Assembly (NCBI RefSeq): GCF_007164525.1
Contig: NZ_AP019791.1
Location: 2,715,501-2,779,500, forward strand
Direction of reading: 5' to 3'
From: Rubrobacter xylanophilus
GTDB lineage: Bacteria > Actinomycetota > Rubrobacteria > Rubrobacterales > Rubrobacteraceae
DNA length: 64,000 bases
In this document: in pieces, positions 1-64,000 of the stretch
How positions within the stretch are numbered: the first letter of the stretch is position 1
Layout of the letters: each line of letters starts with the position of its first letter
Translations under genes and position numbers: made by a program
Notes under the pieces: generated by a model
Databases searched by the model: none
What the model saw: the letters and a program-made list of their open reading frames with translations, nothing else
Told to the model about the DNA's origin: nothing

Positions 1-542
1 CCGGGACGCACGTGGAGAGCGCGCTGCACACCGTCGAGGGCGGTGAGCCCATAGACCAGGTGGCGCTCGAGCGCGTGATCGGGGAGGCGGTCGTCCTCGA
101 CCTCACGCCGGTCGAGCCCATGCAGATCCTGGACGTCCAGGATCTGGAGCGGGCAAACGAGGGATTGGAGGCTGCGGGCGAATCGATCCGTCCCGGAGAC
201 ATCCTGCTCCTCCGGACCGACTGGGCACAGGAGCATATCGGGACGCCGGAGTACTTCCGGGAGTCGCCCGGCCTGACGGAGGCGGCGGCCCGCTGGGTCG
301 TGGAGCGGGCTCCGAAGGCCGTCGGCTGCGACTTCTTCGAGGAGCCCGCCGCGCGGGAGCCCGGCTGGGAGGCGGGAGAGTTCGTGGTGCACGGCGCGAT
401 CCTGGGCGCGGGCATCCCGCTCATCGAGGGGCTCGTGAACCTGAGGGAGCTGCCGCCGCGGGTCTCCTTCTTCGCTCCCTTCTACAAGTTCGCCGGGGTG
501 GAGAGCGCCCCGGCCCGCGCGTTCGCCCTGCTCGAGGACTGA
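1..542 (+). CDS. Cyclase family protein (kynurenine formamidase-like), 5'-truncated
   Basis: The reading frame is open from the window edge, so the true start lies upstream. The first visible residues (from base 3) are GTHVESALH, the metal-binding GTHxDxxxH motif of the cyclase/KynB family with Glu in place of the usual Asp. Further on, GDILLLRTDW and the C-terminal block around LRELPPRVSFFAPFYKFAG match the family's conserved tail. Members hydrolyse amide or ester bonds such as N-formylkynurenine using two metal ions; nothing here fixes the substrate. It ends five bases before the phosphatase gene, so the two are probably co-transcribed. Family assignment is firm, specific activity unknown. 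Confidence 0.8.
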   Translation, partial: GTHVESALHTVEGGEPIDQVALERVIGEAVVLDLTPVEPMQILDVQDLERANEGLEAAGESIRPGDILLLRTDWAQEHIGTPEYFRESPGLTEAAARWVVERAPKAVGCDFFEEPAAREPGWEAGEFVVHGAILGAGIPLIEGLVNLRELPPRVSFFAPFYKFAGVESAPARAFALLED

Positions 543-547
543 CCCGG

Positions 548-1267
548 ATGCCGGACGTAACGGTCCACTGGGTGCGCCACGGGGAGATCCCCTCCCACAG
601 GGGAGACGTGCCGCTGACGGAGAAGGGGCTCGCCCGGGCCCGGGAGTGGGGGCGCTCGCTCGCCGGAGAGCTCTCCCCTGGTGAGACCGTCCACTTCATG
701 TACGCCCCCACCTTGAGGACCCGCCAGACGGCCGAGGGTATCCACTCCGGCATCGCCGGGTGCCACAACTCCGGCGGCTTGGATCTCCACGAGCCCGCCG
801 AGCAGTATGCCGTCCGCAACCCGGACCTCTACGTCGCGGGGCAGCGGGTCGAGATGGTCAGCACGCCCGAAGCGCTGGCGCGGCAGCTCTCCGATCCGCC
901 GCTGGACGCCAGGACGCTCTCGGATCATCCCTTTTTCCGCGAGTTCTGGGCCTCGCCAGACCGGGTGGGCTACTGGGTACGCCACCCCGACCCGCCCGGC
1001 GAGGACGCTGCGGCCGTCGCCCGGCGGCAGATGACGTTCGTCATGAGCCTGCGCGAGAGGCCGGGGCACGCACCGGTCCGCTACGTGCTCTCCACCCACT
1101 CGCCGGTGATGCGGGCGGTTCTGCTGTTCTGCGCGGGAGAGGACCCCGGCGAGCCGGAGTTTTTGGAGTCGTTGGATCTCTTCCTCTCCGATGGAGGGCC
1201 AGCGGTGCTTTGCTTCCGTGATGCACGGAGAGTCCTTCCCCCCGCCGGATCGGCGCGGGATCGTTAG
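548..1267 (+). CDS. Histidine phosphatase superfamily protein
   Basis: 239 residues. The N-terminal WVRHGE carries the phospho-accepting His of the phosphoglycerate mutase/acid phosphatase superfamily. PTLRTRQTAEG matches the second conserved Arg region, and STHSPVMRAV near residue 180 supplies the second catalytic His. Such enzymes remove or transfer phosphate on small metabolites or proteins; the substrate cannot be read from the sequence. It follows the cyclase gene by five bases and is convergent with the tetR gene, their stop codons overlapping by four bases. Confidence 0.8.
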   Translation: MPDVTVHWVRHGEIPSHRGDVPLTEKGLARAREWGRSLAGELSPGETVHFMYAPTLRTRQTAEGIHSGIAGCHNSGGLDLHEPAEQYAVRNPDLYVAGQRVEMVSTPEALARQLSDPPLDARTLSDHPFFREFWASPDRVGYWVRHPDPPGEDAAAVARRQMTFVMSLRERPGHAPVRYVLSTHSPVMRAVLLFCAGEDPGEPEFLESLDLFLSDGGPAVLCFRDARRVLPPAGSARDR

Positions 1268-1908
1268 CCCGCTGCGGCACGCCATCCACGGGCGGCGAAG
1301 GCGGCGAAGATGTCGATTATCTCCTCGTCCGTGAGGCGGCCGTCGCCCCTGTACCACGCACCCACGGAGTTGCAGAGCCCCAGGATGGCGAAGGTGAGCA
1401 TCTGGGGATCGGTCTTCCGTACCACCCCGGCGGCCATCCCTTCCTCCACGAGCCGCTGGAAACGCCGGGTGTACTCCCTGCGGGCCCGGAGCGTCTCCTC
1501 GGAGAACTCGAAGTCCCCGAGCAGCGTGCCGGCTATGGAACGATCCCGCAGCACCGTCCTGAGGTGGTTGCGGATCGCCGCGTCCAGCCGGGCGCCGGGC
1601 TCTCCCTCCTCCTTCATGACGGCGTCCAGCTGCGCGTTCATCAGCGCCATGCCCCGGTCGTGGATCTCCTGCACGATCTCCCGCTTGTTCTTCCAGTAGT
1701 AGTAGAAGACCTTCTTGGTGAACCCCAGCTCCCCGGCGATGTCCTCCACCGAGGTGTTCTTGTACCCCTTCTCCTCAAAGAGCCTCACCGCCGCCTCCAG
1801 AAACCGCTCCCGCCGCTCCTCGAAGCTCAACTCGCTCAAAGGGTTCGCCTCCGCCTCCGGACCGGAGAGCGGCGGACGCCCTATCCCACGCCGCCGAAGC
1901 CCGCTCAT
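1264..1908 (-). CDS. TetR/AcrR family transcriptional regulator
   Basis: 214 residues. The helix-turn-helix lies at about residues 32-78, with LFEEKGYKNTSVEDIAGELG and FTKKVFYYYWKNKREIV typical of the TetR N-terminus. The C-terminal ligand domain is divergent, as usual. It is transcribed away from the acyl-CoA operon starting at 2041, and a perfect palindrome lies between them, so it probably represses that operon and responds to an acyl-CoA or free acid. On the minus strand TATTGT (1950-1945) could be a -10 element of its own promoter, close to an imperfect inverted repeat at 1937-1950. The ligand is unknown. Confidence 0.88.
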   Translation of the reverse strand: MSGLRRRGIGRPPLSGPEAEANPLSELSFEERRERFLEAAVRLFEEKGYKNTSVEDIAGELGFTKKVFYYYWKNKREIVQEIHDRGMALMNAQLDAVMKEEGEPGARLDAAIRNHLRTVLRDRSIAGTLLGDFEFSEETLRARREYTRRFQRLVEEGMAAGVVRKTDPQMLTFAILGLCNSVGAWYRGDGRLTDEEIIDIFAAFAARGWRAAAG

Positions 1909-1953
1909 CCCTCTCCGTCTATCCCCTCAATCTCAATATTGTTGACAATAGCG

Positions 1954-1983
1954 TTGACAGGGTTCTGAGACCCACTGTAGAAT
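1954..1983 (+). promoter_or_regulatory. Sigma-70-type promoter of the acyl-CoA operon
   Basis: TTGACA (1954-1959), an 18-base spacer and TAGAAT (1978-1983). A second TTGACA at 1942-1947 is too far upstream to pair with this -10. The expected transcription start, near 1990, falls at the edge of the downstream palindrome, so a bound repressor would block initiation. Confidence 0.7.
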
Positions 1984-1991
1984 ACCAGACG

Positions 1992-2015
1992 TTAATTCAC
2001 CGATCGGTGAATTAA
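1992..2015 (+). promoter_or_regulatory. 24-bp perfect palindrome, probable TetR operator
   Basis: Each half reads TTAATTCACCGA inwards and the 24 bases are an exact inverted repeat. It lies 8 bases after the -10 element and before the ribosome site at about 2027-2033 of the first operon gene. Its position and the divergent tetR gene indicate the operator. Direct binding is inferred. Confidence 0.8.
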
Positions 2016-2040
2016 TTGGAGTCGGGAAAGGAGAAGGACT

Positions 2041-3651
2041 TTGGGTATGAGGAGGCCCTGGCTTGGGGTTTACGGGGGCAGGATCTCCTACGGGACCATC
2101 GAGGCCTCGCTGACCCGGTTTCTGGAGGAGGCCGTGGCGAGGCACCGGGACAGGCCCGTGATGACCTTCGGGGGGCGGCGGGTGACCTACGGGGAGCTGC
2201 TCGAGCAGAGCGAGCGGTTCGCGGCGGCGCTCGCCGGGATTGGGGTGGGGAAGGGTGATCGGGTGGCGCTCATGCTGCCCAACTCTTTCGAGTACGTGAT
2301 CTCCTTCTTCGCCGCGGCGCGGCTCGGGGCGATCGTCGTGCAGCTCAACCCGCTCTACACCGGGCGCGAGCTCGAGCACATCCTCTCCGACTCCGGGGCG
2401 AAGACGATCGTGGTGCACGAGGGGGGCTATCCCCGGCTCTGCGAGGTGCGCGAGGGGCTGCCGCTCGAGCGCGCGATCGTGGTGGGGGAGAGCGGGGAGC
2501 TCGAGGGGTCGGATCTGTCCTTCGGCGATCTCCTGCGCTCCGGGGCCGGGTCCGTCCCCGAGGCACCCGTCGATCCCGACGAGGACGTCGCGGTGCTCCA
2601 GTACACCGGCGGGACCACCGGGATCTCCAAGGGCGCGATGCTCACCCATCGCAGCCTGCTCGTCAACATCGAGGCCAACATAAGCCTCGCTATGGAGAAC
2701 CCCCGCGATCTCGACGGCGGCAAGACCGTCGCCGTCGCGCCCTTCTTCCACATCTTCGGGAACGTGGTCATCCTGCTCACCTCCATCCACTACGGGATGA
2801 ACCTCCTCCTCGTGCCGCGCTTCCAGGTCGACGAGATGATGCAGCTCATAAAACGCGAGAGGCCCGTCATGCTCGGCGGGGTCGCCACCATCTTCACCGC
2901 CCTGCACAACTACCCGGAGATGGAGAAGTACGGGCTCGGCGAGGTGCTGCTCTACATCTCCGGCGGAGCCAGCGTGCCCGCCGAACTGCTCCGCTCCTTC
3001 CGGCGCAGGACCGGCAGGCCCATCTGGGAGGGCTACGGACTCTCCGAGGCCGGAACGGTCACCATCAACACCTACCTCAGGGGACCGGTTCCCGGAAGTG
3101 TTGGCGTTCCCATGCCCACGCTGGACGTGAAGGTCGTGGACCCCGAGACCGGGGAGCGGGAGATGCCCCCGGGCGAGCCCGGCGAACTCCTCGTGAAAGG
3201 TCCCCAGGTCATGAAGGGCTACTGGAACATGCCCGGGGAGACCGAGAAGGCCCTCAGGGACGGATGGTTTTACACCGGCGATATCGCCCGGATGGACGAG
3301 GAGGGATACCTGTACATCGTCGACCGCAAGAAGGACATGATCAACGTAAGCGGCTACAAGGTCTATCCCCGGGAGGTCGAAGAGGTGCTCTACGCCCACC
3401 CGGAGGTTGTGGAGGCGGTGGTAGTGGGGAGTCCCGACCCCTACCGGGGGGAGGTGGTGAAGGCCTTCGTGGTCAGGAAGGAAGGGGGCGCCCTCACGGA
3501 GGAAGATCTCGTTGAGTACTGCAGGGGCGAGCTCGCCCCCTACAAGGTACCCAAGGCGGTGGAGTTTCGGGAGGAGCTGCCCAAGAGCGCGGTGGGCAAG
3601 CTCTTGAGGAGGGTGCTCGCCCAGGAGGAGCGCGCCCGCGGGGCGAGGTAG
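2041..3651 (+). CDS. Long-chain-fatty-acid/acyl-CoA ligase (AMP-forming)
   Basis: 536 residues. It activates a carboxylic acid through an acyl-adenylate to the CoA thioester. Visible ANL-family motifs are the P-loop YTGGTTGISKGAM (about 188-200), YGLSEA, YTGDIA, the hinge DRKKDMINVSGYKV and the C-terminal PKSAVGKLLRR with the catalytic Lys near 519. Start: AAAGGAG at 2027-2033 fits TTG at 2041; an ATG at 2047 with GAAGGA upstream is a close alternative. It is the first gene of the operon and probably makes the CoA ester handled by the next gene products. FadD-type by motifs, but chain length or aromatic specificity is not readable. Confidence 0.9.
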   Translation: MGMRRPWLGVYGGRISYGTIEASLTRFLEEAVARHRDRPVMTFGGRRVTYGELLEQSERFAAALAGIGVGKGDRVALMLPNSFEYVISFFAAARLGAIVVQLNPLYTGRELEHILSDSGAKTIVVHEGGYPRLCEVREGLPLERAIVVGESGELEGSDLSFGDLLRSGAGSVPEAPVDPDEDVAVLQYTGGTTGISKGAMLTHRSLLVNIEANISLAMENPRDLDGGKTVAVAPFFHIFGNVVILLTSIHYGMNLLLVPRFQVDEMMQLIKRERPVMLGGVATIFTALHNYPEMEKYGLGEVLLYISGGASVPAELLRSFRRRTGRPIWEGYGLSEAGTVTINTYLRGPVPGSVGVPMPTLDVKVVDPETGEREMPPGEPGELLVKGPQVMKGYWNMPGETEKALRDGWFYTGDIARMDEEGYLYIVDRKKDMINVSGYKVYPREVEEVLYAHPEVVEAVVVGSPDPYRGEVVKAFVVRKEGGALTEEDLVEYCRGELAPYKVPKAVEFREELPKSAVGKLLRRVLAQEERARGAR

Positions 3652-3675
3652 AGAGTGTCAGAGGAGGGAGAGGTT

Positions 3676-4449
3676 TTGGATCACGTGAGGGTAGAGTGTG
3701 AGGGGGCCGTCGCGGTGGTCACCGTGGACCGGCCGGAGAAGCTCAACGCGCTGAACGCCCGGGTGCAGGAGGAGATCACCGAGGTCTTCGCGGAGGTGCT
3801 CCCCGGCGAGGTACGGGCCGCCGTGATCACCGGGGCCGGCGAGCGGGCGTTCGTCGCCGGGGCCGACGTCGAGGGGATGCAGGAGCTGGACGCCCTCGGG
3901 ATCCGGGAGTTCGGCCGCATCGGCACCCGGATGATGGAGGCCGTGCAGGGGGCTCCCTTCCCCGTTATCGCCGCCATAAACGGCTATGCGCTGGGCGGGG
4001 GGCTGGAGCTCGCGCTCGCCTGCGACGTGCGCATCGCCGCCGCGAACGCCCGGCTCGGCTTCCCGGAGGTCACGCTGGGGATCATGCCCGGCGCCGGCGG
4101 CACCCAGCGCCTGCCCCGGGTCGTCGGCAGCGGCGTGGCCCGGGAGCTCATCTTCACCGGCCGCATGGTCTCCGCGCAGGAGGCAAAAGAGATCGGGCTC
4201 GTCAACCGGGTGGTGGGGGAGGGCGAGGCGCTGGAGGCCGCCAGGGAGATGGCGCGCCGGATGGCGGAGAACGCCCCGCTGGCCCTGAAGAGCGCCAAGA
4301 TCGCGCTGAACACCGCCGAGGAGCTGGGGCTGGCGAGCGGGATAGAGCGCGAGGGGGATCTCTTCGCCCTGCTCTTCACCACCGAGGACGCGAGGGAAGG
4401 CATGGCGGCCTTCGCCGAGCGGCGCAAGCCGGAGTTCAAGGGACGTTAA
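3676..4449 (+). CDS. Enoyl-CoA hydratase/isomerase family protein
   Basis: Crotonase fold. [11 protein letters not shown] (oxyanion hole, near residues 58-68), [15 protein letters not shown] and [20 protein letters not shown] with the paired acidic residues mark a functional hydratase. It adds water across a 2,3-enoyl-CoA. Start: the frame is open from GTG 3655, but AGGAGG at 3662-3667 sits eight bases before an in-frame TTG at 3676, so I chose 3676. Second gene of the operon, acting after acyl-CoA dehydrogenation. Confidence 0.88.
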
Positions 4450-4460
4450 GGGAGGACTCT

Positions 4461-5231
4461 GTGGAGATAAGCGGGAAGACCTTCATCGTCACCGGGGGAG
4501 GTTCGGGGCTCGGTGCCGCGACCGTCCGGATGCTCGCGGGTGAGGGGGCGAACGTACTCATCGCCGACATAGACCGGGAGCGCGCCGAAACCCTCGCCGG
4601 GGAGCTCGGAAGCAGCGTGCGGTTTGCGCGGGCCGACGTCGCGGACGAAAAGGGCATGCGGGCGGCGCTGGAGGAGGCGAGGTCGGCCTTCGGCGGGCCG
4701 CACGGGCTCGTCAACTGCGCCGGGATAGGGACCGCCGCGAGGGTGGTGGGGAAGAAGGGGGTTCATCCTCTGGAGCTCTTCGAGCGGACGATCCGGGTCA
4801 ACCTCGTGGGCACCTTCAACGCCATAAGGCTCGCTGCGGCGCTGATGATGGAGAACGAGCCCTCCGATGAAGACGGCGAGCGCGGGGTCATCGTCAACAC
4901 CGCCTCGGTCGCGGCGTTCGACGGCCAGATCGGACAGGCCGCCTACTCGGCCTCCAAGGGAGGGGTCGTCGCCATGACGCTCCCCATAGCCCGCGAGCTG
5001 GCTTCCAGCGGGATCAGGGTCGCCACCATAGCCCCCGGCATCTTCGAGACGCCCATGCTCGGGGAGCTCCCCGAGGAGGTCAGGAGGTCGCTCGGGGAGC
5101 AGATACCCTTCCCCCGGCGGCTGGGGCGACCCGGGGAGTACGCCTCGCTCGTGAGGCACATCGTGGAGAACCGGATGATCAACGGGGAGGTCATCCGGCT
5201 CGACGGCGCCATCAGGATGGCGCCCAGGTAG
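4461..5231 (+). CDS. Short-chain dehydrogenase, 3-hydroxyacyl-CoA dehydrogenase type-2-like
   Basis: 256 residues with a GTG start. TGGGSGLG at 11-18 binds the dinucleotide, NCAG follows, and the catalytic Ser/Tyr/Lys set is completed by YSASK near 161-165. The spacing and the long insert around [20 protein letters not shown], plus the ending [13 protein letters not shown], resemble HSD10-type 3-hydroxyacyl-CoA dehydrogenases. It would oxidise the 3-hydroxyacyl-CoA made by the neighbouring hydratase, using NAD+. No thiolase gene is present in the operon, so chain cleavage must be encoded elsewhere. Confidence 0.85.
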
Positions 5232-5261
5232 TTCATCGGTGCGGGGAAAGGAGGAGTCGAG

Positions 5262-6599
5262 GTGGAGCAGAGCGTTGAGCGGGTAGGGGGAGAGGAGAGG
5301 GGCGAGCGCACGCCGCTGGGGCGGGTGATCACCTCCAGCGTCGTCGGCAACATCATCGAACAGTTCGACTTCGCCATCTACGGTTCCATGGCGGCGCTGG
5401 TCTTCGGGCCGCTCTTCTTTCCGGAGTTCAGCCAGCTGGCCGGGACGCTTGCGGCCCTGGCGACCTTCGCGGTGGGCTTCGTCGCCCGGCCGCTCGGGAG
5501 CATATTCTTCGGCCACTACGGGGACAGGATCGGGCGCAAGAGCATGCTGGTCCTGTGCCTCCTGATCGCGGGTTCCGCAACCTTCCTGATGGGGGTGCTG
5601 CCGACCTACGCGGCCATCGGGATCTGGGCGCCCGTCCTGCTGGTGACGTTGCGCTTCGTGCAGGGCTTCTCCTTCGGGGGGGAGTACGCCGGCGCGGTGC
5701 TGATGGTCGCCGAGTACGCTCCCCCCGAGAGGCGGGGCTTCTTCTCCGGGTTCGTGCCGGCCGGTTCGCCGGTGGGGTTGATGCTCGCCAACGGCACCGT
5801 CCTTCTGGTCGCCCTGATGCCGCGGGAGGAGTTCCTCGCCTGGGGCTGGCGGCTGCCCTTCCTCCTCTCCATCGTGCTCGTGGCCATCGGGCTCTACATC
5901 CGGCTCAAGATCTACGAGACCCCGGCGTTCAGGCGGGTGAGGGAGACCGGCACCGAGGCCCGGATGCCCATCGTCGACGTGCTGCGCAGGAGCCCGGGGA
6001 GGGTGCTTCTGGCCGGGGGGATCAGCTTCGGCTTCGCTGCGATCTTCTACATCACCATCATCTTCCTGCTGAGCTACGGCACCTCCCAGCTTGGGATCTC
6101 CGGCAACGTGCTCCTGATCGGCACGATCATCGGGGCGGTCTTCCAGATAGCCACCATCCTGGGGTTCAACGCGCTCTCGGACCGCGTCGGACGCCGGCCG
6201 GTGATCATCGGCGGCGCGCTGGTCTCCGCGGCTTTTGCCTTCCCCTTCTTCTGGCTGCTGCAGACCGGCGTCCCGGCGCTGGTGTGGCTTGCGATAACGG
6301 TGATGATGGTCTCCAGCGGGGCCATCTACGGTCCCCTGGCGGTCCTGCTGGCCGAGCTCTTCGGAACCCGCCTGCGCTACAGCGGGGCCTCCATCGGCTA
6401 CCAGCTCGGGGCGACCGTCGGAGGCGGCTTCTCCCCCCTGATAGCGGCCTCGATCCTGGCCTGGTCCGGCGGCGGGCCCTGGCCGGTGGCGCTGTACCTG
6501 GTGGTGGTGGGCCTGGTGGCGGCGGCGTGCACCTACCTGCTCACCGAGACGGTGCGGGCGGACATGCTCGAGGACGTGCCCGCGGCCAGCTACGAGTAG
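5262..6599 (+). CDS. MFS transporter, metabolite:H+ symporter (MHS) type
   Basis: 445 residues, about 12 membrane segments. The N-terminal block SSVVGNIIEQFDFAIYGSMA, then GHYGDRIGRKSMLVL (the MFS A-motif loop) and RFVQGFSFGGEYAGA are characteristic of the MHS family (shikimate, alpha-ketoglutarate, proline/betaine symporters). It sits inside the acyl-CoA operon after a GGAGTCGAGGTG-type ribosome site (GTG start 5262), so it probably imports the acid that the ligase activates. The substrate is inferred only to be a small organic acid. Confidence 0.85.
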   Translation: MEQSVERVGGEERGERTPLGRVITSSVVGNIIEQFDFAIYGSMAALVFGPLFFPEFSQLAGTLAALATFAVGFVARPLGSIFFGHYGDRIGRKSMLVLCLLIAGSATFLMGVLPTYAAIGIWAPVLLVTLRFVQGFSFGGEYAGAVLMVAEYAPPERRGFFSGFVPAGSPVGLMLANGTVLLVALMPREEFLAWGWRLPFLLSIVLVAIGLYIRLKIYETPAFRRVRETGTEARMPIVDVLRRSPGRVLLAGGISFGFAAIFYITIIFLLSYGTSQLGISGNVLLIGTIIGAVFQIATILGFNALSDRVGRRPVIIGGALVSAAFAFPFFWLLQTGVPALVWLAITVMMVSSGAIYGPLAVLLAELFGTRLRYSGASIGYQLGATVGGGFSPLIAASILAWSGGGPWPVALYLVVVGLVAAACTYLLTETVRADMLEDVPAASYE

Positions 6600-6608
6600 G
6601 CATCGGCG

Positions 6609-7766
6609 GTGGTCCCGGACTACTACCTCCTGGACGAGCTCCTCACCGCCGGCGAGCGCGCCGTGCGCGAGAAGGTGAGGGCCTTCGTGGACCGGGAGGT
6701 GCTCCCGGTCATAGGTGAGTATTGGGAGAGGGGGGAGCCTCCCCTCTCCCTGCTGCCGGCCCTCGCGGGGCTGAACCTCTGCGGGGGCACCATAGAGGGT
6801 TACGGCTGCCCGGGCCTGAGCGCGGTGGCCGACGGGCTGGTGAACATGGAGCTCTCCCGGGGAGACGGCGGGCTGCACACCCTCTTCGGCGGGACCTCCT
6901 CGCTGGTCATGCCCGCCATAGCCATGCTCGGCAGCGAGGAGCAGAAGGAGCGCTGGCTGCCGGCGATGGCGCGGATGGAGAAGGTCGGGGCCTTCGCCCT
7001 CACCGAGCCCGAGCACGGCTCCGACGTGGTCTCCCTCGAGACCCGGGCGCGCCGCGTGGGCGGCGGATACGTCCTGGACGGCAGGAAACGCTGGATCGGG
7101 AACGCCACCTTCGCCGACGTGATCCTCGTCTGGGCCCGCGACGAGGAGGGAGGAGTGGGGGCTTTCGTAGTGGAGAGGGGCGCCCCCGGCTTGAACACCC
7201 GGCTCATGACCGGCAAGACCGCGATGCGCTCCTCCTGGCAGGCCGAGGTGGAGCTTGCGGGCGTCCGGGTGCCGGCGGAGAACCGCCTGGAGCACTCCCG
7301 CACCTTCTCGGACACGAACAGGGTGCTCGCCGCCATGCGCTACGGGGCGGCCTGGGCCGCCCTGGGGCACGCCGTCGCCTGCTACGAGGCGGCGCTCGCC
7401 TACGCCGGGGAGAGGAGGCAGTTCGGCCGGCCCATAGCCGCCTTTCAGCTCGTGCAGAAGAAGCTCGCCGGGATGCTCGCGGAGATCACCTCCATGCAGC
7501 TGTTGTGCCTCAGGCTCAGCCAGCTCGCAGACCGGGGTAAGATGACCGGGCCGATGGCGTCGCTGGCCAAGATGAACAACGCGGCGAAGGCCCGCAGGGT
7601 CTGCCTGGAGGCCCGTGAGATCCTCGGGGGCAACGGCATCCTGCTCGAGTACCATGTGGCGCGGCACGTGGCGGACATGGAGGCCGTATACACCTACGAG
7701 GGTACCGACGACATCAACGCGCTCATCGTCGGCCGCGACGTCACCGGCGTGAGCGCGTTCGCCTGA
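6609..7766 (+). CDS. Acyl-CoA dehydrogenase (glutaryl-CoA dehydrogenase-like)
   Basis: 385 residues, GTG start. FALTEPEHGSDV and DGRKRWIGNA contact FAD and substrate, NGILLEYHVARH precedes the catalytic base in YTYEGTDDIN (Glu near residue 364). The C-terminus most resembles the glutaryl-CoA dehydrogenase/ACOX4 branch rather than the short-chain branch. It introduces the 2,3-double bond (possibly with decarboxylation if it is a true glutaryl-CoA enzyme) and passes electrons to an electron-transfer flavoprotein encoded elsewhere. It belongs with the preceding hydratase and dehydrogenase. Confidence 0.88.
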   Translation: MVPDYYLLDELLTAGERAVREKVRAFVDREVLPVIGEYWERGEPPLSLLPALAGLNLCGGTIEGYGCPGLSAVADGLVNMELSRGDGGLHTLFGGTSSLVMPAIAMLGSEEQKERWLPAMARMEKVGAFALTEPEHGSDVVSLETRARRVGGGYVLDGRKRWIGNATFADVILVWARDEEGGVGAFVVERGAPGLNTRLMTGKTAMRSSWQAEVELAGVRVPAENRLEHSRTFSDTNRVLAAMRYGAAWAALGHAVACYEAALAYAGERRQFGRPIAAFQLVQKKLAGMLAEITSMQLLCLRLSQLADRGKMTGPMASLAKMNNAAKARRVCLEAREILGGNGILLEYHVARHVADMEAVYTYEGTDDINALIVGRDVTGVSAFA

Positions 7767-7779
7767 GAAGGAGGAACCT

Positions 7780-8640
7780 GTGGACGTGGAGAAGCTCAGG
7801 GCGATAGACGTGCACACCCACGCCGAGAGCTCGCGCGAGGAGCCCGGCGCCAAACACGCCTTCGCCGAGGCCGCCGAGAAGTACTTCGGGGAGAGCGAAC
7901 ACCCCACCGCTTGGGAGGTCGCCGAGTACTACCGCAACCTCCGGATGGCGGCGGTCATCTTCACCGTGGACATGGAGATGAAGACCGGCCAGAAGCGCGT
8001 CCCCAACGAGGAGGTGCTCGAGGCCGCAAGGGAGAACCCGGACGTCCTCATCCCCTTCGCCAGCATCCACCCGGCGCGGGGGAAGATGGGCGTAAAAGAG
8101 GCGGAGCGCCTCATAGAGATGGGCGTCAGGGGCTTCAAGTTCCACCCCAACCTGCAGGACTTCTACCCCAACGACCGGATGGCCTACCCGCTCTACGAGG
8201 TCATCGCCGAGGCCGGGCTCATAGCCCTCTTCCACACCGGACACTCCGGGATGGGCACCGGGATGCCGGGCGGCGGGGGGGTGCGACTCAAGTACTCCAA
8301 CCCGATGTACATAGACGACGTGGCGGTGGATTTTCCGGAGATGAAGATCATCCTCGCCCACCCCTCCTTCCCCTGGCAGGACGAGGCGCTCTCGGTGTGC
8401 CTGCACAAGCCCAACGTCTACATAGACCTCTCCGGCTGGTCGCCCAAGTACTTCCCGGAGAACCTCGTCCACTACGCCAACACGCTGTTGAAGAGGAAGA
8501 TGCTCTTCGGCTCGGACTACCCGGCCATAAAGCCCGAGCGGTGGATCGAGGACTTCGAGCACGCCGGGTTCCGTGAGGAGGTGAAACCCCTCATCCTGAA
8601 GGAGAACGCCGTCCGGTTGCTGGGGCTCGACGGATCCTGA
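7780..8640 (+). CDS. Amidohydrolase family protein (amidohydrolase 2 / ACMSD-like)
   Basis: 286 residues, GTG start after AGAAGGAGG. IDVHTHAE gives the first metal-binding HxH, and KFHPN, FHTGHSG, LAHPSFPW and GSDYP mark the later His and Asp ligands of the TIM-barrel metal site. Family members are hydrolases or non-oxidative decarboxylases of aromatic or dicarboxylic acids. As the last gene of the acyl-CoA operon it may prepare or trim the acid substrate; this is inference. A stem-loop follows immediately. Confidence 0.82.
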   Translation: MDVEKLRAIDVHTHAESSREEPGAKHAFAEAAEKYFGESEHPTAWEVAEYYRNLRMAAVIFTVDMEMKTGQKRVPNEEVLEAARENPDVLIPFASIHPARGKMGVKEAERLIEMGVRGFKFHPNLQDFYPNDRMAYPLYEVIAEAGLIALFHTGHSGMGTGMPGGGGVRLKYSNPMYIDDVAVDFPEMKIILAHPSFPWQDEALSVCLHKPNVYIDLSGWSPKYFPENLVHYANTLLKRKMLFGSDYPAIKPERWIEDFEHAGFREEVKPLILKENAVRLLGLDGS

Positions 8641-8678
8641 CCTCTCCCGGTTTCGGGTGACGCCCGCAAGGGGAGGTC
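8639..8678 (+). terminator. Probable terminator of the acyl-CoA operon
   Basis: GACCTCTCC at 8639-8647 pairs with GGGGAGGTC at 8670-8678 (nine pairs, one G-U), with a second small hairpin CCCG/CGGG inside. It begins on the last two bases of the stop codon and is followed by GTTGT, a weak U-tract. Confidence 0.5.
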
Positions 8679-8714
8679 GTTGTACCGTGGCGCGGTCGGG
8701 CGTACCGTGTCCGC

Positions 8715-8890
8715 ATGGAGGGAGATCCTGCGGTCCGCTGTGAGAGCCCGGCTGGGGGAGGGGGCGTTGTGGGGCTGCGCGCGCCTCCGGATTTCGCGTG
8801 CGATGCCCGGACGCTCCTGCGGGGAGCCATCCGGCACGCCCGTTCGCGGGGTGCCCGCGTCGTCGGGGCGTACGCGAAGCCGTCAGAGTG
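8715..8890 (+). pseudogene. Remnant of a GNAT acetyltransferase
   Basis: One frame reads RAPPDFACDARTLLRGAIRH then ARSRGARVVGAY, which resembles the acetyl-CoA-binding helix and following strand of GNAT enzymes (pattern: xAPDxRGxGVARxLLRGAxxHARSRGARVV). The Q/RxxGxG/A loop is damaged (FACDA) and neither the upstream domain nor a clear stop-bounded gene remains. No function is expected. The identification rests on a short stretch. Confidence 0.45.
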
Positions 8891-8901
8891 GGGGCGCGGA
8901 C

Positions 8902-9310
8902 TTGGAAAAGCCATATCGAGAGCTGCAGGCCCACACGCTCGCACACGGAGATCCCGCCTTCATCCACCAGCACGTGGTGGATGCCTGGACGGCACAGAAC
9001 GGCCGACGAGCGGGCGAAGGCGACCGCGATCGGCTTCGCGCTGGCCGGGCTGTACCTGCACGTCGAGCGGGGGTTTACCGGCCGGCAGGTGCAGCACGTG
9101 CACACGCTGATGGCCCGGCGCAGGCGGGCGTGGCCCTCGTTCGTCCTGCCCCGCGACCGGGGCCGGGTGAACGTCGAGCACGTCATGACACGCCCGCCCG
9201 GCCCCGCGCGGGACCGGGCGATCGAAGCGTGGTGCGCCTCGGTGTGGGGGGCGTTCGGCGGGAACCGGGACGCGGTCGTCGGGTTGCTGGAGAGCTGCGG
9301 CATCGGGTGA
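8902..9310 (+). pseudogene. Frameshifted DUF5946-family gene remnant
   Basis: Residues YRELQAHTLAHGDPAFIHQH then VVDAWTAQ are read in one frame up to about 9000. The continuation ATAIGFALAGLYLHVERGF, TGRQVQHVHTLMARRRR and WCASVWGAFGG is read in the next frame to the stop at 9310. Together they form the core of a DUF5946 protein (small actinobacterial family of unknown function), split by a frameshift near 8995-9005 and lacking the usual N-terminal Cys motif. Either a decayed gene or a single indel error; the missing N-terminus favours decay. Confidence 0.6.
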
Positions 9311-9341
9311 TGCGTAGGAAAGCGGTGCCGGTGGGACGACC

Positions 9342-9371
9342 TTGACACCCGGGGACGGGCGTCCCTACACT
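9342..9371 (+). promoter_or_regulatory. Promoter of the adenine deaminase gene
   Basis: TTGACA (9342-9347), an 18-base spacer and TACACT (9366-9371), ending 43 bases before the ATG at 9415. An AAAGGTGG ribosome site lies between. No purine riboswitch fold is recognisable in the short leader. Confidence 0.65.
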
Positions 9372-9414
9372 GCCCTGCGCTGGGGACTTCGGGTGGCGGA
9401 AAGGTGGTTCTTGG

Positions 9415-11232
9415 ATGGAGGAGCGCGGGAGGAGAAGGCCGCTCTACGAGATGACCCGGGAGCTTGCGGCCACCGCCCGGGGGGATCTTCCGGCGACGCT
9501 CGTGATCCGGGACGGCACTCTGGTAAGCGTAACCTCGGGGGAGGTGCTGCCGGGGATGAGCGTCGCGGTGCGGGGCTCGCGGATAGCCTACGTGGGACCG
9601 GACGCCGGGCATACGGTGGGGTCGGACACCACAGTCATAGACGCCGCCGGGCGCTACATCGCTCCGGGGTTTCTGGACGGCCACTGCCACATCGAGAGCA
9701 GCCAGATCACGGTGACCCAGTTCGCCCGGGCGGTCCTGCCCCTGGGGACCACCGGCGGCTTCTTCGACGCCCACGAGATCACCAACGTGCTGGGGCTCAG
9801 GGGGCTGCGGCTGATGCTGGACGAGGCCCGGAGCACCCCGCTGGCCGCCTACCTGGAGGTGGCCTCCTGCGTGCCCTCGACCTCGACGGAGCTCGAGACG
9901 CCGGGGGCGGAGATCGGTCCCGCCGAGGTCGCCGAGGCTCTCTCCTGGGGGGAGGACGTCATAGCCCTCGGGGAGGTGATGAACTTCCCCGGCGTGGTCT
10001 TCGGCGACGAGAGGATGCACGCCGAGATCTCGGCCGCCCTGCGCGCGGGGAAGATCGCCGACGGGCACTTCTGCTGGCCGCCGGACGATCACCGCCTCGC
10101 CGCCTACGCGGCCAGCGGCATCAGCGGTTGCCACGAGGGGACCACCCCGGAGGACACCCTCTGGCGCCTCAGGCAGGGGATGTACGCCAAGCTGCGGCGC
10201 GGCTCGGCCTGGCACGACGTCGCCGCCACAATAAAGGCGCACACTGAGAGGGGACTCGACCCTCGCCGCATCCTGCTCGTCACCGACGACCGCAGCCCCG
10301 AGTCCCTGCTGGAGGAGGGGCACATGGACTTCGTCGTGCGTCACGCCATAGCCCAGGGTGTAAACCCGGTAACCGCCTTTCAGATGGCCACCCTCAACCC
10401 CGCCGAGCGCTTCCGGGTCTCGCACGACGTGGGGAGCGTCACCCCCGGCCGCTACGCGGACATCCTCCTGCTGGAGGGGGATCTGGCGGAGGTGAGGGTG
10501 GCGTTGACGGTGGCCGCCGGGGAGGTGGTGGCGGAGGGTGGGCGGATGGTGGCGGAGATGCCCCCCTACGACTACCCGGCGTTCTGCCTGGACACCGTGC
10601 GCGTCGAAGGGGACCTGCGTCCCTCGGACTTCGACGTCCCGGCGCCGGGCGGCGGGGAGCGGGCGCGGGTGCGGGCCATCCGGGTCGTGGAGAACCACGT
10701 GGAGACCCGCGGCGAGGCCGTCGAGCTTCCGGTGGAGGGCGGGCGGATCAGGCTCGACCCGCGGCAGGACGTGTGCAAGCTCTTCGTGATCGAGCGCCAC
10801 GGAAGAGGCGGCGGCCGCGGCGTCGGCTTCGTCACCGGGCTGGGCTTCGAGCGGCCCGCGGCGCTCGCCAGCACCGTGGCCCACGACAGCCACAACCTCA
10901 TGGTCCTGGGCAACTCCGAGGAGCTCATGGCCCGGGCGGCCCGGGAGGTGGTCGCGGCCCGCGGCGGGGTGGTCGTGGTCGTGGACGGCGAGACGACGGT
11001 GCTCCCGCTGCCCGTCGCGGGCCTGATGTCCCCCGAGCCCTACGAGGAAGTGGCCCGGCTCTCGAAGGAGATCGGACGGGCGCTGAGGAGGGCGGGTTGC
11101 CGGATGAACTATGCCTTCATGACCATCTCGCTCCTCGCCCTCGTTGTGCTGCCCGAGCTGCACCTCTCGGACCGGGGGCTCGTCGAGGTGGGGGAGGAGG
11201 GCTTCCGGCTCGTCGACCTCGCCGTAGACTAG
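9415..11232 (+). CDS. ade: Adenine deaminase
   Basis: 605 residues. It converts adenine to hypoxanthine and ammonia for purine salvage. IDAAGRYIAPGFLDGHCHIE carries the HxH metal ligands, followed by the family signatures GTTGGFFDAHEITNVLG, SCVPSTS, ALGEVMNFPGVV, DGHFCWPPDDH, GCHEGTTPED and LLVTDDRSP. The long C-terminal domain ends in SLLALVVLPELHLSDRGLVE, as in full-length Ade enzymes (about 570-610 residues). It has its own promoter and overlaps tail-to-tail with the response regulator gene through a shared CTAG. Confidence 0.93.
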   Translation: MEERGRRRPLYEMTRELAATARGDLPATLVIRDGTLVSVTSGEVLPGMSVAVRGSRIAYVGPDAGHTVGSDTTVIDAAGRYIAPGFLDGHCHIESSQITVTQFARAVLPLGTTGGFFDAHEITNVLGLRGLRLMLDEARSTPLAAYLEVASCVPSTSTELETPGAEIGPAEVAEALSWGEDVIALGEVMNFPGVVFGDERMHAEISAALRAGKIADGHFCWPPDDHRLAAYAASGISGCHEGTTPEDTLWRLRQGMYAKLRRGSAWHDVAATIKAHTERGLDPRRILLVTDDRSPESLLEEGHMDFVVRHAIAQGVNPVTAFQMATLNPAERFRVSHDVGSVTPGRYADILLLEGDLAEVRVALTVAAGEVVAEGGRMVAEMPPYDYPAFCLDTVRVEGDLRPSDFDVPAPGGGERARVRAIRVVENHVETRGEAVELPVEGGRIRLDPRQDVCKLFVIERHGRGGGRGVGFVTGLGFERPAALASTVAHDSHNLMVLGNSEELMARAAREVVAARGGVVVVVDGETTVLPLPVAGLMSPEPYEEVARLSKEIGRALRRAGCRMNYAFMTISLLALVVLPELHLSDRGLVEVGEEGFRLVDLAVD

Positions 11233-11933
11233 AGCTCGGCGAACCGGTAGCCCATGCCGCGCACCGTCTGGATGTAGCGCGGGTTCTTCGGGTCGGGCTC
11301 GATCTTCTGGCGGACGTGCTGGATGTGGACGTCCGCCGAGCGGGGCTCCCCGAAGAACTCTCCGCCCCACAGGTGGTCCATTATCTGCTCCCGGCTGTAG
11401 ACCCGTCCCGGGTTGGAGGCCAGAAGCGCCAGCACCTCGAACTCCCGGGCGGTGAGCTCGACCGGCTCTCCCCGCGCAGTGACCCTCCGGCGCAGGAGAT
11501 CTATCTCCAGCCCGGGGAACTCCAGCTTGCGCTGCTCGGGGGAGGTCTGGGCGTTCATCCGCTGCCGTCTGAGTTGCGCCCGCACCCTGCTGGCGAGCTG
11601 CCGGGGGCTGAAGGGCTTGGTGATGTAGTCGTCGGCCCCGACCTCCAGCCCCACCACGATGCTCGTCTCGTCGTCGCGGGCGGTGAGCATCACCACCGGG
11701 ACGGTGCGGTGCGGGGAGTGGCTCTCCCTGAGCTCCCGGCAGACGGAGATGCCGTCCATCCCCGGCAGCATGACGTCGAGGATCACCAGGTCGAAGGGTT
11801 TGGAGTCCGAGAGCAGCTCCAGGGCCGTCTCCCCGTCGGGGACGGTCTCGGTCTCGATGCCCTCGCGGGAGAGGGTGTGCTCCACCACGTCGCGCACCGC
11901 CGGGTCATCCTCGACTATGAGCACCCTAGCCAT
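11229..11933 (-). CDS. OmpR/PhoB-family response regulator
   Basis: 234 residues. Receiver domain 1-120 with acidic pair ED(D) at 8-10, phospho-acceptor Asp53 in LVILDVMLPG, and Lys106 in DDYITKPF. A winged-helix DNA-binding domain covers about 130-234 (LTAREFEVLALLASNPGRV, VRQKIEPDPKNPRYIQTVRG). It is activated by the histidine kinase encoded directly upstream, whose gene overlaps its start by eight bases. The pair looks PhoP/PhoR-like by architecture, but no target genes are evident nearby. Confidence 0.92.
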   Translation of the reverse strand: MARVLIVEDDPAVRDVVEHTLSREGIETETVPDGETALELLSDSKPFDLVILDVMLPGMDGISVCRELRESHSPHRTVPVVMLTARDDETSIVVGLEVGADDYITKPFSPRQLASRVRAQLRRQRMNAQTSPEQRKLEFPGLEIDLLRRRVTARGEPVELTAREFEVLALLASNPGRVYSREQIMDHLWGGEFFGEPRSADVHIQHVRQKIEPDPKNPRYIQTVRGMGYRFAEL

Positions 11934-13617
11934 CTTCCACCTCCCTCAGCTCCACGGTGACGGCCGTCCCGACGCCCCTCTCGGAGGATATAGAGATCCT
12001 GCCACCCATCCCCTCCACCAGCTCCTTGCAGATGGAGAGCCCGAGCCCGAAGCCGCCGGTGCTGCCCCTCCCCCGGTAGAAGCGCTCGAAGACGTGGGGC
12101 AGATCCTCCTCCCTTATCCCCTCGCCCTCGTCCTCGACGGTTATGGAGGGCCCGGAGACCCTGATCCGGATCTCCCCCCCGCGCTCGGAGTGTCGCAGGG
12201 CGTTGCCGAGCAGCACGAGGAGCGCCTGCTCGAGCCACTCGGGATCGGCGTACGCCCGCGAGCCCTCCCCCTCCACCTCGATGCTCACGCCTTCCCGGTC
12301 CGCCAGCGGCCGCATGCTCTCCGCCGCCCTCCGGGCCGCCTGCAGCAGGTCGAGCGGCCGCAGCTCGGGCTCCCGGTGGTCCCAGCCGGTCCGCGCCAGC
12401 CGGAGCAGGGTCTCCGAGAGCCGCTGCATCCTGCGGGCCTCGGCGTGGATGTGCTCCAGGAACCGGCGGCGGACCCCGGGCTCGTCGTCCTCCCCGGTCA
12501 GAAGCAGCTCCGTCGCGCCCAGTATGGCGGTGAGCGGGGTCTTCAGCTCGTGGGCCGCGTTGGCCAGAAAGCGCTGCTGGCGGGCCTCCAGGCGCAGCCC
12601 CTCCGAGAGGTCCTGCACCACGACGAGCACCCCGCCCCGGTGATCGTCGAAGTGGGGGAGGTGCTCGAGCCTGACCCGGAGGAAGGTGTCCTGCCCGCGG
12701 ACCCGGGCCTCCCCGCACCGCTCCCCGCGGGCGCAGCGGGCCACCGCCTCCGGAAGGCTGAACTCCGGCCAGGGATCGGGGAGCTTCTGGGGGCTCTCCT
12801 GATCCCTCAGTTCCAGCATCTCACGGGCCGCCGGGTTGGCGAAGATGACCCGCCCCTTGAGGTCGGTGGCGAGCACGCCCTCGGTGAGGTTGTCCAGGAC
12901 GGCCCGCAGCGTCTCCCGCTCCTCCTCGATGCGGGAGAAGGATTTCTCCAGCCGTCCGGCCATCGAGTTGAACGCCTCCGCCAACTCCCCGAACTCGTCC
13001 CGGTAGCCGGGCTTTATGCGGTAGGAGAGGTCGCCGCTCTCTATGGTGCGCGCGCCGTGGGCCAGCCGCTCCACCCGCCGGGTCAGGAGCGTGGAGATCA
13101 GGAGCGCCAGCCCGCCGCCGAAGACGGAGGCTATGGCTGCGGCCTCAACCCCGGCGCGCAGGAAGATCCTGTACACTGCTCCCCCCGGCTCCCCGGAGAC
13201 GAGGACGAGACCCCCGAAGAGCTCGCCCCGACGGTTGATCGGGACCACCGCGAGCCACCGCCCGCCGAGCTTCAGGCGCATCCGCTCCCCGGAGGCGGCG
13301 TTGCGCCGCACCTCTTCGGGCAGCCCACCCGGGAGCGGGGAACCCGCTCGTAGTAACACCTCCCCCTCCCGGCCGATCACGAAGATGCTGGTCCGCCCCT
13401 CGCCCGCGGAGGCCCGGAGCGTCTGCCGCCAGTCGCCGCGCCGCTCGCCGGAGAGGGCGTCGGCCGTGGCTGCGGCGCGGGCCAGGGTGCGGTCCTGGGC
13501 GTAGTCGCGCAGCCTGGTCTGCACGGCCGGTATGCCGTAGGCGAACATCAGGGCCACGGTCAGGAGCACAGTGAGGATTACCGCGATGGGCATCCATATG
13601 CGGAACCTGAAAGCCAC
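11926..13617 (-). CDS. Membrane sensor histidine kinase (HAMP-PAS-HisKA-HATPase)
   Basis: 563 residues with a GTG start. One membrane segment near 7-30, an extracellular sensor region, a second segment near 175-200, then HAMP, a PAS domain around VLDNLTEGVLATDLKGRVIF, HisKA with the phosphorylated His356 in NAAHELKTPL, and the ATPase domain with N, G1 and G2 boxes (LLGNALRHSE, VEDEGEGI, FGLGLSICKELV). A TATAAG -10-like element lies only about seven bases upstream of the GTG, so the message may be leaderless; an in-frame ATG at 13593 is an alternative start. The signal is unknown. Confidence 0.9.
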   Translation of the reverse strand: MAFRFRIWMPIAVILTVLLTVALMFAYGIPAVQTRLRDYAQDRTLARAAATADALSGERRGDWRQTLRASAGEGRTSIFVIGREGEVLLRAGSPLPGGLPEEVRRNAASGERMRLKLGGRWLAVVPINRRGELFGGLVLVSGEPGGAVYRIFLRAGVEAAAIASVFGGGLALLISTLLTRRVERLAHGARTIESGDLSYRIKPGYRDEFGELAEAFNSMAGRLEKSFSRIEEERETLRAVLDNLTEGVLATDLKGRVIFANPAAREMLELRDQESPQKLPDPWPEFSLPEAVARCARGERCGEARVRGQDTFLRVRLEHLPHFDDHRGGVLVVVQDLSEGLRLEARQQRFLANAAHELKTPLTAILGATELLLTGEDDEPGVRRRFLEHIHAEARRMQRLSETLLRLARTGWDHREPELRPLDLLQAARRAAESMRPLADREGVSIEVEGEGSRAYADPEWLEQALLVLLGNALRHSERGGEIRIRVSGPSITVEDEGEGIREEDLPHVFERFYRGRGSTGGFGLGLSICKELVEGMGGRISISSERGVGTAVTVELREVEDG

Positions 13618-13623
13618 AAAACA

Positions 13624-13629
13624 CTTATA
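13624..13629 (-). promoter_or_regulatory. Candidate -10 element of the two-component operon
   Basis: On the minus strand TATAAG (13629-13624) has no good -35, but a loose repeat of GTTA-type elements (GTTAGCG and GTTAAGG) lies upstream between about 13640 and 13685. This layout fits an activator-dependent, possibly autoregulated promoter. Transcription would begin at or next to the GTG at 13617. Confidence 0.35.
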
Positions 13630-13734
13630 CCCGGCCGTCGGGCCAACATTACCTTAACGCGCCCTTTGCGGGACGCTAACGGGAGGTCGTGCGGCCTTGA
13701 CGGGGCGGGGGGATAATGCCTTTTTCGGGAGCGG

Positions 13735-13965
13735 ATGATGCGCGCGTCGGAGGACATAGGGCTCTCGTGGGGAGCCGTGGCGCTGGGCTGGCTCATCGCC
13801 GCCTGCGCCGGGGCCGGGCTAAGCTTGCTCCTGAAGCTGCTGTATCCGGTTGAGGCGGACGGGGCGGTGCCGGACCTCGCGGCGGTGCCGGCGGTCTCCG
13901 GCTTTGCGGCGGGGAGCACGCCGGTGGTCGCCCTGCTCTCCGGTGCCACCCTGTTCGGGGGGGCG
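13735..13965 (+). pseudogene. Truncated small membrane protein gene
   Basis: A frame starting at ATG 13735 or 13738 (GGGAG just upstream) gives a hydrophobic segment WGAVALGWLIAACAGAGLSL, then a polar stretch and a second hydrophobic segment ending near LLSGATLFGG. After about 13965 the frame turns into Arg/Gly-rich sequence that is antisense to another remnant. It looks like the 5' part of a two- or three-helix membrane protein cut off by a rearrangement. No family is recognised. Confidence 0.4.
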
Positions 13966-13977
13966 CGTGGGAGTCCT

Positions 13978-14151
13978 CATGGGGGAGCTGGTGCATTGCA
14001 CCAGGCGCGCGTTGTACGGAGTGGCACGCCCGCCGAGGGCCACCATCTCCCCATCGAGGAAGCCCGCCTTCGTCTTGGAGCCCCGGATCACGCTCTGGCA
14101 GGTCGAACCGAGCACCGTCCGCAGCGGGGCGGGTGCCGTCCCCTCCGGCAT
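13978..14151 (-). pseudogene. Possible remnant of a ketopantoate-reductase-type C-terminal domain
   Basis: The minus-strand frame reads SKTKAGFLDGEMVALGGRAT then PYNARLVQ, which resembles the ApbA/PanE C-terminal pattern (K/R-x-E-x-x-x-L-N-G-x-V-V-x-L-G ... TPxN). There is no NADP-binding domain upstream and the frame breaks where it meets the truncated membrane gene near 13970. The match is short, so this is tentative. Confidence 0.4.
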
Positions 14152-14241
14152 CCGACGGGAGAGCAGGCCCGGAGCCGCCGCTCCGGGTGGGTCGTCGTAG
14201 GGGTGCTGGCGGCTCGTGGCGTTGGAGTGGAGGGCGGCCGT

Positions 14242-15453
14242 TTACCGTTCCCGTCCCGGGGGAGCGCTTGCTGAGGCTCTCGCGTTCTCGGGCTGCGGGG
14301 TCTCCCACCGGGCCTCCGTCCACTTTCGCTCGCTGCGGCTGCTCTCCACGACCTTCTCTATGAAGTGCACCCCGCGGGCCCCGTCGCGGACGGTTGGGAA
14401 ATCCGGGGGGCGTTTCGGGATGCGGCCCTCGCGGCGGGCCCGGATCGCCGCGGCGGCCTCCAGGTAGAGGTTCGCGAACGCCTCGATGAACGCCTCGGGG
14501 TGTCCTGCCGGCAGGCGGGTGGCCCTCCGGGCCTCCTCGCAGAGGTAGGGGTTGCCCCGGCGGAGGATCTGGAGGGGCTTTCCGAAGGGCGCGAAGAGGA
14601 GGTGGTTCGGCTCCTCCTGGCGCCACTGCAGGCCGCCCTCGGTGCCGTAGATCCGGAGGCTCAGGTTGTTCTCCTCGCCGGTGGAGATCTGGGAGGAGAT
14701 CATGACGCCCTTCGCCCCGCCCTCGTAGCGGACGATGAGGTTGCCGTCGTCGTCCAGGCGGCGGCCCTCGACGAAGGTCGTGAGGTCGGCGCAGACCGCG
14801 GAGATCTCGAGCCCCGTGACGGTCGCGACCAGGTTCTCGGCGTGCGAGCCGATGTCGCCCATGGCCCCGGCGGCCCCGGCGAGGGCCGGGTCGGTGCGCC
14901 ACCTGGCCTGCTTGTCCCCGGCTTCCTCCAGCCGGCGCACGAGCCAGCCCTGGCTGTACTCGACGATGACCTTGCGCACCTCGCCGAGCATGCCCGAGCG
15001 GACCATGTGCCGCGCCTGCTTCACCATCGGGTAGCCGGTGTAGTTGTAGGTGACGCAGAAGATCGTGCCCGCCTTCTCGACGGCGTGCACCAGCTCCAAG
15101 GCCTGCTCCGAGGTGTGGACCAGCGGCTTGTCGCAGACCACGTCGAAGCCGGCCTCGACGAAGGCGCGGGCCACGGGGAAGTGCATGTGGTTGGGGGTGA
15201 CGATGCTGACGAAGTCTATGCGCTCCTCCTCGGGGAGGGCGAGCTCGCCCTCGAGCATCTCCTCCCAGCTGGCGTAGTTCCTCTCTTCCGAGAGGCCCAG
15301 CGCCCTCCCGGAGCGTCGGGCCTTCTCCGGGGTGGAGGAGAGCGCTCCGGCGACGAGCTCTATCTGGCCGTCGAGTGCGGCCGCTCGCCGGTGCACCGCC
15401 CCGATGAAGGAGCCCTCACCCCCGCCGACCATCCCCATCCTGAGCTTTCGCAT
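14242..15453 (-). CDS. Gfo/Idh/MocA family oxidoreductase
   Basis: 403 residues. The Rossmann N-terminus [12 protein letters not shown] differs a little from the textbook GxGxxG but fits a subfamily with an insert; the dinucleotide-sugar site EKP is represented by [14 protein letters not shown]. The C-terminal domain contains [10 protein letters not shown] with the usual catalytic-region His. Such enzymes oxidise or reduce sugars and inositols with NAD(P). It is the last gene of the ROK/ribose-type ABC operon and lies eight bases after the isomerase-like gene. Substrate unknown; an inositol or glycoside 3-oxidation role is plausible. Confidence 0.87.
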
Positions 15454-15460
15454 ATCTCTC

Positions 15461-16462
15461 TCACTCCTCCCCGAAGGCCGCGTCGAAGGCCACGCCTGAG
15501 GGCTCGAAGTCCAGCCGCCGGACGAAGGCCGCGGACTCGCGGGCGCCGTGCACCCGGTCCATCCCCGAGTCCTCCCACTCCACCGAGAGCGGGCCGCCGT
15601 AGCCGATGCGGTTGAGGGCCCTGATGATCTCCTCGAAGTCCACCCCGCCGTGACCCAGCGAACGGAAGTCCCAGCCGCGCCGGTGGTCGCCGAAGGGCAG
15701 GTGTGAGGAGAGGATGCCGCTCTGGCCGTCGAGGGTGCGGACGGCGTCCTTCATGTGGACGTGGTAGATGCGGTCGGCGAAGCGGTCTATGAACCGTACC
15801 GGGTCGACGAACTGCCAGTAGAGGTGCGAGGGGTCGAAGTTGAAGCCGAAGGCCTCCCTGCGCCCGATGGCCTCCAGGGCTCGCTCCGCCGAGTAGAGGT
15901 CGTAGGCTATCTCCGTGGGGTGTACCTCGAAGGCGAAGCGGACGCCCTCCTCGTCGAAGACGTCCAGGATGGGGTTCCACCGCCGGGCGAAGTCCTCGTA
16001 GCCGGCTTCGACCTCCTCCTGAGAGGTGGGCGGGAAGAAGTAGAGCTTGTGCCAGACGGAGGAGCCGGTGAAGCCGGTGACGACGCCCACGCCGAGCTTC
16101 CTCGCGGCGCGGGCCGTGTCCTTCATCTCCTCGGCGGCGCGCCGCCGCACCCCCTCCGCCTCACCGTCGCCCCAGACGTGGGCGGGGAGGGTGGCCTCGT
16201 GGCGGGCGTCGATGGGATCGCAGACGGCCTGGCCGACGAGATGGTTGCCGATGGCGTGGCACTCCAGGCCGTTTCTCTCGAGGATCTCGCGGCGGCTCTC
16301 GACGTAGCCGTCCTCCGAGAGGGCCCTCCTCACGTCGAAGTGGTCCCCCCAGCAGGCGAGCTCCAACCCGTCGTAGCCCATCTCCTTGGCGAGCGGGGCC
16401 AGCTCCTCCAGCGGCAGGTCGGCCCACTGGCCGGTGAACAGTGTTACGGGCCTTCTTGGCAC
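15461..16462 (-). CDS. Sugar phosphate isomerase/epimerase family TIM-barrel protein
   Basis: 333 residues of the xylose-isomerase-like/AP endonuclease 2 fold. Probable metal ligands are the Glu in FAFEVHP, Asp/His in [11 protein letters not shown], His in YHVHMKDA and the Glu pair in [11 protein letters not shown]. Genes of this family next to Gfo/Idh/MocA dehydrogenases usually act on keto-inositols or 3-keto sugars as isomerases, epimerases or dehydratases. It lies between two such dehydrogenase genes in the same operon. The exact reaction cannot be told. Confidence 0.85.
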
Positions 16463-16481
16463 GTTCGTCTCCCCCTTTCTT

Positions 16482-17726
16482 CTATCCGCGGTACTCTCCC
16501 CGGGCCACCGCGGGGACGTATTCTTCGAGCTCTGCGTCCGGGAGGGCCACGGTGCGGCCGGTCTCGGCGGAGCGGTAAAGCGCCATGAGCAGCTCCACGA
16601 CCGCCACGCCGTCCCGGAAGGTCTCCTCCGGCCGCTCCCCGCGCAGGAAGCATCCGACCATGTGCCGGTCCTCCAGGGTGTAGCCGTAGGAGGCGGCCTC
16701 GTCCTCCAGCACCGGCATCAGGCCCTGCTCGGCGTTCTGTTTCTCGACGAGGTCTTCTCCTGCCTCTCTCGTGACGTGGCGGGAGAGGAAGACCCTGAGG
16801 CCGCTGTTCAGGGTGCTGTACTCCATGGCGTACTCGGGGCCGAGGAGCTCCAGCTGGATCCTGAGCCCCGGCCCGACGTAGGACCAGGAGGTGGTGGCCT
16901 CTATGACGAGCTTTCTCCCAGCCTCGTCCTCCAGGGTAAGGGTGCCGCGGGCGAAGTCCTCCACCGGGCGCCGGGTATAGTCCACGCCGGTGGCCTCTTT
17001 GAGCCGGGCGGCGTATTCCGGACGGGTCCACTTGAGGGTGGCGATGGTGGCGTTCGCGGAGAGAGGGCGGAGGCTGTCGCGATCCCTGCCCGGTTCGGTG
17101 AGCAGGTAGCGGGCCACCTCGATGCTGTGGCACATCATGTCCGAGAGGACGCCGCCGCCCTGTTCCCCGCCGCGCCAGAACCAGGGGGCGTGGGGGCCGG
17201 AGTGCTCCTCGGAGGCCCGGGCCAGGTAGGGACGGCCGGCTATGGGGGCCGCCCGGCGCCAGAGGATCTCCCGCCCGCGCCGGACGGCGGTGGAGAAGAG
17301 CTGGTTCTCCAGGTAGCCGTGGTTGAGGCTTGCGTCCTCGGCCAGACGCAGCATCTCGCGGGCCTCGGCGAGGTTGCGGGCCAGCGGCTTCTCGCAGGCG
17401 ACGCCGCGCAGGGAGGCGCGTCCCGCCTTCACCTCGCGGTGGATGGTGCGCATGTGCTCGAGGCGGGTGCTGTTGGGGCCCAGGATCCAGACCGCGTCCA
17501 CCTCTCCGGAGCGAAGCATGCTCTCCACGGAGGGGTAGGCCCTGCAGGGGCCGAGGCCCAGACTCTGTGCCTCGGCGGCGAGCGCCTCCCGGTGGGCGGG
17601 GGTGGGGCTGAAGACCCCGGAGATCGTCGCGTCCCGCACACCGAGGAAGGCCTGCAGGTGGAAGCGGGCTATAAAGCCGCTTCCTATGAAGCCGACGCGC
17701 AGCGGCCGCGTGCTCTTCTCGTGCAT
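16482..17726 (-). CDS. Gfo/Idh/MocA family oxidoreductase
   Basis: 414 residues. [19 protein letters not shown] is the NAD(P)-binding motif, [15 protein letters not shown] the conserved EKP region, and [20 protein letters not shown] the substrate-side motif with the catalytic His. It is clearly different in sequence from the other Gfo/Idh protein of this operon, so the two probably catalyse different steps. It lies 14 bases downstream of the permease gene, within one transcription unit. Confidence 0.87.
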
Positions 17727-17740
17727 CTCCTATCTTCTCC

Positions 17741-18688
17741 TCACTCTCTGAGCGCCCGCTGCCTGCCGTAGAGGGAGAGCAGGGCCAGCAGGGTCAGCCC
17801 GTAGACGATCTGGCGGGCGGACTCGGGCAGGTCGAGGGCGGTGAGCAGGCTGGTCAGGAGGGTGAGGACCAGCGCCCCGGCCATCGTCCCCGCGTAGCTG
17901 CCGACGCCGCCGGCGAGCAGGGTGCCCCCGACCACCACGGCGGCCACCGAGGGAAGGGTGTAGGGGTCGCCGAGGTTGAGGAAGACCTGCCGGGTGTAGC
18001 CGAGGAGGATCGCCCCGCCCAGGGCGGCGAGCATCCCGCTGAGGGCGTAGGTGGCCACGATCACGGCCGGGACTCTGACCCCGGAGAGCCGGGCGGTGGT
18101 CCGGTTGACCCCCACGGCGAAGAGCTGCCGGCCGTAGGGGGTGCGCCACAGCAGGAGCCACATCAGGACGCCCAGCGCAACCCACACCAGCACCACCCCC
18201 GGGATCCCGAAGAAGAGGGAGCCCGAGACCAGCCTGGTCAGGAGCTCCGGCGTCTCGCCGCGCAGCTCGCCCCGGGTTATCACCAGGATCAGGCCCTGCA
18301 CCACCCCGGCCATCCCCAGGGTCATCACCAGCGGGGGGATCTTGAGCAGCGTGATCCCGAGTCCGTTAGCCGCGCCTATGAGGAGCCCGACGCCGAGCGC
18401 TATGGCGAGCGCCGGGAGCGCCCCACCCGCCTCCCCGGTGCCGAGCCTGAAGACCAGGATGGCCCCCAGCGTGACCACCGCCCCCACGGAGAGGTCTATC
18501 CCCTCCCCGCCGCTTATGATCACGAGCGTCTGTCCGGCGGCGACGATGCCCAGGAAGGCCGCAAGCCGCAGGATGTTCGTCGCCTGGTCGTAGCTGCCGA
18601 AGCCCGGCTGCAGGACGCTGCCGAGAGCGAACAGCCCGCCGGCGAGCAGCAGGGCGATGAGGACCGGGTCCATCCGCGGGCGCTTCAC
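17741..18688 (-). CDS. ABC sugar transporter permease (RbsC-type)
   Basis: 315 residues, about eight to ten membrane segments. AAGQTLVIISGGEGIDLSVG and VVVGGTLLAGGVGSYAG are hallmarks of the ribose/xylose CUT2 permease family. The frame stays open far upstream, but the GTG at 18688 overlaps the preceding stop codon as GTGA and begins the conserved region, so it is the start. It pairs with the second permease and the double ATPase of the same operon. Confidence 0.9.
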   Translation of the reverse strand: MKRPRMDPVLIALLLAGGLFALGSVLQPGFGSYDQATNILRLAAFLGIVAAGQTLVIISGGEGIDLSVGAVVTLGAILVFRLGTGEAGGALPALAIALGVGLLIGAANGLGITLLKIPPLVMTLGMAGVVQGLILVITRGELRGETPELLTRLVSGSLFFGIPGVVLVWVALGVLMWLLLWRTPYGRQLFAVGVNRTTARLSGVRVPAVIVATYALSGMLAALGGAILLGYTRQVFLNLGDPYTLPSVAAVVVGGTLLAGGVGSYAGTMAGALVLTLLTSLLTALDLPESARQIVYGLTLLALLSLYGRQRALRE

Positions 18689-19677
18689 GGCCGCCTCCCC
18701 TGGCGCAGCAGGCCGAGCAGCCCTGGACCGGCGAGGGCCACCACCACGATGAGCCCGTTGATGAGGGTCTGCCACCAGCTGGGGACGCCCATGAAGGAGA
18801 CGATGCTCTGGAAGAGGCCCAGCACGATCACGCCAAGGATGGTGCCGAAGACCCCGCCCTGACCGCCGCTGAGGCGGGTGCCCCCGATGACGACCGCGAC
18901 GATGGAGCTGAGGGTGAGCGGCTCGCCGATTAGGGGATCTCCCGTGGAGGTGCTGAGCGTCATCGCCAGCCCGGCCAGAGCGGCCATGAACCCGGCGATG
19001 CAGTAGGAGGCGAGCCTGACCGGTGAGACCGGTACCCCGCTGACGAAGGCGGAGAGCTGGTCCCCGCCGGTGGCGTACAGGTAGACCCCGTAGCGGGTTG
19101 AGCGCAGCAGCCCCCAGGCGAGGAGCACCAGCACCGCCGCCCAGAAGACCATGGGCAGCCCGAGGGGATCGGCCTGGTAGGCGGAGAGCAGGCCCTGCGG
19201 GACGGAGCCCCCGGGGCTGGGCATCACGTAGAGGGCGAGCCCGGAGAAGACGAAGCTGGTGGCGAAGGTGGTCACGATGGGCTGGAAGCGCAGGTAGGCC
19301 ACGCAAGCCCCGTTCACCGCCCCGGCGAGGGTGCCGGCCAGGAGTCCGGCGGCCACGGCGAGCAGGATCCGGGAGGCGTCCGGGGATTCGCCGAGGGTGC
19401 TCACGATGAGGACGTTGGACAGGGAGAGGATGGCCCCCAAGGAGAGGTCTATCCCGCCGCCGATGACCACCACGGTCTGACCCGCGGCCAGCAGCAGCAG
19501 CGGCAGGTAGGTCATGAGGTTTCCGCCGAGGACGGCGGGGTTGAAGAAGTTGGGCTGCAGGGCGTAGTTCGCAGCCGCCGCGGCCACGAGCAGCACGAGC
19601 GCGAAGGCGTAGGACTGACGCAGCGCCGCCTCGCGCAGCCTGCCCCGCCGCGGGAGCGCCTGAGCCGCCCTCATCAT
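18685..19677 (-). CDS. ABC sugar transporter permease (RbsC-type)
   Basis: 330 residues. AAGQTVVVIGGGIDLSLGAI and VVIGGTRLSGGQGGVFGTIL match the CUT2 permease signatures and align with the partner permease downstream, so the membrane channel is probably a heterodimer rather than the homodimer of RbsC. Both ends overlap neighbouring genes by four bases (19674-19677 with the ATPase, 18685-18688 with the other permease). Confidence 0.9.
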   Translation of the reverse strand: MMRAAQALPRRGRLREAALRQSYAFALVLLVAAAAANYALQPNFFNPAVLGGNLMTYLPLLLLAAGQTVVVIGGGIDLSLGAILSLSNVLIVSTLGESPDASRILLAVAAGLLAGTLAGAVNGACVAYLRFQPIVTTFATSFVFSGLALYVMPSPGGSVPQGLLSAYQADPLGLPMVFWAAVLVLLAWGLLRSTRYGVYLYATGGDQLSAFVSGVPVSPVRLASYCIAGFMAALAGLAMTLSTSTGDPLIGEPLTLSSIVAVVIGGTRLSGGQGGVFGTILGVIVLGLFQSIVSFMGVPSWWQTLINGLIVVVALAGPGLLGLLRQGRRP

Positions 19678-21179
19678 CGCTCGCCCCCGGAGCCCACGCT
19701 GGCCGAGACCAGCGCGGACCTCGTGAGCTCGGTGCTCCTCAGCTCTTTGCGCACCCTCCCCTCGCGCATGACGAGCACCCTGTCGCAGAGCCCCAGAAGC
19801 TCCTCGTCGTCGCTGCTATAGAACAGGATGGCCACCCCCTCCTTCCTGAGATCCCCGAGCATCGCGTAGAGCTCGCCCTTGGCGCCCACGTCGACGCCCT
19901 TCGTCGGGTCGTCGAGCAGCAGTATCCGCGGCCGGCGCAGCAGCCACTTGCCGAGAACGACCTTCTGGGCGTTGCCGCCGCTCAGGGTGTTCACCGGGTC
20001 GTCGAGCGAGCCCATGACGATCCCGAGCTCCCCGGCGATCCTCTCGGCGTCCCGGCGGGCGCGCTTGATGCGCAGCAGCCTCCCGTAGCGCCGCCAGGAG
20101 GGGAGCAGGAGGTTCTCCAGGATGGAGCGCACCTGCAGAAGCCCCTCCCTGCCTCGGTCGCCGGGGACGAAGGCCATCCCCCGGCGCATGGCCTGCCGGG
20201 GATGGGCGAGGCGTGCTTCCCTGCCCTCCAGCAGGATGCGGCCGGAGTGGGGGAGGGCCCCAAAGAGGGCCCTGAGCAGCTCGGTCTGGCCCTGGCCCTG
20301 GAGCCCGCCGAGCCCCACGACCTCTCCCCTCGCGAGCTCCAGGCTCACCCCGTCCACCCCCGGGGCCCGGAGGTCCTGCACCCGGAGGAACGCCTCTTCC
20401 CCGGCGGGTCCCGGGGGGTGTTCGATGCGGCGCTCGGCGACCCCGCCCTCGATCATCAGGGAGATGAGCTCCTCCTCGGTGGTCTTCGAGAGCTCGGCCT
20501 CACCGACGTTCCTGCCGCTGCGGAGCACCACCGCCCGGTCGGCGATCCGGAAGATCTCCTCCATCCGGTGGGAGACGAAGACGAGCGCCATCCCCTCCGC
20601 CTTCCAGCTTCGTACCAGCTCGAAGAGGCGGGCGACCTGCTCACCGTCGAGGCTGGCGGTGGCCTCGTCCAGGATCATGACGCGGGGCTTGGCGCTCAAG
20701 GCTTTGAGGATCTCCACGATCTGGCGCTCGCCGGGGGAGAGGCCGGAGACGAGGGCGCCGGGTTCCAGGCGTGGCCCGACCACCCCCCGGAAGAGCTCCA
20801 ACAGGTTCGCCGTCCGCTCCCGCCGCTCGCGCTTTTTCACGAGCCCGCGGGAGAGGGGCTCGTGGGCCAGCCAGATGTTCTCCGCCACCGTCATGTCAGG
20901 GATCAGGCTCAGCTCCTGGTAGACGGCGGCGATGCCCGCCCTGCGGGCGGCGTGCGGGGAGGAGAAGCGCGTCTCCTCCCCGTCGAGGAGCAGCGTACCC
21001 GAGTCGGGGACGACCGCTCCGGTGAGGATCTTGCCCAGCGTGCTCTTGCCGCTGCCGTTGGCGCCCATGAGGGCCACCACCTCCCCGGAGGAGACCTCCA
21101 GGTTGCCGTCGGCGAGCGCTACCACGCCGCCGTAGCGCTTGGCGAGATGCCGGGCGGAGAGGGAGACCTCGCCGGGCAT
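19674..21179 (-). CDS. ABC sugar transporter ATP-binding protein, two domains (RbsA-type)
   Basis: 501 residues, two fused ABC domains, as in RbsA/MglA/XylG. The first has Walker A GANGSGKST near 39, signature LSPGERQIVE and VMILDEATASLD. The second has the degenerate P-loop GLQGQGQT usual in this family, signature LSGGNAQKVVLG and ILLLDDPTKGVD. It powers the permease pair encoded just downstream. The gene starts four bases after the binding-protein gene stops. Confidence 0.92.
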   Translation of the reverse strand: MPGEVSLSARHLAKRYGGVVALADGNLEVSSGEVVALMGANGSGKSTLGKILTGAVVPDSGTLLLDGEETRFSSPHAARRAGIAAVYQELSLIPDMTVAENIWLAHEPLSRGLVKKRERRERTANLLELFRGVVGPRLEPGALVSGLSPGERQIVEILKALSAKPRVMILDEATASLDGEQVARLFELVRSWKAEGMALVFVSHRMEEIFRIADRAVVLRSGRNVGEAELSKTTEEELISLMIEGGVAERRIEHPPGPAGEEAFLRVQDLRAPGVDGVSLELARGEVVGLGGLQGQGQTELLRALFGALPHSGRILLEGREARLAHPRQAMRRGMAFVPGDRGREGLLQVRSILENLLLPSWRRYGRLLRIKRARRDAERIAGELGIVMGSLDDPVNTLSGGNAQKVVLGKWLLRRPRILLLDDPTKGVDVGAKGELYAMLGDLRKEGVAILFYSSDDEELLGLCDRVLVMREGRVRKELRSTELTRSALVSASVGSGGER

Positions 21180-21183
21180 CGCT

Positions 21184-22281
21184 CTACTGCCTGAAGTAGC
21201 TCTGAGCCTTCTCGCGGCTGATGATGCCGTCGAGGACGTACTCGCCCTCCCTGTCCCTGACCTGCCGGTACCACTCGTCGAAGTTCTGGTCGTTCACCAC
21301 GCCGGGGATGGGGACGTAGATGGTGTTGTTGGCCTCGCCGGAGAGCACACCTTCCTTGAGCTCCTTGCCCTGGAGCATCTCCACGGCGATCCGCAGCCCG
21401 CTCGCCCCGACGCCGGGCGGGTTGATCACGCCGTAGGACGAGAAGTCCTCGTTCTGCTGGCGCAGCTCGTTCCACAGCCGCATGTACCCGAGACGGGCCT
21501 CCCCGACGACCACCGGGAACCGCTCCGGATCGGAGGCGATGATGGCCTGCAGCACCCCGCGGGCCATGCCGTCCTGGGTCCAGACTCCGTCGATGTCGGT
21601 CTCGGAGGCGAGGATGTTGGACATCTTCTGCTGGCCGGTGGCCTGGTCCCAGTTGGCGTTGGCCTCGGCGATGACCTCTATGCCGGGGTTCTGCGAGAAG
21701 ACCTCCTTGACGGCGTCGTAGCGGGCTTCGTTGGCCGGATGGCCGGCGATGCCGTTTATGACCACCACGTTGCCCTCGCCGCCGAGCTGCTCGACGAGCC
21801 ACTCGGCACTCCGTCGGGCCCACTCACCCTGGTCTATGACCACGTTGGTCGCCCCCTCGGCCGGTATCTCCTGGTCGACGGAGATGACGACGATCCCGGC
21901 GTCCGAGGCTTCCTTTATGACCTGGTTGAGCCCGGTGACCGAGTTGGGGTTGACGATGATCGCGTCGACCCCCCGATTGATGAGGTTCCGCATCTGCTGG
22001 ATCTGACCCTGCACGTCCACGTCGGCGCTCTCGATGACGAGCTCCTCGGTCAGCCCCTCGTCCATGTACTCCCTGTTGACCCGCTCGAGGTCCTGGATCA
22101 TCTGGGTCCGCCACTCGCTGCTGATGAAGCCGTTGGAGACCCCGATGGTGTACGGTGCGCCGTCCTCCGAACCCTGCGAGCCGCCGCCCCCGCCGCAGGC
22201 CGCGACGAGCAGCACCGCCGCAAGAGCGGCCACGAGCGCCACCACCCTTCCGTGCCCCCACCTTCCAGAAAAAGAACCCAT
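21184..22281 (-). CDS. Sugar ABC transporter substrate-binding lipoprotein
   Basis: 365 residues. The signal peptide ends in the lipobox LLVAACGG (lipidated Cys29). The mature part is a type I periplasmic-binding fold like RbsB/XylF (YTIGVSNGFISSEWRTQMI, INRGVDAIIVNPNS, VVISVDQEI). It captures the sugar outside the membrane for the CUT2 importer. The start at ATG 22281 is set by the signal peptide; the frame itself is open much further upstream. Most similar families bind ribose, xylose, inositol or related polyols. Confidence 0.9.
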   Translation of the reverse strand: MGSFSGRWGHGRVVALVAALAAVLLVAACGGGGGSQGSEDGAPYTIGVSNGFISSEWRTQMIQDLERVNREYMDEGLTEELVIESADVDVQGQIQQMRNLINRGVDAIIVNPNSVTGLNQVIKEASDAGIVVISVDQEIPAEGATNVVIDQGEWARRSAEWLVEQLGGEGNVVVINGIAGHPANEARYDAVKEVFSQNPGIEVIAEANANWDQATGQQKMSNILASETDIDGVWTQDGMARGVLQAIIASDPERFPVVVGEARLGYMRLWNELRQQNEDFSSYGVINPPGVGASGLRIAVEMLQGKELKEGVLSGEANNTIYVPIPGVVNDQNFDEWYRQVRDREGEYVLDGIISREKAQSYFRQ

Positions 22282-22322
22282 GCCTGTTTGCTCCTCCTTT
22301 CCCTTCCGTCCTTTTTGCGGGC

Positions 22323-23531
22323 TTACCCTCCGGCCGGCCTCCCGGCCCTCCGGCGGATCCTCTCTTGCGCCGTCTCCTCGATCGTCTCCGGGCGCAGCAC
22401 GTGCTCGACCACCATCGCCGCCGCCCCGTGTATCCCGGCCCGGTCGTCGAGCTCCGACGGCACGATCTGCAGGTGCCGCGTCGCCAGCGGCAGCGAGCGC
22501 TGGTAGACGACGGAGCGTATCCCGGCGAAGAGCTGCTCGTGGGCGTGCGCCAGATCCCCGCCGATGATGATCACCGCCGGGTTGAAGAAGTTGACCAAAC
22601 TCGCCAGCACCTCCCCGATGAGCTCGCCGGCGGTCCGCACGAGCCGGGCCGCGGCCGGGTTGCCGGCCCGCACGAGCCCCACGACGTCCCTGCTCCCCGT
22701 CGCCGGATACCCCAGCCCGCTCAGCTGCTTGGCCAGCGCCCACCCGCCCGCGACGGCCTCGACGCAGGCCACGTTGCCGCACCGGCAGACGGTCTCCTCG
22801 TGGCCGCTGATCCTGATGTGCCCGATGTCCCCGGCCGCGCCCCGCTCCCCGCGGTGGATCCTGCCGCCCGCCACGATGCCGCAGCCGATGCCGGTCGCCA
22901 CCTTGACGAAGAGCAAGTGCTCCACCTCCGGCCAGTTCACCCGGTGCTCCCCGAGCGCCATGATGTTGACGTCGTTGTCCACCAGCACGGGCACCCTGCC
23001 GAACCTCTCCACGAACCGCTCCGGGATGGGTACCCGGTCCCAGCCAGGCATGATGGGCGGGCTCACCGCCTGCCCGCGGGCGAAATCCACCGGCCCCGGC
23101 ACCCCTATGCCTATGCCCCAGACTTCCTCGACGCTCCTGCCGGCCTCCTCCAGAAGCTCCTCGAACCTGTCCTGCACCCACCCGAGCACCGCGTCCGGGC
23201 CCTGCGCTATGTCCAGCTCCGCCGGCAGCTCCACCAGCGGTCTTCCCCCGAGATCCGCCACCGCCAGCCGGCAGTGGGTGGCCCCGAGATCCGCCGCGAG
23301 CACCACGCCGGCCTCCCGGTTGAAACGGAGTACCATCGGCGGCCGCCCGCCCGTGGAGACCCCTTCCTTGGTCTCCAGAACCAGACCGGCCTCCATGAGG
23401 ACGTCCACCCGCTGCGAGACCGTCGCCCGGGTCAGCCCCGTCACCGCCGCCAGCTCCGCCCGCGTCCGGGCCCGCCCGCTGCGGATCAGCTCGAAGATCT
23501 GCCCCACCGTCCAGCTCTCTCCCGGCCTCAT
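22323..23531 (-). CDS. ROK family transcriptional regulator
   Basis: An N-terminal winged helix (AVTGLTRATVSQRVDVLMEA) precedes a sugar-kinase-like ROK domain with DLGATHCRLAV, VDNDVNIMALGEH and the zinc motif CRCGNVACVEA. These proteins usually repress sugar genes and release DNA on binding a sugar. Start: AGAGAGG fits ATG 23531; the frame also has a GTG at 23552 without a proper ribosome site. It heads the ABC/dehydrogenase operon and probably controls it through AT-rich sites upstream. Confidence 0.9.
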   Translation of the reverse strand: MRPGESWTVGQIFELIRSGRARTRAELAAVTGLTRATVSQRVDVLMEAGLVLETKEGVSTGGRPPMVLRFNREAGVVLAADLGATHCRLAVADLGGRPLVELPAELDIAQGPDAVLGWVQDRFEELLEEAGRSVEEVWGIGIGVPGPVDFARGQAVSPPIMPGWDRVPIPERFVERFGRVPVLVDNDVNIMALGEHRVNWPEVEHLLFVKVATGIGCGIVAGGRIHRGERGAAGDIGHIRISGHEETVCRCGNVACVEAVAGGWALAKQLSGLGYPATGSRDVVGLVRAGNPAAARLVRTAGELIGEVLASLVNFFNPAVIIIGGDLAHAHEQLFAGIRSVVYQRSLPLATRHLQIVPSELDDRAGIHGAAAMVVEHVLRPETIEETAQERIRRRAGRPAGG

Positions 23532-23564
23532 CCCAGACCTCTCTTTTCCCACCTTTGAACTTTT

Positions 23565-23650
23565 GTTGGATCATTAGATCATAATTCGACAGTTTTGTAA
23601 ATATAAAAAGCAAAAGTCCAGATAAAAAATTTATAGATAACTAAAAGTGA
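23565..23650. promoter_or_regulatory. AT-rich control region between the ROK/ABC operon and IPP isomerase
   Basis: This is an unusually AT-rich island in a very GC-rich window. It contains AAATTTATAGATAA (23627-23640) and a spaced repeat GATCATTAGATC. The first resembles the palindrome AAATTTATAAATTT found upstream of the second ROK gene. It probably holds the promoter and operator of the minus-strand operon; exact promoter boxes are not clear. Confidence 0.5.
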
Positions 23651-23810
23651 TCGGATAACGCATTCTATGCACGGTTTGCGTGGGGCTTTTGTGTGTTTGG
23701 CGCTGACAAGTCTCTGGGGATGGGGGTTTGGATGCGTGTGATCCCGGCGGCGAATATACTGGCGTCTTCGGGAAGCTCTGGGCGTGTGCCGAAGGGGGTG
23801 GGAGAGGTCC

Positions 23811-24854
23811 GTGGCGGAGGACGCGTTCGAGGGCGCCGGGGAGGCTGGGACGGCCCGGCGCAAGCGGGAGCACATACGCATCTGTCTGGAGGAGGATGTG
23901 GATCACCCGGTGCTCACCACTGGCTTCGAGCGCTACAGGGTGCCCTACGCGAGCCTGCCGGAGCTGGACCTCGCCGACGTGGACCTCTCGTGCGGGATGC
24001 TCGGGCGGCGGCTCTCGATGCCGTTCATGATCCTGAGCATGACCGGGGGGGCGAAGCTCTCGCGCACCATCAACCGCAACCTCGCGCGGGCCGCCCAGGA
24101 GTGCCGGGTGGCGTTGGGGCTCGGCTCGATGCGGATAGCGCTGGAGGATCCCGCGGCCGCGGAGAGCTTCCGCGTGCGCGACCTCTGCCCGGACGTCCCC
24201 CTGTGGGCCAACCTGGGGGCGGCGCAGCTGAACCGGGGCTTCGGCGTGGAGGAGTGCCGCAGGATCGTCGAGGTCTCGGGCGCCGACGGGCTGTGCCTGC
24301 ACCTGAACGCCCTGCAGGAGGCCGCCCAGCCCGGGGGCGACACGAACTGGTCGGGGATAGCGGAGAGGATCGCCGCCGTAGCCGAACGCCTCGACGTACC
24401 GGTGATCGTCAAGGAGGTCGGTTTCGGTATCGGAGCCGGGACGGCCCGGACGCTCGGAGAGCTTCCCGTCTGGGGGGTCGACGTCGGAGGCGCGGGCGGG
24501 ACCTCGTGGCTGGAGGTGGAGAAGCGGGCCTGGGGCAGAGACGATCTGGACGCCTTCGACGAGTTCGGAACCCCAACAGCCGAGAGCATCCGCGCCGTCC
24601 GCCGCTACTGCCCGGACAAGGCCGTCATAGGCTCCGGCGGCATACGCACCGGCGTGGACGCGGTCAAGGCCATGGCCCTCGGCGCGGACCTCGTCGGCGT
24701 GGCCCGCCCGCTCCTGCGTCCAGCCACCAGGTCGGCGGAGGCCGTAACTCTCTGGCTCCAGCGCTTCCGGGAGGAGATGCGCCTGGCAGCCTTCTGCGCC
24801 GGAGCCCGGACCCCGTCCGACCTCCAGCGGCTGGAGCTGCTCCCCCTTGCCTGA
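23811..24854 (+). CDS. fni: Type 2 isopentenyl-diphosphate delta-isomerase
   Basis: About 347 residues. This FMN- and NAD(P)H-dependent enzyme interconverts IPP and DMAPP. Visible motifs are MPFMILSMTGGAKLSRTINR, VALGLGSMRIAL, VIVKEVGFGIG, GVDVGGAGGTSW and the FMN-phosphate site IGSGGIRTGVDAVKAMALGA. Start: GGAGAGG at 23801-23807 favours GTG 23811; the frame is open to GTG 23784. It stands alone between two sugar loci, with no other isoprenoid gene in the window. Confidence 0.92.
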   Translation: MAEDAFEGAGEAGTARRKREHIRICLEEDVDHPVLTTGFERYRVPYASLPELDLADVDLSCGMLGRRLSMPFMILSMTGGAKLSRTINRNLARAAQECRVALGLGSMRIALEDPAAAESFRVRDLCPDVPLWANLGAAQLNRGFGVEECRRIVEVSGADGLCLHLNALQEAAQPGGDTNWSGIAERIAAVAERLDVPVIVKEVGFGIGAGTARTLGELPVWGVDVGGAGGTSWLEVEKRAWGRDDLDAFDEFGTPTAESIRAVRRYCPDKAVIGSGGIRTGVDAVKAMALGADLVGVARPLLRPATRSAEAVTLWLQRFREEMRLAAFCAGARTPSDLQRLELLPLA

Positions 24855-24856
24855 CG

Positions 24857-24955
24857 ACTTAATTAAGTAAATTTATAAATTTGTCCGGAAATGGCTTGAT
24901 ATATCGCCGCCGTGTGCCTAGGATGTGGGTTCAGATACGTAGTTTATAAAGTAAG
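24857..24955. promoter_or_regulatory. Palindromes upstream of the second ROK operon
   Basis: Two adjacent perfect palindromes, ACTTAATTAAGT (24857-24868) and AAATTTATAAATTT (24869-24882), follow the fni stop. A related half, AGTTTATAAAGT, lies at 24941-24952 close to the ROK start. Their AT content and symmetry suggest operators for the ROK regulator, perhaps with DNA looping between two sites. Confidence 0.5.
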
Positions 24956-24967
24956 CTAGCTAAGTGG

Positions 24968-26194
24968 GTGATGGCGCGAGAGGGGACGAGGCTTGCGGGG
25001 CGGGTGACCGGGCATCTACGCCGGCACAACCGTTCGGTGGTGTTGGAGTTGATCCGTACCAGGGGACCCCTTTCCCGGGCGGCGCTGGTGGAGGCGACCA
25101 ACCTGAGCCTGCCGACGGTGATAGAGATAGTGGAGCAGCTCGAGAACGAGGGGCTCGTGAGGAAGGTGGGCGAGGGGCCGTCCACGGGGGGGAGGCGTCC
25201 CGCCCTGATAGAGCTTGTTCCCGACGCTTTCTTCGCGCTGGGGGTGGAGCTCGGGACACGGACGACCACCGTGGTGCTCACCGATCTGCGGGCGGTGGTG
25301 CGGGCCCGGGAGAGCGTACCCTCCAGGATGTCCGAGGGGCCGGAGGCCACCTACGAGCGGATGGTCGAGGCGCTGCGGTCCTTCGAGGGGCAGCTCTCGG
25401 GGCCGGAGGGGAAGGTTTTGGGGATCGGGGTGGCCTTTCCGGCTCCCGTTCTCGATCGTTTCGGCGCCGCCTTCAGCCCCCCGAGCTATCCGGGGTGGGG
25501 TGAGATCCGGGTCGGGGAGTTGCTTTCCCGGCGGTACGGGTTGCCGGTGATCGTGGACAACGACGCCAACGCCCGGGCGATAGGGGAGCATCTCTTCGGG
25601 GTGGGGCAGGGGCACGACGACATGTTCTACTTCGTGTGTCATCGAGGGGTGGGTGGGGCGGCCATCATGGACGGGCGGCTCCGCCGGGGGGCGCACGGCG
25701 GGGCGGGGGAGATCGGGCACACCCTCGTAGATCCCGAGGGGCCGCGGTGCGGGTGCGGCAGGTACGGTTGTCTCGAGGCCTTCGTGGGACGCGCGGCCAT
25801 CGCCCGGCGGGCCCGGCGGTTGTTCTCGCTCTCGGGCCGGAGCGGCATCTCCGGCGTGCCGTTGGAGGAGGTCAAAGCGGAGCACGTAATCCGGGCCGCA
25901 TGCGAGGGAGACGAGCTGGCGGCGCAGGTCATCCGGGAGACGGGGAGGTATCTCGGGGTTGGCATCGCCAACGTGGCCAACCTCTTCGACCCTTCGCTCG
26001 TGGTGGTGGGTGGTTCGACCGCGGTGGCCGGGGACCTCTTGCTGGAGCCCGCCAGGGAGGTTCTGCGGGAGCGGGGCCTGGGTGGTATAGGCGAGGAGGT
26101 GCAGGTGCTTTCCAGCCGGCTCGGGGAGGATGCCGGGGCGGTGGGGGCGGCCGCGCTCGTGTTGCAGGAGCTATTCGCCGTTCGCATGGGTTGA
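24968..26194 (+). CDS. ROK family transcriptional regulator
   Basis: 408 residues (GTG 24968, with ATG 24971 possible). N-terminal winged helix around LVEATNLSLPTVIEIVEQLE, then a ROK domain with GVELGTRTTTVVL, VDNDANARAIGEHLFG and the zinc motif CGCGRYGCLEA. It is related to, but distinct from, the ROK regulator at 22323. It heads the CUT1-type ABC, glycosidase and kinase operon and probably represses it until a sugar binds. No strong ribosome site precedes the start, so expression may be low or leaderless. Confidence 0.9.
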   Translation: MMAREGTRLAGRVTGHLRRHNRSVVLELIRTRGPLSRAALVEATNLSLPTVIEIVEQLENEGLVRKVGEGPSTGGRRPALIELVPDAFFALGVELGTRTTTVVLTDLRAVVRARESVPSRMSEGPEATYERMVEALRSFEGQLSGPEGKVLGIGVAFPAPVLDRFGAAFSPPSYPGWGEIRVGELLSRRYGLPVIVDNDANARAIGEHLFGVGQGHDDMFYFVCHRGVGGAAIMDGRLRRGAHGGAGEIGHTLVDPEGPRCGCGRYGCLEAFVGRAAIARRARRLFSLSGRSGISGVPLEEVKAEHVIRAACEGDELAAQVIRETGRYLGVGIANVANLFDPSLVVVGGSTAVAGDLLLEPAREVLRERGLGGIGEEVQVLSSRLGEDAGAVGAAALVLQELFAVRMG

Positions 26195-26211
26195 TCGGAA
26201 GAGAGCAGGGG

Positions 26212-27531
26212 GTGAGCGGAAAAGTGACGAGAGGTGGCTTTACGCGTGGGGAATTCTTGCGGATGGGGGGCGTGGCCTCCCTCGCCGTCATGCTCGGCGG
26301 GTGCGGTTTCGGCACCGGTCAGCAGAGGTCCGGTGGAGGAGGGGACAGCGCCACGATCTGGGACATAAGCACCGGAGAGCAGCAGGAGCTCATCAGGAGG
26401 ATGGTGGAACAGTTCAACTCCTCGCACGATGTCTCCGTGTCGGTGCAGTTCTTCCAGAACGACCCGTTCAAGAACAAGCTGCGCACCGCCATGGGCGCCG
26501 GGAACCCTCCGGACGTCTTCTACGGCTGGGGAGGGGGCGTACTCAAGTCCTACGTCGATGCCGGCAAGGTGTACGCGCTGCCGGAGTCGGTGGATACCGG
26601 GAGGTTCTTCGACTCCGTCATGGAGGGGGTTACCTTCGGCGGGGAGATCTACGGCGTACCGATAATGGGCACCCAGCCGGTACTCTTCTACTACAACCGG
26701 CAGATCTTCGAGGAGCACGGTCTGCAACCCCCCGACACGTGGTCCGGGCTGCTCGACGCCGTGAGGGACCTCAAGCGGGCGGGAGTCACCCCCATAGCCC
26801 TCGCCGGGCAGAACAAGTGGACGAACATGATGTACGAGGAGTACCTCGTGGACAGGATAGGCGGGCCCGGGCCCTTCCAGAGGGTGCTCGACCGGGAGCC
26901 CGACGCCTGGTCCGACCCGGCGTTCATCGAGGCCAACACCATGATCCAGGAGCTCGTCGCCCTGGGAGCTTTCCCCTCCAACTTCGCCTCGCTCAACTAC
27001 GACACGGGCCAGTCCACCCAGCTGCTGTACACCGGCGAGGCGGCGATGCAGCTCATGGGGGCCTGGGACTACCAGGCGATCCTCACCAACGCACCAGAGT
27101 TCATCGAGAGCGGCGAGCTCGGCTGGTTCGCCTTCCCGCGCGTGGAGGGAGGTGAGGGAGACCCGAAGAACGTGGCGGGAAACCTGACCAACTTCTACTC
27201 CATCTCGGAGGCTTCGGAGGCGAAGGAGGTGGCGCTCACCTTCTTCGAGGACGCCGTGATGAACGATGCCTGGGTGGACGGGCTGGTGGACATCGGGCTC
27301 GTTCCTCCCGTGGAGGGGATAGAACGCAAGCTTCGGGACCGGGACAACTCCGACTGGCTTACTTTCGTTTATGAGCTGGCACGGGAGGCCCCGCACTACA
27401 CCCTCTCGTGGGACCAGGCCCTTCCTCCGAGGGCGGCGCAGGCGCTGCTCACCAACCTGGACCGGCTGTTCCTGCGGGAGATCACGCCGAGGCAGTTCTC
27501 CCGGAACATGAACGAGGCGATGAACCTGTAG
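26212..27531 (+). CDS. Sugar ABC transporter substrate-binding lipoprotein (CUT1 type)
   Basis: About 439 residues. The N-terminus TRGEFLRMGGVASLAVMLGG ends in a lipobox Cys (Cys31 from GTG 26212); its Arg-rich front could suit Sec or Tat export. The rest is a family 1 extracellular solute-binding protein (QFNSSHDVSVSVQFFQNDPF, MGAGNPPDVFYGWGGG). It would deliver oligosaccharides to the two permeases that follow. Start: AGGGGG just upstream supports 26212, with GTG 26224 also possible. No ATPase gene is in this operon, so a shared MsiK-type ATPase elsewhere is expected. Confidence 0.9.
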   Translation: MSGKVTRGGFTRGEFLRMGGVASLAVMLGGCGFGTGQQRSGGGGDSATIWDISTGEQQELIRRMVEQFNSSHDVSVSVQFFQNDPFKNKLRTAMGAGNPPDVFYGWGGGVLKSYVDAGKVYALPESVDTGRFFDSVMEGVTFGGEIYGVPIMGTQPVLFYYNRQIFEEHGLQPPDTWSGLLDAVRDLKRAGVTPIALAGQNKWTNMMYEEYLVDRIGGPGPFQRVLDREPDAWSDPAFIEANTMIQELVALGAFPSNFASLNYDTGQSTQLLYTGEAAMQLMGAWDYQAILTNAPEFIESGELGWFAFPRVEGGEGDPKNVAGNLTNFYSISEASEAKEVALTFFEDAVMNDAWVDGLVDIGLVPPVEGIERKLRDRDNSDWLTFVYELAREAPHYTLSWDQALPPRAAQALLTNLDRLFLREITPRQFSRNMNEAMNL

Positions 27532-27578
27532 CTCGGACGGCGGAGGAGGGTGCAGGAGGAGACTGTAAGGAGGCGCAA

Positions 27579-28472
27579 GTGTCTGGACGTTCGGGCTGGG
27601 TCTCGTCATCCATCCTGCTCTTGCCCGCGGCGGCCTTCTTCGTGGCCTTCGCCCTGGGCCCGATGGCGGCCGCCGTCTACATCAGCTTTCTGGACTGGGA
27701 CGGGGTGTCGGTCCCGGGCTGGGCGGGACTGGGCAACTGGGTGCGGGCGTTCACCGACTCGGTGACGCTGCACTCGCTCTTCCTCACCGTGCAGGTCATG
27801 GTCCTCTCCTGGCTCATCCAGACCCCCGTGAGCCTGCTGCTCGGGGTGTTCTTGGCGGGATACCAGAGGTACCGGGCCCTGCTGGGCGCCTTCTACTTTC
27901 TGCCGCTGCTCTTCTCGGCGGTGGCGATAGGTTTGATCTGGTCTTCCTCCATGCTCTCAGCGGACGGGGCCCTGAACACCTTCCTGCGGTCGGTGGGGCT
28001 CGGTTTTCTGGCGCAGGACTGGCTCGGAAACCCGGATCTCGCGCTCTACGCCGTGATAGCCGTGATCGCCTGGCAGTTCATCCCGTTCCACACGCTGCTC
28101 TACCAGGCGGGGGCCCGGCAGATACCACCGGTCCTCTACGAGGCGGCGCGCATCGACGGGGCCGGGACGCTGCAGCAGTTCTTCTACATAACGCTGCCGC
28201 AGCTCAAGTACACGGTGGTCACCTCCACCGTTCTCATCCTCACCGGATCCCTCACGTACTTCGACGTGATCTACGTGATGACCGGCGGCGGTCCTGGATT
28301 TGCGACCCGGGTGCTTCCCCTGCACATGTACATAACGGCTTTCCAGAACGCCGAGATAGGTTACGGGAGCGCCATCGCGGTGATCCTCGCCGTCGCGGGG
28401 ATAGCGCTCTCGCTGGTCCTGATCAGGATCACCGGTTTCGGCCGGATGGAGAGCCAGGCGGAGGGTCTCTAG
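27579..28472 (+). CDS. Sugar ABC transporter permease (MalF/UgpA type)
   Basis: 297 residues, six membrane segments. The EAA loop reads YEAARIDGAGTLQQFFYITL, the ATPase contact of CUT1 permeases. The GTG start is set by AAGGAGG at 27567-27573. It follows the binding-protein gene and abuts the second permease gene without a gap. Confidence 0.9.
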   Translation: MSGRSGWVSSSILLLPAAAFFVAFALGPMAAAVYISFLDWDGVSVPGWAGLGNWVRAFTDSVTLHSLFLTVQVMVLSWLIQTPVSLLLGVFLAGYQRYRALLGAFYFLPLLFSAVAIGLIWSSSMLSADGALNTFLRSVGLGFLAQDWLGNPDLALYAVIAVIAWQFIPFHTLLYQAGARQIPPVLYEAARIDGAGTLQQFFYITLPQLKYTVVTSTVLILTGSLTYFDVIYVMTGGGPGFATRVLPLHMYITAFQNAEIGYGSAIAVILAVAGIALSLVLIRITGFGRMESQAEGL

Positions 28473-29333
28473 ATGGCCACCGGCGGAGACGCGGCGGTCA
28501 AACGGTCCCGGGTCGGCGGGATGTTCGCCAACCCCATCCCGTTCCTGTTGGGGCTGGTGTGGTTCGTCATAGCGTTCTACCCCGTCTACTACATGTTCAT
28601 CACCAGCCTCAGGACCCGGGCGGGTTTCCTGAGCGGGAGCCTGTGGCTTCCGCCGGCGAATCCCACGCTCGAGAACTACGCGGGCGTCATTGAGAACGGG
28701 ATAGGGCTCTACTTCCTGAACAGCGCCTTCGTCACGGTGATGAGCGTGGTCCTGATCGTGGCGGTCTCCTTCCTCGCGGCCTACGCGATAGCCAGGATCC
28801 GGGGAGGTGTCGCGCAGCTCACCTTCCGGGTTTTTCTTTTGGGGCTCGCCATCCCGCTGCAGGCGGCGATCATCCCAATCTACGTGCTCATCGTCCGTAT
28901 CGGGCTCTACGACACGCTATACGGCCTGATCCCGCCGCAGGTCGCCTTCGGGATACCGCTTACGGTCCTGATCCTGGTGAACTTCATCCGCGACATCCCG
29001 AACGAGCTCTACGACTCGATGGTCCTGGACGGCAGCGGTCATCTACGGATGATGTGGAACCTGGTGCTGCCGCTCTCCAGACCGGCTATCATCACGGTCG
29101 TCATCTACAACGCACTCCAGGTGTGGAACAATTTCCTCTTCCCCCTCATCCTGACCCAAAGCTCCAACATCCAGACCCTGCCGCTGGCGCTGCAGCAGTT
29201 CCAGGGTCAGTACGGCGTGAACGTTCCGGGGCTCATGGCAGCGGTCTTCCTCTCGGTGCTGCCGGTCATGATGCTCTACCTGATCGCCCGCCGCCAGCTG
29301 CTCGGCGGGCTCACCGCGGGCTTCGGCAAGTAG
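28473..29333 (+). CDS. Sugar ABC transporter permease (MalG/UgpE type)
   Basis: 286 residues, six membrane segments. The EAA-type loop is altered to LYDSMVLDGSGHLRMMWNLV, a variant seen in the MalG branch. It starts on the base after the stop codon of the partner permease. Together they import the substrate of the upstream binding protein, here probably a glucan or xylan oligosaccharide given the GH5 gene downstream. Confidence 0.9.
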   Translation: MATGGDAAVKRSRVGGMFANPIPFLLGLVWFVIAFYPVYYMFITSLRTRAGFLSGSLWLPPANPTLENYAGVIENGIGLYFLNSAFVTVMSVVLIVAVSFLAAYAIARIRGGVAQLTFRVFLLGLAIPLQAAIIPIYVLIVRIGLYDTLYGLIPPQVAFGIPLTVLILVNFIRDIPNELYDSMVLDGSGHLRMMWNLVLPLSRPAIITVVIYNALQVWNNFLFPLILTQSSNIQTLPLALQQFQGQYGVNVPGLMAAVFLSVLPVMMLYLIARRQLLGGLTAGFGK

Positions 29334-29360
29334 TCCAACCGTAGAGAAGGAGGCAAGAGA

Positions 29361-30767
29361 GTGGCAAACGGTGGTTTCCTGAGCATCCGTGGTCGACATA
29401 TACTCGATGGGGAGGGCAACCCCGTCCTGCTGCGCGGCTTCGGGCTGGGCGGCTGGATGAACATGGAGAACTTCATCACCGGCTACCCGGCGAACGAGGA
29501 GGCGCAGCGCGAGGCGATCCGCGGGGTGCTCGGAGAGGAGAAGTACGAGCTCTTCTTCGACCGCTTCCTACAGTACTTCTTCGAGGAGGAGGACGCCCGC
29601 TTCATCGCCTCGCTCGGCCTCAACTGCCTGCGCATACCCATCAACTACCGCCACTTCGAGGACGACATGGCCCCCTTCGAGATAAAGGAGGAGGGCTTCC
29701 GGCACCTCGACCGGGTGATAGACCTCTGCGCCCGGCACAACATCTACACGATCATCGACCTGCACGCGCTGCCCGGCTACCAGAACCAGCACTGGCACTC
29801 GGACAACCCGACCCACAAGGCCTTCTTCTGGAAGCACCGTCACTTCCAGGACAGGGCGGCGCACCTGTGGGAGGTCATAGCCGACCGCTACAGGGACAAC
29901 CCGTGGGTCGCGGGCTACAACCCGATCAACGAGCCTGCCGACCCCTCGGAGGAGATGATCCTTCCGGTCTACCGGAGGCTCTACGAGACGATCCGCTCGG
30001 CGGACCCGAACCACCTGATCTTCCTGGAGGGCAACCGCTACTCGCAGGATTTCCACATGTTCGATGAGCCGTGGGAGGGCGTGATCTACGCCAACCACGA
30101 CTACGCGCTGCCGGGCTTCGTGGACGGCGGTCCCTACCCCGGCGTCTCCCGCGGCGAGTACGTGGACAGGAAGGCGCTCGAGGAGACCTTCCTGAGAAGG
30201 AGCAGCTACATGCTCGAGCACGGGACCCACATCTGGGTCGGGGAGTTCGGGCCCGTCTACCCGCAGTGGGACCCCGAGAGCCACGAGTCGCGCTACCGGG
30301 TGCTCGAGGACCAGCTCGAGATCTACGACCGCCACGAGGTGAGCTGGTCGATCTGGCTCTACAAGGACATCGGGCTGCAGGGCATCGTCTACGCCGCCCC
30401 GGACTCCCCCTACCTGGAGCGTATAAGGCCCGTCCTGGAGAAGAAGATCCGCCTCGGCGCCGACTCCTGGGGCACGACCGACGAGCACATCCGGGACGTG
30501 ATGGAGCCGATCGAACGCCTCTTCGAGCGGGAGTTCCCGGACTACTCCCCCTTCCCCTTCGGCGCCCAGCGGGACATAGAGCAGCTCGTGCGGCACATCC
30601 TCATCTCCGAACCCCTCGTGCCGGAGTTCGCCGAGCGCTTCCGCGGTATCTCCGAGGAGGAGATAGACACCCTGATGCGCTCGTTCCGCTTCGAGAACTG
30701 CGTGCAGCGCACCCGGCTCGCGGAGATACTCTCCCGCCACGCGAAGCTCCCCGCTGCAGGACAATAG
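29361..30767 (+). CDS. Glycoside hydrolase family 5 protein, cytoplasmic
   Basis: 468 residues. The (beta/alpha)8 retaining hydrolase has its acid/base Glu191 in YNPINEPAD and nucleophile Glu295 in WVGEFGPVY; LRIPINYRHF and IDLHALPG are further GH5 signatures. There is no signal peptide, so it probably cleaves imported oligosaccharides inside the cell rather than polymers outside. The C-terminal 100 residues (from about 370) are extra to the catalytic barrel and unassigned. The gene lies 27 bases after the permease gene. Substrate is inferred to be beta-linked gluco- or xylo-oligosaccharides. Confidence 0.88.
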   Translation: MANGGFLSIRGRHILDGEGNPVLLRGFGLGGWMNMENFITGYPANEEAQREAIRGVLGEEKYELFFDRFLQYFFEEEDARFIASLGLNCLRIPINYRHFEDDMAPFEIKEEGFRHLDRVIDLCARHNIYTIIDLHALPGYQNQHWHSDNPTHKAFFWKHRHFQDRAAHLWEVIADRYRDNPWVAGYNPINEPADPSEEMILPVYRRLYETIRSADPNHLIFLEGNRYSQDFHMFDEPWEGVIYANHDYALPGFVDGGPYPGVSRGEYVDRKALEETFLRRSSYMLEHGTHIWVGEFGPVYPQWDPESHESRYRVLEDQLEIYDRHEVSWSIWLYKDIGLQGIVYAAPDSPYLERIRPVLEKKIRLGADSWGTTDEHIRDVMEPIERLFEREFPDYSPFPFGAQRDIEQLVRHILISEPLVPEFAERFRGISEEEIDTLMRSFRFENCVQRTRLAEILSRHAKLPAAGQ

Positions 30768-30818
30768 GGACAACGAACCGGGAAAACCGTCCGAGATGGA
30801 AAGCAACCGTCTTGAAAG

Positions 30819-31960
<1,142 letters not shown>

Positions 31961-32016
31961 GCGCCCATATTGGCCGCATTGTGAACGACCGAAACCAAGA
32001 TACAAGGAGCCAAGGC

Positions 32017-33084
32017 ATGCTAAAGAACTCGGTAGGGATCTGGGCGTTCGGCCCGGCGGTGACCCGCTTCGTCCCCCCGGGCTACCACCACGAGGTCGCA
32101 GGTGAGAGCATGACCGAGAAGACCCGGCGGGTCTGCGAGGGGCTCTCGGACATCCTGGACGGGCTGGAGTACCACTACCCCGGCGAGATCAACGAGGAGA
32201 ACGTGGAGGAGGTGACCGGCATCCTCGAGGACCACGGCATGGACCTGCCGGCCGTGGCGGCCGGGCTGCACACCGACCCCACCTACTCTCTGGGCGCCTT
32301 CATAAACCCCGACCCCTCGCTGCGCCGCAAGGGGATAGACACCCTCAAGCGCGGGATGGACCTCGCTTCTGAGGTGGGGGCGAACTTCATCATCTGGCCC
32401 GGCGCCGAAGGGTACAACTACCCCTTCCAGCGGCCCTACGCAAAGACCTGGCAGGCGTTCGTGGAGGCCATAGCCGAGCTCACGGACCACGCCAACGGGC
32501 GGGGCATAAAGGTCTTCCTCGAGCACAAAAACTCGGAGCCCGCGATGCAGATCCTGATGAAGAACATCGGGATGACGCTGTTTGTGATCCACAAGGTAGA
32601 GGAGCTCGGGGTGGACACGGAGAACCTGCTCGTGAACATGGACTGGCAGCACCTGATCATGAACGGTGAGAACCTGGCCGAGTACGCGGCCCTTCTCGCC
32701 TCCGAGAACAGGCTCGGCCACCAGCACGCAAACGACGGCTGGGGCACTTTTGATGACGACAACGTGGTCGGCACCAACTTCTTCATGCAGACCCTGGAGC
32801 TCGCCAGGACCCTGCAGGACACCGGCTACGGCGAGAACGGAGAGCGGGTCGGCTTCGACCTCTATCCCTACACCGAGGACCAGGTGGCCGCCGTCCGCCG
32901 CGCCATTTTGCACTGGGAGTTCATCTGGGAGCTGGCGAAGAAGATAGACGGCACTGCCCTGAAGGAGGCCAGAGAGAGGGCCGACGCCCTCTCGGCCCAG
33001 AAGGCGGTCTACGAGGCTTTGGGGCTGGACGAGGAGTTCGAGCAGCGGGTGGTTCGGGCCCGCAGGGAGGGGCGCTCCGGATGA
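32017..33084 (+). CDS. Xylose isomerase-like TIM-barrel protein
   Basis: 355 residues. The fold markers are WPGAEGYNYPFQRPY, VFLEHKNSEP (Glu ligand), NLLVNMDWQHLIMNGENLAE (Asp/His) and RLGHQHANDGWGTFDDD, near the metal site of xylose/rhamnose isomerases. It probably isomerises an aldose to the ketose that the next gene product phosphorylates. It does not look like a classic XylA, so the sugar is uncertain. Start: AAGGAG at 32004-32009 fits ATG 32017, although the frame is open to 31981 next to the insertion element. Confidence 0.82.
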   Translation: MLKNSVGIWAFGPAVTRFVPPGYHHEVAGESMTEKTRRVCEGLSDILDGLEYHYPGEINEENVEEVTGILEDHGMDLPAVAAGLHTDPTYSLGAFINPDPSLRRKGIDTLKRGMDLASEVGANFIIWPGAEGYNYPFQRPYAKTWQAFVEAIAELTDHANGRGIKVFLEHKNSEPAMQILMKNIGMTLFVIHKVEELGVDTENLLVNMDWQHLIMNGENLAEYAALLASENRLGHQHANDGWGTFDDDNVVGTNFFMQTLELARTLQDTGYGENGERVGFDLYPYTEDQVAAVRRAILHWEFIWELAKKIDGTALKEARERADALSAQKAVYEALGLDEEFEQRVVRARREGRSG

Positions 33085-34580
33085 GCCCGTTCGTCGGGCT
33101 GGACGTCGGGACCGGCGGGGCGCGGGCCGTCGCCGTTGACGAGGCCGGTCGCGTGGTGGCCGAGGCCTCCTCCCCGTACCCGCTCCTGAGTCCCCGCCCC
33201 GGCTGGACCGAGCAGGACCCTGGGGAGTGGTGGCGGGCGGCCAGGGAGGTTCTCGGGCAGATCGCCGAGAGGGCCGGGGGTGAGATCCGGGGGATCGGGC
33301 TCACCGGCCAGATGCACGGCTCGGTGTTTCTGGACGGCGCCGACCGCGTCATACGCCCGGCTCTGCTGTGGAACGACCAGCGCACCCAGAAGCAGTGCGA
33401 AGAGATCACCGCCCGCCTGGGCCGCGAGCGCCTCCTGGAGATCGCCGGGAACCCCGCCCTCACCGGCTTTCAGGCGCCCAAGATCCTGTGGCTCAGGGAA
33501 GAGGAGCCCGGGAACTACCGCAGGGTGGCAAGCGTCCTCTTGCCCAAGGATTACATCCGCCTCATGCTCACCGGCGAGCGCGCCACCGACGCTTCCGACG
33601 CCGCCGGGACCCTGCTCCTCGACGTCGCGCGCAGGGACTGGTCGGAGGAGATCCTCTCCGCCCTCGAGATCCCCCGCGGCTGGCTGCCGCGGGTCTACGA
33701 GGGCCCCGAGGCGACCGGCCTACTCCGGGAAGAGGTCGCCTCGGAGCTCGGGCTTCCGGCAGGCGTCCCCGTCGCCGCCGGAGGGGGAGACAACGCCGCC
33801 GCGGCGGTGGGGGTGGGGGTCGTCCGGGAGGGCCTCATGAGCTCCTCGGTCGGCACAAGCGGGGTACTCTTCACCCACACCGACGCCTTCTCCCCCGACC
33901 CCTCCGGTCGGGTGCACGCCTTCTGCCACGCCGTGCCCGGGGCCTACCACCTGATGGGCGTCACCCTCTCCGCCGGGGGTTCCCTGGCCTGGTGGCGCTC
34001 CACGCTCGAAAAAGACTACGACGCGCTGGTCGAGGAGGCCTCTCGGGTGCCGCCCGGCGCCGAGGGGCTTCTCTTTCTGCCCTACCTCACCGGCGAGAGG
34101 ACCCCGCATCTCGACCCGAGCGCCCGGGGAGGCTTCATCGGGCTCACCGCCCGCCACACCGCGGCGCACATGAGCCGGGCCGTCATGGAGGGGGTGGTCT
34201 TCAGCCTCAGGGAGTCACTGGAGATACTGCGCTCCCTTGGGGCAAGCGTGGAGGAGGTCAGGGCCACGGGGGGCGGGGCGAGGAGCCCCCTGTGGCGGCG
34301 GCTGCAGGCGGACATCTACGGAGTGCCCATACGCCGCACCACTGCCGATGAGGGACCGGCCTACGGGGCGGCGCTGCTCGGGGGGGTGGCCTGCGGGGCC
34401 TACCGGAACGTCGTGGAGGCCGTGGAGGCCTGCGTCAAGCTGCGCGATGAGGTCACCGAGCCCGACGGAAGGCGCTCGGAGGTCTACGGGGAACTCTACG
34501 AGGTCTACCGCTCGTTGTACGGGGCCAACCGGGAGGCGATGCACCGGCTCTCCGAGCTGGCCGGCACGCAAAATACATAG
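33081..34580 (+). CDS. xylB: FGGY-family kinase, probable xylulokinase
   Basis: 499 residues. FVGLDVGTGGARAVAVD begins the first actin-like domain, GQMHGSVFLD and LLWNDQRTQKQCEE are xylulokinase-type substrate motifs, GGGDNAAAAVG holds the catalytic Asp, and RATGGGARSPLWRRLQAD binds ATP. It phosphorylates D-xylulose or a related ketose for the pentose phosphate pathway. It overlaps the isomerase-like gene by four bases (ATGA), so the two steps are translationally coupled. Last gene of the operon interrupted by IS110. Confidence 0.87.
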   Translation: MSPFVGLDVGTGGARAVAVDEAGRVVAEASSPYPLLSPRPGWTEQDPGEWWRAAREVLGQIAERAGGEIRGIGLTGQMHGSVFLDGADRVIRPALLWNDQRTQKQCEEITARLGRERLLEIAGNPALTGFQAPKILWLREEEPGNYRRVASVLLPKDYIRLMLTGERATDASDAAGTLLLDVARRDWSEEILSALEIPRGWLPRVYEGPEATGLLREEVASELGLPAGVPVAAGGGDNAAAAVGVGVVREGLMSSSVGTSGVLFTHTDAFSPDPSGRVHAFCHAVPGAYHLMGVTLSAGGSLAWWRSTLEKDYDALVEEASRVPPGAEGLLFLPYLTGERTPHLDPSARGGFIGLTARHTAAHMSRAVMEGVVFSLRESLEILRSLGASVEEVRATGGGARSPLWRRLQADIYGVPIRRTTADEGPAYGAALLGGVACGAYRNVVEAVEACVKLRDEVTEPDGRRSEVYGELYEVYRSLYGANREAMHRLSELAGTQNT

Positions 34581-34595
34581 TTTGCGCGATGCCCC

Positions 34596-34612
34596 CCGCG
34601 CCGGAGGCGCGG
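34596..34612 (+). terminator. Possible terminator after the kinase gene
   Basis: CCGCGCC (34596-34602) and GGCGCGG (34606-34612) form a seven-pair stem with a three-base loop, 15 bases after the stop. The following TATGCTGCTTTA is only a weak U-tract. The remaining bases to 34777 hold no gene I can support. Confidence 0.4.
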
Positions 34613-34777
34613 TATGCTGCTTTAGTCCATCCGGGTGTGGCGCGCCCGTGCGGCCTCCCGCAGACGAATGAGCAGAGAGATCATCTTCATGGGCCTGGAG
34701 ATAAAGAGGGAGGTCCTGGAGAGCAGGCTCTCCTCCCCGCGTCCGGGAGTAGGCGGGCGCGGCACCGGGACGGACTC

Positions 34778-35593
34778 TCAGGTAAAGACGAGCTTCACCC
34801 CGGCGATGACGAGGACGACTGCCAAGGCGCGACGGATGCCCACGCCCGACAACCTGCGGCTGCCCAACTCGGAGCCGACGATTCCTCCTACCGCCGCGGC
34901 AACCGCCCAGTAGGGTATTTGCGGGGGTAGGTTCTGCACGCTCGCGACGTTTCCCGCGAGCCCGGCCGCCGAGTTGGCCAGGATGAAGGCGGCGGACACT
35001 CCTGCGGTGGGACGCGTCCCGGCCCAGCCGGTGAACAGGAGCAGCGGGCTCAGGAAGATGCCCCCGCCGGTGCCGGTCAATCCCGAGAGCAGCCCGATCG
35101 CCCCGCCCGAGACCACGGCCGGCAAGACCGGAACACCGACCTCTTTCTCGAGCGCCGGACCATCACGCCCGGTCGTGGAGCGCGCCAAGCGGTAGGCAGT
35201 GTACAGCAGGATCAGACCGACCGCCGGCTGGTAGAGGTAGTGCGGCAGCGTTACGGCCCCGCCCACGAAGGCCAGGGGTACCGAGCCGATCACGAACGGC
35301 CAGAACGCAGCCCAGTAGAAGTGGCCCGCCCGCCAGTAGCGCGCCGTGGCGATGGACGCCACGAGTATATTCAGGGCGAGGGCGGTGGGCTTCATCACCT
35401 CCGGCGCCACGCCCACCAGCGCCATCGCCGCCAGATACCCCGAAGCACCAGCATGCCCCACCGAGGAGTAGAGGATGGCGGCGACCAAGATCAGGACGGC
35501 AAGCAGGATCACCCCATCCACGAACGGGCATTGTCCGCAAAGCACGGGCCGGTCGTCAAGCGCCGGGAACCGGGCGACGGGTATGCGAGACAT
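34778..35593 (-). CDS. TauE/SafE family membrane transporter
   Basis: About 271 residues with seven to eight membrane segments. VGHAGASGYLAAMALVG, GAVTLP and GLLSGLTGTGGGIFLSPLLL are the two repeated TauE/SafE motifs, linked to export of sulfite, sulfonates or organic anions. The start is uncertain: ATG 35593, GTG 35521 at the edge of the first membrane segment, or further upstream, none with a clear ribosome site. It is convergent with the sugar operon and divergent from the MFS gene. No sulfur gene lies nearby. Confidence 0.82.
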   Translation of the reverse strand: MSRIPVARFPALDDRPVLCGQCPFVDGVILLAVLILVAAILYSSVGHAGASGYLAAMALVGVAPEVMKPTALALNILVASIATARYWRAGHFYWAAFWPFVIGSVPLAFVGGAVTLPHYLYQPAVGLILLYTAYRLARSTTGRDGPALEKEVGVPVLPAVVSGGAIGLLSGLTGTGGGIFLSPLLLFTGWAGTRPTAGVSAAFILANSAAGLAGNVASVQNLPPQIPYWAVAAAVGGIVGSELGSRRLSGVGIRRALAVVLVIAGVKLVFT

Positions 35594-35720
35594 CTTTGTG
35601 CCTGTTATGTTGCTTTTGAGTTCCATTTCGATACATGTGTGTAAGAATGTGAGCGGAGATTTGGTCCGCGGGTCTTCGCGGGCGATGAAATGTGTTGAGT
35701 GAGAGGGGTACGCTACGGGT

Positions 35721-36998
35721 TTGCGTTCCATTGCGGCGGTGCTGCCGGGAAGAAGAGGAAGGCCGTACTACGGTTGGGCGGTGGTCCTGGTGGCGACCAT
35801 TGCAACGTTTTGCTCGGGGCCGGGGCAGTCGTTCGTGTTCTCGGTCTTCGTGGACCCGATACTGGCGGAGACCGGAATCTCGCGGGTCTACCTCTCGACG
35901 CTGTACGCGTTCGGGACGGCGGTGAGCGCGGCGATGGTCGTGCTGGTGGCGAGGCTGGCCGACAGGTTCGGGGCGCGCCTGATGCTGGCGGCCATAGCGC
36001 TCGCGCTGGGCGTGGCCTGCTTCGGGATGGCCGTTGCAGCGGGGCCGCTCGCGCTCTTTCTCGGTTTCGCGGCGCTGCGGGCGCTCGGGCAGGGGTCTTT
36101 GCCGGTCACGGCGACGATGCTCACCTCCCAGTGGTTCGTAAAGCGCCGGGGACGGGCCGTGGCGGTCGTGGTGCTCGGGATCGCGGCGTCCAACGCGCTG
36201 CTGCCGCCGATCACGCAGGCCCTGATCTCCTCGGTCGGCTGGCGCGAGGCTTACGTCGCGCTCGGGGTGATGGTGTGGGTGCTGCTGATCCCGGCGTCCG
36301 TCCTCATCGTGCGTAACCGCCCGGAGGACGTCGGGCTGCACCCGGACGGCGCCGCGGCTCCCGCTGAGGAGCCCGGCGGCGGCGATGCCGCGGAGGGGCG
36401 GGGGTTCTGGAAGGTCGTAGCCTCGCCGGACTTCTGGTTTTTGGCCGTACCGGTTTCGGCGGTCCCGTTCGTGGTCACGGCGCTGGTCTTCCACCAGATC
36501 TCCATCCTCGAAGGTCAGGGCCTGACCCCGGGAGCGGCGGCCGCGGTCTTCGTCCCGTTCGCCGCCGCTTCGGCGGCGGCGACCGCTTTCTCGGGGTCAC
36601 TTGCCGAAAGACTGGGGCCGAAGGGCGTCCTGATGGTCAGCCTGGGCCTGCTGCTCGCGGCCGTGGTCGGTTTGCAGTTCGTCTCCACGGTCCCGACGGC
36701 CGTCGCTTACTCCGTGCTGCTCGGCGCTGCGTCTGGTAGCCAGGGGGTGGTGGCGGGCATGATCTGGGCTCACTACTACGGTCGCAATGGACTGGGAAGA
36801 GTTCAGGGCCCGGCCACGATGGTCATGATCTCCGCCGCCGCCCTCGCCCCTTTGCCCCTCGCCGCCTTCCGCCAGCTCTCGGGCGACTACTCACTGGGGC
36901 TGCTGGTCATGGCAGCCATCCCGATCTTGTGCGCCATCATGGCCCGCCTCTTCGACCCCCGGCGCGCCCGCCGCGACGCAGAGACAGTACAGGCGTAA
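35721..36998 (+). CDS. MFS transporter (oxalate/monocarboxylate-type)
   Basis: 425 residues, 12 predicted membrane segments with a hydrophilic centre loop at about 210-235 (GAAAPAEEPGGGDAAEGRG). YYGWAVVLVATIATFCSGPG and the loop LADRFGARLML resemble the OFA/monocarboxylate branch of the MFS. The TTG start at 35721 follows GAGAGGGG at 35700-35707 with a long spacing; no better start is visible. The substrate cannot be named. Confidence 0.82.
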   Translation: MRSIAAVLPGRRGRPYYGWAVVLVATIATFCSGPGQSFVFSVFVDPILAETGISRVYLSTLYAFGTAVSAAMVVLVARLADRFGARLMLAAIALALGVACFGMAVAAGPLALFLGFAALRALGQGSLPVTATMLTSQWFVKRRGRAVAVVVLGIAASNALLPPITQALISSVGWREAYVALGVMVWVLLIPASVLIVRNRPEDVGLHPDGAAAPAEEPGGGDAAEGRGFWKVVASPDFWFLAVPVSAVPFVVTALVFHQISILEGQGLTPGAAAAVFVPFAAASAAATAFSGSLAERLGPKGVLMVSLGLLLAAVVGLQFVSTVPTAVAYSVLLGAASGSQGVVAGMIWAHYYGRNGLGRVQGPATMVMISAAALAPLPLAAFRQLSGDYSLGLLVMAAIPILCAIMARLFDPRRARRDAETVQA

Positions 36999-37131
36999 GG
37001 GATCCGAAGTCAGGAGAAAAGCCGGCACGGAACGTCCCCGGGGACAAGAACTTCTCCGGCGGAGCGTTCGCCACAGTTGATCGTCGAGCACCGAACGAAT
37101 CCGAACGATCACGGAAAAGAGACAAGGAGCA

Positions 37132-38793
37132 ATGTTGGATAAAAAGACTTTGCAGGTCGTGCCTTTGGGCGGGCTCGGCGAGATCGGCAAGAACATGACC
37201 GCCGTCAGGCAGGAGAGCGGCATCATCCTGGTGGACGCCGGTATGGCGTTCCCCGACGAGGAGACGCCGGGGATAGACCTGATTCTCCCCGACTTCACGT
37301 ACCTGCGCGAGCATCAGGACGAGTTGAAGGGGATAGTGTTGACCCACGGCCACGAGGACCACGTGGGGGCGCTGCCGTACCTTTTGCGAGAGTTCAACGT
37401 GCCGGTGTACGGCACGAAGCTCACGCTCGGGCTCGTGCGGAGCAAGCTGCAGGAGTTCGGCATCAAGCGGGGCGACCTCAGAGAGATAAAGGCCGGAGAT
37501 ACGCAGAATCTGGGCGGTTTCGGGCTGGAGTTCGTGCACGTCAACCACTCCATCCCCGACGCCGTGGCGGTCGCCATCCGCACGAACGCCGGCCTGATCG
37601 TGTTCAGCGGCGACTACAAGATCGACCTGACGCCCATAGACGGCCGGCCGACAGATCTCGGACACCTGGCCGCGCTCGGGGCCGAGGGTGTGCTGGCGTT
37701 CTTCGGCGACTCGACTAACGCCGAGCGGCCCGGCTACGTGCCGAGCGAGAAGACCGTCGAGGCGACCTTCGAGAAAATATTCGAGAAGGCGACCGGGCGG
37801 ATCATCGTCGCCTCCTTCGCCTCGCACATCCACCGGATAAGCCAGGTCGTCGAGGCGGCCAAGAAGCACGACCGCCTCGTCGGCGTGGCGGGACGCTCCA
37901 TGGTCCGCAACGTCGGGATAGCGAGGGAGCTCGGCTACCTGGACCTGCCATCCTCGATGATAGTCGAGCAGCGGGACATGGGCCGGGTGCCGGACCGGGA
38001 CATCGCCATCCTCATGACGGGCTCCCAGGGAGAGCCGCTGGCGGCTCTCAGCAGGATCGCCGCCGGCACCCACCGCAGCATAGAGGTGGGACCGGGAGAT
38101 ACCGTGGTGATCGCCGCCCACCCCATCCCCGGCAACGAGCGGGGGGTCGCCCGCACCATCAACAACCTGATGCAGCGCGGCGCGGACGTCCACTACAGCC
38201 CGCTGGAGGCCGTCCACGTGTCGGGTCACGGAGCCCAGGAGGAGCAGAAGCTCGTGCTCGCGCTCTTGAAGCCGAAGTTCCTGGTCCCGGTGCACGGCGA
38301 GTTCCGGATGCTCCGGCATCACGCCAGCACTGCGGAGGCCATGGGCATCCCGAAAGAGAACGTCTTCATCCTGGAGAACGGCGGGCGGATGGAGTTCAAG
38401 GACGGGAAGGCGAGGAGGATAGACAACGTCGCGGCCGGGATGTTCCTGGTGGACGCCGGGGCGATAGCGGATACCTCCGAGGCGATCATGCGCGAGCGGC
38501 AGCAGCTCTCCGGGGACGGGATGTTCGTCGTCGTCGCCCGCATAAGCGCCCAGGACGGTAAGCTGCTCGGCCCACCCGATGTGATCTCTCGGGGCTTCGT
38601 CGACCCGCAGGCCTCGAACGGCCTGGTGGACGAGTCCATTGCCACCGTCACGAGAACCCTGGAGCGTACCGCCAGGAAGCGCGTCACGGACCGGGACGAG
38701 TTGAAGAAGGAGATCCGCAAGGACCTCTCGGGTTTCCTTTCTCAAAAGACCCGCAAGCGTCCGATAGTCCTGCCGCTGGTGGTCGAGGTCTAG
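37132..38793 (+). CDS. rnj: Ribonuclease J
   Basis: 553 residues. This metallo-beta-lactamase/beta-CASP nuclease matures and degrades RNA by endonuclease and 5'-3' exonuclease action. LTHGHEDHVGALPYLL (near 70-85) is the zinc motif II, followed by VNHSIPDAVAV, FSGDYKIDLTP, FFGDSTNAERPG, the beta-CASP region IIVASFASHIHR and LVPVHGEFRML. The length and C-terminal domain (DRDELKKEIRKDLSGFL) are those of full RNase J. AAGGAG is placed just before ATG 37132. A 12-bp palindrome GTCCCCGGGGAC sits at 37034-37045 upstream, of unknown role. Confidence 0.95.
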   Translation: MLDKKTLQVVPLGGLGEIGKNMTAVRQESGIILVDAGMAFPDEETPGIDLILPDFTYLREHQDELKGIVLTHGHEDHVGALPYLLREFNVPVYGTKLTLGLVRSKLQEFGIKRGDLREIKAGDTQNLGGFGLEFVHVNHSIPDAVAVAIRTNAGLIVFSGDYKIDLTPIDGRPTDLGHLAALGAEGVLAFFGDSTNAERPGYVPSEKTVEATFEKIFEKATGRIIVASFASHIHRISQVVEAAKKHDRLVGVAGRSMVRNVGIARELGYLDLPSSMIVEQRDMGRVPDRDIAILMTGSQGEPLAALSRIAAGTHRSIEVGPGDTVVIAAHPIPGNERGVARTINNLMQRGADVHYSPLEAVHVSGHGAQEEQKLVLALLKPKFLVPVHGEFRMLRHHASTAEAMGIPKENVFILENGGRMEFKDGKARRIDNVAAGMFLVDAGAIADTSEAIMRERQQLSGDGMFVVVARISAQDGKLLGPPDVISRGFVDPQASNGLVDESIATVTRTLERTARKRVTDRDELKKEIRKDLSGFLSQKTRKRPIVLPLVVEV

Positions 38794-38865
38794 AGGCCAC
38801 CTCGAAACGAATGTTCCGCTAGAATTGTCACAAGTGCCTGAGAAAGTTAGTGGAGGAGGCGGGAG

Positions 38866-39786
38866 ATGACGCGGGTGGTCAGGGGAGGTTTGATCCAGGC
38901 TTCGGCGGCGCTCGACGGGGCGGAGTCTCCGAAGCGGCACCGGGAGGCCATGATCGAGAAGCACCTCCCGATGATCGAGGAGGCGGCGCGACGGGGCGTA
39001 CAGATCCTGTGCCTGCAGGAGATGTTCACGGGGCCGTACTTCGCGGCGGAGCAGGACAACCGCTGGATCGAGATAGCCGAGAGCATCCCGGAGGGGCCGA
39101 CCGTGGACCTCATGCGGGAGCTCGCCGAGCGGCACGGCATGGTCATCGTGGTGCCGATCCCGGAGCACGAGATGAGCGGCTTCATCTACAACACCGCCGC
39201 CGTCATAGACGCCGACGGCACCTACCTCGGCAAGTACCGCAAGAACCACATCCCCCACACCCACCCCGGCTTCTGGGAGAAGTTCTACTTCAAGCCCGGC
39301 AACCTCGGCTACCCGGTCTTCCGCACGGCCTTCGCCGACGTAGGGGTCTACATCTGCTACGACCGCCACTTCCCGGAGGGAGCGCGGGCACTGGGCCTCA
39401 ACGGGGCGGAGATAGTCTTCAACCCGTCGGCCACGGTCGCCGGGCTCTCCGAGTACCTGTGGAGGCTGGAGCAGCCGGCGCACGCGGTGGCGAACATGTA
39501 CTTCGTAGGCGCTATCAACCGCGTGGGCACCGAGCATCCGTGGGGCATCGGAGAGTTCTACGGGTCCAGCTACTTCTGCGATCCGCGGGGGCAGTTCCTG
39601 GCGGAAGGGAGCCGGGACAAAGACGAGCTGGTGGTTGCGGATCTGGATCTGGACCAGATAGAAGAGGTCCGAAACGTCTGGCAATTCTACCGGGACCGGC
39701 GCCCCGAGACCTACGAGTCGCTGGCGGAGATCGCCCCGCGCAGAGACCTGCGCGCCGCCGACTCGCGCGTCTCTCTTCCCGGGTAG
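38866..39786 (+). CDS. Carbon-nitrogen hydrolase, beta-ureidopropionase/N-carbamoyl amidase-like
   Basis: 306 residues. The nitrilase-fold triad is visible as Glu52 in CLQEMF, Lys126 in GKYRKNHIPH and Cys164 in VYICYDRHFPEGAR. The sequence VSAGLSEYLW-type region and INRVGTEHPW follow the beta-ureidopropionase/N-carbamoylputrescine amidase subgroup, which removes a carbamoyl group in pyrimidine or polyamine breakdown. A TAGAAT -10-like box lies at 38820-38825. No dihydropyrimidinase gene is adjacent, so the exact substrate is open. Confidence 0.87.
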   Translation: MTRVVRGGLIQASAALDGAESPKRHREAMIEKHLPMIEEAARRGVQILCLQEMFTGPYFAAEQDNRWIEIAESIPEGPTVDLMRELAERHGMVIVVPIPEHEMSGFIYNTAAVIDADGTYLGKYRKNHIPHTHPGFWEKFYFKPGNLGYPVFRTAFADVGVYICYDRHFPEGARALGLNGAEIVFNPSATVAGLSEYLWRLEQPAHAVANMYFVGAINRVGTEHPWGIGEFYGSSYFCDPRGQFLAEGSRDKDELVVADLDLDQIEEVRNVWQFYRDRRPETYESLAEIAPRRDLRAADSRVSLPG

Positions 39787-40046
39787 CAGGAGATACCCCG
39801 AGAGACGGCCGTACGAGAGCCGGTCGACCCCGGCTGGATTCCAGGCGGGCTCGGGCAGGCAAACCCACCCCGGGACACCGACCGGGCGTAAAGCCGACCA
39901 GGGCGCGTTCACGGGGGACAGGACCCGGCGTACCAGATGGGCGGACCGCGCTTGAGGGTCTCGCGGACATGATCCGGGACGGCTTCGCCGGCTAGCTTCG
40001 ATCTGTCGCTTCCGCCGTCTCGCCGATAGATGGCCTCTGCCGAAGG
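39787..40046. other. Intergenic region, nothing recognised
   Basis: These 260 bases separate the nitrilase-like gene from the convergent EcfT gene. I see no conserved protein fragment, no RNA gene and no clear terminator; frames through it are short or low-complexity. Confidence 0.5.
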
Positions 40047-40820
40047 TCAGGCGACGGCGCCGAGCAGGTCGAACCGGAAGCTCAGGGCGACGCCGACGGC
40101 CAGGAGGCCGCACGCCACGAGCGCCGAATCAAAGAAGTCGAACTTGTATTCGACCTTCCTCTCGGGCCTTTTCGTAAAGGAGAAACCTCTGGCCTCCAGC
40201 ACGGCCATCATGGTACTGGCGCGCCGGATCACGGTGAAGAGAACCGGGACCATGAGCCGCGCCAGGTTGGCGACGAAGCGCAAAGGGTTCTTCGTGCGCA
40301 AGGAGACACCCTTCACGGCCATGGCGTCCACGATGCGGAAGACGTCCGCGAGGCTGGTGTAGAGGAGCAGGAAGGCGTAGCCGAAGGTGAAGCAGACGAC
40401 CTCCGGCAACTTGAGGCCGCGCAGGCCGTCGGTGAGCTCGTCTATGTCCATGGTGGAGAAGAGGCTTATGCTGACGAAGAGCGCCGCCGACCAGGCGAAG
40501 CCGAGCTTGAGCCCGAAGGCGAGCGACCCGTCGAAGGGCTGCACGTCGCCCGCGAGGATGTCCCTGGTGGCCGGGACGATGACGAGGGCCAGGAAGTTGG
40601 GGAGCTGGAGCAACCACAGCACGAGCAGCCACTTCCAGGAGACCTTCGCGATAACGGCTATGAGGAGGCCCACGAGGGCGAGCCCCACCATCCAGGGCCA
40701 GCTCGGCGCCGCGTAGAGCATGCCGACCGCGGAGAAGAACAGCAGCCACTTGGCGCGCGGGTCGCGCCGGTGGAAGAAGGTGTCCTTCTCCGTGTAGAGG
40801 ACCGGGACGCGGAGCTTCAC
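40047..40820 (-). CDS. Energy-coupling factor transporter T component (EcfT/CbiQ family)
   Basis: 257 residues, about five to six membrane segments. FFHRRDPRAKWLLFFSAVGM is the usual EcfT beginning, and RGLKLPEVVCFTFGYAFLLL then the region with MAVKGVSLRTK and MMAVLEARGFSF hold the coupling-helix motifs that contact the two ATPases. GTG 40820 starts two bases after the upstream ATPase stop. Its partner ATPase is truncated and no EcfS subunit is found, so the importer is probably non-functional or borrows subunits from elsewhere. Confidence 0.8.
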   Translation of the reverse strand: MKLRVPVLYTEKDTFFHRRDPRAKWLLFFSAVGMLYAAPSWPWMVGLALVGLLIAVIAKVSWKWLLVLWLLQLPNFLALVIVPATRDILAGDVQPFDGSLAFGLKLGFAWSAALFVSISLFSTMDIDELTDGLRGLKLPEVVCFTFGYAFLLLYTSLADVFRIVDAMAVKGVSLRTKNPLRFVANLARLMVPVLFTVIRRASTMMAVLEARGFSFTKRPERKVEYKFDFFDSALVACGLLAVGVALSFRFDLLGAVA

Positions 40821-40821
40821 G

Positions 40822-41285
40822 CTAGGCTTCTCCTTCGCCCGAGGCGTCGCCCGCGGCGACGAGCTTCGAGCCGAGCTCCTCGAAAGAGAGCGCGTCGAGA
40901 CCGACCATTTCGGCGAGCAGGGCCGCACGCGAGGGGCGGATGTACATCTCGGCTAAAGTGTCCCAGTTCTTCCTGGCGAAGACCTCCCCGGTGGGGCCGT
41001 GGAGGGCGACCCTGCCCTCGTTGAGGACCGTCACGGTGTCGGCGACCTCGCAGATCAGGTCCATGTCGTGATCGATCAGGACCACGGCCTTACCTCCCTT
41101 CCTGAGGCGTTCGATCATGCGCTCGATCTTGCGCCTTGATGCCGCATCCAGCCCTACCCACGGCTCGTCGAGCACGACGACGTCCGGGTCGAGGACCAGG
41201 GCCGAAGTTGCGGTGACGAGCCTGCGCTGCCCGCCGGGCATGAGGCTCGGGTCGCACCCGAGCAGCTCGTCCTCGAGCTCCGAAC
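40822..41285 (-). pseudogene. Truncated ECF transporter ATPase (C-terminal half)
   Basis: The frame carries the ABC signature as PGGQRRLVTATSALVLDPDV, Walker B VVVLDEPWVGLD, and the switch His in VVLIDHDMDLICEVADTVTV. Homology begins around LEDELLGCDPSLM near 41285. Walker A and the Q-loop half are gone: upstream of that point the strand is antisense to a corA fragment. The loss of the P-loop makes an active ATPase impossible. Confidence 0.75.
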
Positions 41286-41286
41286 C

Positions 41287-41673
41287 GTCAGGCCCCTCTC
41301 CGAGATCCTCAAGTCGCTGACCGGCGGCTTCGAGAAGTACGGCATAGACCAGGAGCTGAGGCGCTACCTGCGCGGCGTGCAGGACCACGCCATAGAGATC
41401 CAGGAGAGGGTGGAGGGCTTCCGCCAGCTCTTGCAGAACATCCTCAGCGCCAACCTGGCGCTCGTGAGCCTGCAGCAGAACGACGAGGTCAAGAGGGTCT
41501 CCGCCTGGGCGGCGAGCCTCTTCGCCCCGACCCTCATCGGCACCGTCTACGGGATGAACTTCGATCACATGCCGGAGCTGCACTGGGCCTTCGGCTAGCC
41601 ATTCGCGCTCGGGCTGATGCTGCTCGTGTGCGTAGTCCTCTACGCGGTCTTCAAGAGGCGCGGCTGGCTCTGA
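41287..41673 (+). pseudogene. corA: Remnant of CorA magnesium/cobalt transporter (C-terminal part)
   Basis: The plus-strand frame reads the long CorA helix (QDHAIEIQERVEGFRQLLQN, LVSLQQNDEVKRVSAWAASL), then FAPTLIGTVYGMNFDHMPEL with the GMN selectivity motif. A TAG at 41596-41598 replaces the expected Tyr codon in FGYPF, and the frame then continues into the second membrane segment LMLLVCVVLYAVFKRRGWL to the TGA at 41671. The N-terminal domain is absent. Both the truncation and the internal stop mark it as dead. Confidence 0.85.
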
Positions 41674-41680
41674 AGGGCGT

Positions 41681-42187
41681 CTATTCGCGCCCCTCCGGAC
41701 GCTCCCTGCGCAGCAGGCGTTCCCTCTCCCGCCCCTCCCTGGCCCTTTGCAGTTCCTCCTCCGGGTTCTCCAGCCAGCGCAGGATCCTCTCCTCTATCCG
41801 GTCGCGTACCTCGCGGAAGCGCTCGAGGATGGCGTCGTGGGGCAGGCTCGTGTCGGCCCTTGGATCGTCGAAGATCCAGGAGAAGGTGGTACCTACGCCG
41901 GGGAAGGTCTTGGGGCAGTCCTTCTCGGCGCGGGCGCAGACGATGATGAGGTAGTTGAAGCCCATCTTGCCCATGTAGGTCCTGAGGCCCTTGGGGTACT
42001 GTTCGGAGATGTCTATCCCGACCTCCGCCATCGCCTCGACGGCGCAGGGATGTATCTCGTCCGTGGGTGAGATCCCGGCGCTGTACACCTCGAAGCGGTC
42101 GCCCGCGTGATGCCTCAAGAGGGCCTCGGCCATCTGGCTCCTCGCAGAATTCTGCGTGCACAGAAAGAGCACCCGCTGCTTCCTCAT
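41681..42187 (-). CDS. arsC: Arsenate reductase, thioredoxin-coupled (LMW phosphatase fold)
   Basis: 168 residues. Reduces arsenate to arsenite. The P-loop FLCTQNSARSQMAEA holds Cys10 and Arg16, and Cys84 and Cys91 in IIVCARAEKDCPKTF match the three-cysteine relay of the thioredoxin-coupled class. The Arg/Glu-rich C-terminal tail (about 150-168) is an extension beyond the usual 130-140 residues. Start at ATG 42187 overlaps the metallophosphoesterase stop as ATGA. Last gene of the ars cluster. Confidence 0.92.
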   Translation of the reverse strand: MRKQRVLFLCTQNSARSQMAEALLRHHAGDRFEVYSAGISPTDEIHPCAVEAMAEVGIDISEQYPKGLRTYMGKMGFNYLIIVCARAEKDCPKTFPGVGTTFSWIFDDPRADTSLPHDAILERFREVRDRIEERILRWLENPEEELQRAREGRERERLLRRERPEGRE

Positions 42188-42969
42188 CTTCTGCCCCCTC
42201 CCTGCCGCACCTCCGAGGGCTCCGGCGCGCCGCCGGCGCGGAGCTGGTCTGCAAACTCGTCGGGCAGCCCGCTCCTGTGTATGCCGTCCATCGCCCGCTC
42301 CAGATCGTACTCGACGCGCACGAACTCCACGCCGCCGACCTCCTCGCCGGCCTCGACGAGCGCGTAGCAGGCCCTCCAGTCGCCGTCCTTGGGCTTGCCG
42401 ACGGACCCGACGTTCACGAAGCGAACACCCCCCACCTCCCGGTGCCAGGGTTTGTGGGTGTGGCCGAAGGCGATGAGGTCGCCCTCCCTGAGGCCCGCGG
42501 TCTTCGCCATCCTGGTGCAGAAGGAGTCGGGGCGGTCCTCGGTCCAGTAGAGGGTGTTGAGGGTGGGGGTCCCGTGGACGAGCGTGATCTGGGGCCGCGA
42601 GGTGTGTCCGCCCCGCACCCTCAGGTCCATCCTGAAGGGTAGCCCCCGGAGAAAGGCCTTGGTCTCCGGCTCGACGTGCTCGCGGGTCCAGGCGTAGCTT
42701 ATGTGCGAGAGCTCCTCGGCGCGGGGGCTCTCGGCCTTGCATCCGCAATGCTTGTAGTCGTTGGCCACGGTCGAGTCGTAGTTGCCAGCTATCCCAGGTA
42801 TCCCGCGTTCCCGGATCAGGGCCACTACCTCGTTGGGCCACGGAGCATAGCCGACGAGATCCCCAAGATGGTAGGTCGCGGCCACGTCCTCCCTGGCGTC
42901 GATGTCGGCCAGCACGGCCTCCAGAGCCGGCAGGTTGGAGTGGACGTCCGAGATGAGCGCATGCTTCAC
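42184..42969 (-). CDS. Metallophosphoesterase
   Basis: 261 residues of the calcineurin-like MJ0936/YfcE type. Metal ligands appear in LISDVHSNLPALEA, YHLGDLVGYAPWP, GIAGNYDS, LVHGTPTLN and FGHTHKPWH. It hydrolyses a phosphoester, substrate unknown. The gene is translationally coupled to arsC by a four-base overlap, so a role in arsenic handling is possible, but no ars function is established for it here. Confidence 0.85.
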   Translation of the reverse strand: MKHALISDVHSNLPALEAVLADIDAREDVAATYHLGDLVGYAPWPNEVVALIRERGIPGIAGNYDSTVANDYKHCGCKAESPRAEELSHISYAWTREHVEPETKAFLRGLPFRMDLRVRGGHTSRPQITLVHGTPTLNTLYWTEDRPDSFCTRMAKTAGLREGDLIAFGHTHKPWHREVGGVRFVNVGSVGKPKDGDWRACYALVEAGEEVGGVEFVRVEYDLERAMDGIHRSGLPDEFADQLRAGGAPEPSEVRQGGGRR

Positions 42970-43084
42970 ATCATCCTCCTCATCTATCGTAGATTGCCGA
43001 TTGGCTTGCAGACGTCAGTATACGATCACCTCTGGATCATTTTGTTACGTGGCGGTTAAATATGGGCGCTTTGCGCGCCTTCTC

Positions 43085-43681
43085 TCATCCGGCGTGCACC
43101 AGGAGCACGCCGGTGTAGGCCGACACGGGCTGAGGATTGGCCATTGGGGCGCGTTTCCATCGCGTCTCGACGGCGTGGGAGAGGGAGATGGACCGGTAGT
43201 GCGGGTGGCTCGCCATCCAGTCCATCACCTTTCTGCCCAACAGGCCGAGGTTCTGCGCCTCAAAGAACACCGTACACGGGCCCTCTGCTCTGCAGAGGGC
43301 TTCGCCGTCCTGCTCGCAGACCATCGTAGCCATCTTGGCATCCGGGGCCTCTGGGCGTGGATGCTCGCGGTGACGGGCGATCTTCTTATGTCCGTCCGAT
43401 GTCCGCGCACGCTGCTTCCCGGGCAGACGACAGACGAGCAGCAAGGCCGAGTGTGTGGGCTCCGGCTGGGGGTTGGCCATCGGCGCGTGCTTCCACTCCG
43501 TCTGGAACCCGTGGCTGAGAGAGATGGGCACCCAGGCCGGATGCTCTGCCAGCCACCGCGTGACGGCCTCGTTAAGTTCTCGCAGCGTGGGCTCCTCGAA
43601 GGTCGCTACGAAGGCGTCCTGAGGGCCGCAGTCTGCGCCGGGGCTCCCGGCGCAGACTGGGATGGCTCCTGAAACTTTCAT
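43085..43681 (-). CDS. Unknown protein with two Cse60-like repeats, in the ars cluster
   Basis: 198 residues. Two copies of a roughly 58-residue unit occur: residues about 28-84 (LRELNEAVTRWLAEHPAWVP, ISLSHGFQTEWKHAP) and about 137-196 (VMDWMASHPHYRSISLSHAV, ETRWKRAP), each followed by MANPQP and a strand ending in LLLV/VLLV. The pattern of helix, polar loop and hydrophobic strand resembles the small Cse60 family, here as a tandem. A Cys-bearing leader and a His/Arg/Lys-rich linker with CEQDGEALCRAEGPC lie outside the repeats. It lies 28 bases after arsB. Function unknown; the Cys residues could bind arsenite. Confidence 0.6.
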   Translation of the reverse strand: MKVSGAIPVCAGSPGADCGPQDAFVATFEEPTLRELNEAVTRWLAEHPAWVPISLSHGFQTEWKHAPMANPQPEPTHSALLLVCRLPGKQRARTSDGHKKIARHREHPRPEAPDAKMATMVCEQDGEALCRAEGPCTVFFEAQNLGLLGRKVMDWMASHPHYRSISLSHAVETRWKRAPMANPQPVSAYTGVLLVHAG

Positions 43682-43709
43682 CCTGCCGCACCTCCTTTAT
43701 CTTCCTTGG

Positions 43710-44999
43710 CTAGTCGGTCAGGGCCAGCCAGCCGGCCAGCGCCACCAGGCAGACGAGCAGCACCGGCAGGGTTATCTGTATGCCGACCTTGAAGTAGTAG
43801 CCCCAGGAGATCTTTGTTCCCTTGCGCTGCAGAACGTGCAGCCACAGGAGGGTTGCGAGGCTCCCTATCGGGGTCATTTTCGGGCCGAGGTCGCAGCCGA
43901 TGACGTTGGCGTAGATCATGGCCTCCCGCGTTATCCCGCTCGCGCTTGCGGCGTCTATGGAGAGAGCTCCGATCATCACGGTGGGCATGTTGTTCATGAG
44001 CGCCGAGAGGAAGGCCACGGTGAAGCCGGTCCCGATCGAGGTAGCGAGGACGCCTCCATCGGCGAAGAGGTTCAGGAGAGCCGTGAGGTAGCCCGTGATC
44101 CCGGCGTTGTGCAGCCCGAAGACCACCAGGTACATCCCCAGAGAGAAGATCACGATCTGCCAGGGCGCCTCGCGCACCACCCTGCTGGTGGGGATGATTC
44201 TCTTCCGCCGCGCCACCAGGAGCAGCGCGAGCGCCCCGGCGCCCGCGACCACGCTCACCGGCACGCCGGCAGGCTCCGCCGCGAAGTACCCCACAAGCAG
44301 CAGCACCAGCACCCACCATCCTGCCCTGAAGGTGAGTGGGTCCCTGATCGCCTCGTGCGGACGGCGCAGCTCCCGCACGTCGTAGGAGCGGGGCACGTCC
44401 TTCCGGTAGAAGAAGTAGAGGACCGCCAGGCTCGCCAAAATCGCCGCCGCGTTCACGGGCACCATCACGCTCGCGTACTCGGCGAAGCCGATGCCGAAGA
44501 AGTCCGCCGAGACGATGTTGACCAGGTTGGAGACGACGAACGGTAGGCTGGCCGAGTCGGCGATGAACCCGGTGGCCATCACGAAAGCCAGGGTCGAGGC
44601 CGCACCGAAGCCTAGAGCGAGCAGCATGGCGATGACGATGGGCGTGAGTATGAGGGCCGCCCCATCGTTGGCGAAGAGCGCCGCTATGGCGGCCCCCAGG
44701 AGCACTATGAGGGCGAAGAGCTTGCGGCCGTCGCCTCTCCCCCACCGCGCGACGTGCAGCGCCGCCCATTCGAAGAAGCCGGCCTCGTCCAGGACGAGGC
44801 TGATGATGATCACCGCCACGAACGCCAGCGTCGCGTTCCAGACGATGCCCGCTACCTCCGGCACGTCGGAGAGCCCCACGACGCCGGTCGCCAGCGCCAC
44901 CACCGCACCGAGCGAGGCACTCCAGCCTATACCCAGCCCCCGAGGTTGCCAGATAACCAGCACCAGCGTCGCGACGAAGATCATCAACGCGAGAAACAA
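43710..44999 (-). CDS. arsB: Arsenite efflux permease ArsB
   Basis: 429 residues, about 11-12 membrane segments. [52 protein letters not shown] and [20 protein letters not shown] are ArsB family blocks. It exports arsenite, alone or with the ArsA ATPase; since arsA here is broken it probably works as a secondary, proton-driven pump. Upstream is the CBS/arsA scar, downstream the repeat protein. Confidence 0.92.
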
Positions 45000-45002
45000 A
45001 GG

Positions 45003-45234
45003 CTACCTCCCCCTCCTCATGGGATTGAAGAAATCCGGGTCTTCGCCCAGACGACTGATCAGGTCATACCTGGAGATCATCCCGACGACCCTGCTCCGCT
45101 CGACGACCGGAAGGGACTTTACGCCGCGCTCGATGAGCAGCCGGGCCGCCGTGGCGACGTCGGTCTGCGGTGAGACGGTGAGAACCTCCGGGGTCATAAC
45201 CTCCCGCGCGGTGCGCCCCTCTGCTTTATCCTCC
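45003..45234 (-). pseudogene. Half of a CBS-pair protein
   Basis: The frame encodes one complete CBS motif (REVMTPEVLTVSPQTDVATA, ERGVKSLPVVERSRVVGMIS, RYDLISRLGEDPDF). A CBS-pair protein needs two; the first is missing, and just upstream of AEGRTAREVMTP the strand becomes the truncated arsA gene. ATG 45197 could still start a 64-residue single-CBS peptide, but the lost half indicates a deletion scar. Confidence 0.7.
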
Positions 45235-46325
45235 CCGGGCCGTGGCCGCCGCCACCGTGGTCTTCCCGACCCCGCCCTTGCCCATCGTCATGACGACGCC
45301 GTTGCCGGCCGCATCCAGCTCCCGGATGAGGTCCTCGACCCCCTCGAAGTTCCCGGCGGAGATCCCCTCCGGCATCCCGGACGCGCCGTCATCGGCGTAC
45401 CCCCCTCCGGTCCGGCGAGGGCCCGCAGGGCGTCGAGGCCGGTGAGCTCCCCGGCTACGAGCGGGACGGCGGCGGCCGGTACCCCGCGCAGGGAACCCGG
45501 CAGCCCCTTCCACGCCTCCCGCTGCCGGCGCGCGAGCGCCCCGGCCACCGGGTCGCCGGACTCGTCGCCGGCGAAGACGCCGTTCAACACGAGCCGCTGG
45601 TTGCGGATGCCGAGCTCCGCGAGCTCGCCGCCGGCCCGCGCCGCTTCCCACAGCGCGCTCTCTTCTGGGCGACTGACGAGCACCACGGTCGTCCGGCCCG
45701 CGTCCGCGAGGGCCTCCACCGTGGCAACGTAGCGCTCGCGCTGCGCCTCCAGGCCGGCCAGCGTCCCCAGACAGCTCGCGCCCTCGGGGTTGGTCTCTAT
45801 GTAGCCGCTCCAGGCGCTCGGCAGGCACAGGAGGCGCAGGGTGTGCCCGGGCGGGGCAGTGTCGAAGACGATGTGGTCGAAGCGCCCGACGAAGTCCGGG
45901 TCGGCGAGCAGGCCGGTGAACTCGTCGAAGGCGGCGATCTCCACGGTGCACGCCCCCGAGAGCTGCTCCTCCATGCTGCGCACCGACTCCTCGGGCAACA
46001 CCCCGCGGTACGGCCCCACGACCCGGTCCCGGTACGCCGCCGTGGCCTCGGGGTCGAGGTTCATGAGCGACAGCCCCGGGACCCCCGGCACCTCCGCCGG
46101 CTCGGCCCCGGCCTCCGTCCCGAACACGTCGTCCAGGTTCGAAGCGGGGTCGGTGCTCACCACGAGTACCCGCCGCCCGGCCTCGGCCATGCGCAGCGCG
46201 GTGGCGCTGGCGATGGTGGTCTTGCCGACGCCGCCCTTGCCGGTAAAGAACAGGAAGCGGCTCCCCCACCCCTCCCAGTCAACCGGCGGCAGGTCGTACA
46301 GCTCTCGCGGTGCAGTCTGGCTCAT
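45235..46325 (-). pseudogene. arsA: Arsenite-transport ATPase ArsA, frameshifted and truncated
   Basis: The first half is good: P-loop FFTGKGGVGKTTIASATALR, STDPASNLDDVFG and FDTAPPGHTLRLLCLPSAWS. Near 45405-45415, at a run of C in the plus strand, the frame shifts; after it the other frame gives MPEGISAGNFEGVEDLIREL and the second P-loop MTMGKGGVGKTTVAAATA. The sequence then stops, so almost all of the second ATPase half is missing. Start: AGAGGAGA precedes ATG 46325. ArsA needs both nucleotide sites, so pump energisation should be lost. Confidence 0.85.
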
Positions 46326-46361
46326 GCGGTCTCCTCTGTCAGATGTGGTCTTCGACACCGT

Positions 46362-46772
46362 TCAGCAGCACCCCGAGCCGGGCGCGCAGCCCCCGGCCTC
46401 CCGAGGCTCGTCTCCGGCCGGCTTCCGGGCGGCGGCCAGGATCTCCTCGCGCGTCGGGTACCGCCCGTGCGCCACGACCTCCCCTTCCACCAGGACGGCC
46501 GGGAGCGCCCCGTCGCCGAACGCCTGCATCAGCCCCGTAACACGCGGGTTCCGGACGAAGGCGTCGGTCTCCTGGGCCAGGTTGAAGCGCTCTACCCGCG
46601 CCCCCTGAGACTCGACCCACCGCAGGTCCCGCGAGATCCTCTGCAGCTCCGGATCCACCACCGGGCCGCACACCCCCGACGTACAGCACATCGCCGGGTC
46701 GTAGACGCTCACCGTGACCGTCCCCGGCGCCTCCGCCGTCAGCGGCAGCATCCCCTTCTTCAACTCGGACAA
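46362..46772 (-). CDS. arsD: Arsenical resistance metallochaperone/trans-acting repressor ArsD
   Basis: 136 residues. VSVYDPAMCCTSGVCGP contains the arsenite-binding Cys29, Cys30 and Cys35 (Cys12/13/18 in the standard numbering), and the C-terminus has GGCAPGSGCC, a second thiol cluster found in some ArsD proteins. It passes arsenite to ArsA and can act as a weak repressor. With ArsA broken only the buffering or regulatory role could remain. It lies between arsR and arsA. Confidence 0.92.
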   Translation of the reverse strand: MSELKKGMLPLTAEAPGTVTVSVYDPAMCCTSGVCGPVVDPELQRISRDLRWVESQGARVERFNLAQETDAFVRNPRVTGLMQAFGDGALPAVLVEGEVVAHGRYPTREEILAAARKPAGDEPREAGGCAPGSGCC

Positions 46773-46852
46773 AATGCCTCCTGTTCGTCCATCTACGATT
46801 TACGATCAATGCTCTCAAAAAAGAGGCCCCGTTAAACGGAGCCTTCCGGGTA

Positions 46853-47233
46853 CTACAGGAGCGTGTCCGCGAGGCCCTTGAGCTCGGCGAGCGCCTCGCG
46901 GTTGACCCCGTAGCAGGTACGGGGTCCGTCTATGACGCCCTCGACGAGGCCGGCCTCCTTGAGAACCTTCAGGTGCTGGCTGACGGTGGACTGGGCGAGC
47001 GGCAGCGCCTCGACGATGTCACCGCAGACGCAGGTCTCGACGGAGAGCAGGAGCCGCAGTATCCTCACCCGCACCGGGTGCCCTAGCGCCTTGCACAGCT
47101 GCGCGAACCGCTCCTCCGACGCCCGCAGGTCCTCGGCTTCCAGGGCGCTCAGGAACCTGGTCGGGCTGCACCCCTCCTCCCGTGGGAGCACCCGAGCCCC
47201 TCGTCCTTCTCCGGTGTCACGCTCGATCGGCAT
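46853..47233 (-). CDS. arsR: ArsR-family metalloregulator
   Basis: 126 residues from ATG 47233. The winged helix has [20 protein letters not shown] with the ELCVCDL-type arsenite site (Cys68, Cys70) and [20 protein letters not shown] as recognition helix. It represses the ars operon until arsenite binds. The start is debatable: the -10 box lies only about 10 bases before ATG 47233, implying a leaderless message, while GAGGGG precedes an in-frame GTG at 47191. Confidence 0.9.
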
Positions 47234-47241
47234 CCTGCGAT

Positions 47242-47270
47242 AAAGTATACGAGGAGACGGGGGACGTCAA
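47242..47270 (-). promoter_or_regulatory. Promoter of the ars operon
   Basis: On the minus strand TTGACG (47270-47265) is followed after 15 bases by TATACT (47249-47244) or after 17 bases by TACTTT (47247-47242). The palindrome GTATAC overlaps the -10 and may be part of an ArsR operator. Confidence 0.6.
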
Positions 47271-47640
47271 GCGCGAGGTGAGGTTGCTCTCCACGGGTCC
47301 CGAAACCCGGCTCCCTAGCGCATACCTACCTACTCCAGACGTAGTGGTTGAGGTAGACAAGGCATAGTGGCAGATTCCCGACTCTCCAACAGTGAGGATG
47401 CCAAGCTGGTCACGCTCGCCCTCCCCCAGGCACTTGCCGCCGCCCGAAAGCCCTTGGGCAACGGGGAGCTACTATCTCGGGCAGGCGACATGAGGGGGAG
47501 CCGCGAGAGGGCGATGGTGGTAAGCGCCATATCAAGAGCCGCCCCAGACACTCAGGTGTACCGACACTGACCCCGGCCAGCCCAAAGCGGCCTTTTTGAG
47601 TCCTTGAAGGACTGCTCTCTATCCAACCCTTTTGCCAATA
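47271..47640. other. Gene-poor stretch between the ars promoter and a transposase remnant
   Basis: The only longer frame (47367-47570, plus) begins with SRLSNSEDAKLVTLA, which faintly recalls the N-terminus of cytidine-deaminase-like proteins, then becomes unrecognisable. I see no convincing gene, RNA or repeat. It looks like eroded sequence. Confidence 0.4.
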
Positions 47641-48399
47641 CCAAGAAGACGGTGCTCTTCGCGCCGCTGAGGCTGGTGGCCAAGGTTCATCACCGGGCTT
47701 TTCTCGAGATCCTCCAACACAACGCCACGTTGATCCGAAGGTCTCGGGGGCGCCCGTGGTAGAGGCCGTAGCGCACCTGCTCCACGAAGCGCATCTCCCC
47801 GGGCCTCAACCCTTCCTCGCCCAGCTTCCCTCTGCACCCATCTTCTCTTCGGTTATGCAGCTGCCCTTCTTGATGCACACCACATAGTCGAGTCGGTGGT
47901 GCTCGAGCCAGGCGATGGAGCCGGTCCGGTGGAAGCCTCGATCGGCCAAGACTATACGGGACGAACCCCGACAGGCAGCGCCCCGACGACGGCCAAAAGA
48001 GTCTCCTGCTCCAGCTGGTTCTGGCTCTTGGCAAGCCGGCAGATGGTCCCGATCATAGCCCGGTTGCAAAGGGGCAGCGCCCGCCCTTTGCAGGGGTATG
48101 GCGATCTTCAACACCTGGTAGCGCATCCGAGAGCCCGAGGGAGGGCGGCATCGAACATCGTCCAGTCGATGGCCAGGGCCAAGAGGCGGGGGGAAACCCA
48201 GGCGGGCGGTGGTGTAGGGTGCCAAAGCCGGCTGCACCTCCCGGGCGTCCACCCGCTCGTTACACCTATGAAGAGCCAGAGCCTCTGTTTGCTTTTTCAG
48301 GGTGGCGCTCACCAGAAGAGAGAGGTTGGTGGTTTGGGTGGGAGCGAGGAAGGGCATCGCGGTGTTGATGGCTTTCTGCACGCGGTTGTGCCATGGCAC
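47641..48399 (-). pseudogene. Degenerate DDE (IS4-like) transposase
   Basis: Fragments in different minus-strand frames line up as one transposase: an N-terminal part with INTAMPFLAPTQTTNLSLLV, the first catalytic Asp in ALAIDWTMFD (about 48150-48180), the second in IVLADRGFHRTGSIAWLEHH with DYVVCIKKGS, and a C-terminal part with EEGLRPGEMRFVEQVRYGLY. At least two frameshifts separate them. No flanking inverted repeats were found. Confidence 0.7.
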
Positions 48400-48505
48400 T
48401 TGGGCGGAACCCCCTTTGGCGGATGGTGCTCTGGCGACTCCAGACTATCCCGGGAGGTTTCGCTCTTTCATCGTTGGTGGGTACGCGTCAGGCAGAAATT
48501 CACCG

Positions 48506-48534
48506 TTGACAGAACGGTCGGTCAGGGGTACACT
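48506..48534 (+). promoter_or_regulatory. Strong sigma-70-type promoter of the ABC exporter operon
   Basis: TTGACA (48506-48511), a 17-base spacer and TACACT (48529-48534). ACCGT (48502-48506) and ACGGT (48514-48518) form an inverted repeat over the -35, a possible repressor site. Transcription should start near 48541, leaving a leader of about 300 bases before the first gene. Confidence 0.75.
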
Positions 48535-48540
48535 GCGTGA

Positions 48541-48760
48541 GCTGTTAAGTTTTGTTAAGGACGGAGCGAAAGGAGACGGGACCTTTGGCATGGGGCATCC
48601 GTAAAGTTCGCGGTCTTACGGGACCGAACCCGCTGTTTGCGGCGGGCGAGGTGTGCCCCGAGGTCCCTGGTGCGATGAGGCACTGACACCCTAGAACCGA
48701 GAAGGGTTTTCTCAGGGGGCCTCCGGGGCGAAGGACCCGGGGGCTCCGGTTTCTCTTGCG
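48541..48760 (+). ncRNA. Structured 5' leader, candidate riboswitch or attenuator
   Basis: Potential helices in order: GGGGCA (48592-48597) with TGCCCC (48654-48659), enclosing GTTCG..GTC/GAC..CGAAC (48606-48629) and CCGC/GCGG (48630-48642); then GTGC/GCAC around a GATGAG loop (48670-48683); GAGAA/TTCTC (48699-48713); and CCTCCGGG/CCCGGGGG (48720-48743). AACCGAGAA at 48695-48703 could instead pair with parts of CCGGTTTCTC (48746-48755), giving mutually exclusive folds. It matches none of the riboswitch consensus sequences I know. The region to 48847 has no other gene. Confidence 0.5.
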
Positions 48761-48847
48761 CGGGCATTCGCTCCGACGCCAGGGCTTCTTCCGCGGCTCC
48801 CGGTCCGGCGGGTGGTATCCGGTTGGTTGTGGAAGGGGTTTGGCGAG

Positions 48848-49093
48848 ATGCACAGGGATTTCATGTACGAGATGGCGCGGGAGCGGATGGCCGAGTATCG
48901 CCGGGAGGTGGAGCGCCGGAGGAGGGCGGGGGTTTCGGGGAGGCGCGTCTGGCGGCGCTGGGTCGCCCGGTGCCTCTTCGAAGCTGCCTTCTCGGTGGAT
49001 GCCGAGGAGGGCTGGAGGGCGGTGTGGGACAGGATGTGTGCTCCCGGGCGCCGGGGCCGGAGGTCTTCCGGCGCCGGGAGGCTCACGGGGTGA
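48848..49093 (+). CDS. Small basic protein coupled to an ABC exporter
   Basis: 81 residues from ATG 48848, with GGAAGG at 48831-48836. Very rich in Arg: MARERMAEYRREVERRRRAG, then SGRRVWRRWVARCLFEAAFS. The first half should be an amphipathic basic helix; there is no membrane segment or signal peptide. Its stop overlaps the start of the ABC ATPase gene as GTGA, so it is very likely translated and functionally linked. No family recognised; a regulator, chaperone or substrate of the exporter are all possible. Confidence 0.6.
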   Translation: MHRDFMYEMARERMAEYRREVERRRRAGVSGRRVWRRWVARCLFEAAFSVDAEEGWRAVWDRMCAPGRRGRRSSGAGRLTG

Positions 49094-49896
49094 GCGAGGG
49101 GGTGGTGGTGGAAGCGCTCGGGATGAGGGAGGTGCACAAGCGGTTCAGGAAGCGGCGGGGCGAGGTGGTGCGTGCCCTGGATGGCGTCTCGCTGGAGATC
49201 CGGCGGGGCGAGGTGGTTGGGATCCTCGGCCCCAACGGGAGCGGCAAGAGCACGCTGGTGCGGGTCGTCTCCACGCTCGTTGTGCCCGACTCGGGGGTGG
49301 TGAAGGTCTTCGGGGTGGACGCCGTACGGCATCCCAAGCGGGTGCAGAGGAGCATGAACCGGGTGAGTGTCGAGGCCAGCTTCTTCAAGAAGCTCTCGGC
49401 GATGGAGAATTTGCTCTACGGAGCCAAGCTCTACGGGGTGTCAGACCGTGAGGCGCGTCCGAGGATAAAGGAGATCATGGGGCACATCGGCTTCGACTAC
49501 AAGCGGGCCAACGAGCCCATGGAGCACCTTTCGCGCGGGATGCAGCAGAAGGTCGCGCTGGCGCGGGCGCTTCTGACCAGCCCGATGCTCATGCTGCTCG
49601 ACGAGCCGACCACCGGGCTGGATCCAGGGAGCAAGCGGGACGTGCAGGCGTTCATCCGGCGCATAAGGGAGGCGCACGACGCCTCGATCCTGCTGTGCAC
49701 CCACGACATGCAGGAGGCCGAGGAGCTGTGCGACCGGGTCGGGATCATGGTCGACGGGCGCATCATCGTCCTCGACGAACCCCGGCGCCTGAAGGAGCGC
49801 TACGCGGTCGGCGGCCGGATGCCCACGCTGGAGGAGGTCTTCATGGCCGCCACCGGCTACACCGTCGAGGAGGCCAGCGCGGAGGGAGAGGAATGA
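49090..49896 (+). CDS. ABC transporter ATP-binding protein (ABC-2 exporter, DrrA/CcmA-like)
   Basis: 268 residues. Walker A GILGPNGSGKSTLVR, signature EHLSRGMQQKVALARALLTS, Walker B LMLLDEPTTGLDPGS and switch LCTHDMQEAEELCD. The C-terminal end PTLEEVFMAATG is typical of drug/lipid exporter ATPases. The GTG start overlaps the small-protein stop and the end overlaps the permease start by four bases. Confidence 0.92.
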   Translation: MSEGVVVEALGMREVHKRFRKRRGEVVRALDGVSLEIRRGEVVGILGPNGSGKSTLVRVVSTLVVPDSGVVKVFGVDAVRHPKRVQRSMNRVSVEASFFKKLSAMENLLYGAKLYGVSDREARPRIKEIMGHIGFDYKRANEPMEHLSRGMQQKVALARALLTSPMLMLLDEPTTGLDPGSKRDVQAFIRRIREAHDASILLCTHDMQEAEELCDRVGIMVDGRIIVLDEPRRLKERYAVGGRMPTLEEVFMAATGYTVEEASAEGEE

Positions 49897-50735
49897 CCGG
49901 GAGAGCGGACGAAAGACCCCGGTGGAGGGCGGAGGCCATCGCCGTCTGGGGCTACGTGCAGCGCAACTACTTCCTCACCAAGCGGTACTTCATGTGGGAG
50001 GTCGTGTGGCTCGTCTACATCACGGCCAACGCCCTCGCCATCACCTACATCGGCGCCGGGGCCGAGGAGTTCGGCAGCGGGATAGACACCGCACGCCTGA
50101 TGACCTTCCTGCTGATCGGGGCGCTCGTCTGGAGCTACCTCTCGGTGCTCTTCGACGTGCTCTCGGAGACCGTGAGCTGGGAGCGGTGGGAGGGGACCAT
50201 CGAGTACACTTTCATGAGCCCGGCGAGCCGGGTGACACATCTTCTGGGGATGGGGCTCTACGCCGTGTTGTACGGTATAGTCCAGATCTCGGTGATGCTC
50301 GGGGCGGTCTCGCTCTTCTTCGAGCTGGACCTCTCGCGGGCGAACTACGCGGGGGCGCTGCTGGTGCTCGGCGTGGCGAGCGTCTCGCTCGTGGGCTTCG
50401 GGATCATGGCGGCCGTCCTGCCGCTCCTCTCTCCGGAGAAGGGCCAGCAGGTGAGCTACATCGTCTCCTCGGTGCTGCTGCTCGTCTCCGGCGTCTACTA
50501 CGACGTGGAAGTGTTGCCGGGCTGGATGCAGTTCGTCGCGAAGTTCTCGCCCGTCACCTACGCGCTGGAAGGCATCCGCGCCGCCCTGCTCGACGGGGCG
50601 GGGCCGGCGGAGCTGGGGGAAAGCGTGCTGGTTCTGCTGGTGATGGGCGTGGCCTTCGTGCCGCTCGGGCTCTTCGTGTTCCACCTCGGGGAGCGGTACG
50701 CCAAGCGAACCGGGAAGCTCAAGCGGAGCGGGTAG
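49893..50735 (+). CDS. ABC-2 type transporter permease
   Basis: 280 residues with six membrane segments. FLTKRYFMWEVVWLVYITAN, WERWEGTIEYTFMSPASRVT and the ending SGVYYDVEVLPGWMQFVAKF, SPVTYALEGIRAALL are the ABC-2 permease landmarks. It forms the channel for the ATPase encoded just upstream; drugs, lipids or polysaccharide are the usual cargo of this class. The ATGA overlap couples its translation. A stem-loop begins on its stop codon. Confidence 0.9.
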   Translation: MTGRADERPRWRAEAIAVWGYVQRNYFLTKRYFMWEVVWLVYITANALAITYIGAGAEEFGSGIDTARLMTFLLIGALVWSYLSVLFDVLSETVSWERWEGTIEYTFMSPASRVTHLLGMGLYAVLYGIVQISVMLGAVSLFFELDLSRANYAGALLVLGVASVSLVGFGIMAAVLPLLSPEKGQQVSYIVSSVLLLVSGVYYDVEVLPGWMQFVAKFSPVTYALEGIRAALLDGAGPAELGESVLVLLVMGVAFVPLGLFVFHLGERYAKRTGKLKRSG

Positions 50736-50756
50736 GGGCCGCTGCGGGGCGGCCCC
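50735..50756. terminator. Bidirectional terminator between exporter and siderophore operons
   Basis: GGGGCCGC (50735-50742) pairs with GCGGCCCC (50749-50756), eight pairs with a six-base loop, between two convergent operons that end at 50735 and 50766. The plus-strand tail GTTCTCC is only weakly U-rich. Confidence 0.6.
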
Positions 50757-50765
50757 GTTCTCCGG

Positions 50766-52571
50766 TTACCGTCCCGCCGGGACACCGGCTTCGTGCAGTG
50801 CGTTGGTGACCCGGCCGTGGGCCGAGGCGTGGGGACGCTCGCCGTCGTCGGCGTAGCCGTAGTCGAGGAGGCGGTTGCGGTTGAGGCAGAGCCGGGTGAA
50901 GCTCGGGGCCAGGAGGTCGAAGAGCCGGAAGCGTTCCCCGAGCTCCGGGAAGCGCCGCTGGTAGCGCAGGATCTCCTCCCGCGCCAGCCCCCAGAAGCGG
51001 CGTTCGGGGATGCCGTGGTGGTCCTCCGCTATCTCGGAGAGGTACCGGAGGTGGCAGATGAAGAGCCCGGACCAGATGAACTGGCACAGCCCCTCCGGGG
51101 GCTCCCGCAGCAGCACCGGCCGGAGCTCCCCGGGCATCGACTCGAGCTCGGGCAGCGGGTGCTCGCTCACGTTGACGTCGTCCACGAAGTCCTTCATGGC
51201 GAGCCGGGAGGGGACGAAGTCCTCGTCGAGGACCAGGATGGTGTTCTCTCCGTGCGGGCTGAAGACCGTGCCGTAGCGGTAGAGGTAGTGCAGGAGCGGC
51301 GGCAGCACCGCGCCGAAGAAGCGCTCGAGCCACTCCTCCGCCCCGAGCCCCGAGCGCTCCAGGAGCGAGGAGAAGAAGGGCTGGCCGGCGCCGTCCACGT
51401 GCAGGAGGGCGGCGAGGGTGACGGGCCGCTCGCCGGGGGCGGTGTGGCGGAAGACGCTCTCCCGCCAGATCGCACCGAGCATCTCCAGGTGCTGGTAGGG
51501 GGTGCCGGGCAGCTCGGCGTGGTAGGGGTGGTCGTAGTTCAGGCCTGCGACCTCGCCAGGCAGGATCACCCGGCACTCCTCCCTCAGGAAGGGGTCGCCG
51601 TCCCGGAGGCCCCGCACCCACTCGGTCACCCTCGGGGCGACCTCCGTCCTCTCGCCGGGCAGCCCCCGCCACACCAGCGTGTTCAGGATGCTCAAGGGAA
51701 GCTTCACCGTGAGCTTTTGCGGGTCGGTGGTGTTGAAGAAGGTGCGGATGGACTGCTGGGGCAGGTAGAGGTCCGGCCCTTCCCCGAGCGGGACGATGCG
51801 GCCGGAGGCTAGCTCGCCGGCGAAGAGCGGGACGACGACGTTCTTCCACTGCCAGGGGTGGACGGGGAGGAGGTGGTAGGCTTCCGGGTCGTCGAGCCTC
51901 TCGCGCAGCTCCCGCAGAGCCTCCTCCCCGAGCTCCGCCTCGAGAAGCGCCTCGTGGTCCAGCCCGGAGACGGCGACGAAGCGGGAGCTCTCCCTGCTCA
52001 CTGCGAGCCACGGCAGCCTCAGGGGGCGCTGCATCTCCGGGGCGTGGAGGAGGTAGTCGTCGTAGCCGAAGCCGATGCGGCCCTTGTTGAACGTGATCCA
52101 GGGGTGCCCCTCCATCTCCCCCTCGAGCTCGGCGTACCCGACCTTCTCCGGGTCGAGCGCACGCCCCTCCTTCCTGGCCAGTATGTGGGCGTCGGCGAGC
52201 AGGGTGCGGGAGTACTCGTTGAGGAGGTGGGCCGCCGTCTCGGGGCTCAGGCCGGCCGCCTCCCTTATGTCCAGCAGAAAGCGCAGCGGGTCCGTCGCCG
52301 GGGAGGAGGCCTCGCCCTCGGTGCGGACGACCGAGCCGGGGACGACCCGCCAGGTGTCGAAGAGACGCTTTCTGGCTTCGAACCGGTATCCGATCCCGCC
52401 CGGGAGGGAGAGCCGGCAGAAGAAGGTGCCTTCACCGCGCTCTTCCATCATCTCGGGGTGGAGGATCTCCTCGTAGATGAACTCCGAGATCATCTTCTCC
52501 AGAAGCCTCCGCCCGGCCCGCTCCCAGATCTCGGGCCTGAGGTTCCGCCTTACCTGCTCGACGTGTTCCAT
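50766..52571 (-). CDS. rhbF: IucA/IucC family siderophore synthetase (RhbF-like)
   Basis: 601 residues. NIS synthetases join citrate to an amine or hydroxamate using ATP. Family motifs seen are LLPVHPWQWKNVVVPLFAGE, LPQQSIRTFFNTTDPQKLTV with KLPLSILNTLVWRGLPGERT, VFSPHGENTILVLDEDFVPS and MKDFVDDV. The ferritin-transporter-like C-terminal domain (LFICHLRYLSEIAEDHHGIP) is present, so the protein is full length. It is the last gene of the cluster, matching rhbF/AlcC, which closes the second amide. Confidence 0.88.
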   Translation of the reverse strand: MEHVEQVRRNLRPEIWERAGRRLLEKMISEFIYEEILHPEMMEERGEGTFFCRLSLPGGIGYRFEARKRLFDTWRVVPGSVVRTEGEASSPATDPLRFLLDIREAAGLSPETAAHLLNEYSRTLLADAHILARKEGRALDPEKVGYAELEGEMEGHPWITFNKGRIGFGYDDYLLHAPEMQRPLRLPWLAVSRESSRFVAVSGLDHEALLEAELGEEALRELRERLDDPEAYHLLPVHPWQWKNVVVPLFAGELASGRIVPLGEGPDLYLPQQSIRTFFNTTDPQKLTVKLPLSILNTLVWRGLPGERTEVAPRVTEWVRGLRDGDPFLREECRVILPGEVAGLNYDHPYHAELPGTPYQHLEMLGAIWRESVFRHTAPGERPVTLAALLHVDGAGQPFFSSLLERSGLGAEEWLERFFGAVLPPLLHYLYRYGTVFSPHGENTILVLDEDFVPSRLAMKDFVDDVNVSEHPLPELESMPGELRPVLLREPPEGLCQFIWSGLFICHLRYLSEIAEDHHGIPERRFWGLAREEILRYQRRFPELGERFRLFDLLAPSFTRLCLNRNRLLDYGYADDGERPHASAHGRVTNALHEAGVPAGR

Positions 52572-52588
52572 GGTATCTCCCCCTCTCT

Positions 52589-53884
52589 TCAAGCCACCCC
52601 GAACCGCTGAAAGACGTTCCTCTCGCGCACCGGGTAGACGGCGCGTCCGGCGAGACGGTTGGTTATCACGGCGGCGCGGTGGGCGCCGAGGCCGAGGTCC
52701 GGGGCGCCGACGCCGTGGGTGTGGATCTCCCCGTTCTGCACGAAGATCTCGTTCGGGATCCCCGCCGTCTTCTCCAGCCGGTAGTCCAGCGTGACCACGT
52801 ATCTTCCCCGCCCGTCCCACCGGATGAGGTCCCGCACGCCCTCCAGAAAACCCGGCACCCGGTAGGCGTAGCCGGTGGCGAGCACCACCACCTCCGTCTC
52901 GTGGGCGAAGTAGCGGTCCTGCTCGATCTGGCGGCAGTGGAGCCGAAAGCCGCGCTCCGTCCTCTCGGCCTCCCCGACCTCCGCGAGGGCCATCAGGTGG
53001 ACGTCGGGGTACGCCCCGCCCACCGACCGCTCGTAGAGCAGATCGTAGATGGCGGCGATGGTCTCCACGTCAATGCCCTTGTACAGGAGATCCTGGCGGC
53101 TCCTCACCTCGTCGCGCTTTTTCTGGGGCAACCCGTGGAAGTAGCGGGTGTACTCGGGGGAGAAGTGCTCCAGTCCAAGCTTGGAATACTCCATGGGGAA
53201 GAAGCCCTTCGAGCGGGTGAGCCAGTGGAGCCGGAAACCGCGCTCCTTCTGCGCGCAGAGCAGGTCGTGGAAGACCTCGGCCGCGCTCTGCCCGGAGCCC
53301 ACCACGGTGACCGACGCCGCCTCCAGACACCGCTCCCTGTTCGGGAGGTAGTCCGCCGAGTGGAAGGCGTCCTCCCCGAGCCTCCCCTCGAAGCACGGCG
53401 GGATGTGCGGCACGGTCCCCACCCCGAGCGCCAGGTGCCGGGCCCGGTATTTGCGCCGCCCACCGGTCGCGGTGTCGCGGGAGCTCACCTCGAAGTGGTC
53501 TCCGGCGTGGCGGACGCCCTCCACCTCCTCCCCGAAGCGGCAGCTCTGCAGCCTCTCCGAGACCCAGCGGCAGTAGTGCTCGTACTCCCTGCGGGGGACG
53601 TGGAAGCGCTCCAGAAAGTAGAAGTTGTACAGGCGGCCCCGATCACGCAGGTAGTTCAGGAAGCTGTGGGGGCTCGTGGGGTCGGCCATGGTCACCAGGT
53701 CGGCCAGGAAGGGCACCTGCAGGGTGGTGCCTTCCAGCATGAGGCCCGGGTGCCACTCGAAGCGGGGCTTCTGCTCCAGGAAGACCGCCTCCACTTCCTC
53801 GACCGGCTCCAGCAGGGCGGCGAGCGAGAGGTTGAACGGCCCGATGCCCACCCCCAGCAGGTCGTGGACCCTACCCGAGCGCAT
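52589..53884 (-). CDS. rhbE: Diaminopropane/lysine-type N-monooxygenase (RhbE-like)
   Basis: 431 residues. DLLGVGIGPFNLSLAALLEP binds FAD, VTVVGSGQSAAEVFHDLL binds NADPH and VVVLATGYAYRVPGFLEG is the C-terminal ATGY motif of IucD/SidA/PvdA enzymes. It N-hydroxylates the free amine of the diamine building block to make the hydroxamate. It overlaps the acetyltransferase gene by 14 bases. Substrate (1,3-diaminopropane) is inferred from the cluster. Confidence 0.9.
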   Translation of the reverse strand: MRSGRVHDLLGVGIGPFNLSLAALLEPVEEVEAVFLEQKPRFEWHPGLMLEGTTLQVPFLADLVTMADPTSPHSFLNYLRDRGRLYNFYFLERFHVPRREYEHYCRWVSERLQSCRFGEEVEGVRHAGDHFEVSSRDTATGGRRKYRARHLALGVGTVPHIPPCFEGRLGEDAFHSADYLPNRERCLEAASVTVVGSGQSAAEVFHDLLCAQKERGFRLHWLTRSKGFFPMEYSKLGLEHFSPEYTRYFHGLPQKKRDEVRSRQDLLYKGIDVETIAAIYDLLYERSVGGAYPDVHLMALAEVGEAERTERGFRLHCRQIEQDRYFAHETEVVVLATGYAYRVPGFLEGVRDLIRWDGRGRYVVTLDYRLEKTAGIPNEIFVQNGEIHTHGVGAPDLGLGAHRAAVITNRLAGRAVYPVRERNVFQRFGVA

Positions 53885-54458
53885 CCGGGAACCTCCCCTC
53901 GAAACGCTCGCGGCGGCAGAACATCAGGAGGGCCCGCTTGTCCGGGAGCTCTATCTCCCCCTGCGGCTCGTAGGCGCACTTTTTGAAGACGTGGATCATG
54001 CGCGCGTTCCGGACGTCGGGCTCGGCGACGACCTTCTCCGCGGTCCCGTCGGCAAACTGGAAGGCCGTCATCGCCCTCAGGAGCGGGAGCGCGTAGCCCC
54101 GCCCGAGGTACTCCGGCGGCCCGATGAGGAGGTGCACCCCTCGGTCTTCGGGGTGGGCCTGGTAGCGGGTGGCCACGACATCGTCGGCGGCCCGGTAGGC
54201 CTCCCAGTAGCTCATGGGAACGCCGTCCAGGTACCCGATGTAGGGGGTGGAGTGTGGATCGTCGAGGAGGTTCTGCAGGTATACCTTTATCTTCTCCTCG
54301 GGCCAGGCCATCCGCCAGAAGGGGATCACGTGCTCCTCGTTCATCCAGGCGTGGACCCTCTCCAGGTCCTCCTCCAGCACGAGGGGCCGGAAGGCTATCT
54401 CCATCCCTATCTCCGGGTCGAAGGTCCGGTGGGCGTAGCGGCTTTCGGTCTTCCTCAC
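53871..54458 (-). CDS. rhbD: GNAT N-hydroxylamine acetyltransferase (RhbD/IucB-like)
   Basis: 195 residues, GTG 54458 after GGAGGTGA. IAFRPLVLEEDLERVHAWMN begins the fold, HVIPFWRMAWP contains the His of the siderophore acylase subfamily, and LLIGPPEYLGRGYALPLLRA is the acetyl-CoA loop. It acetylates the hydroxylamine made by the monooxygenase. The start overlaps the upstream synthetase stop as GTGA. Confidence 0.87.
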   Translation of the reverse strand: MRKTESRYAHRTFDPEIGMEIAFRPLVLEEDLERVHAWMNEEHVIPFWRMAWPEEKIKVYLQNLLDDPHSTPYIGYLDGVPMSYWEAYRAADDVVATRYQAHPEDRGVHLLIGPPEYLGRGYALPLLRAMTAFQFADGTAEKVVAEPDVRNARMIHVFKKCAYEPQGEIELPDKRALLMFCRRERFEGRFPDALG

Positions 54459-56200
54459 GCGCTCACCTCCGCAAGGGGGTTGTCCACCTCCACGTAGACC
54501 GACTGGGTCTCCAGATCGCCGAGGAGCTCGTCCATGTCGTGCAGCCGGGTGAGCAGGTTGGCCTTGCAGGGGAGCCTCCGCAGGTGGAGGAGGCTCGGGA
54601 CCAGCTCCGAAGCCGGCGGAGCCTCCGGCTCGAGCTCCTCCAGCACCCGGCGCAGCTCGCGCAGCAGCTCCCGCTCGTCGGCGAGCCCGGCGCACCCGAG
54701 GGCGTTCACGACCCCGAAGAGGTTGTTCACGAAGAAGTAGTAGCGCAGCCGCTCGTCGGCCAGGGCGTCCTCTACCACGGTGCCGCCCTCGATGTCGTGC
54801 ACCCCGGGGACGAGCCGCTCCAGGTGCTCCCGGGCCGACTCGCGGAAGTAGTAGCCCTGGTTGTCCCGGTAGTAGAAGCGTGCCGGGTAGCCGCCCTCCA
54901 GCTCCAGCACGCTGTTCTGCTGGTGCGCCTCCGGGGCGATGCCGTGGGCGAAGTACAGCCAGAGGATGGGCCGCAGCGAGACCTCCAGGTAGCGCCGGAA
55001 CCACTCCCGGCTCACCTCGGAGGGCGGACGTCCCTCCTCCCGGGCCAGGTGCCGCACGATCCGGGCCAGGCGCGAGCCCTCCTCCCCCAGCCCGTCCTGG
55101 CACAGCGCGACGAGGGCCGCGGCGTCCTCCCCGCCGTGGAAGGGGTTCTCCCGCAGCAGCACCTCGAAGCCCGATTCTTTCCCGCCGCCGGTCTCCACGG
55201 TGATGTGGGCGGGGTCGCGGATGATCCTGAAGTCCGGGAAGCGCTCCCGAAGCTCCCGCCCCACCGCGCTCTCCAGCACGCGGCACATCTTCATGCCCCG
55301 CAGGAGCTCGCCGCGCAGGTTGTTCCGGACGGAGTTGGTGATCCCGACGCCCAGGGAGAGCTTGAGCATGAAGCGCGCCTCCGCCCGGTAGACGGTGCGC
55401 ACCGAGGAGGTGGGCCGGTAGGGACTCCCCAGAGGCCCGAGGTGCTCCAGCAGCCCCTCCTCGACCAGACGCCGCACCTCCGGGCGGCGAAGCAGCATCT
55501 CCGCCTGCCAGGGGTGGGCCGGGACGAGGGCGTGGTCTTCGTCCCCGGGGAGCTCCTGTCCGGTCCCGGGGTCCCGCCGGAGCTCCTCCAAGATGAGTTG
55601 CGAAGCCCTTCTGGGCAGCGCCGAGCCCTCGGCGACGATGGAGCGGTGCGCCCGGAAGTAGTGGAGGGGGAAGGAGGCGCCCATCTCGGGCGAGTAGGCC
55701 GCGAGCTGTTCGCCGGTGAAGCCCTGGCGGCTCTTGGGCGTGGGGTGGAGGGGATGCCCGAAGACGAGCGACTGCTCGGCGGCTATGAACCCCTTCTCCG
55801 GGCGCTCACCGAGGCGCGCCTCCACGAAGCGCTCCACGTTGCGGCGGCTCTGCAGGGAGCGCAGCAGCAGCTCCTCGGGGGAGCCGCCTCGCTCCAGGAA
55901 GAGCTCCCGGGAGATCAGGGCGGCCAGCGCCGCGGGGTCCAGCTCCGCCCGCCGGGCGTCGCCCTCCGGGCCGGCCGTGACGGGAAAGCCGAAGAGGTGC
56001 CGCCCGGTGGGGGAGAGGTAGCGCAGGGGGGCGAGCACCTCCATCCCCAGTTTGTCGAGAGAGATGAGGAAGGCCCTCTCCCCAGCCGTTCCGTAAGGGA
56101 TCACCGTCCCCCTCCCGGTCTCCCGCAGAAAGCAGTTGAGCAGGTTCTGCATCGTGGCCCGGTCGGCGATCTGACGGGCCGTCATGCGCTGGTCGAGCAT
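54455..56200 (-). CDS. rhbC: IucA/IucC family siderophore synthetase (RhbC-like)
   Basis: 581 residues. LVPAHPWQAEMLLRRPEVRR, the Ser/Thr-rich ATP loop RPTSSVRTVYRAEARFMLKL, SLGVGITNSVRNNL, and GIAPEAHQQNSVLELEGGYP with YYRDNQGYYF mark an NIS synthetase of the type that makes the first, asymmetric citrate amide. Only about 30 % of the motifs read the same as in the rhbF-like protein, so the two are not a recent duplication. GGAGGGGGT directly before ATG 56200 supports that start; ATG 56185, overlapping the previous stop as ATGA, is an alternative. Confidence 0.87.
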   Translation of the reverse strand: MLDQRMTARQIADRATMQNLLNCFLRETGRGTVIPYGTAGERAFLISLDKLGMEVLAPLRYLSPTGRHLFGFPVTAGPEGDARRAELDPAALAALISRELFLERGGSPEELLLRSLQSRRNVERFVEARLGERPEKGFIAAEQSLVFGHPLHPTPKSRQGFTGEQLAAYSPEMGASFPLHYFRAHRSIVAEGSALPRRASQLILEELRRDPGTGQELPGDEDHALVPAHPWQAEMLLRRPEVRRLVEEGLLEHLGPLGSPYRPTSSVRTVYRAEARFMLKLSLGVGITNSVRNNLRGELLRGMKMCRVLESAVGRELRERFPDFRIIRDPAHITVETGGGKESGFEVLLRENPFHGGEDAAALVALCQDGLGEEGSRLARIVRHLAREEGRPPSEVSREWFRRYLEVSLRPILWLYFAHGIAPEAHQQNSVLELEGGYPARFYYRDNQGYYFRESAREHLERLVPGVHDIEGGTVVEDALADERLRYYFFVNNLFGVVNALGCAGLADERELLRELRRVLEELEPEAPPASELVPSLLHLRRLPCKANLLTRLHDMDELLGDLETQSVYVEVDNPLAEVSA

Positions 56201-57651
56201 ACCCCCTCCAGTCTCTTCCCGGTGCGTACGGTCGTCTCTACCAGGCGCCGGAGGTCCTCCGGGGTGGCGAGCGGGTTGAGCAGGGTGAGCTTGAGGTACA
56301 CCCTGCCGTCCACCCGGGTGCGGGCGACCACCGCCTCCCCGCCCAGCAGGAGCTCCCGGCGGATCCCGGCGTTCACCCGGTCGGCTTCCTCCATGCGGGC
56401 GGGCCGGTAGCGGAAGACCACGGTCCCGAGCTGCGGCCGGGCGGCCAGCTCCAGCCCGGGTTGCTCCCGGACGAGCGCCGCGGCGGCTTTCGCCAGCTCC
56501 ACGGTGCGTTCGACCATCGCGGCGAGACGTCGCCTCCCGAGCGCCCGCAGCGAGACGTAGAGCTTGAAGGCGTCGAAGCGGCGGGTGGTCTGCAGCGACT
56601 TGCCGGCCAGGTTGGGGAGGTCGTCCCCCTCGGGGTTGAGGTAGTCCGCGTGGGTCCGGATCAGGGCGAGATCCTCGCCCCTGCGGACGAGGAAGGCGGC
56701 GCAGCTCACCGGCTGATAGAAGCCTTTGTGGAAGTCCACCGCCACCGAGTCGGCGTCCTCTATGCCGGCGAGTTTGCTCCGGTGCCTCTCGCTGAGGGCG
56801 AGGGCCCCGCCGTAGGCGGCGTCCACGTGCAGCCACAGCCCGAGCTCGCGGGCGCGGGAGGCGAGCTCCTCCAGGGGGTCTATGCTCCCGAAGTCCGTGG
56901 TGCCGGCGGTCGCCACGAGGGCGACGGGCAGGAGCTCCTGCTCTTCTAGCTTCTGCAGCGCCCGGTCGAGCGCCTCCGGGCTCATCCGGCGCCCGGCGTC
57001 GGTCTCCACGGGCACGACGGCCCGCTCCCCGAGCCCGAGCAGGGCCGCCGAGCGGCCCACGCTGAAGTGGGCGGCCTCCGAGCAGAGGATGCGAAACCGG
57101 CTCGCCTCCGGAGGGAGTCCCCGCTCACGCATGCTCCAGCCGAACCGTTCGCGGGCGAAGCGGTCGCGGGCGGGGAGCAGGCCCATAAGGTTGGACTGGG
57201 TGCCGCCGCTGGTGAAGACCCCGTCGGCGCCCGGTCGGTACCCGAAGAGGCCGCACAGCCACCGGACGACCCGCTCCTCGAGGAGCGTTGCGGCCGGGGC
57301 CTGATCCCAGGAGTCCATGGACTGGTTGGTCGCGGAGATGACGGCCTCCGCGGCGAGCGCCGGGACGAGCGGGGGGCATTGCAGGTGGGCGGCGCATCCC
57401 GGATGGGCGACCCGGACGCAGTTCTCCACCACGGTCTTCCCGGTCTCCCGCAGCACCCGGGAGAGGTCTTCGCCCTCTTCGGGGCAGACCTCGCTTCCGG
57501 CGAGGAGATTCGAGAGCTTCCCGGGCGTCGCTCCGGAGTAGGGGAGCGGGCGGCCGAGGTGCTGCAGGAGGACGTCTCCGGCGGCGGCCATCGCCTCCCG
57601 GTAGGCGGCGGCGCTCTCCGGGGAACCGGTGAGAAAGACCCGCTCGTTCAC
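56182..57651 (-). CDS. rhbB: L-2,4-diaminobutyrate decarboxylase (PLP-dependent, RhbB-like)
   Basis: 489 residues, group II decarboxylase. GVFTSGGTQSNLMGLLPARD holds the PLP phosphate site, LWLHVDAAYGGALALSERHR the PLP Asp, and SVAVDFHKGFYQPVSCAAFL the Schiff-base Lys. It converts 2,4-diaminobutyrate to 1,3-diaminopropane. The frame is open far upstream, but GTG 57651 overlaps the aminotransferase stop as GTGA and starts the conserved part. Substrate choice is inferred from the adjacent diaminobutyrate aminotransferase; an aromatic or lysine decarboxylase is less likely. Confidence 0.88.
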   Translation of the reverse strand: MNERVFLTGSPESAAAYREAMAAAGDVLLQHLGRPLPYSGATPGKLSNLLAGSEVCPEEGEDLSRVLRETGKTVVENCVRVAHPGCAAHLQCPPLVPALAAEAVISATNQSMDSWDQAPAATLLEERVVRWLCGLFGYRPGADGVFTSGGTQSNLMGLLPARDRFARERFGWSMRERGLPPEASRFRILCSEAAHFSVGRSAALLGLGERAVVPVETDAGRRMSPEALDRALQKLEEQELLPVALVATAGTTDFGSIDPLEELASRARELGLWLHVDAAYGGALALSERHRSKLAGIEDADSVAVDFHKGFYQPVSCAAFLVRRGEDLALIRTHADYLNPEGDDLPNLAGKSLQTTRRFDAFKLYVSLRALGRRRLAAMVERTVELAKAAAALVREQPGLELAARPQLGTVVFRYRPARMEEADRVNAGIRRELLLGGEAVVARTRVDGRVYLKLTLLNPLATPEDLRRLVETTVRTGKRLEGVCSTSA

Positions 57652-59021
57652 GGGACCTCCCGAGAGGCCGCGAGCACGGCTTCGCCGAGGATCCCGCAGA
57701 TCTCCTCCACCTCCTCCCGGGTGACGGTGAGGGGCGGCAGGAGGCGGACGACCGCGCCGTGGCGGCCGCCGGTCTCCAGGATGAGGCCGCGCCGCAGCGC
57801 CTCGGCCTGTATCCTGCGGGCCAGCTTCGGGCTGGCCGGGCGGCTGCCCAGGTGGTCCGGCTCTGCCTCCGGGTCCACCACCTCCACGCCGACCATGAGC
57901 CCGCGCCCGCGCACCTCCCCGACGCAGGGGGCCTCCCGCCGGAGCTCGCGCAGCCGGCGCAGCAGGAGATCTCCCATCCGGGCGGCGTGCTCGTGGAGGC
58001 GGTTCTCCAGCACGTGGCGGATGGTCGCCGCCCCGGCGGCCATCGCGAGCTGGTTGCCCCGGAAGGTGCCGGTGTGGGCCCCGGGTTCCCAGACGTCGAG
58101 GGCGGCGTCGTAGACCACCACCGCGAGCGGCAGGCTCCCCCCGATGGCCTTGGACATCACCACCGCGTCGGGCTCTATGCCAGGGCGCTCGAAGGCCCAC
58201 ACGGTGCCCGTGCGGCCGAGGCCGGTCTGTATCTCGTCGACGACCAGGGGTATGCCGCGCTCGCGGGTGATCCGGCGCATCTCCCGCACCCAGCCGTCGG
58301 GGGCGGGGATGGAGCCGCCCTCGCCCTGCACCACCTCCAGCACCATGGCGCCGGGCCTCTTGACCCCGCTCTCGGGATCGTCGAGCAGCCGCTCGACGTA
58401 GCGGGCCCCGACCCGCCAGCCTTCCTCGCCCCCGAGCCCGAAGGGACAGCGGTAGCCGTAGGGATAGGGCAGGAAGTGCACCCCGGGCATCAGGCCCCCG
58501 ATGGGCTCCTTGGGGGCGAGCTTCCCCGTGAGGCTCAAGGAGCCGTGGGTCATGCCGTGGTAGCCGCCGCCGAAGGCGAGGACGGTCTCCCGCCCGGTGG
58601 CGGTCTTGGCGAGCTTCACCGCCGCCTCCACCGCGTCGGTGCCGGCCGGACCGCAGAAGTGGATCTTCGCCCGCTCCGCGAACGGCCGCGGCAGGCTCCC
58701 GAAGAGCTCCCCGACGAAGCGGTCCTTGACCGGGGTGGCGAGGTCCAGCGCGTGCAGCGGCCCGCCCCGGTCGAGGACTTCCCGGATCGCTTCCAAAACC
58801 ACCGGATGGTTGTGCCCCAGGGCCAGGGTTCCGGCCCCGGAGAGGCAGTCGAGGTAGCGCCGCCCGTCGGCGTCCCACACGCAGGACCCCCGCGCCCTGC
58901 TCACGGCGATGGGGATGTTGCGGGGATAGGTCCGGGCGTTGGACTCCCGTTCGGCCTGTCTCTCGAGCAGCCTCCCGGAGGTTCCCTTCTCGCGGAACGC
59001 CGCGGTTTTTGCCACGTGCAT
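57648..59021 (-). CDS. rhbA: Diaminobutyrate-2-oxoglutarate aminotransferase (RhbA-like)
   Basis: 457 residues, class III aminotransferase. DCLSGAGTLALGHNHPVVLE, FGGGYHGMTHGSLSLTG, LVVDEIQTGLGRTGTVWAFE (PLP Asp) and VVMSKAIGGSLPLAVVVYDA (Schiff-base Lys) are all present. The class pattern with an SG rather than a large side chain near the start fits EctB/Dat enzymes, which make 2,4-diaminobutyrate from aspartate semialdehyde. First biosynthetic gene after the binding-protein gene; AGAGGGGGGAGA precedes ATG 59021. Confidence 0.9.
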   Translation of the reverse strand: MHVAKTAAFREKGTSGRLLERQAERESNARTYPRNIPIAVSRARGSCVWDADGRRYLDCLSGAGTLALGHNHPVVLEAIREVLDRGGPLHALDLATPVKDRFVGELFGSLPRPFAERAKIHFCGPAGTDAVEAAVKLAKTATGRETVLAFGGGYHGMTHGSLSLTGKLAPKEPIGGLMPGVHFLPYPYGYRCPFGLGGEEGWRVGARYVERLLDDPESGVKRPGAMVLEVVQGEGGSIPAPDGWVREMRRITRERGIPLVVDEIQTGLGRTGTVWAFERPGIEPDAVVMSKAIGGSLPLAVVVYDAALDVWEPGAHTGTFRGNQLAMAAGAATIRHVLENRLHEHAARMGDLLLRRLRELRREAPCVGEVRGRGLMVGVEVVDPEAEPDHLGSRPASPKLARRIQAEALRRGLILETGGRHGAVVRLLPPLTVTREEVEEICGILGEAVLAASREVP

Positions 59022-59110
59022 GCGCTCTCCCCCCTCTCTTTTGCGGACAGGTCTCCCCCTGCCGGGTCGGGTGCCCGGCCCGAAAGGTGCGCTTTACCTT
59101 TTAGTGCCGC

Positions 59111-60073
59111 TCAGGAGCGCGGCTCTTCCACCAGGTACCTCTCCAGGTCTTCGAGGACGCCGTTGGCGGCGGTGTAGCCGATCCCGAGCATCCACAGGTC
59201 GTCGGAGACCTCGTAGACCCGGCCCTGCTGCACGGCCTCCAGCTGCCGCCAGAGGGGATCGGACATGATCTCCTGCTTGGCGGTGTCCTCCTCGTTGCCG
59301 TAGACGGTCACGAAGATCACGTCGCCGCCCATCTTGGGGATGGCCTCCTTGCTGACGTTGAGCAGCGCGAACTCCTCGACGTCCTGCGACTCGGGCCGCG
59401 GCAGCCCCACGTCCTCGAGCACGGTGCCGATGAAGTTCTCCTTCTGGTAGATCCTGGTGTCCCCGGGGACGAACCGGACCACGGAGACCTCGGGCCAGGG
59501 CTTCTCCCCGAGCCCCTCGCGAAGCTCCCGTATGTGCTCCCTGTACTCCCGTTTGACCTCCTCGGCCCTCTCGGTCCTGCCGAGCGCCCTGGCGTGCAGC
59601 TCGAAGTTCTGCTTCCAGGTGACCCCGGTCGTCTCGGTGAAGACGGTGGGCGCTATCTCGGAGAGCTGGTCGTAGATCTTCTCGTGCCGGAGCTTGCTGG
59701 AGAGGATGAGGTCGGGATCCAAAGCCGCTATCTTCTCCAGGTTGGGCTGCTCGATGGTGCCCACGAGCTCTATCCCCCGGGTCTTCTCCCCGAGATACTC
59801 CGGCAAGCCCATCCCGGCCACCGCCTCTACCGCCCCCACCGGCCTGATCCCGAGCGTTATGGCGCTGTCCAGCTCGCCGGTGTCGAGCACCACGACCCGC
59901 TCAGGCCTCTCGGGAACCTCGGTCTCGCCCATGGCATGCTCTACGACCCTGCCGCCGGAGCCCTCCTCCCCGGAAGAGCCCCCGGAGGCCCCGCCGCAGG
60001 CCCCGAGCACCAGCACGGCCGCCCCGAGCAGGAACCAGATCACAAACCGCCTCCGCAACCACTCCACCGACAT
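59111..60073 (-). CDS. Ferric-siderophore ABC transporter substrate-binding lipoprotein
   Basis: 320 residues. Signal peptide FVIWFLLGAAVLVLGACGGA with a lipobox Cys, then a FecB/FhuD-type (periplasmic binding 2) fold: ERVVVLDTGELDSAITLGIR, EKIAALDPDLILSSKLRHEK. It binds the loaded siderophore for the permease genes transcribed in the opposite direction. Start ATG 60073 follows AGGAGGCGGGGAAGCA. It is the promoter-proximal gene of the biosynthetic operon, 90 bases before rhbA, with a small GC hairpin (GCCGGG/CCCGGC) in the gap that could tune downstream expression. Confidence 0.9.
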   Translation of the reverse strand: MSVEWLRRRFVIWFLLGAAVLVLGACGGASGGSSGEEGSGGRVVEHAMGETEVPERPERVVVLDTGELDSAITLGIRPVGAVEAVAGMGLPEYLGEKTRGIELVGTIEQPNLEKIAALDPDLILSSKLRHEKIYDQLSEIAPTVFTETTGVTWKQNFELHARALGRTERAEEVKREYREHIRELREGLGEKPWPEVSVVRFVPGDTRIYQKENFIGTVLEDVGLPRPESQDVEEFALLNVSKEAIPKMGGDVIFVTVYGNEEDTAKQEIMSDPLWRQLEAVQQGRVYEVSDDLWMLGIGYTAANGVLEDLERYLVEEPRS

Positions 60074-60114
60074 TGCTTCCCCGCCTCCTCTCGTGTATCT
60101 TGCAGATGTGCGGC

Positions 60115-60135
60115 TATTGGGAATCATTTTCAATA
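60115..60135. promoter_or_regulatory. Fur-like operator in the divergent siderophore control region
   Basis: The 21-base site has arms TATTG and CAATA and a partly symmetrical centre. Read on the minus strand its core TGAAAATGATTCCCA (60132-60118) matches the Fur 7-1-7 consensus TGATAATGATTATCA at 12 of 15 positions. It lies between the divergent starts at 60073 and 60212. It does not fit the DtxR/IdeR consensus. TTGCAG (60100-60105) with ATCATT 17 bases later could form the plus promoter, overlapping the site. Confidence 0.6.
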
Positions 60136-60211
60136 ACCGGGACCACCGTAAAGGCCGGGGTCGGGGCCGTCAAGGCCGGTGTGATCCAGATCAGATTTCG
60201 GGGGCCTTCTC

Positions 60212-61219
60212 GTGCGGCTTTTGAGGTCGCGAGCCGCGCTGCTGGCGGGGCTTTTGGTGTTGTGTGTGGTTCTGGTGGCGTGTCTTCTGGCGAGCGTACG
60301 GTTCGGGGCTGCCCGGATCGGGACGATGGAGGTGATCTCGGCCTTCACCGACTACGACAGGACGTCGGAGGAGGATCTCATCGTGCGCACCCTGCGGGTA
60401 CCGCGGGCGCTCGCGGCGGCGCTCGTGGGGGCTTCGCTGGCGGTTGCCGGGGCGATCATGCAGGGGTTGACCCGCAACCCGCTCGCGGACCCCGGCATCC
60501 TGGGCATCGAGGCGGGGGCGGCGCTGGCGGTGGTGGGGGCGGTGTATCTGCTCGGGATCGCCTCGCTCTCGGGTTACGCTCTCTTCGCCTTCGTGGGGGC
60601 CGGGCTCGCGGCCGCCGTCGTCTACGGGCTCGGCTCGCTGGGGCGGGGCGGGATGACGCCCATGAAGCTAACCATCGCCGGGGCGGCGCTCGCCGCCCTG
60701 CTCACCTCGCTCACCACCGCCGTGCTCATCATCGACCGGCAGACGCTCGAGGAGATCCGGTTCTGGCTCGCCGGCTCGGTGGCCGGGAGGGATCTGGAGC
60801 TTCTTCTGCAGGTTCTGCCGTATGCCGCTTTGGGGCTCCTGCTCGCGCTCGGCCTCGCGCGTCAGATCACCACCCTCACCCTCGGGGACGAGGTCGCCGC
60901 CGGGCTCGGGCAGCGCACCGGCCTCGTCAAGCTGCTCGCGGCGCTCGCCGTCGTGCTGCTCGCGGGGAGCGCCGTCTCCGTCGCCGGGCCGATCGGCTTC
61001 GTCGGGCTCGTGGTGCCGCACGTGGTTCGCTTCTTCGCCGGGGTGGACTACCGCTGGATTCTGCCGTACTCGGCCCTCGCCGGGGCGGTGCTCCTGGTCT
61101 GCGCGGACATCGCGGCCCGGCTCGTGCTGCGGCCCATGGAGCTCCCCGTCGGGGTCATGACCGCTCTGGTGGGGGCGCCGTTCTTCGTCTACCTGGCCCG
61201 CTGGAGGGTCAAGCGGTGA
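60212..61219 (+). CDS. FecCD-family ferric-siderophore ABC permease
   Basis: 335 residues, about ten membrane segments. [40 protein letters not shown] and the ATPase-coupling [19 protein letters not shown] are FecC/FecD/FhuB hallmarks. GTG start at 60212. It overlaps the second permease gene as GTGA, and the two probably form a heterodimer. Confidence 0.9.
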
Positions 61220-62259
61220 GGCGTCGTGCGGTGCTCCGGCGCGGTGGGTTCTCGCTGCCGCTGGACCTCAGGGCCGCCGCGGTGACCGCCGGGCTCTGCG
61301 CGGCCGGTCTGGTTGGCGTCGTGCTGCACGTGGGGTTGGGGGAGTACCCCATCTCCCCGCCGGACGTCGTCCGGGCGCTGCTCGGGCTCTCCGCCGGCGA
61401 CGAGAACTACGCCTTCATCGTCAACGTGCTGCGGCTGCCGCGGGCGCTCGTCGCCTTTCTCGTCGGGGCGGCGCTGGCCCTCTCCGGGGCCGTCCTGCAG
61501 GGACTCACCCGCAACCCGCTCGCCGCGCCCGAGATCGTGGGCATCAACGCGGGGGCCGGACTCGCGGCGGTCGCCCTGATCGTGGCGTTCCCCTACGTTC
61601 CGGCCGCACTCGTCCCACCCGCGGCCTTCGTCGGGGCCGTCGTGGTGGCCGCGACCCTCTACCTGCTCGCCTGGAGGGGTGGCAGCTCCCCGGTCCGCCT
61701 CATCCTCATCGGGGTGGGGGTGAGCGCGGTGGCCACCGCGATGACGACCATCATGATCACCTACGGCGAGATAGAGCAGGTCAGCCAGGCGCTCGTCTGG
61801 TTGACCGGCAGCGTCTACGGCCGTTCGTGGGAGGAGCTGTGGCCGCTTTTGCCCTGGCTGGCGCTCTTCGGAGCGCTGGCGCTCTTCCGCGCCCGGCAGC
61901 TCAACGCCCTCACCCTCGGGGAGGAGGTCGCCGCCGGACTCGGGGTCGGGGTCGAGCGGGAGCGGGGGTTGCTGCTGCTGTGCAGCGTGGCGCTCGCGGC
62001 CGCCGCGGTCGCCACCGCCGGAACCGTAGGCTTCGTCGGGCTCATGGCCCCGCACATCGCCCGGCGGCTGGTGGGTCCCTCCCACGGCGGGCTCCTGCCC
62101 GCGGCGGCCGCAAGCGGGGGGGTGCTCGTCGTCGCGGCCGACCTCGTCGGGAGGGTCGCGTTCGCCCCGCTGGAGATACCCTGCGGCATCGTCACCTCGG
62201 CGGTGGGGGCGCCGTTCTTCATATACCTGCTCTACAGGAGCACCGATGCGAAGCAGTGA
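61216..62259 (+). CDS. FecCD-family ferric-siderophore ABC permease
   Basis: 347 residues, about ten membrane segments. [40 protein letters not shown] and [20 protein letters not shown] repeat the motifs of the first permease. The frame is open far upstream, but GTG 61216 overlaps the previous stop codon and begins the homologous part. Works with the ATPase encoded next. Confidence 0.9.
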
Positions 62260-62269
62260 GGAGGATCGT

Positions 62270-63124
62270 TTGAGAGATCTGTGCAGAGTGTCCGGGAGGG
62301 TGGAGGCCCCGCCGGAGCCCGCGAAGCTCCGGGCTGAGGGGCTCACCCTCGGCTACGACGATGCCGCCGTCATACGAGGGCTCGCCGTGGAGGTGCCGCC
62401 CGGGAGGATCACCTCCGTCGTCGGTCCCAACGGTTGCGGCAAGTCCACCCTGCTCCGCGCGCTCGCCCGCCTCATGCGGCCGCGCGGCGGGAGCGTCTAC
62501 CTGGACGGCAGGGAGATCTTCTCGCTTCCCACCCGCGAGGTGGCCCGGCGGCTCGGCATCCTGCCCCAGAGCCCCGAGGCTCCCGAGGGGCTCACCGTCC
62601 GGGAGCTCGCCGCCCAGGGGCGCTACCCGCACCAGAGCTGGCTCTCCCAGTGGTCGGCCTCCGACGAGCGGGCCGTGGAGGAGGCGCTCCGCAAGACCGG
62701 CATGCTCGACCTCGCCGACCGGCCGCTCGACACGCTCTCCGGCGGCCAGCGGCAGCGGGCCTGGATCTCGATGGCCCTCGCGCAGGAGACGGAGACGCTG
62801 CTTTTGGACGAGCCCACCACCTTTCTGGACATGGCGCACCAGCTGGAGGTGCTGCAGCTCCTCGGGCGCCTCAACGCGGAGGAGGGCCGCACCGTGGTCA
62901 TGGTCCTCCACGACCTCAACAACGCCGCCCGCTACTCGCACCACGTGATCGCCCTGCACGACGGCGGCGTCTACGCCGCCGGGACGCCCGAGGACGTGGT
63001 GACCCCGGAGCTTTTGCGGGACGTCTTCGGCGTGGAGGCGGACGTCGTCACCGATCCCAGGACCGGGCTCCCGCTCTGCGTCCCCTACGGGTTGCGACGC
63101 CGCGCTGACGGGGAGGGCTCATGA
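62270..63124 (+). CDS. Ferric-siderophore ABC transporter ATP-binding protein (FecE/FhuC-like)
   Basis: About 284 residues. Walker [22 protein letters not shown]-loop [13 protein letters not shown], signature [20 protein letters not shown], Walker [21 protein letters not shown] and switch [15 protein letters not shown]. Start: AGGAGG at 62259-62264 sits five bases before TTG 62270; an in-frame ATG 62246 would overlap the permease gene by 14 bases. It overlaps the FhuF-like gene by four bases. Confidence 0.92.
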
Positions 63125-63921
63125 GCCGCTCCCCGCTCTCCGAGGCCCTCCGGCTCATAAACCCGGAGCGCCACTACTTCGGCATGCGCACCGGGGCCGT
63201 CGAGGGCGGGGAATGGGTTGCCGCGACGACGCTCGTCTCCGATGGGGGGCTCGTCGGCCGGCAGCTGGAGCGGGCTCAGGACCGGTGGGGCCTGCGCCGC
63301 CGGGAGGCCGCCGCGTATCTCGTGGGTTCCTACGCCTGGGGCGTCGGGGGGCCGGCGGTGGCGGCCTACGTCCTGGCCCGGCGCATCCCCGACCTTTCCC
63401 CCGAGAACGTCCACGTGCGGCTGGATGAGGGCGGTGGCATCCCCGAGGCCGCCGTCTCCGACGAGCGCTTCGCCGCCCTCGCCTCCGACCCTGCTGCCGG
63501 GCACCCCGACGCCGTCACCGTTGCCGGGGAGGAGGAACTGCTCGGGTGGATGCGGGAGCGGCTGCTCGCCGGGCTTGAGCCGCTCGCCGACCTCGTCGGC
63601 GCAATCACCCGCGTCGGCGCCAGGACGCTGTGGGGCCGGGCCGCCGACCTGCTCGCCCAGAGCTTCCTCATGGTCGGCGGGGACACACCGGATCAGGTGA
63701 GGTACATGCAGGACGCCCGCGCCTTCGTCTCCGGTCTCCCCTTCGGCGAGAGGGTCGGCTTCTTCGTCGTCGAGAGCGCGGGACGGCGGCGGGCGTTCAT
63801 GAGGCGCAGCGTCTGCTGCCAGGCCTACAAAAACCCCGAATACGGCTACTGCCTCTCCTGCCCGGTCCTCTCCCAGGAGGAGCGAGAGCGGAGGGCCGCC
63901 GAAGAGCTGGCGAAGGTCTGA
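63121..63921 (+). CDS. FhuF-like ferric siderophore reductase
   Basis: 266 residues. The C-terminus [20 protein letters not shown] has the CC-X10-C-X2-C cluster (Cys232, 233, 244, 247) that holds the 2Fe-2S centre in FhuF. The N-terminal part, with [20 protein letters not shown], fits the FhuF/ferric reductase-like family. It reduces imported ferric hydroxamate in the cytoplasm and releases iron. ATG 63121 overlaps the ATPase stop codon, so uptake and release are coupled. Confidence 0.88.
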
Positions 63922-63941
63922 GAGCGGAGAGAGAGGAGGAG

Positions 63942-64000
63942 ATGACGAGAGAGAGCGAGCGGGCCGTCCCCGCCTGGCGGCCCGAGATAGCGACGCGCAG
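63942..64000 (+). CDS. Start of a further gene of the siderophore uptake operon, cut by the window end
   Basis: ATG 63942 follows an excellent AGAGGAGGAG ribosome site, 21 bases after the FhuF-like stop. Only about 19 residues are visible (MTRESERAVPAWRPEIATR), a polar start such as precedes the first helix of a membrane transporter. The family cannot be named; a siderophore exporter would fit the context. Confidence 0.5.
   Translation, partial: MTRESERAVPAWRPEIATR

Follow-up and report, generated by a model that had tools for sequence, protein, structure and literature searches.

Previous studies have reported that, in the bmrB-bmrCD system of Bacillus subtilis, a terminator located before a multidrug ABC exporter is under the control of leader translation and ribosome slowing, and that translation-inhibiting drugs induce read-through (PMC4191407). 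The actinobacterial whiB7/wblC uORF attenuator is described as sensing several classes of ribosome-targeting antibiotics (summarized in PMC12121999). The toiL uORF of E. coli topAI is a general sensor of stalled translation, whatever the exact stall site, and acts on translation and Rho-dependent termination (PMC12121999). In the present study, we analyzed a leader in Rubrobacter xylanophilus that invites comparison with these systems. The window, i.e., the whole 64,000-nucleotide stretch of DNA that was analyzed, covers positions 2,715,501-2,779,500 of a genome that forms a single contig of 3.02 Mb, and every feature described below lies on its forward strand unless otherwise stated.

The window leader resembles bmrB in its short leader ORF, in the part that the ORF RNA would play in a terminator/antiterminator choice and in the ABC exporter downstream, a likeness that was drawn here from sequence alone. 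Three elements of a bmrB-type leader were predicted, namely a Shine-Dalgarno (SD) sequence and ORF that are also present in relatives, an intrinsic terminator, and an antiterminator between the ORF and the terminator, which is weak in the largest clade. In contrast, the bmrB terminator lies inside a 53-codon ORF, whereas that of the window leader lies about 30 nt past the stop codon, and the window has an intervening small basic protein gene and a DrrAB-like ABC-2 exporter. We know of no sequence relation between the two leaders. The window leader shares with whiB7/wblC, to judge by the literature, the position of an actinobacterial uORF 5' of its gene; whiB7/wblC controls a transcription factor, whereas the window leader precedes an exporter operon (PMC12121999). 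Unlike the mechanism proposed for the window leader, toiL does not act through a hairpin terminator (PMC12121999). The surveys consulted on attenuators and structured RNAs in bacteria did not mention Rubrobacter, and the Rubrobacter literature on leader peptides or riboswitches contained no title concerning this leader; we therefore regard it as an undescribed attenuator of an already known type.

Promoter, leader and operon genes

A sigma-70 type promoter (TTGACA-17-TACACT, 48506-48534; 0 expected in shuffles) was identified, with an expected transcription start at about 48541, in agreement with the textbook promoter noted in the first-pass annotation. Alignment with a same-genus genome revealed that homology begins at 48496, just 5' of the -35 element, and that the DNA immediately 5' of this point is unrelated. 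Between the two genomes the leader (48535-48759) was 92.5% identical, higher than the 88-90% of the three structural genes, and identity reached 97.3% between the leader stop codon and the terminator end. A search of Rfam matched no family, either at the gathering threshold or, at E <= 10, beyond chance, which is consistent with the earlier statement that the leader fits no riboswitch consensus known to the annotator. Single-sequence folding of the leader gave a z-score of -0.58, no better than shuffles; since the folding energy is at chance level, support for the leader rests on conservation and covariation instead. The promoter and the structured leader of about 305 bases were thereby confirmed and look functional. 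Shortly 5' of the promoter, on the minus strand, a degenerate transposase remnant was observed (47690-48400; a weak DDE_Tnp_1 match with an E of 0.0011, below the cut-off), and the same-genus genome carries unrelated DNA there.

The leader is followed by a gene for a small basic protein (48848-49093; 81 aa, pI 11.5), whose start had been placed at GTG 48812 and is moved to ATG 48848 by homology; the protein had no Pfam or NCBIfam match. Next come a DrrA-like ABC ATPase (49090-49896), whose candidate GTG start at 49090 overlaps the preceding stop, and a DrrB-like ABC-2 permease (49893-50735; 280 aa). The ATPase matched PF00005 (ABC_tran) with 107.5 bits and the permease PF01061 (ABC2_membrane) with 58.3 bits, the pair of domains predicted for an ABC-2 exporter. 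The best models were those of the daunorubicin exporter DrrAB, i.e., TIGR01188 for the ATPase (239.3 bits vs. a curated cut-off of 312.45) and TIGR01247 for the permease (58.8 bits vs. 223.05). Because both scores are far below the cut-offs, the pair was taken as a related exporter and was not assigned to DrrAB. Paralogues of the small basic protein were also observed elsewhere in family genomes (e.g., L048, L055 and L057), without this leader.

Leader ORF and competing pairings

The DNA search was convincing for the leader in the same genus only, and other relatives were reached via the exporter and the small protein. The alignment comprised 22 Rubrobacteraceae leaders: 20 belong to exporter operons, and two (G005 and G013) lie before the small protein alone. 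All 22 showed a common order of promoter, SD, leader ORF, terminator-like hairpin and small basic protein, and each had an SD-equipped ORF of 28-49 codons. In the window, the SD AAAGGAG (48569-48575; anti-SD duplex of -8.7 kcal/mol) is followed by an ORF with a TTG start and a TGA stop (48585-48686; 33 aa, MAWGIRKVRGLTGPNPLFAAGEVCPEVPGAMRH), and an ORF was found at the equivalent place in 22 of 22 leaders. The roughly 300 bases that had been annotated as a structured, untranslated leader are thus structured, but given this ORF they are probably not untranslated throughout.

The distance from the leader-ORF stop to the hairpin was 26-37 nt in all 22 leaders, mostly 29. The ORF spans a conserved core (GTGYGYCCYGAKGTCC in most of the leaders), which lies within the ORF, yet is conserved as RNA irrespective of frame: the reading frame across the core differs in four genomes (G010, G011 and G022/G014), and in these the stop is still 26-37 nt 5' of the hairpin. 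In the largest clade, insertions of 27 and 63 nt in the ORF keep the frame. In one leader (L033, from G020), the in-frame 63-nt expansion was observed to repeat the conserved core, the ORF having 49 codons. The leader peptide showed no sign of purifying selection, the synonymous share being approximately random; the residue was altered in seven of the eight codon changes between two same-genus leader ORFs. The translations differed from clade to clade, and those of the largest clade resemble one another at the N terminus (MHIRRTNIGIPVFGG...). As amino-acid changes are not avoided, it seems that the ORF, and not the peptide, is kept. The +2 frame of the leaders is frequently open as well, so an open ORF by itself is modest evidence. 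The first-pass annotation had named conserved protein coding in the leader as an objection to its own proposal, and such conservation was found for the ORF but not for the peptide sequence. Two candidate features of the peptide were rejected: a conserved arrest peptide, since purifying selection was not detected, and pausing at the rare AUA codon seen in the largest clade, since the adjoining ATPase genes commonly contain AUA.

By complementarity, the 3' half of the leader ORF has two alternative partners, the ORF's own SD/start region and the terminator 5' arm. A closed multi-branch element had been annotated at 48592-48659; it corresponds to a pairing, P2 (GGGGCA, 48592-48597, with TGCCCC, 48654-48659), inside a domain closed by P1, whose 5' strand (GGGACC, 48578-48583) lies between the SD and the ORF start and pairs with GGTCCC (48662-48667). 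The two downstream hairpins noted earlier (48699-48743) were recovered as a small GAGAA/TTCTC hairpin 3' of the leader stop (48699-48713) and a terminator-like hairpin (48716-48747), which with its T-rich tail GGTTTCTCTTGC extends to 48759 and is conserved in the 22 leaders. The alternative pairing partner was misplaced: the segment proposed, 48746-48755, is in the terminator tail, and the tails outside the genus do not match in the alignment. The partner that is conserved is a different one, segment 48654-48668 of the leader ORF, hereafter the switch strand. This strand may serve either as the 3' strand of P1/P2 or as the 5' strand of an antiterminator with 48715-48730, which overlaps the terminator 5' arm, and its RNA is conserved even where its reading frame differs.

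In the alignment of 22 leaders, the terminator hairpin was paired in 192 of 198 cells, with compensatory changes. The U-tract is weak in Rubrobacteraceae (GGTTTCTCTT, the window's tail, and AAGTTTTGC), so strong termination is not assured. In the window's clade, the antiterminator duplex comprises 15 pairs (-30.0 kcal/mol), and no other clade's terminator pairs equally well with the window's switch strand. Exact 10-nt antiterminator complementarity (CCUGAUGUCC/GGACAUCAGG) was found in four genomes of three genera, and the pairing CCCGAUGUCC/GGACGUCGGG in another genome. Both P1 and P2 showed two-sided changes; the most variable pair of P1 (GGACC/GGTCC) was C-G in 11 cases, A-U in 4 and U-G in 3, and the equivalent pair of P2 in relatives was A-U in 14 and G-C in 7. 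Covariation was measured by clade permutation of duplex energies, with one leader per clade and 8 clades. When terminators were swapped between clades, the cognate antiterminator pairing was almost never reached (p median 5e-5, worst 2.7e-4), and swapping of the P1/P2 5' strand gave a median p of 4.6e-4 (worst 1.8e-3). By this permutation test, which took the place of the covariance model and R-scape analysis proposed at the outset, covariation was found for the antiterminator as well as for P1/P2. These results demonstrated that compensatory changes between clades preserve two mutually exclusive pairings. The main weakness of the covariation case is the largest clade, whose weaker antiterminator could not be told apart from shuffled pairings in 11 of 12 members.

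Ribosome-masked folding, proposed mechanism and rival explanations

Folds were calculated with the RNA cut before the terminator 3' arm and with a ribosome footprint of -14 to +15. It was observed that the antiterminator remained in most leaders when the ribosome was on roughly the first half of the ORF and was lost when the ribosome was on the second half; in the window it had 14 pairs at codons 1-11 and about 0-2 at codons 21-32. In the ribosome-free fold of the window before the terminator is complete, P1/P2 and the antiterminator were about equally likely. In full-length equilibrium folds with the ribosome mask, the terminator mostly won, with little switching. The switching must therefore be kinetic, and a decision during transcription was assumed.

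On these grounds, we assign a probability of roughly 77% to the reading that the leader is a ribosome-mediated transcription attenuator of the small protein-ATPase-permease operon. Exporter synthesis would then probably be limited to times of slowed translation, as under ribosome-targeting antibiotics. Without translation, the RNA would fold into P1/P2 and the terminator would form (OFF). A ribosome reaching the leader stop would cover the switch strand and then sit about 30 nt before the terminator, which would again form (OFF). A ribosome held in the first half of the ORF would block P1/P2 and leave the switch strand free, and the free strand would pair with the terminator 5' arm before the 3' arm is made (ON). 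Given the lack of peptide conservation, slowing or stalling of the ribosome early in the ORF is a likelier trigger than a single arrest peptide or amino acid; candidate causes would be ribosome-targeting drugs or similar stress. The pump probably exports a compound of the ribosome-targeting type. That the exporter is controlled by the very compound it expels, as was suggested earlier, is still something we infer.

Four other explanations were weighed. In a ligand-binding riboswitch, a P1/P2/P3 domain would be the aptamer for the exported compound and would control the terminator, with the ORF incidental. A closed multi-helix domain with covariation, a terminator-like hairpin with an alternative pairing and a highly conserved 3' part of the leader all suit such an RNA. 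However, the conserved domain includes the SD and start codon in 22 of 22 leaders, the stop-to-terminator spacing is maintained despite frame change, and the domain interior is highly variable in length and sequence, accepting in-frame insertions of 27 and 63 nt; with no Rfam relative that would place it in a known aptamer class, we consider a riboswitch very unlikely. Little probability is likewise left for an amino-acid-specific attenuator, in which starvation for a leader-encoded residue would stall the ribosome: although the architecture equals that of the trp and ilv leaders, the leader translations lack the run of regulatory codons, their peptides vary between clades, and exporter genes, not a biosynthetic operon, lie downstream.

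A leader of the erm/msrD type, where a particular peptide and a particular drug together stall the ribosome, would account for an ORF upstream of a resistance-type gene and for the N-terminal similarity inside the largest clade, but amino-acid constraint was not detectable and the same-genus codon changes mostly alter the residue, and we regard this explanation as unlikely. Lastly, the terminator and the GC-rich hairpins might form no switch, constitutive partial termination setting the basal level and the ORF and complementarities being accidental. GC-rich DNA, the chance-level z-score and the weak antiterminator of the largest clade would agree with this, whereas two mutually exclusive pairings covary between clades, leader conservation exceeds the coding level and Thermomicrobiales share a similar design, so that an accidental arrangement appears scarcely probable. 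Of the two possibilities raised by the first-pass annotation, riboswitch or ribosome-mediated attenuator, the second was thus supported by the leader ORFs and the covarying pairings, and the first was disfavored.

Ribosome-mediated attenuation, the preferred reading, would account for an unassigned structured leader with no need for a new riboswitch and would provide a concrete switch, with three strands and their coordinates, in little-studied bacteria. It also points to ribosome inhibition as a signal to which this exporter family responds. The frame change under conserved RNA would serve as natural evidence that translation of some leader ORFs matters through ribosome position and not through the peptide.

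Distribution in Rubrobacteraceae and Chloroflexota

The ATPase was found at E <= 1e-60 in 21 of 39 family genomes. The small protein precedes it in most of the loci examined and sits, in the family, between the leader and the exporter. A core-plus-terminator pattern matched 14 family genomes, exactly once per genome and in every case at this operon; it had no match among 357 genomes from other families of the phylum, and a reversed control pattern gave 0 matches. At two loci, L044 (G013) and L045 (G005), the leader and the small protein persist and no close exporter copy was found; at L044 (around 850-1520, reoriented) only a permease tail follows the small protein, as if the exporter had been deleted.

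The nearest exporters outside Rubrobacteraceae were those of Thermomicrobiales, with a permease about 62-68% identical, and the small protein was not detected at them. A leader ORF with a terminator-like hairpin 29-33 nt past its stop was present at 5 of 12 Thermomicrobiales/Chloroflexia exporter loci, and in three of these five leaders a run of six T forms a strong U-tract. Of the remaining loci, six were without a terminator (strict scan) or leader ORF, and one was without an ATPase on its contig. The antiterminators of L115, L116 and L117, in which the second half of the ORF pairs with the stretch reaching to the terminator 5' arm, had energies of -46.0, -43.5 and -35.9 kcal/mol, respectively (0/300 shuffles as good); the strands of L116 and L117 also pair with one another's. 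The Thermomicrobiales GGGGAGCAGTGTGCCC...GGAGGTC resembles the window's GGCGAGGTGTGCCCCGAGGTC, and it is possible that the leader sequences are homologous. We tentatively raise, as a rather doubtful extension, that one attenuator lineage accompanies the exporter in both Actinomycetota and Chloroflexota and that what it reports is the speed of translation itself, the pairings and stop-terminator distance being kept while peptide and frame are free. If true, the leader would sense many ribosome inhibitors independently of its peptide, and the small basic protein would form a further part of the response. In addition, at four loci from Anaerolineae and other Chloroflexota (L128, L131, L137 and L142), a terminator-like hairpin of the AAGGCCGTGGGC...GCCCACGGCCTT type was observed 5' of the ATPase, in some cases with a short ORF before it; these hairpins are perhaps further attenuators.
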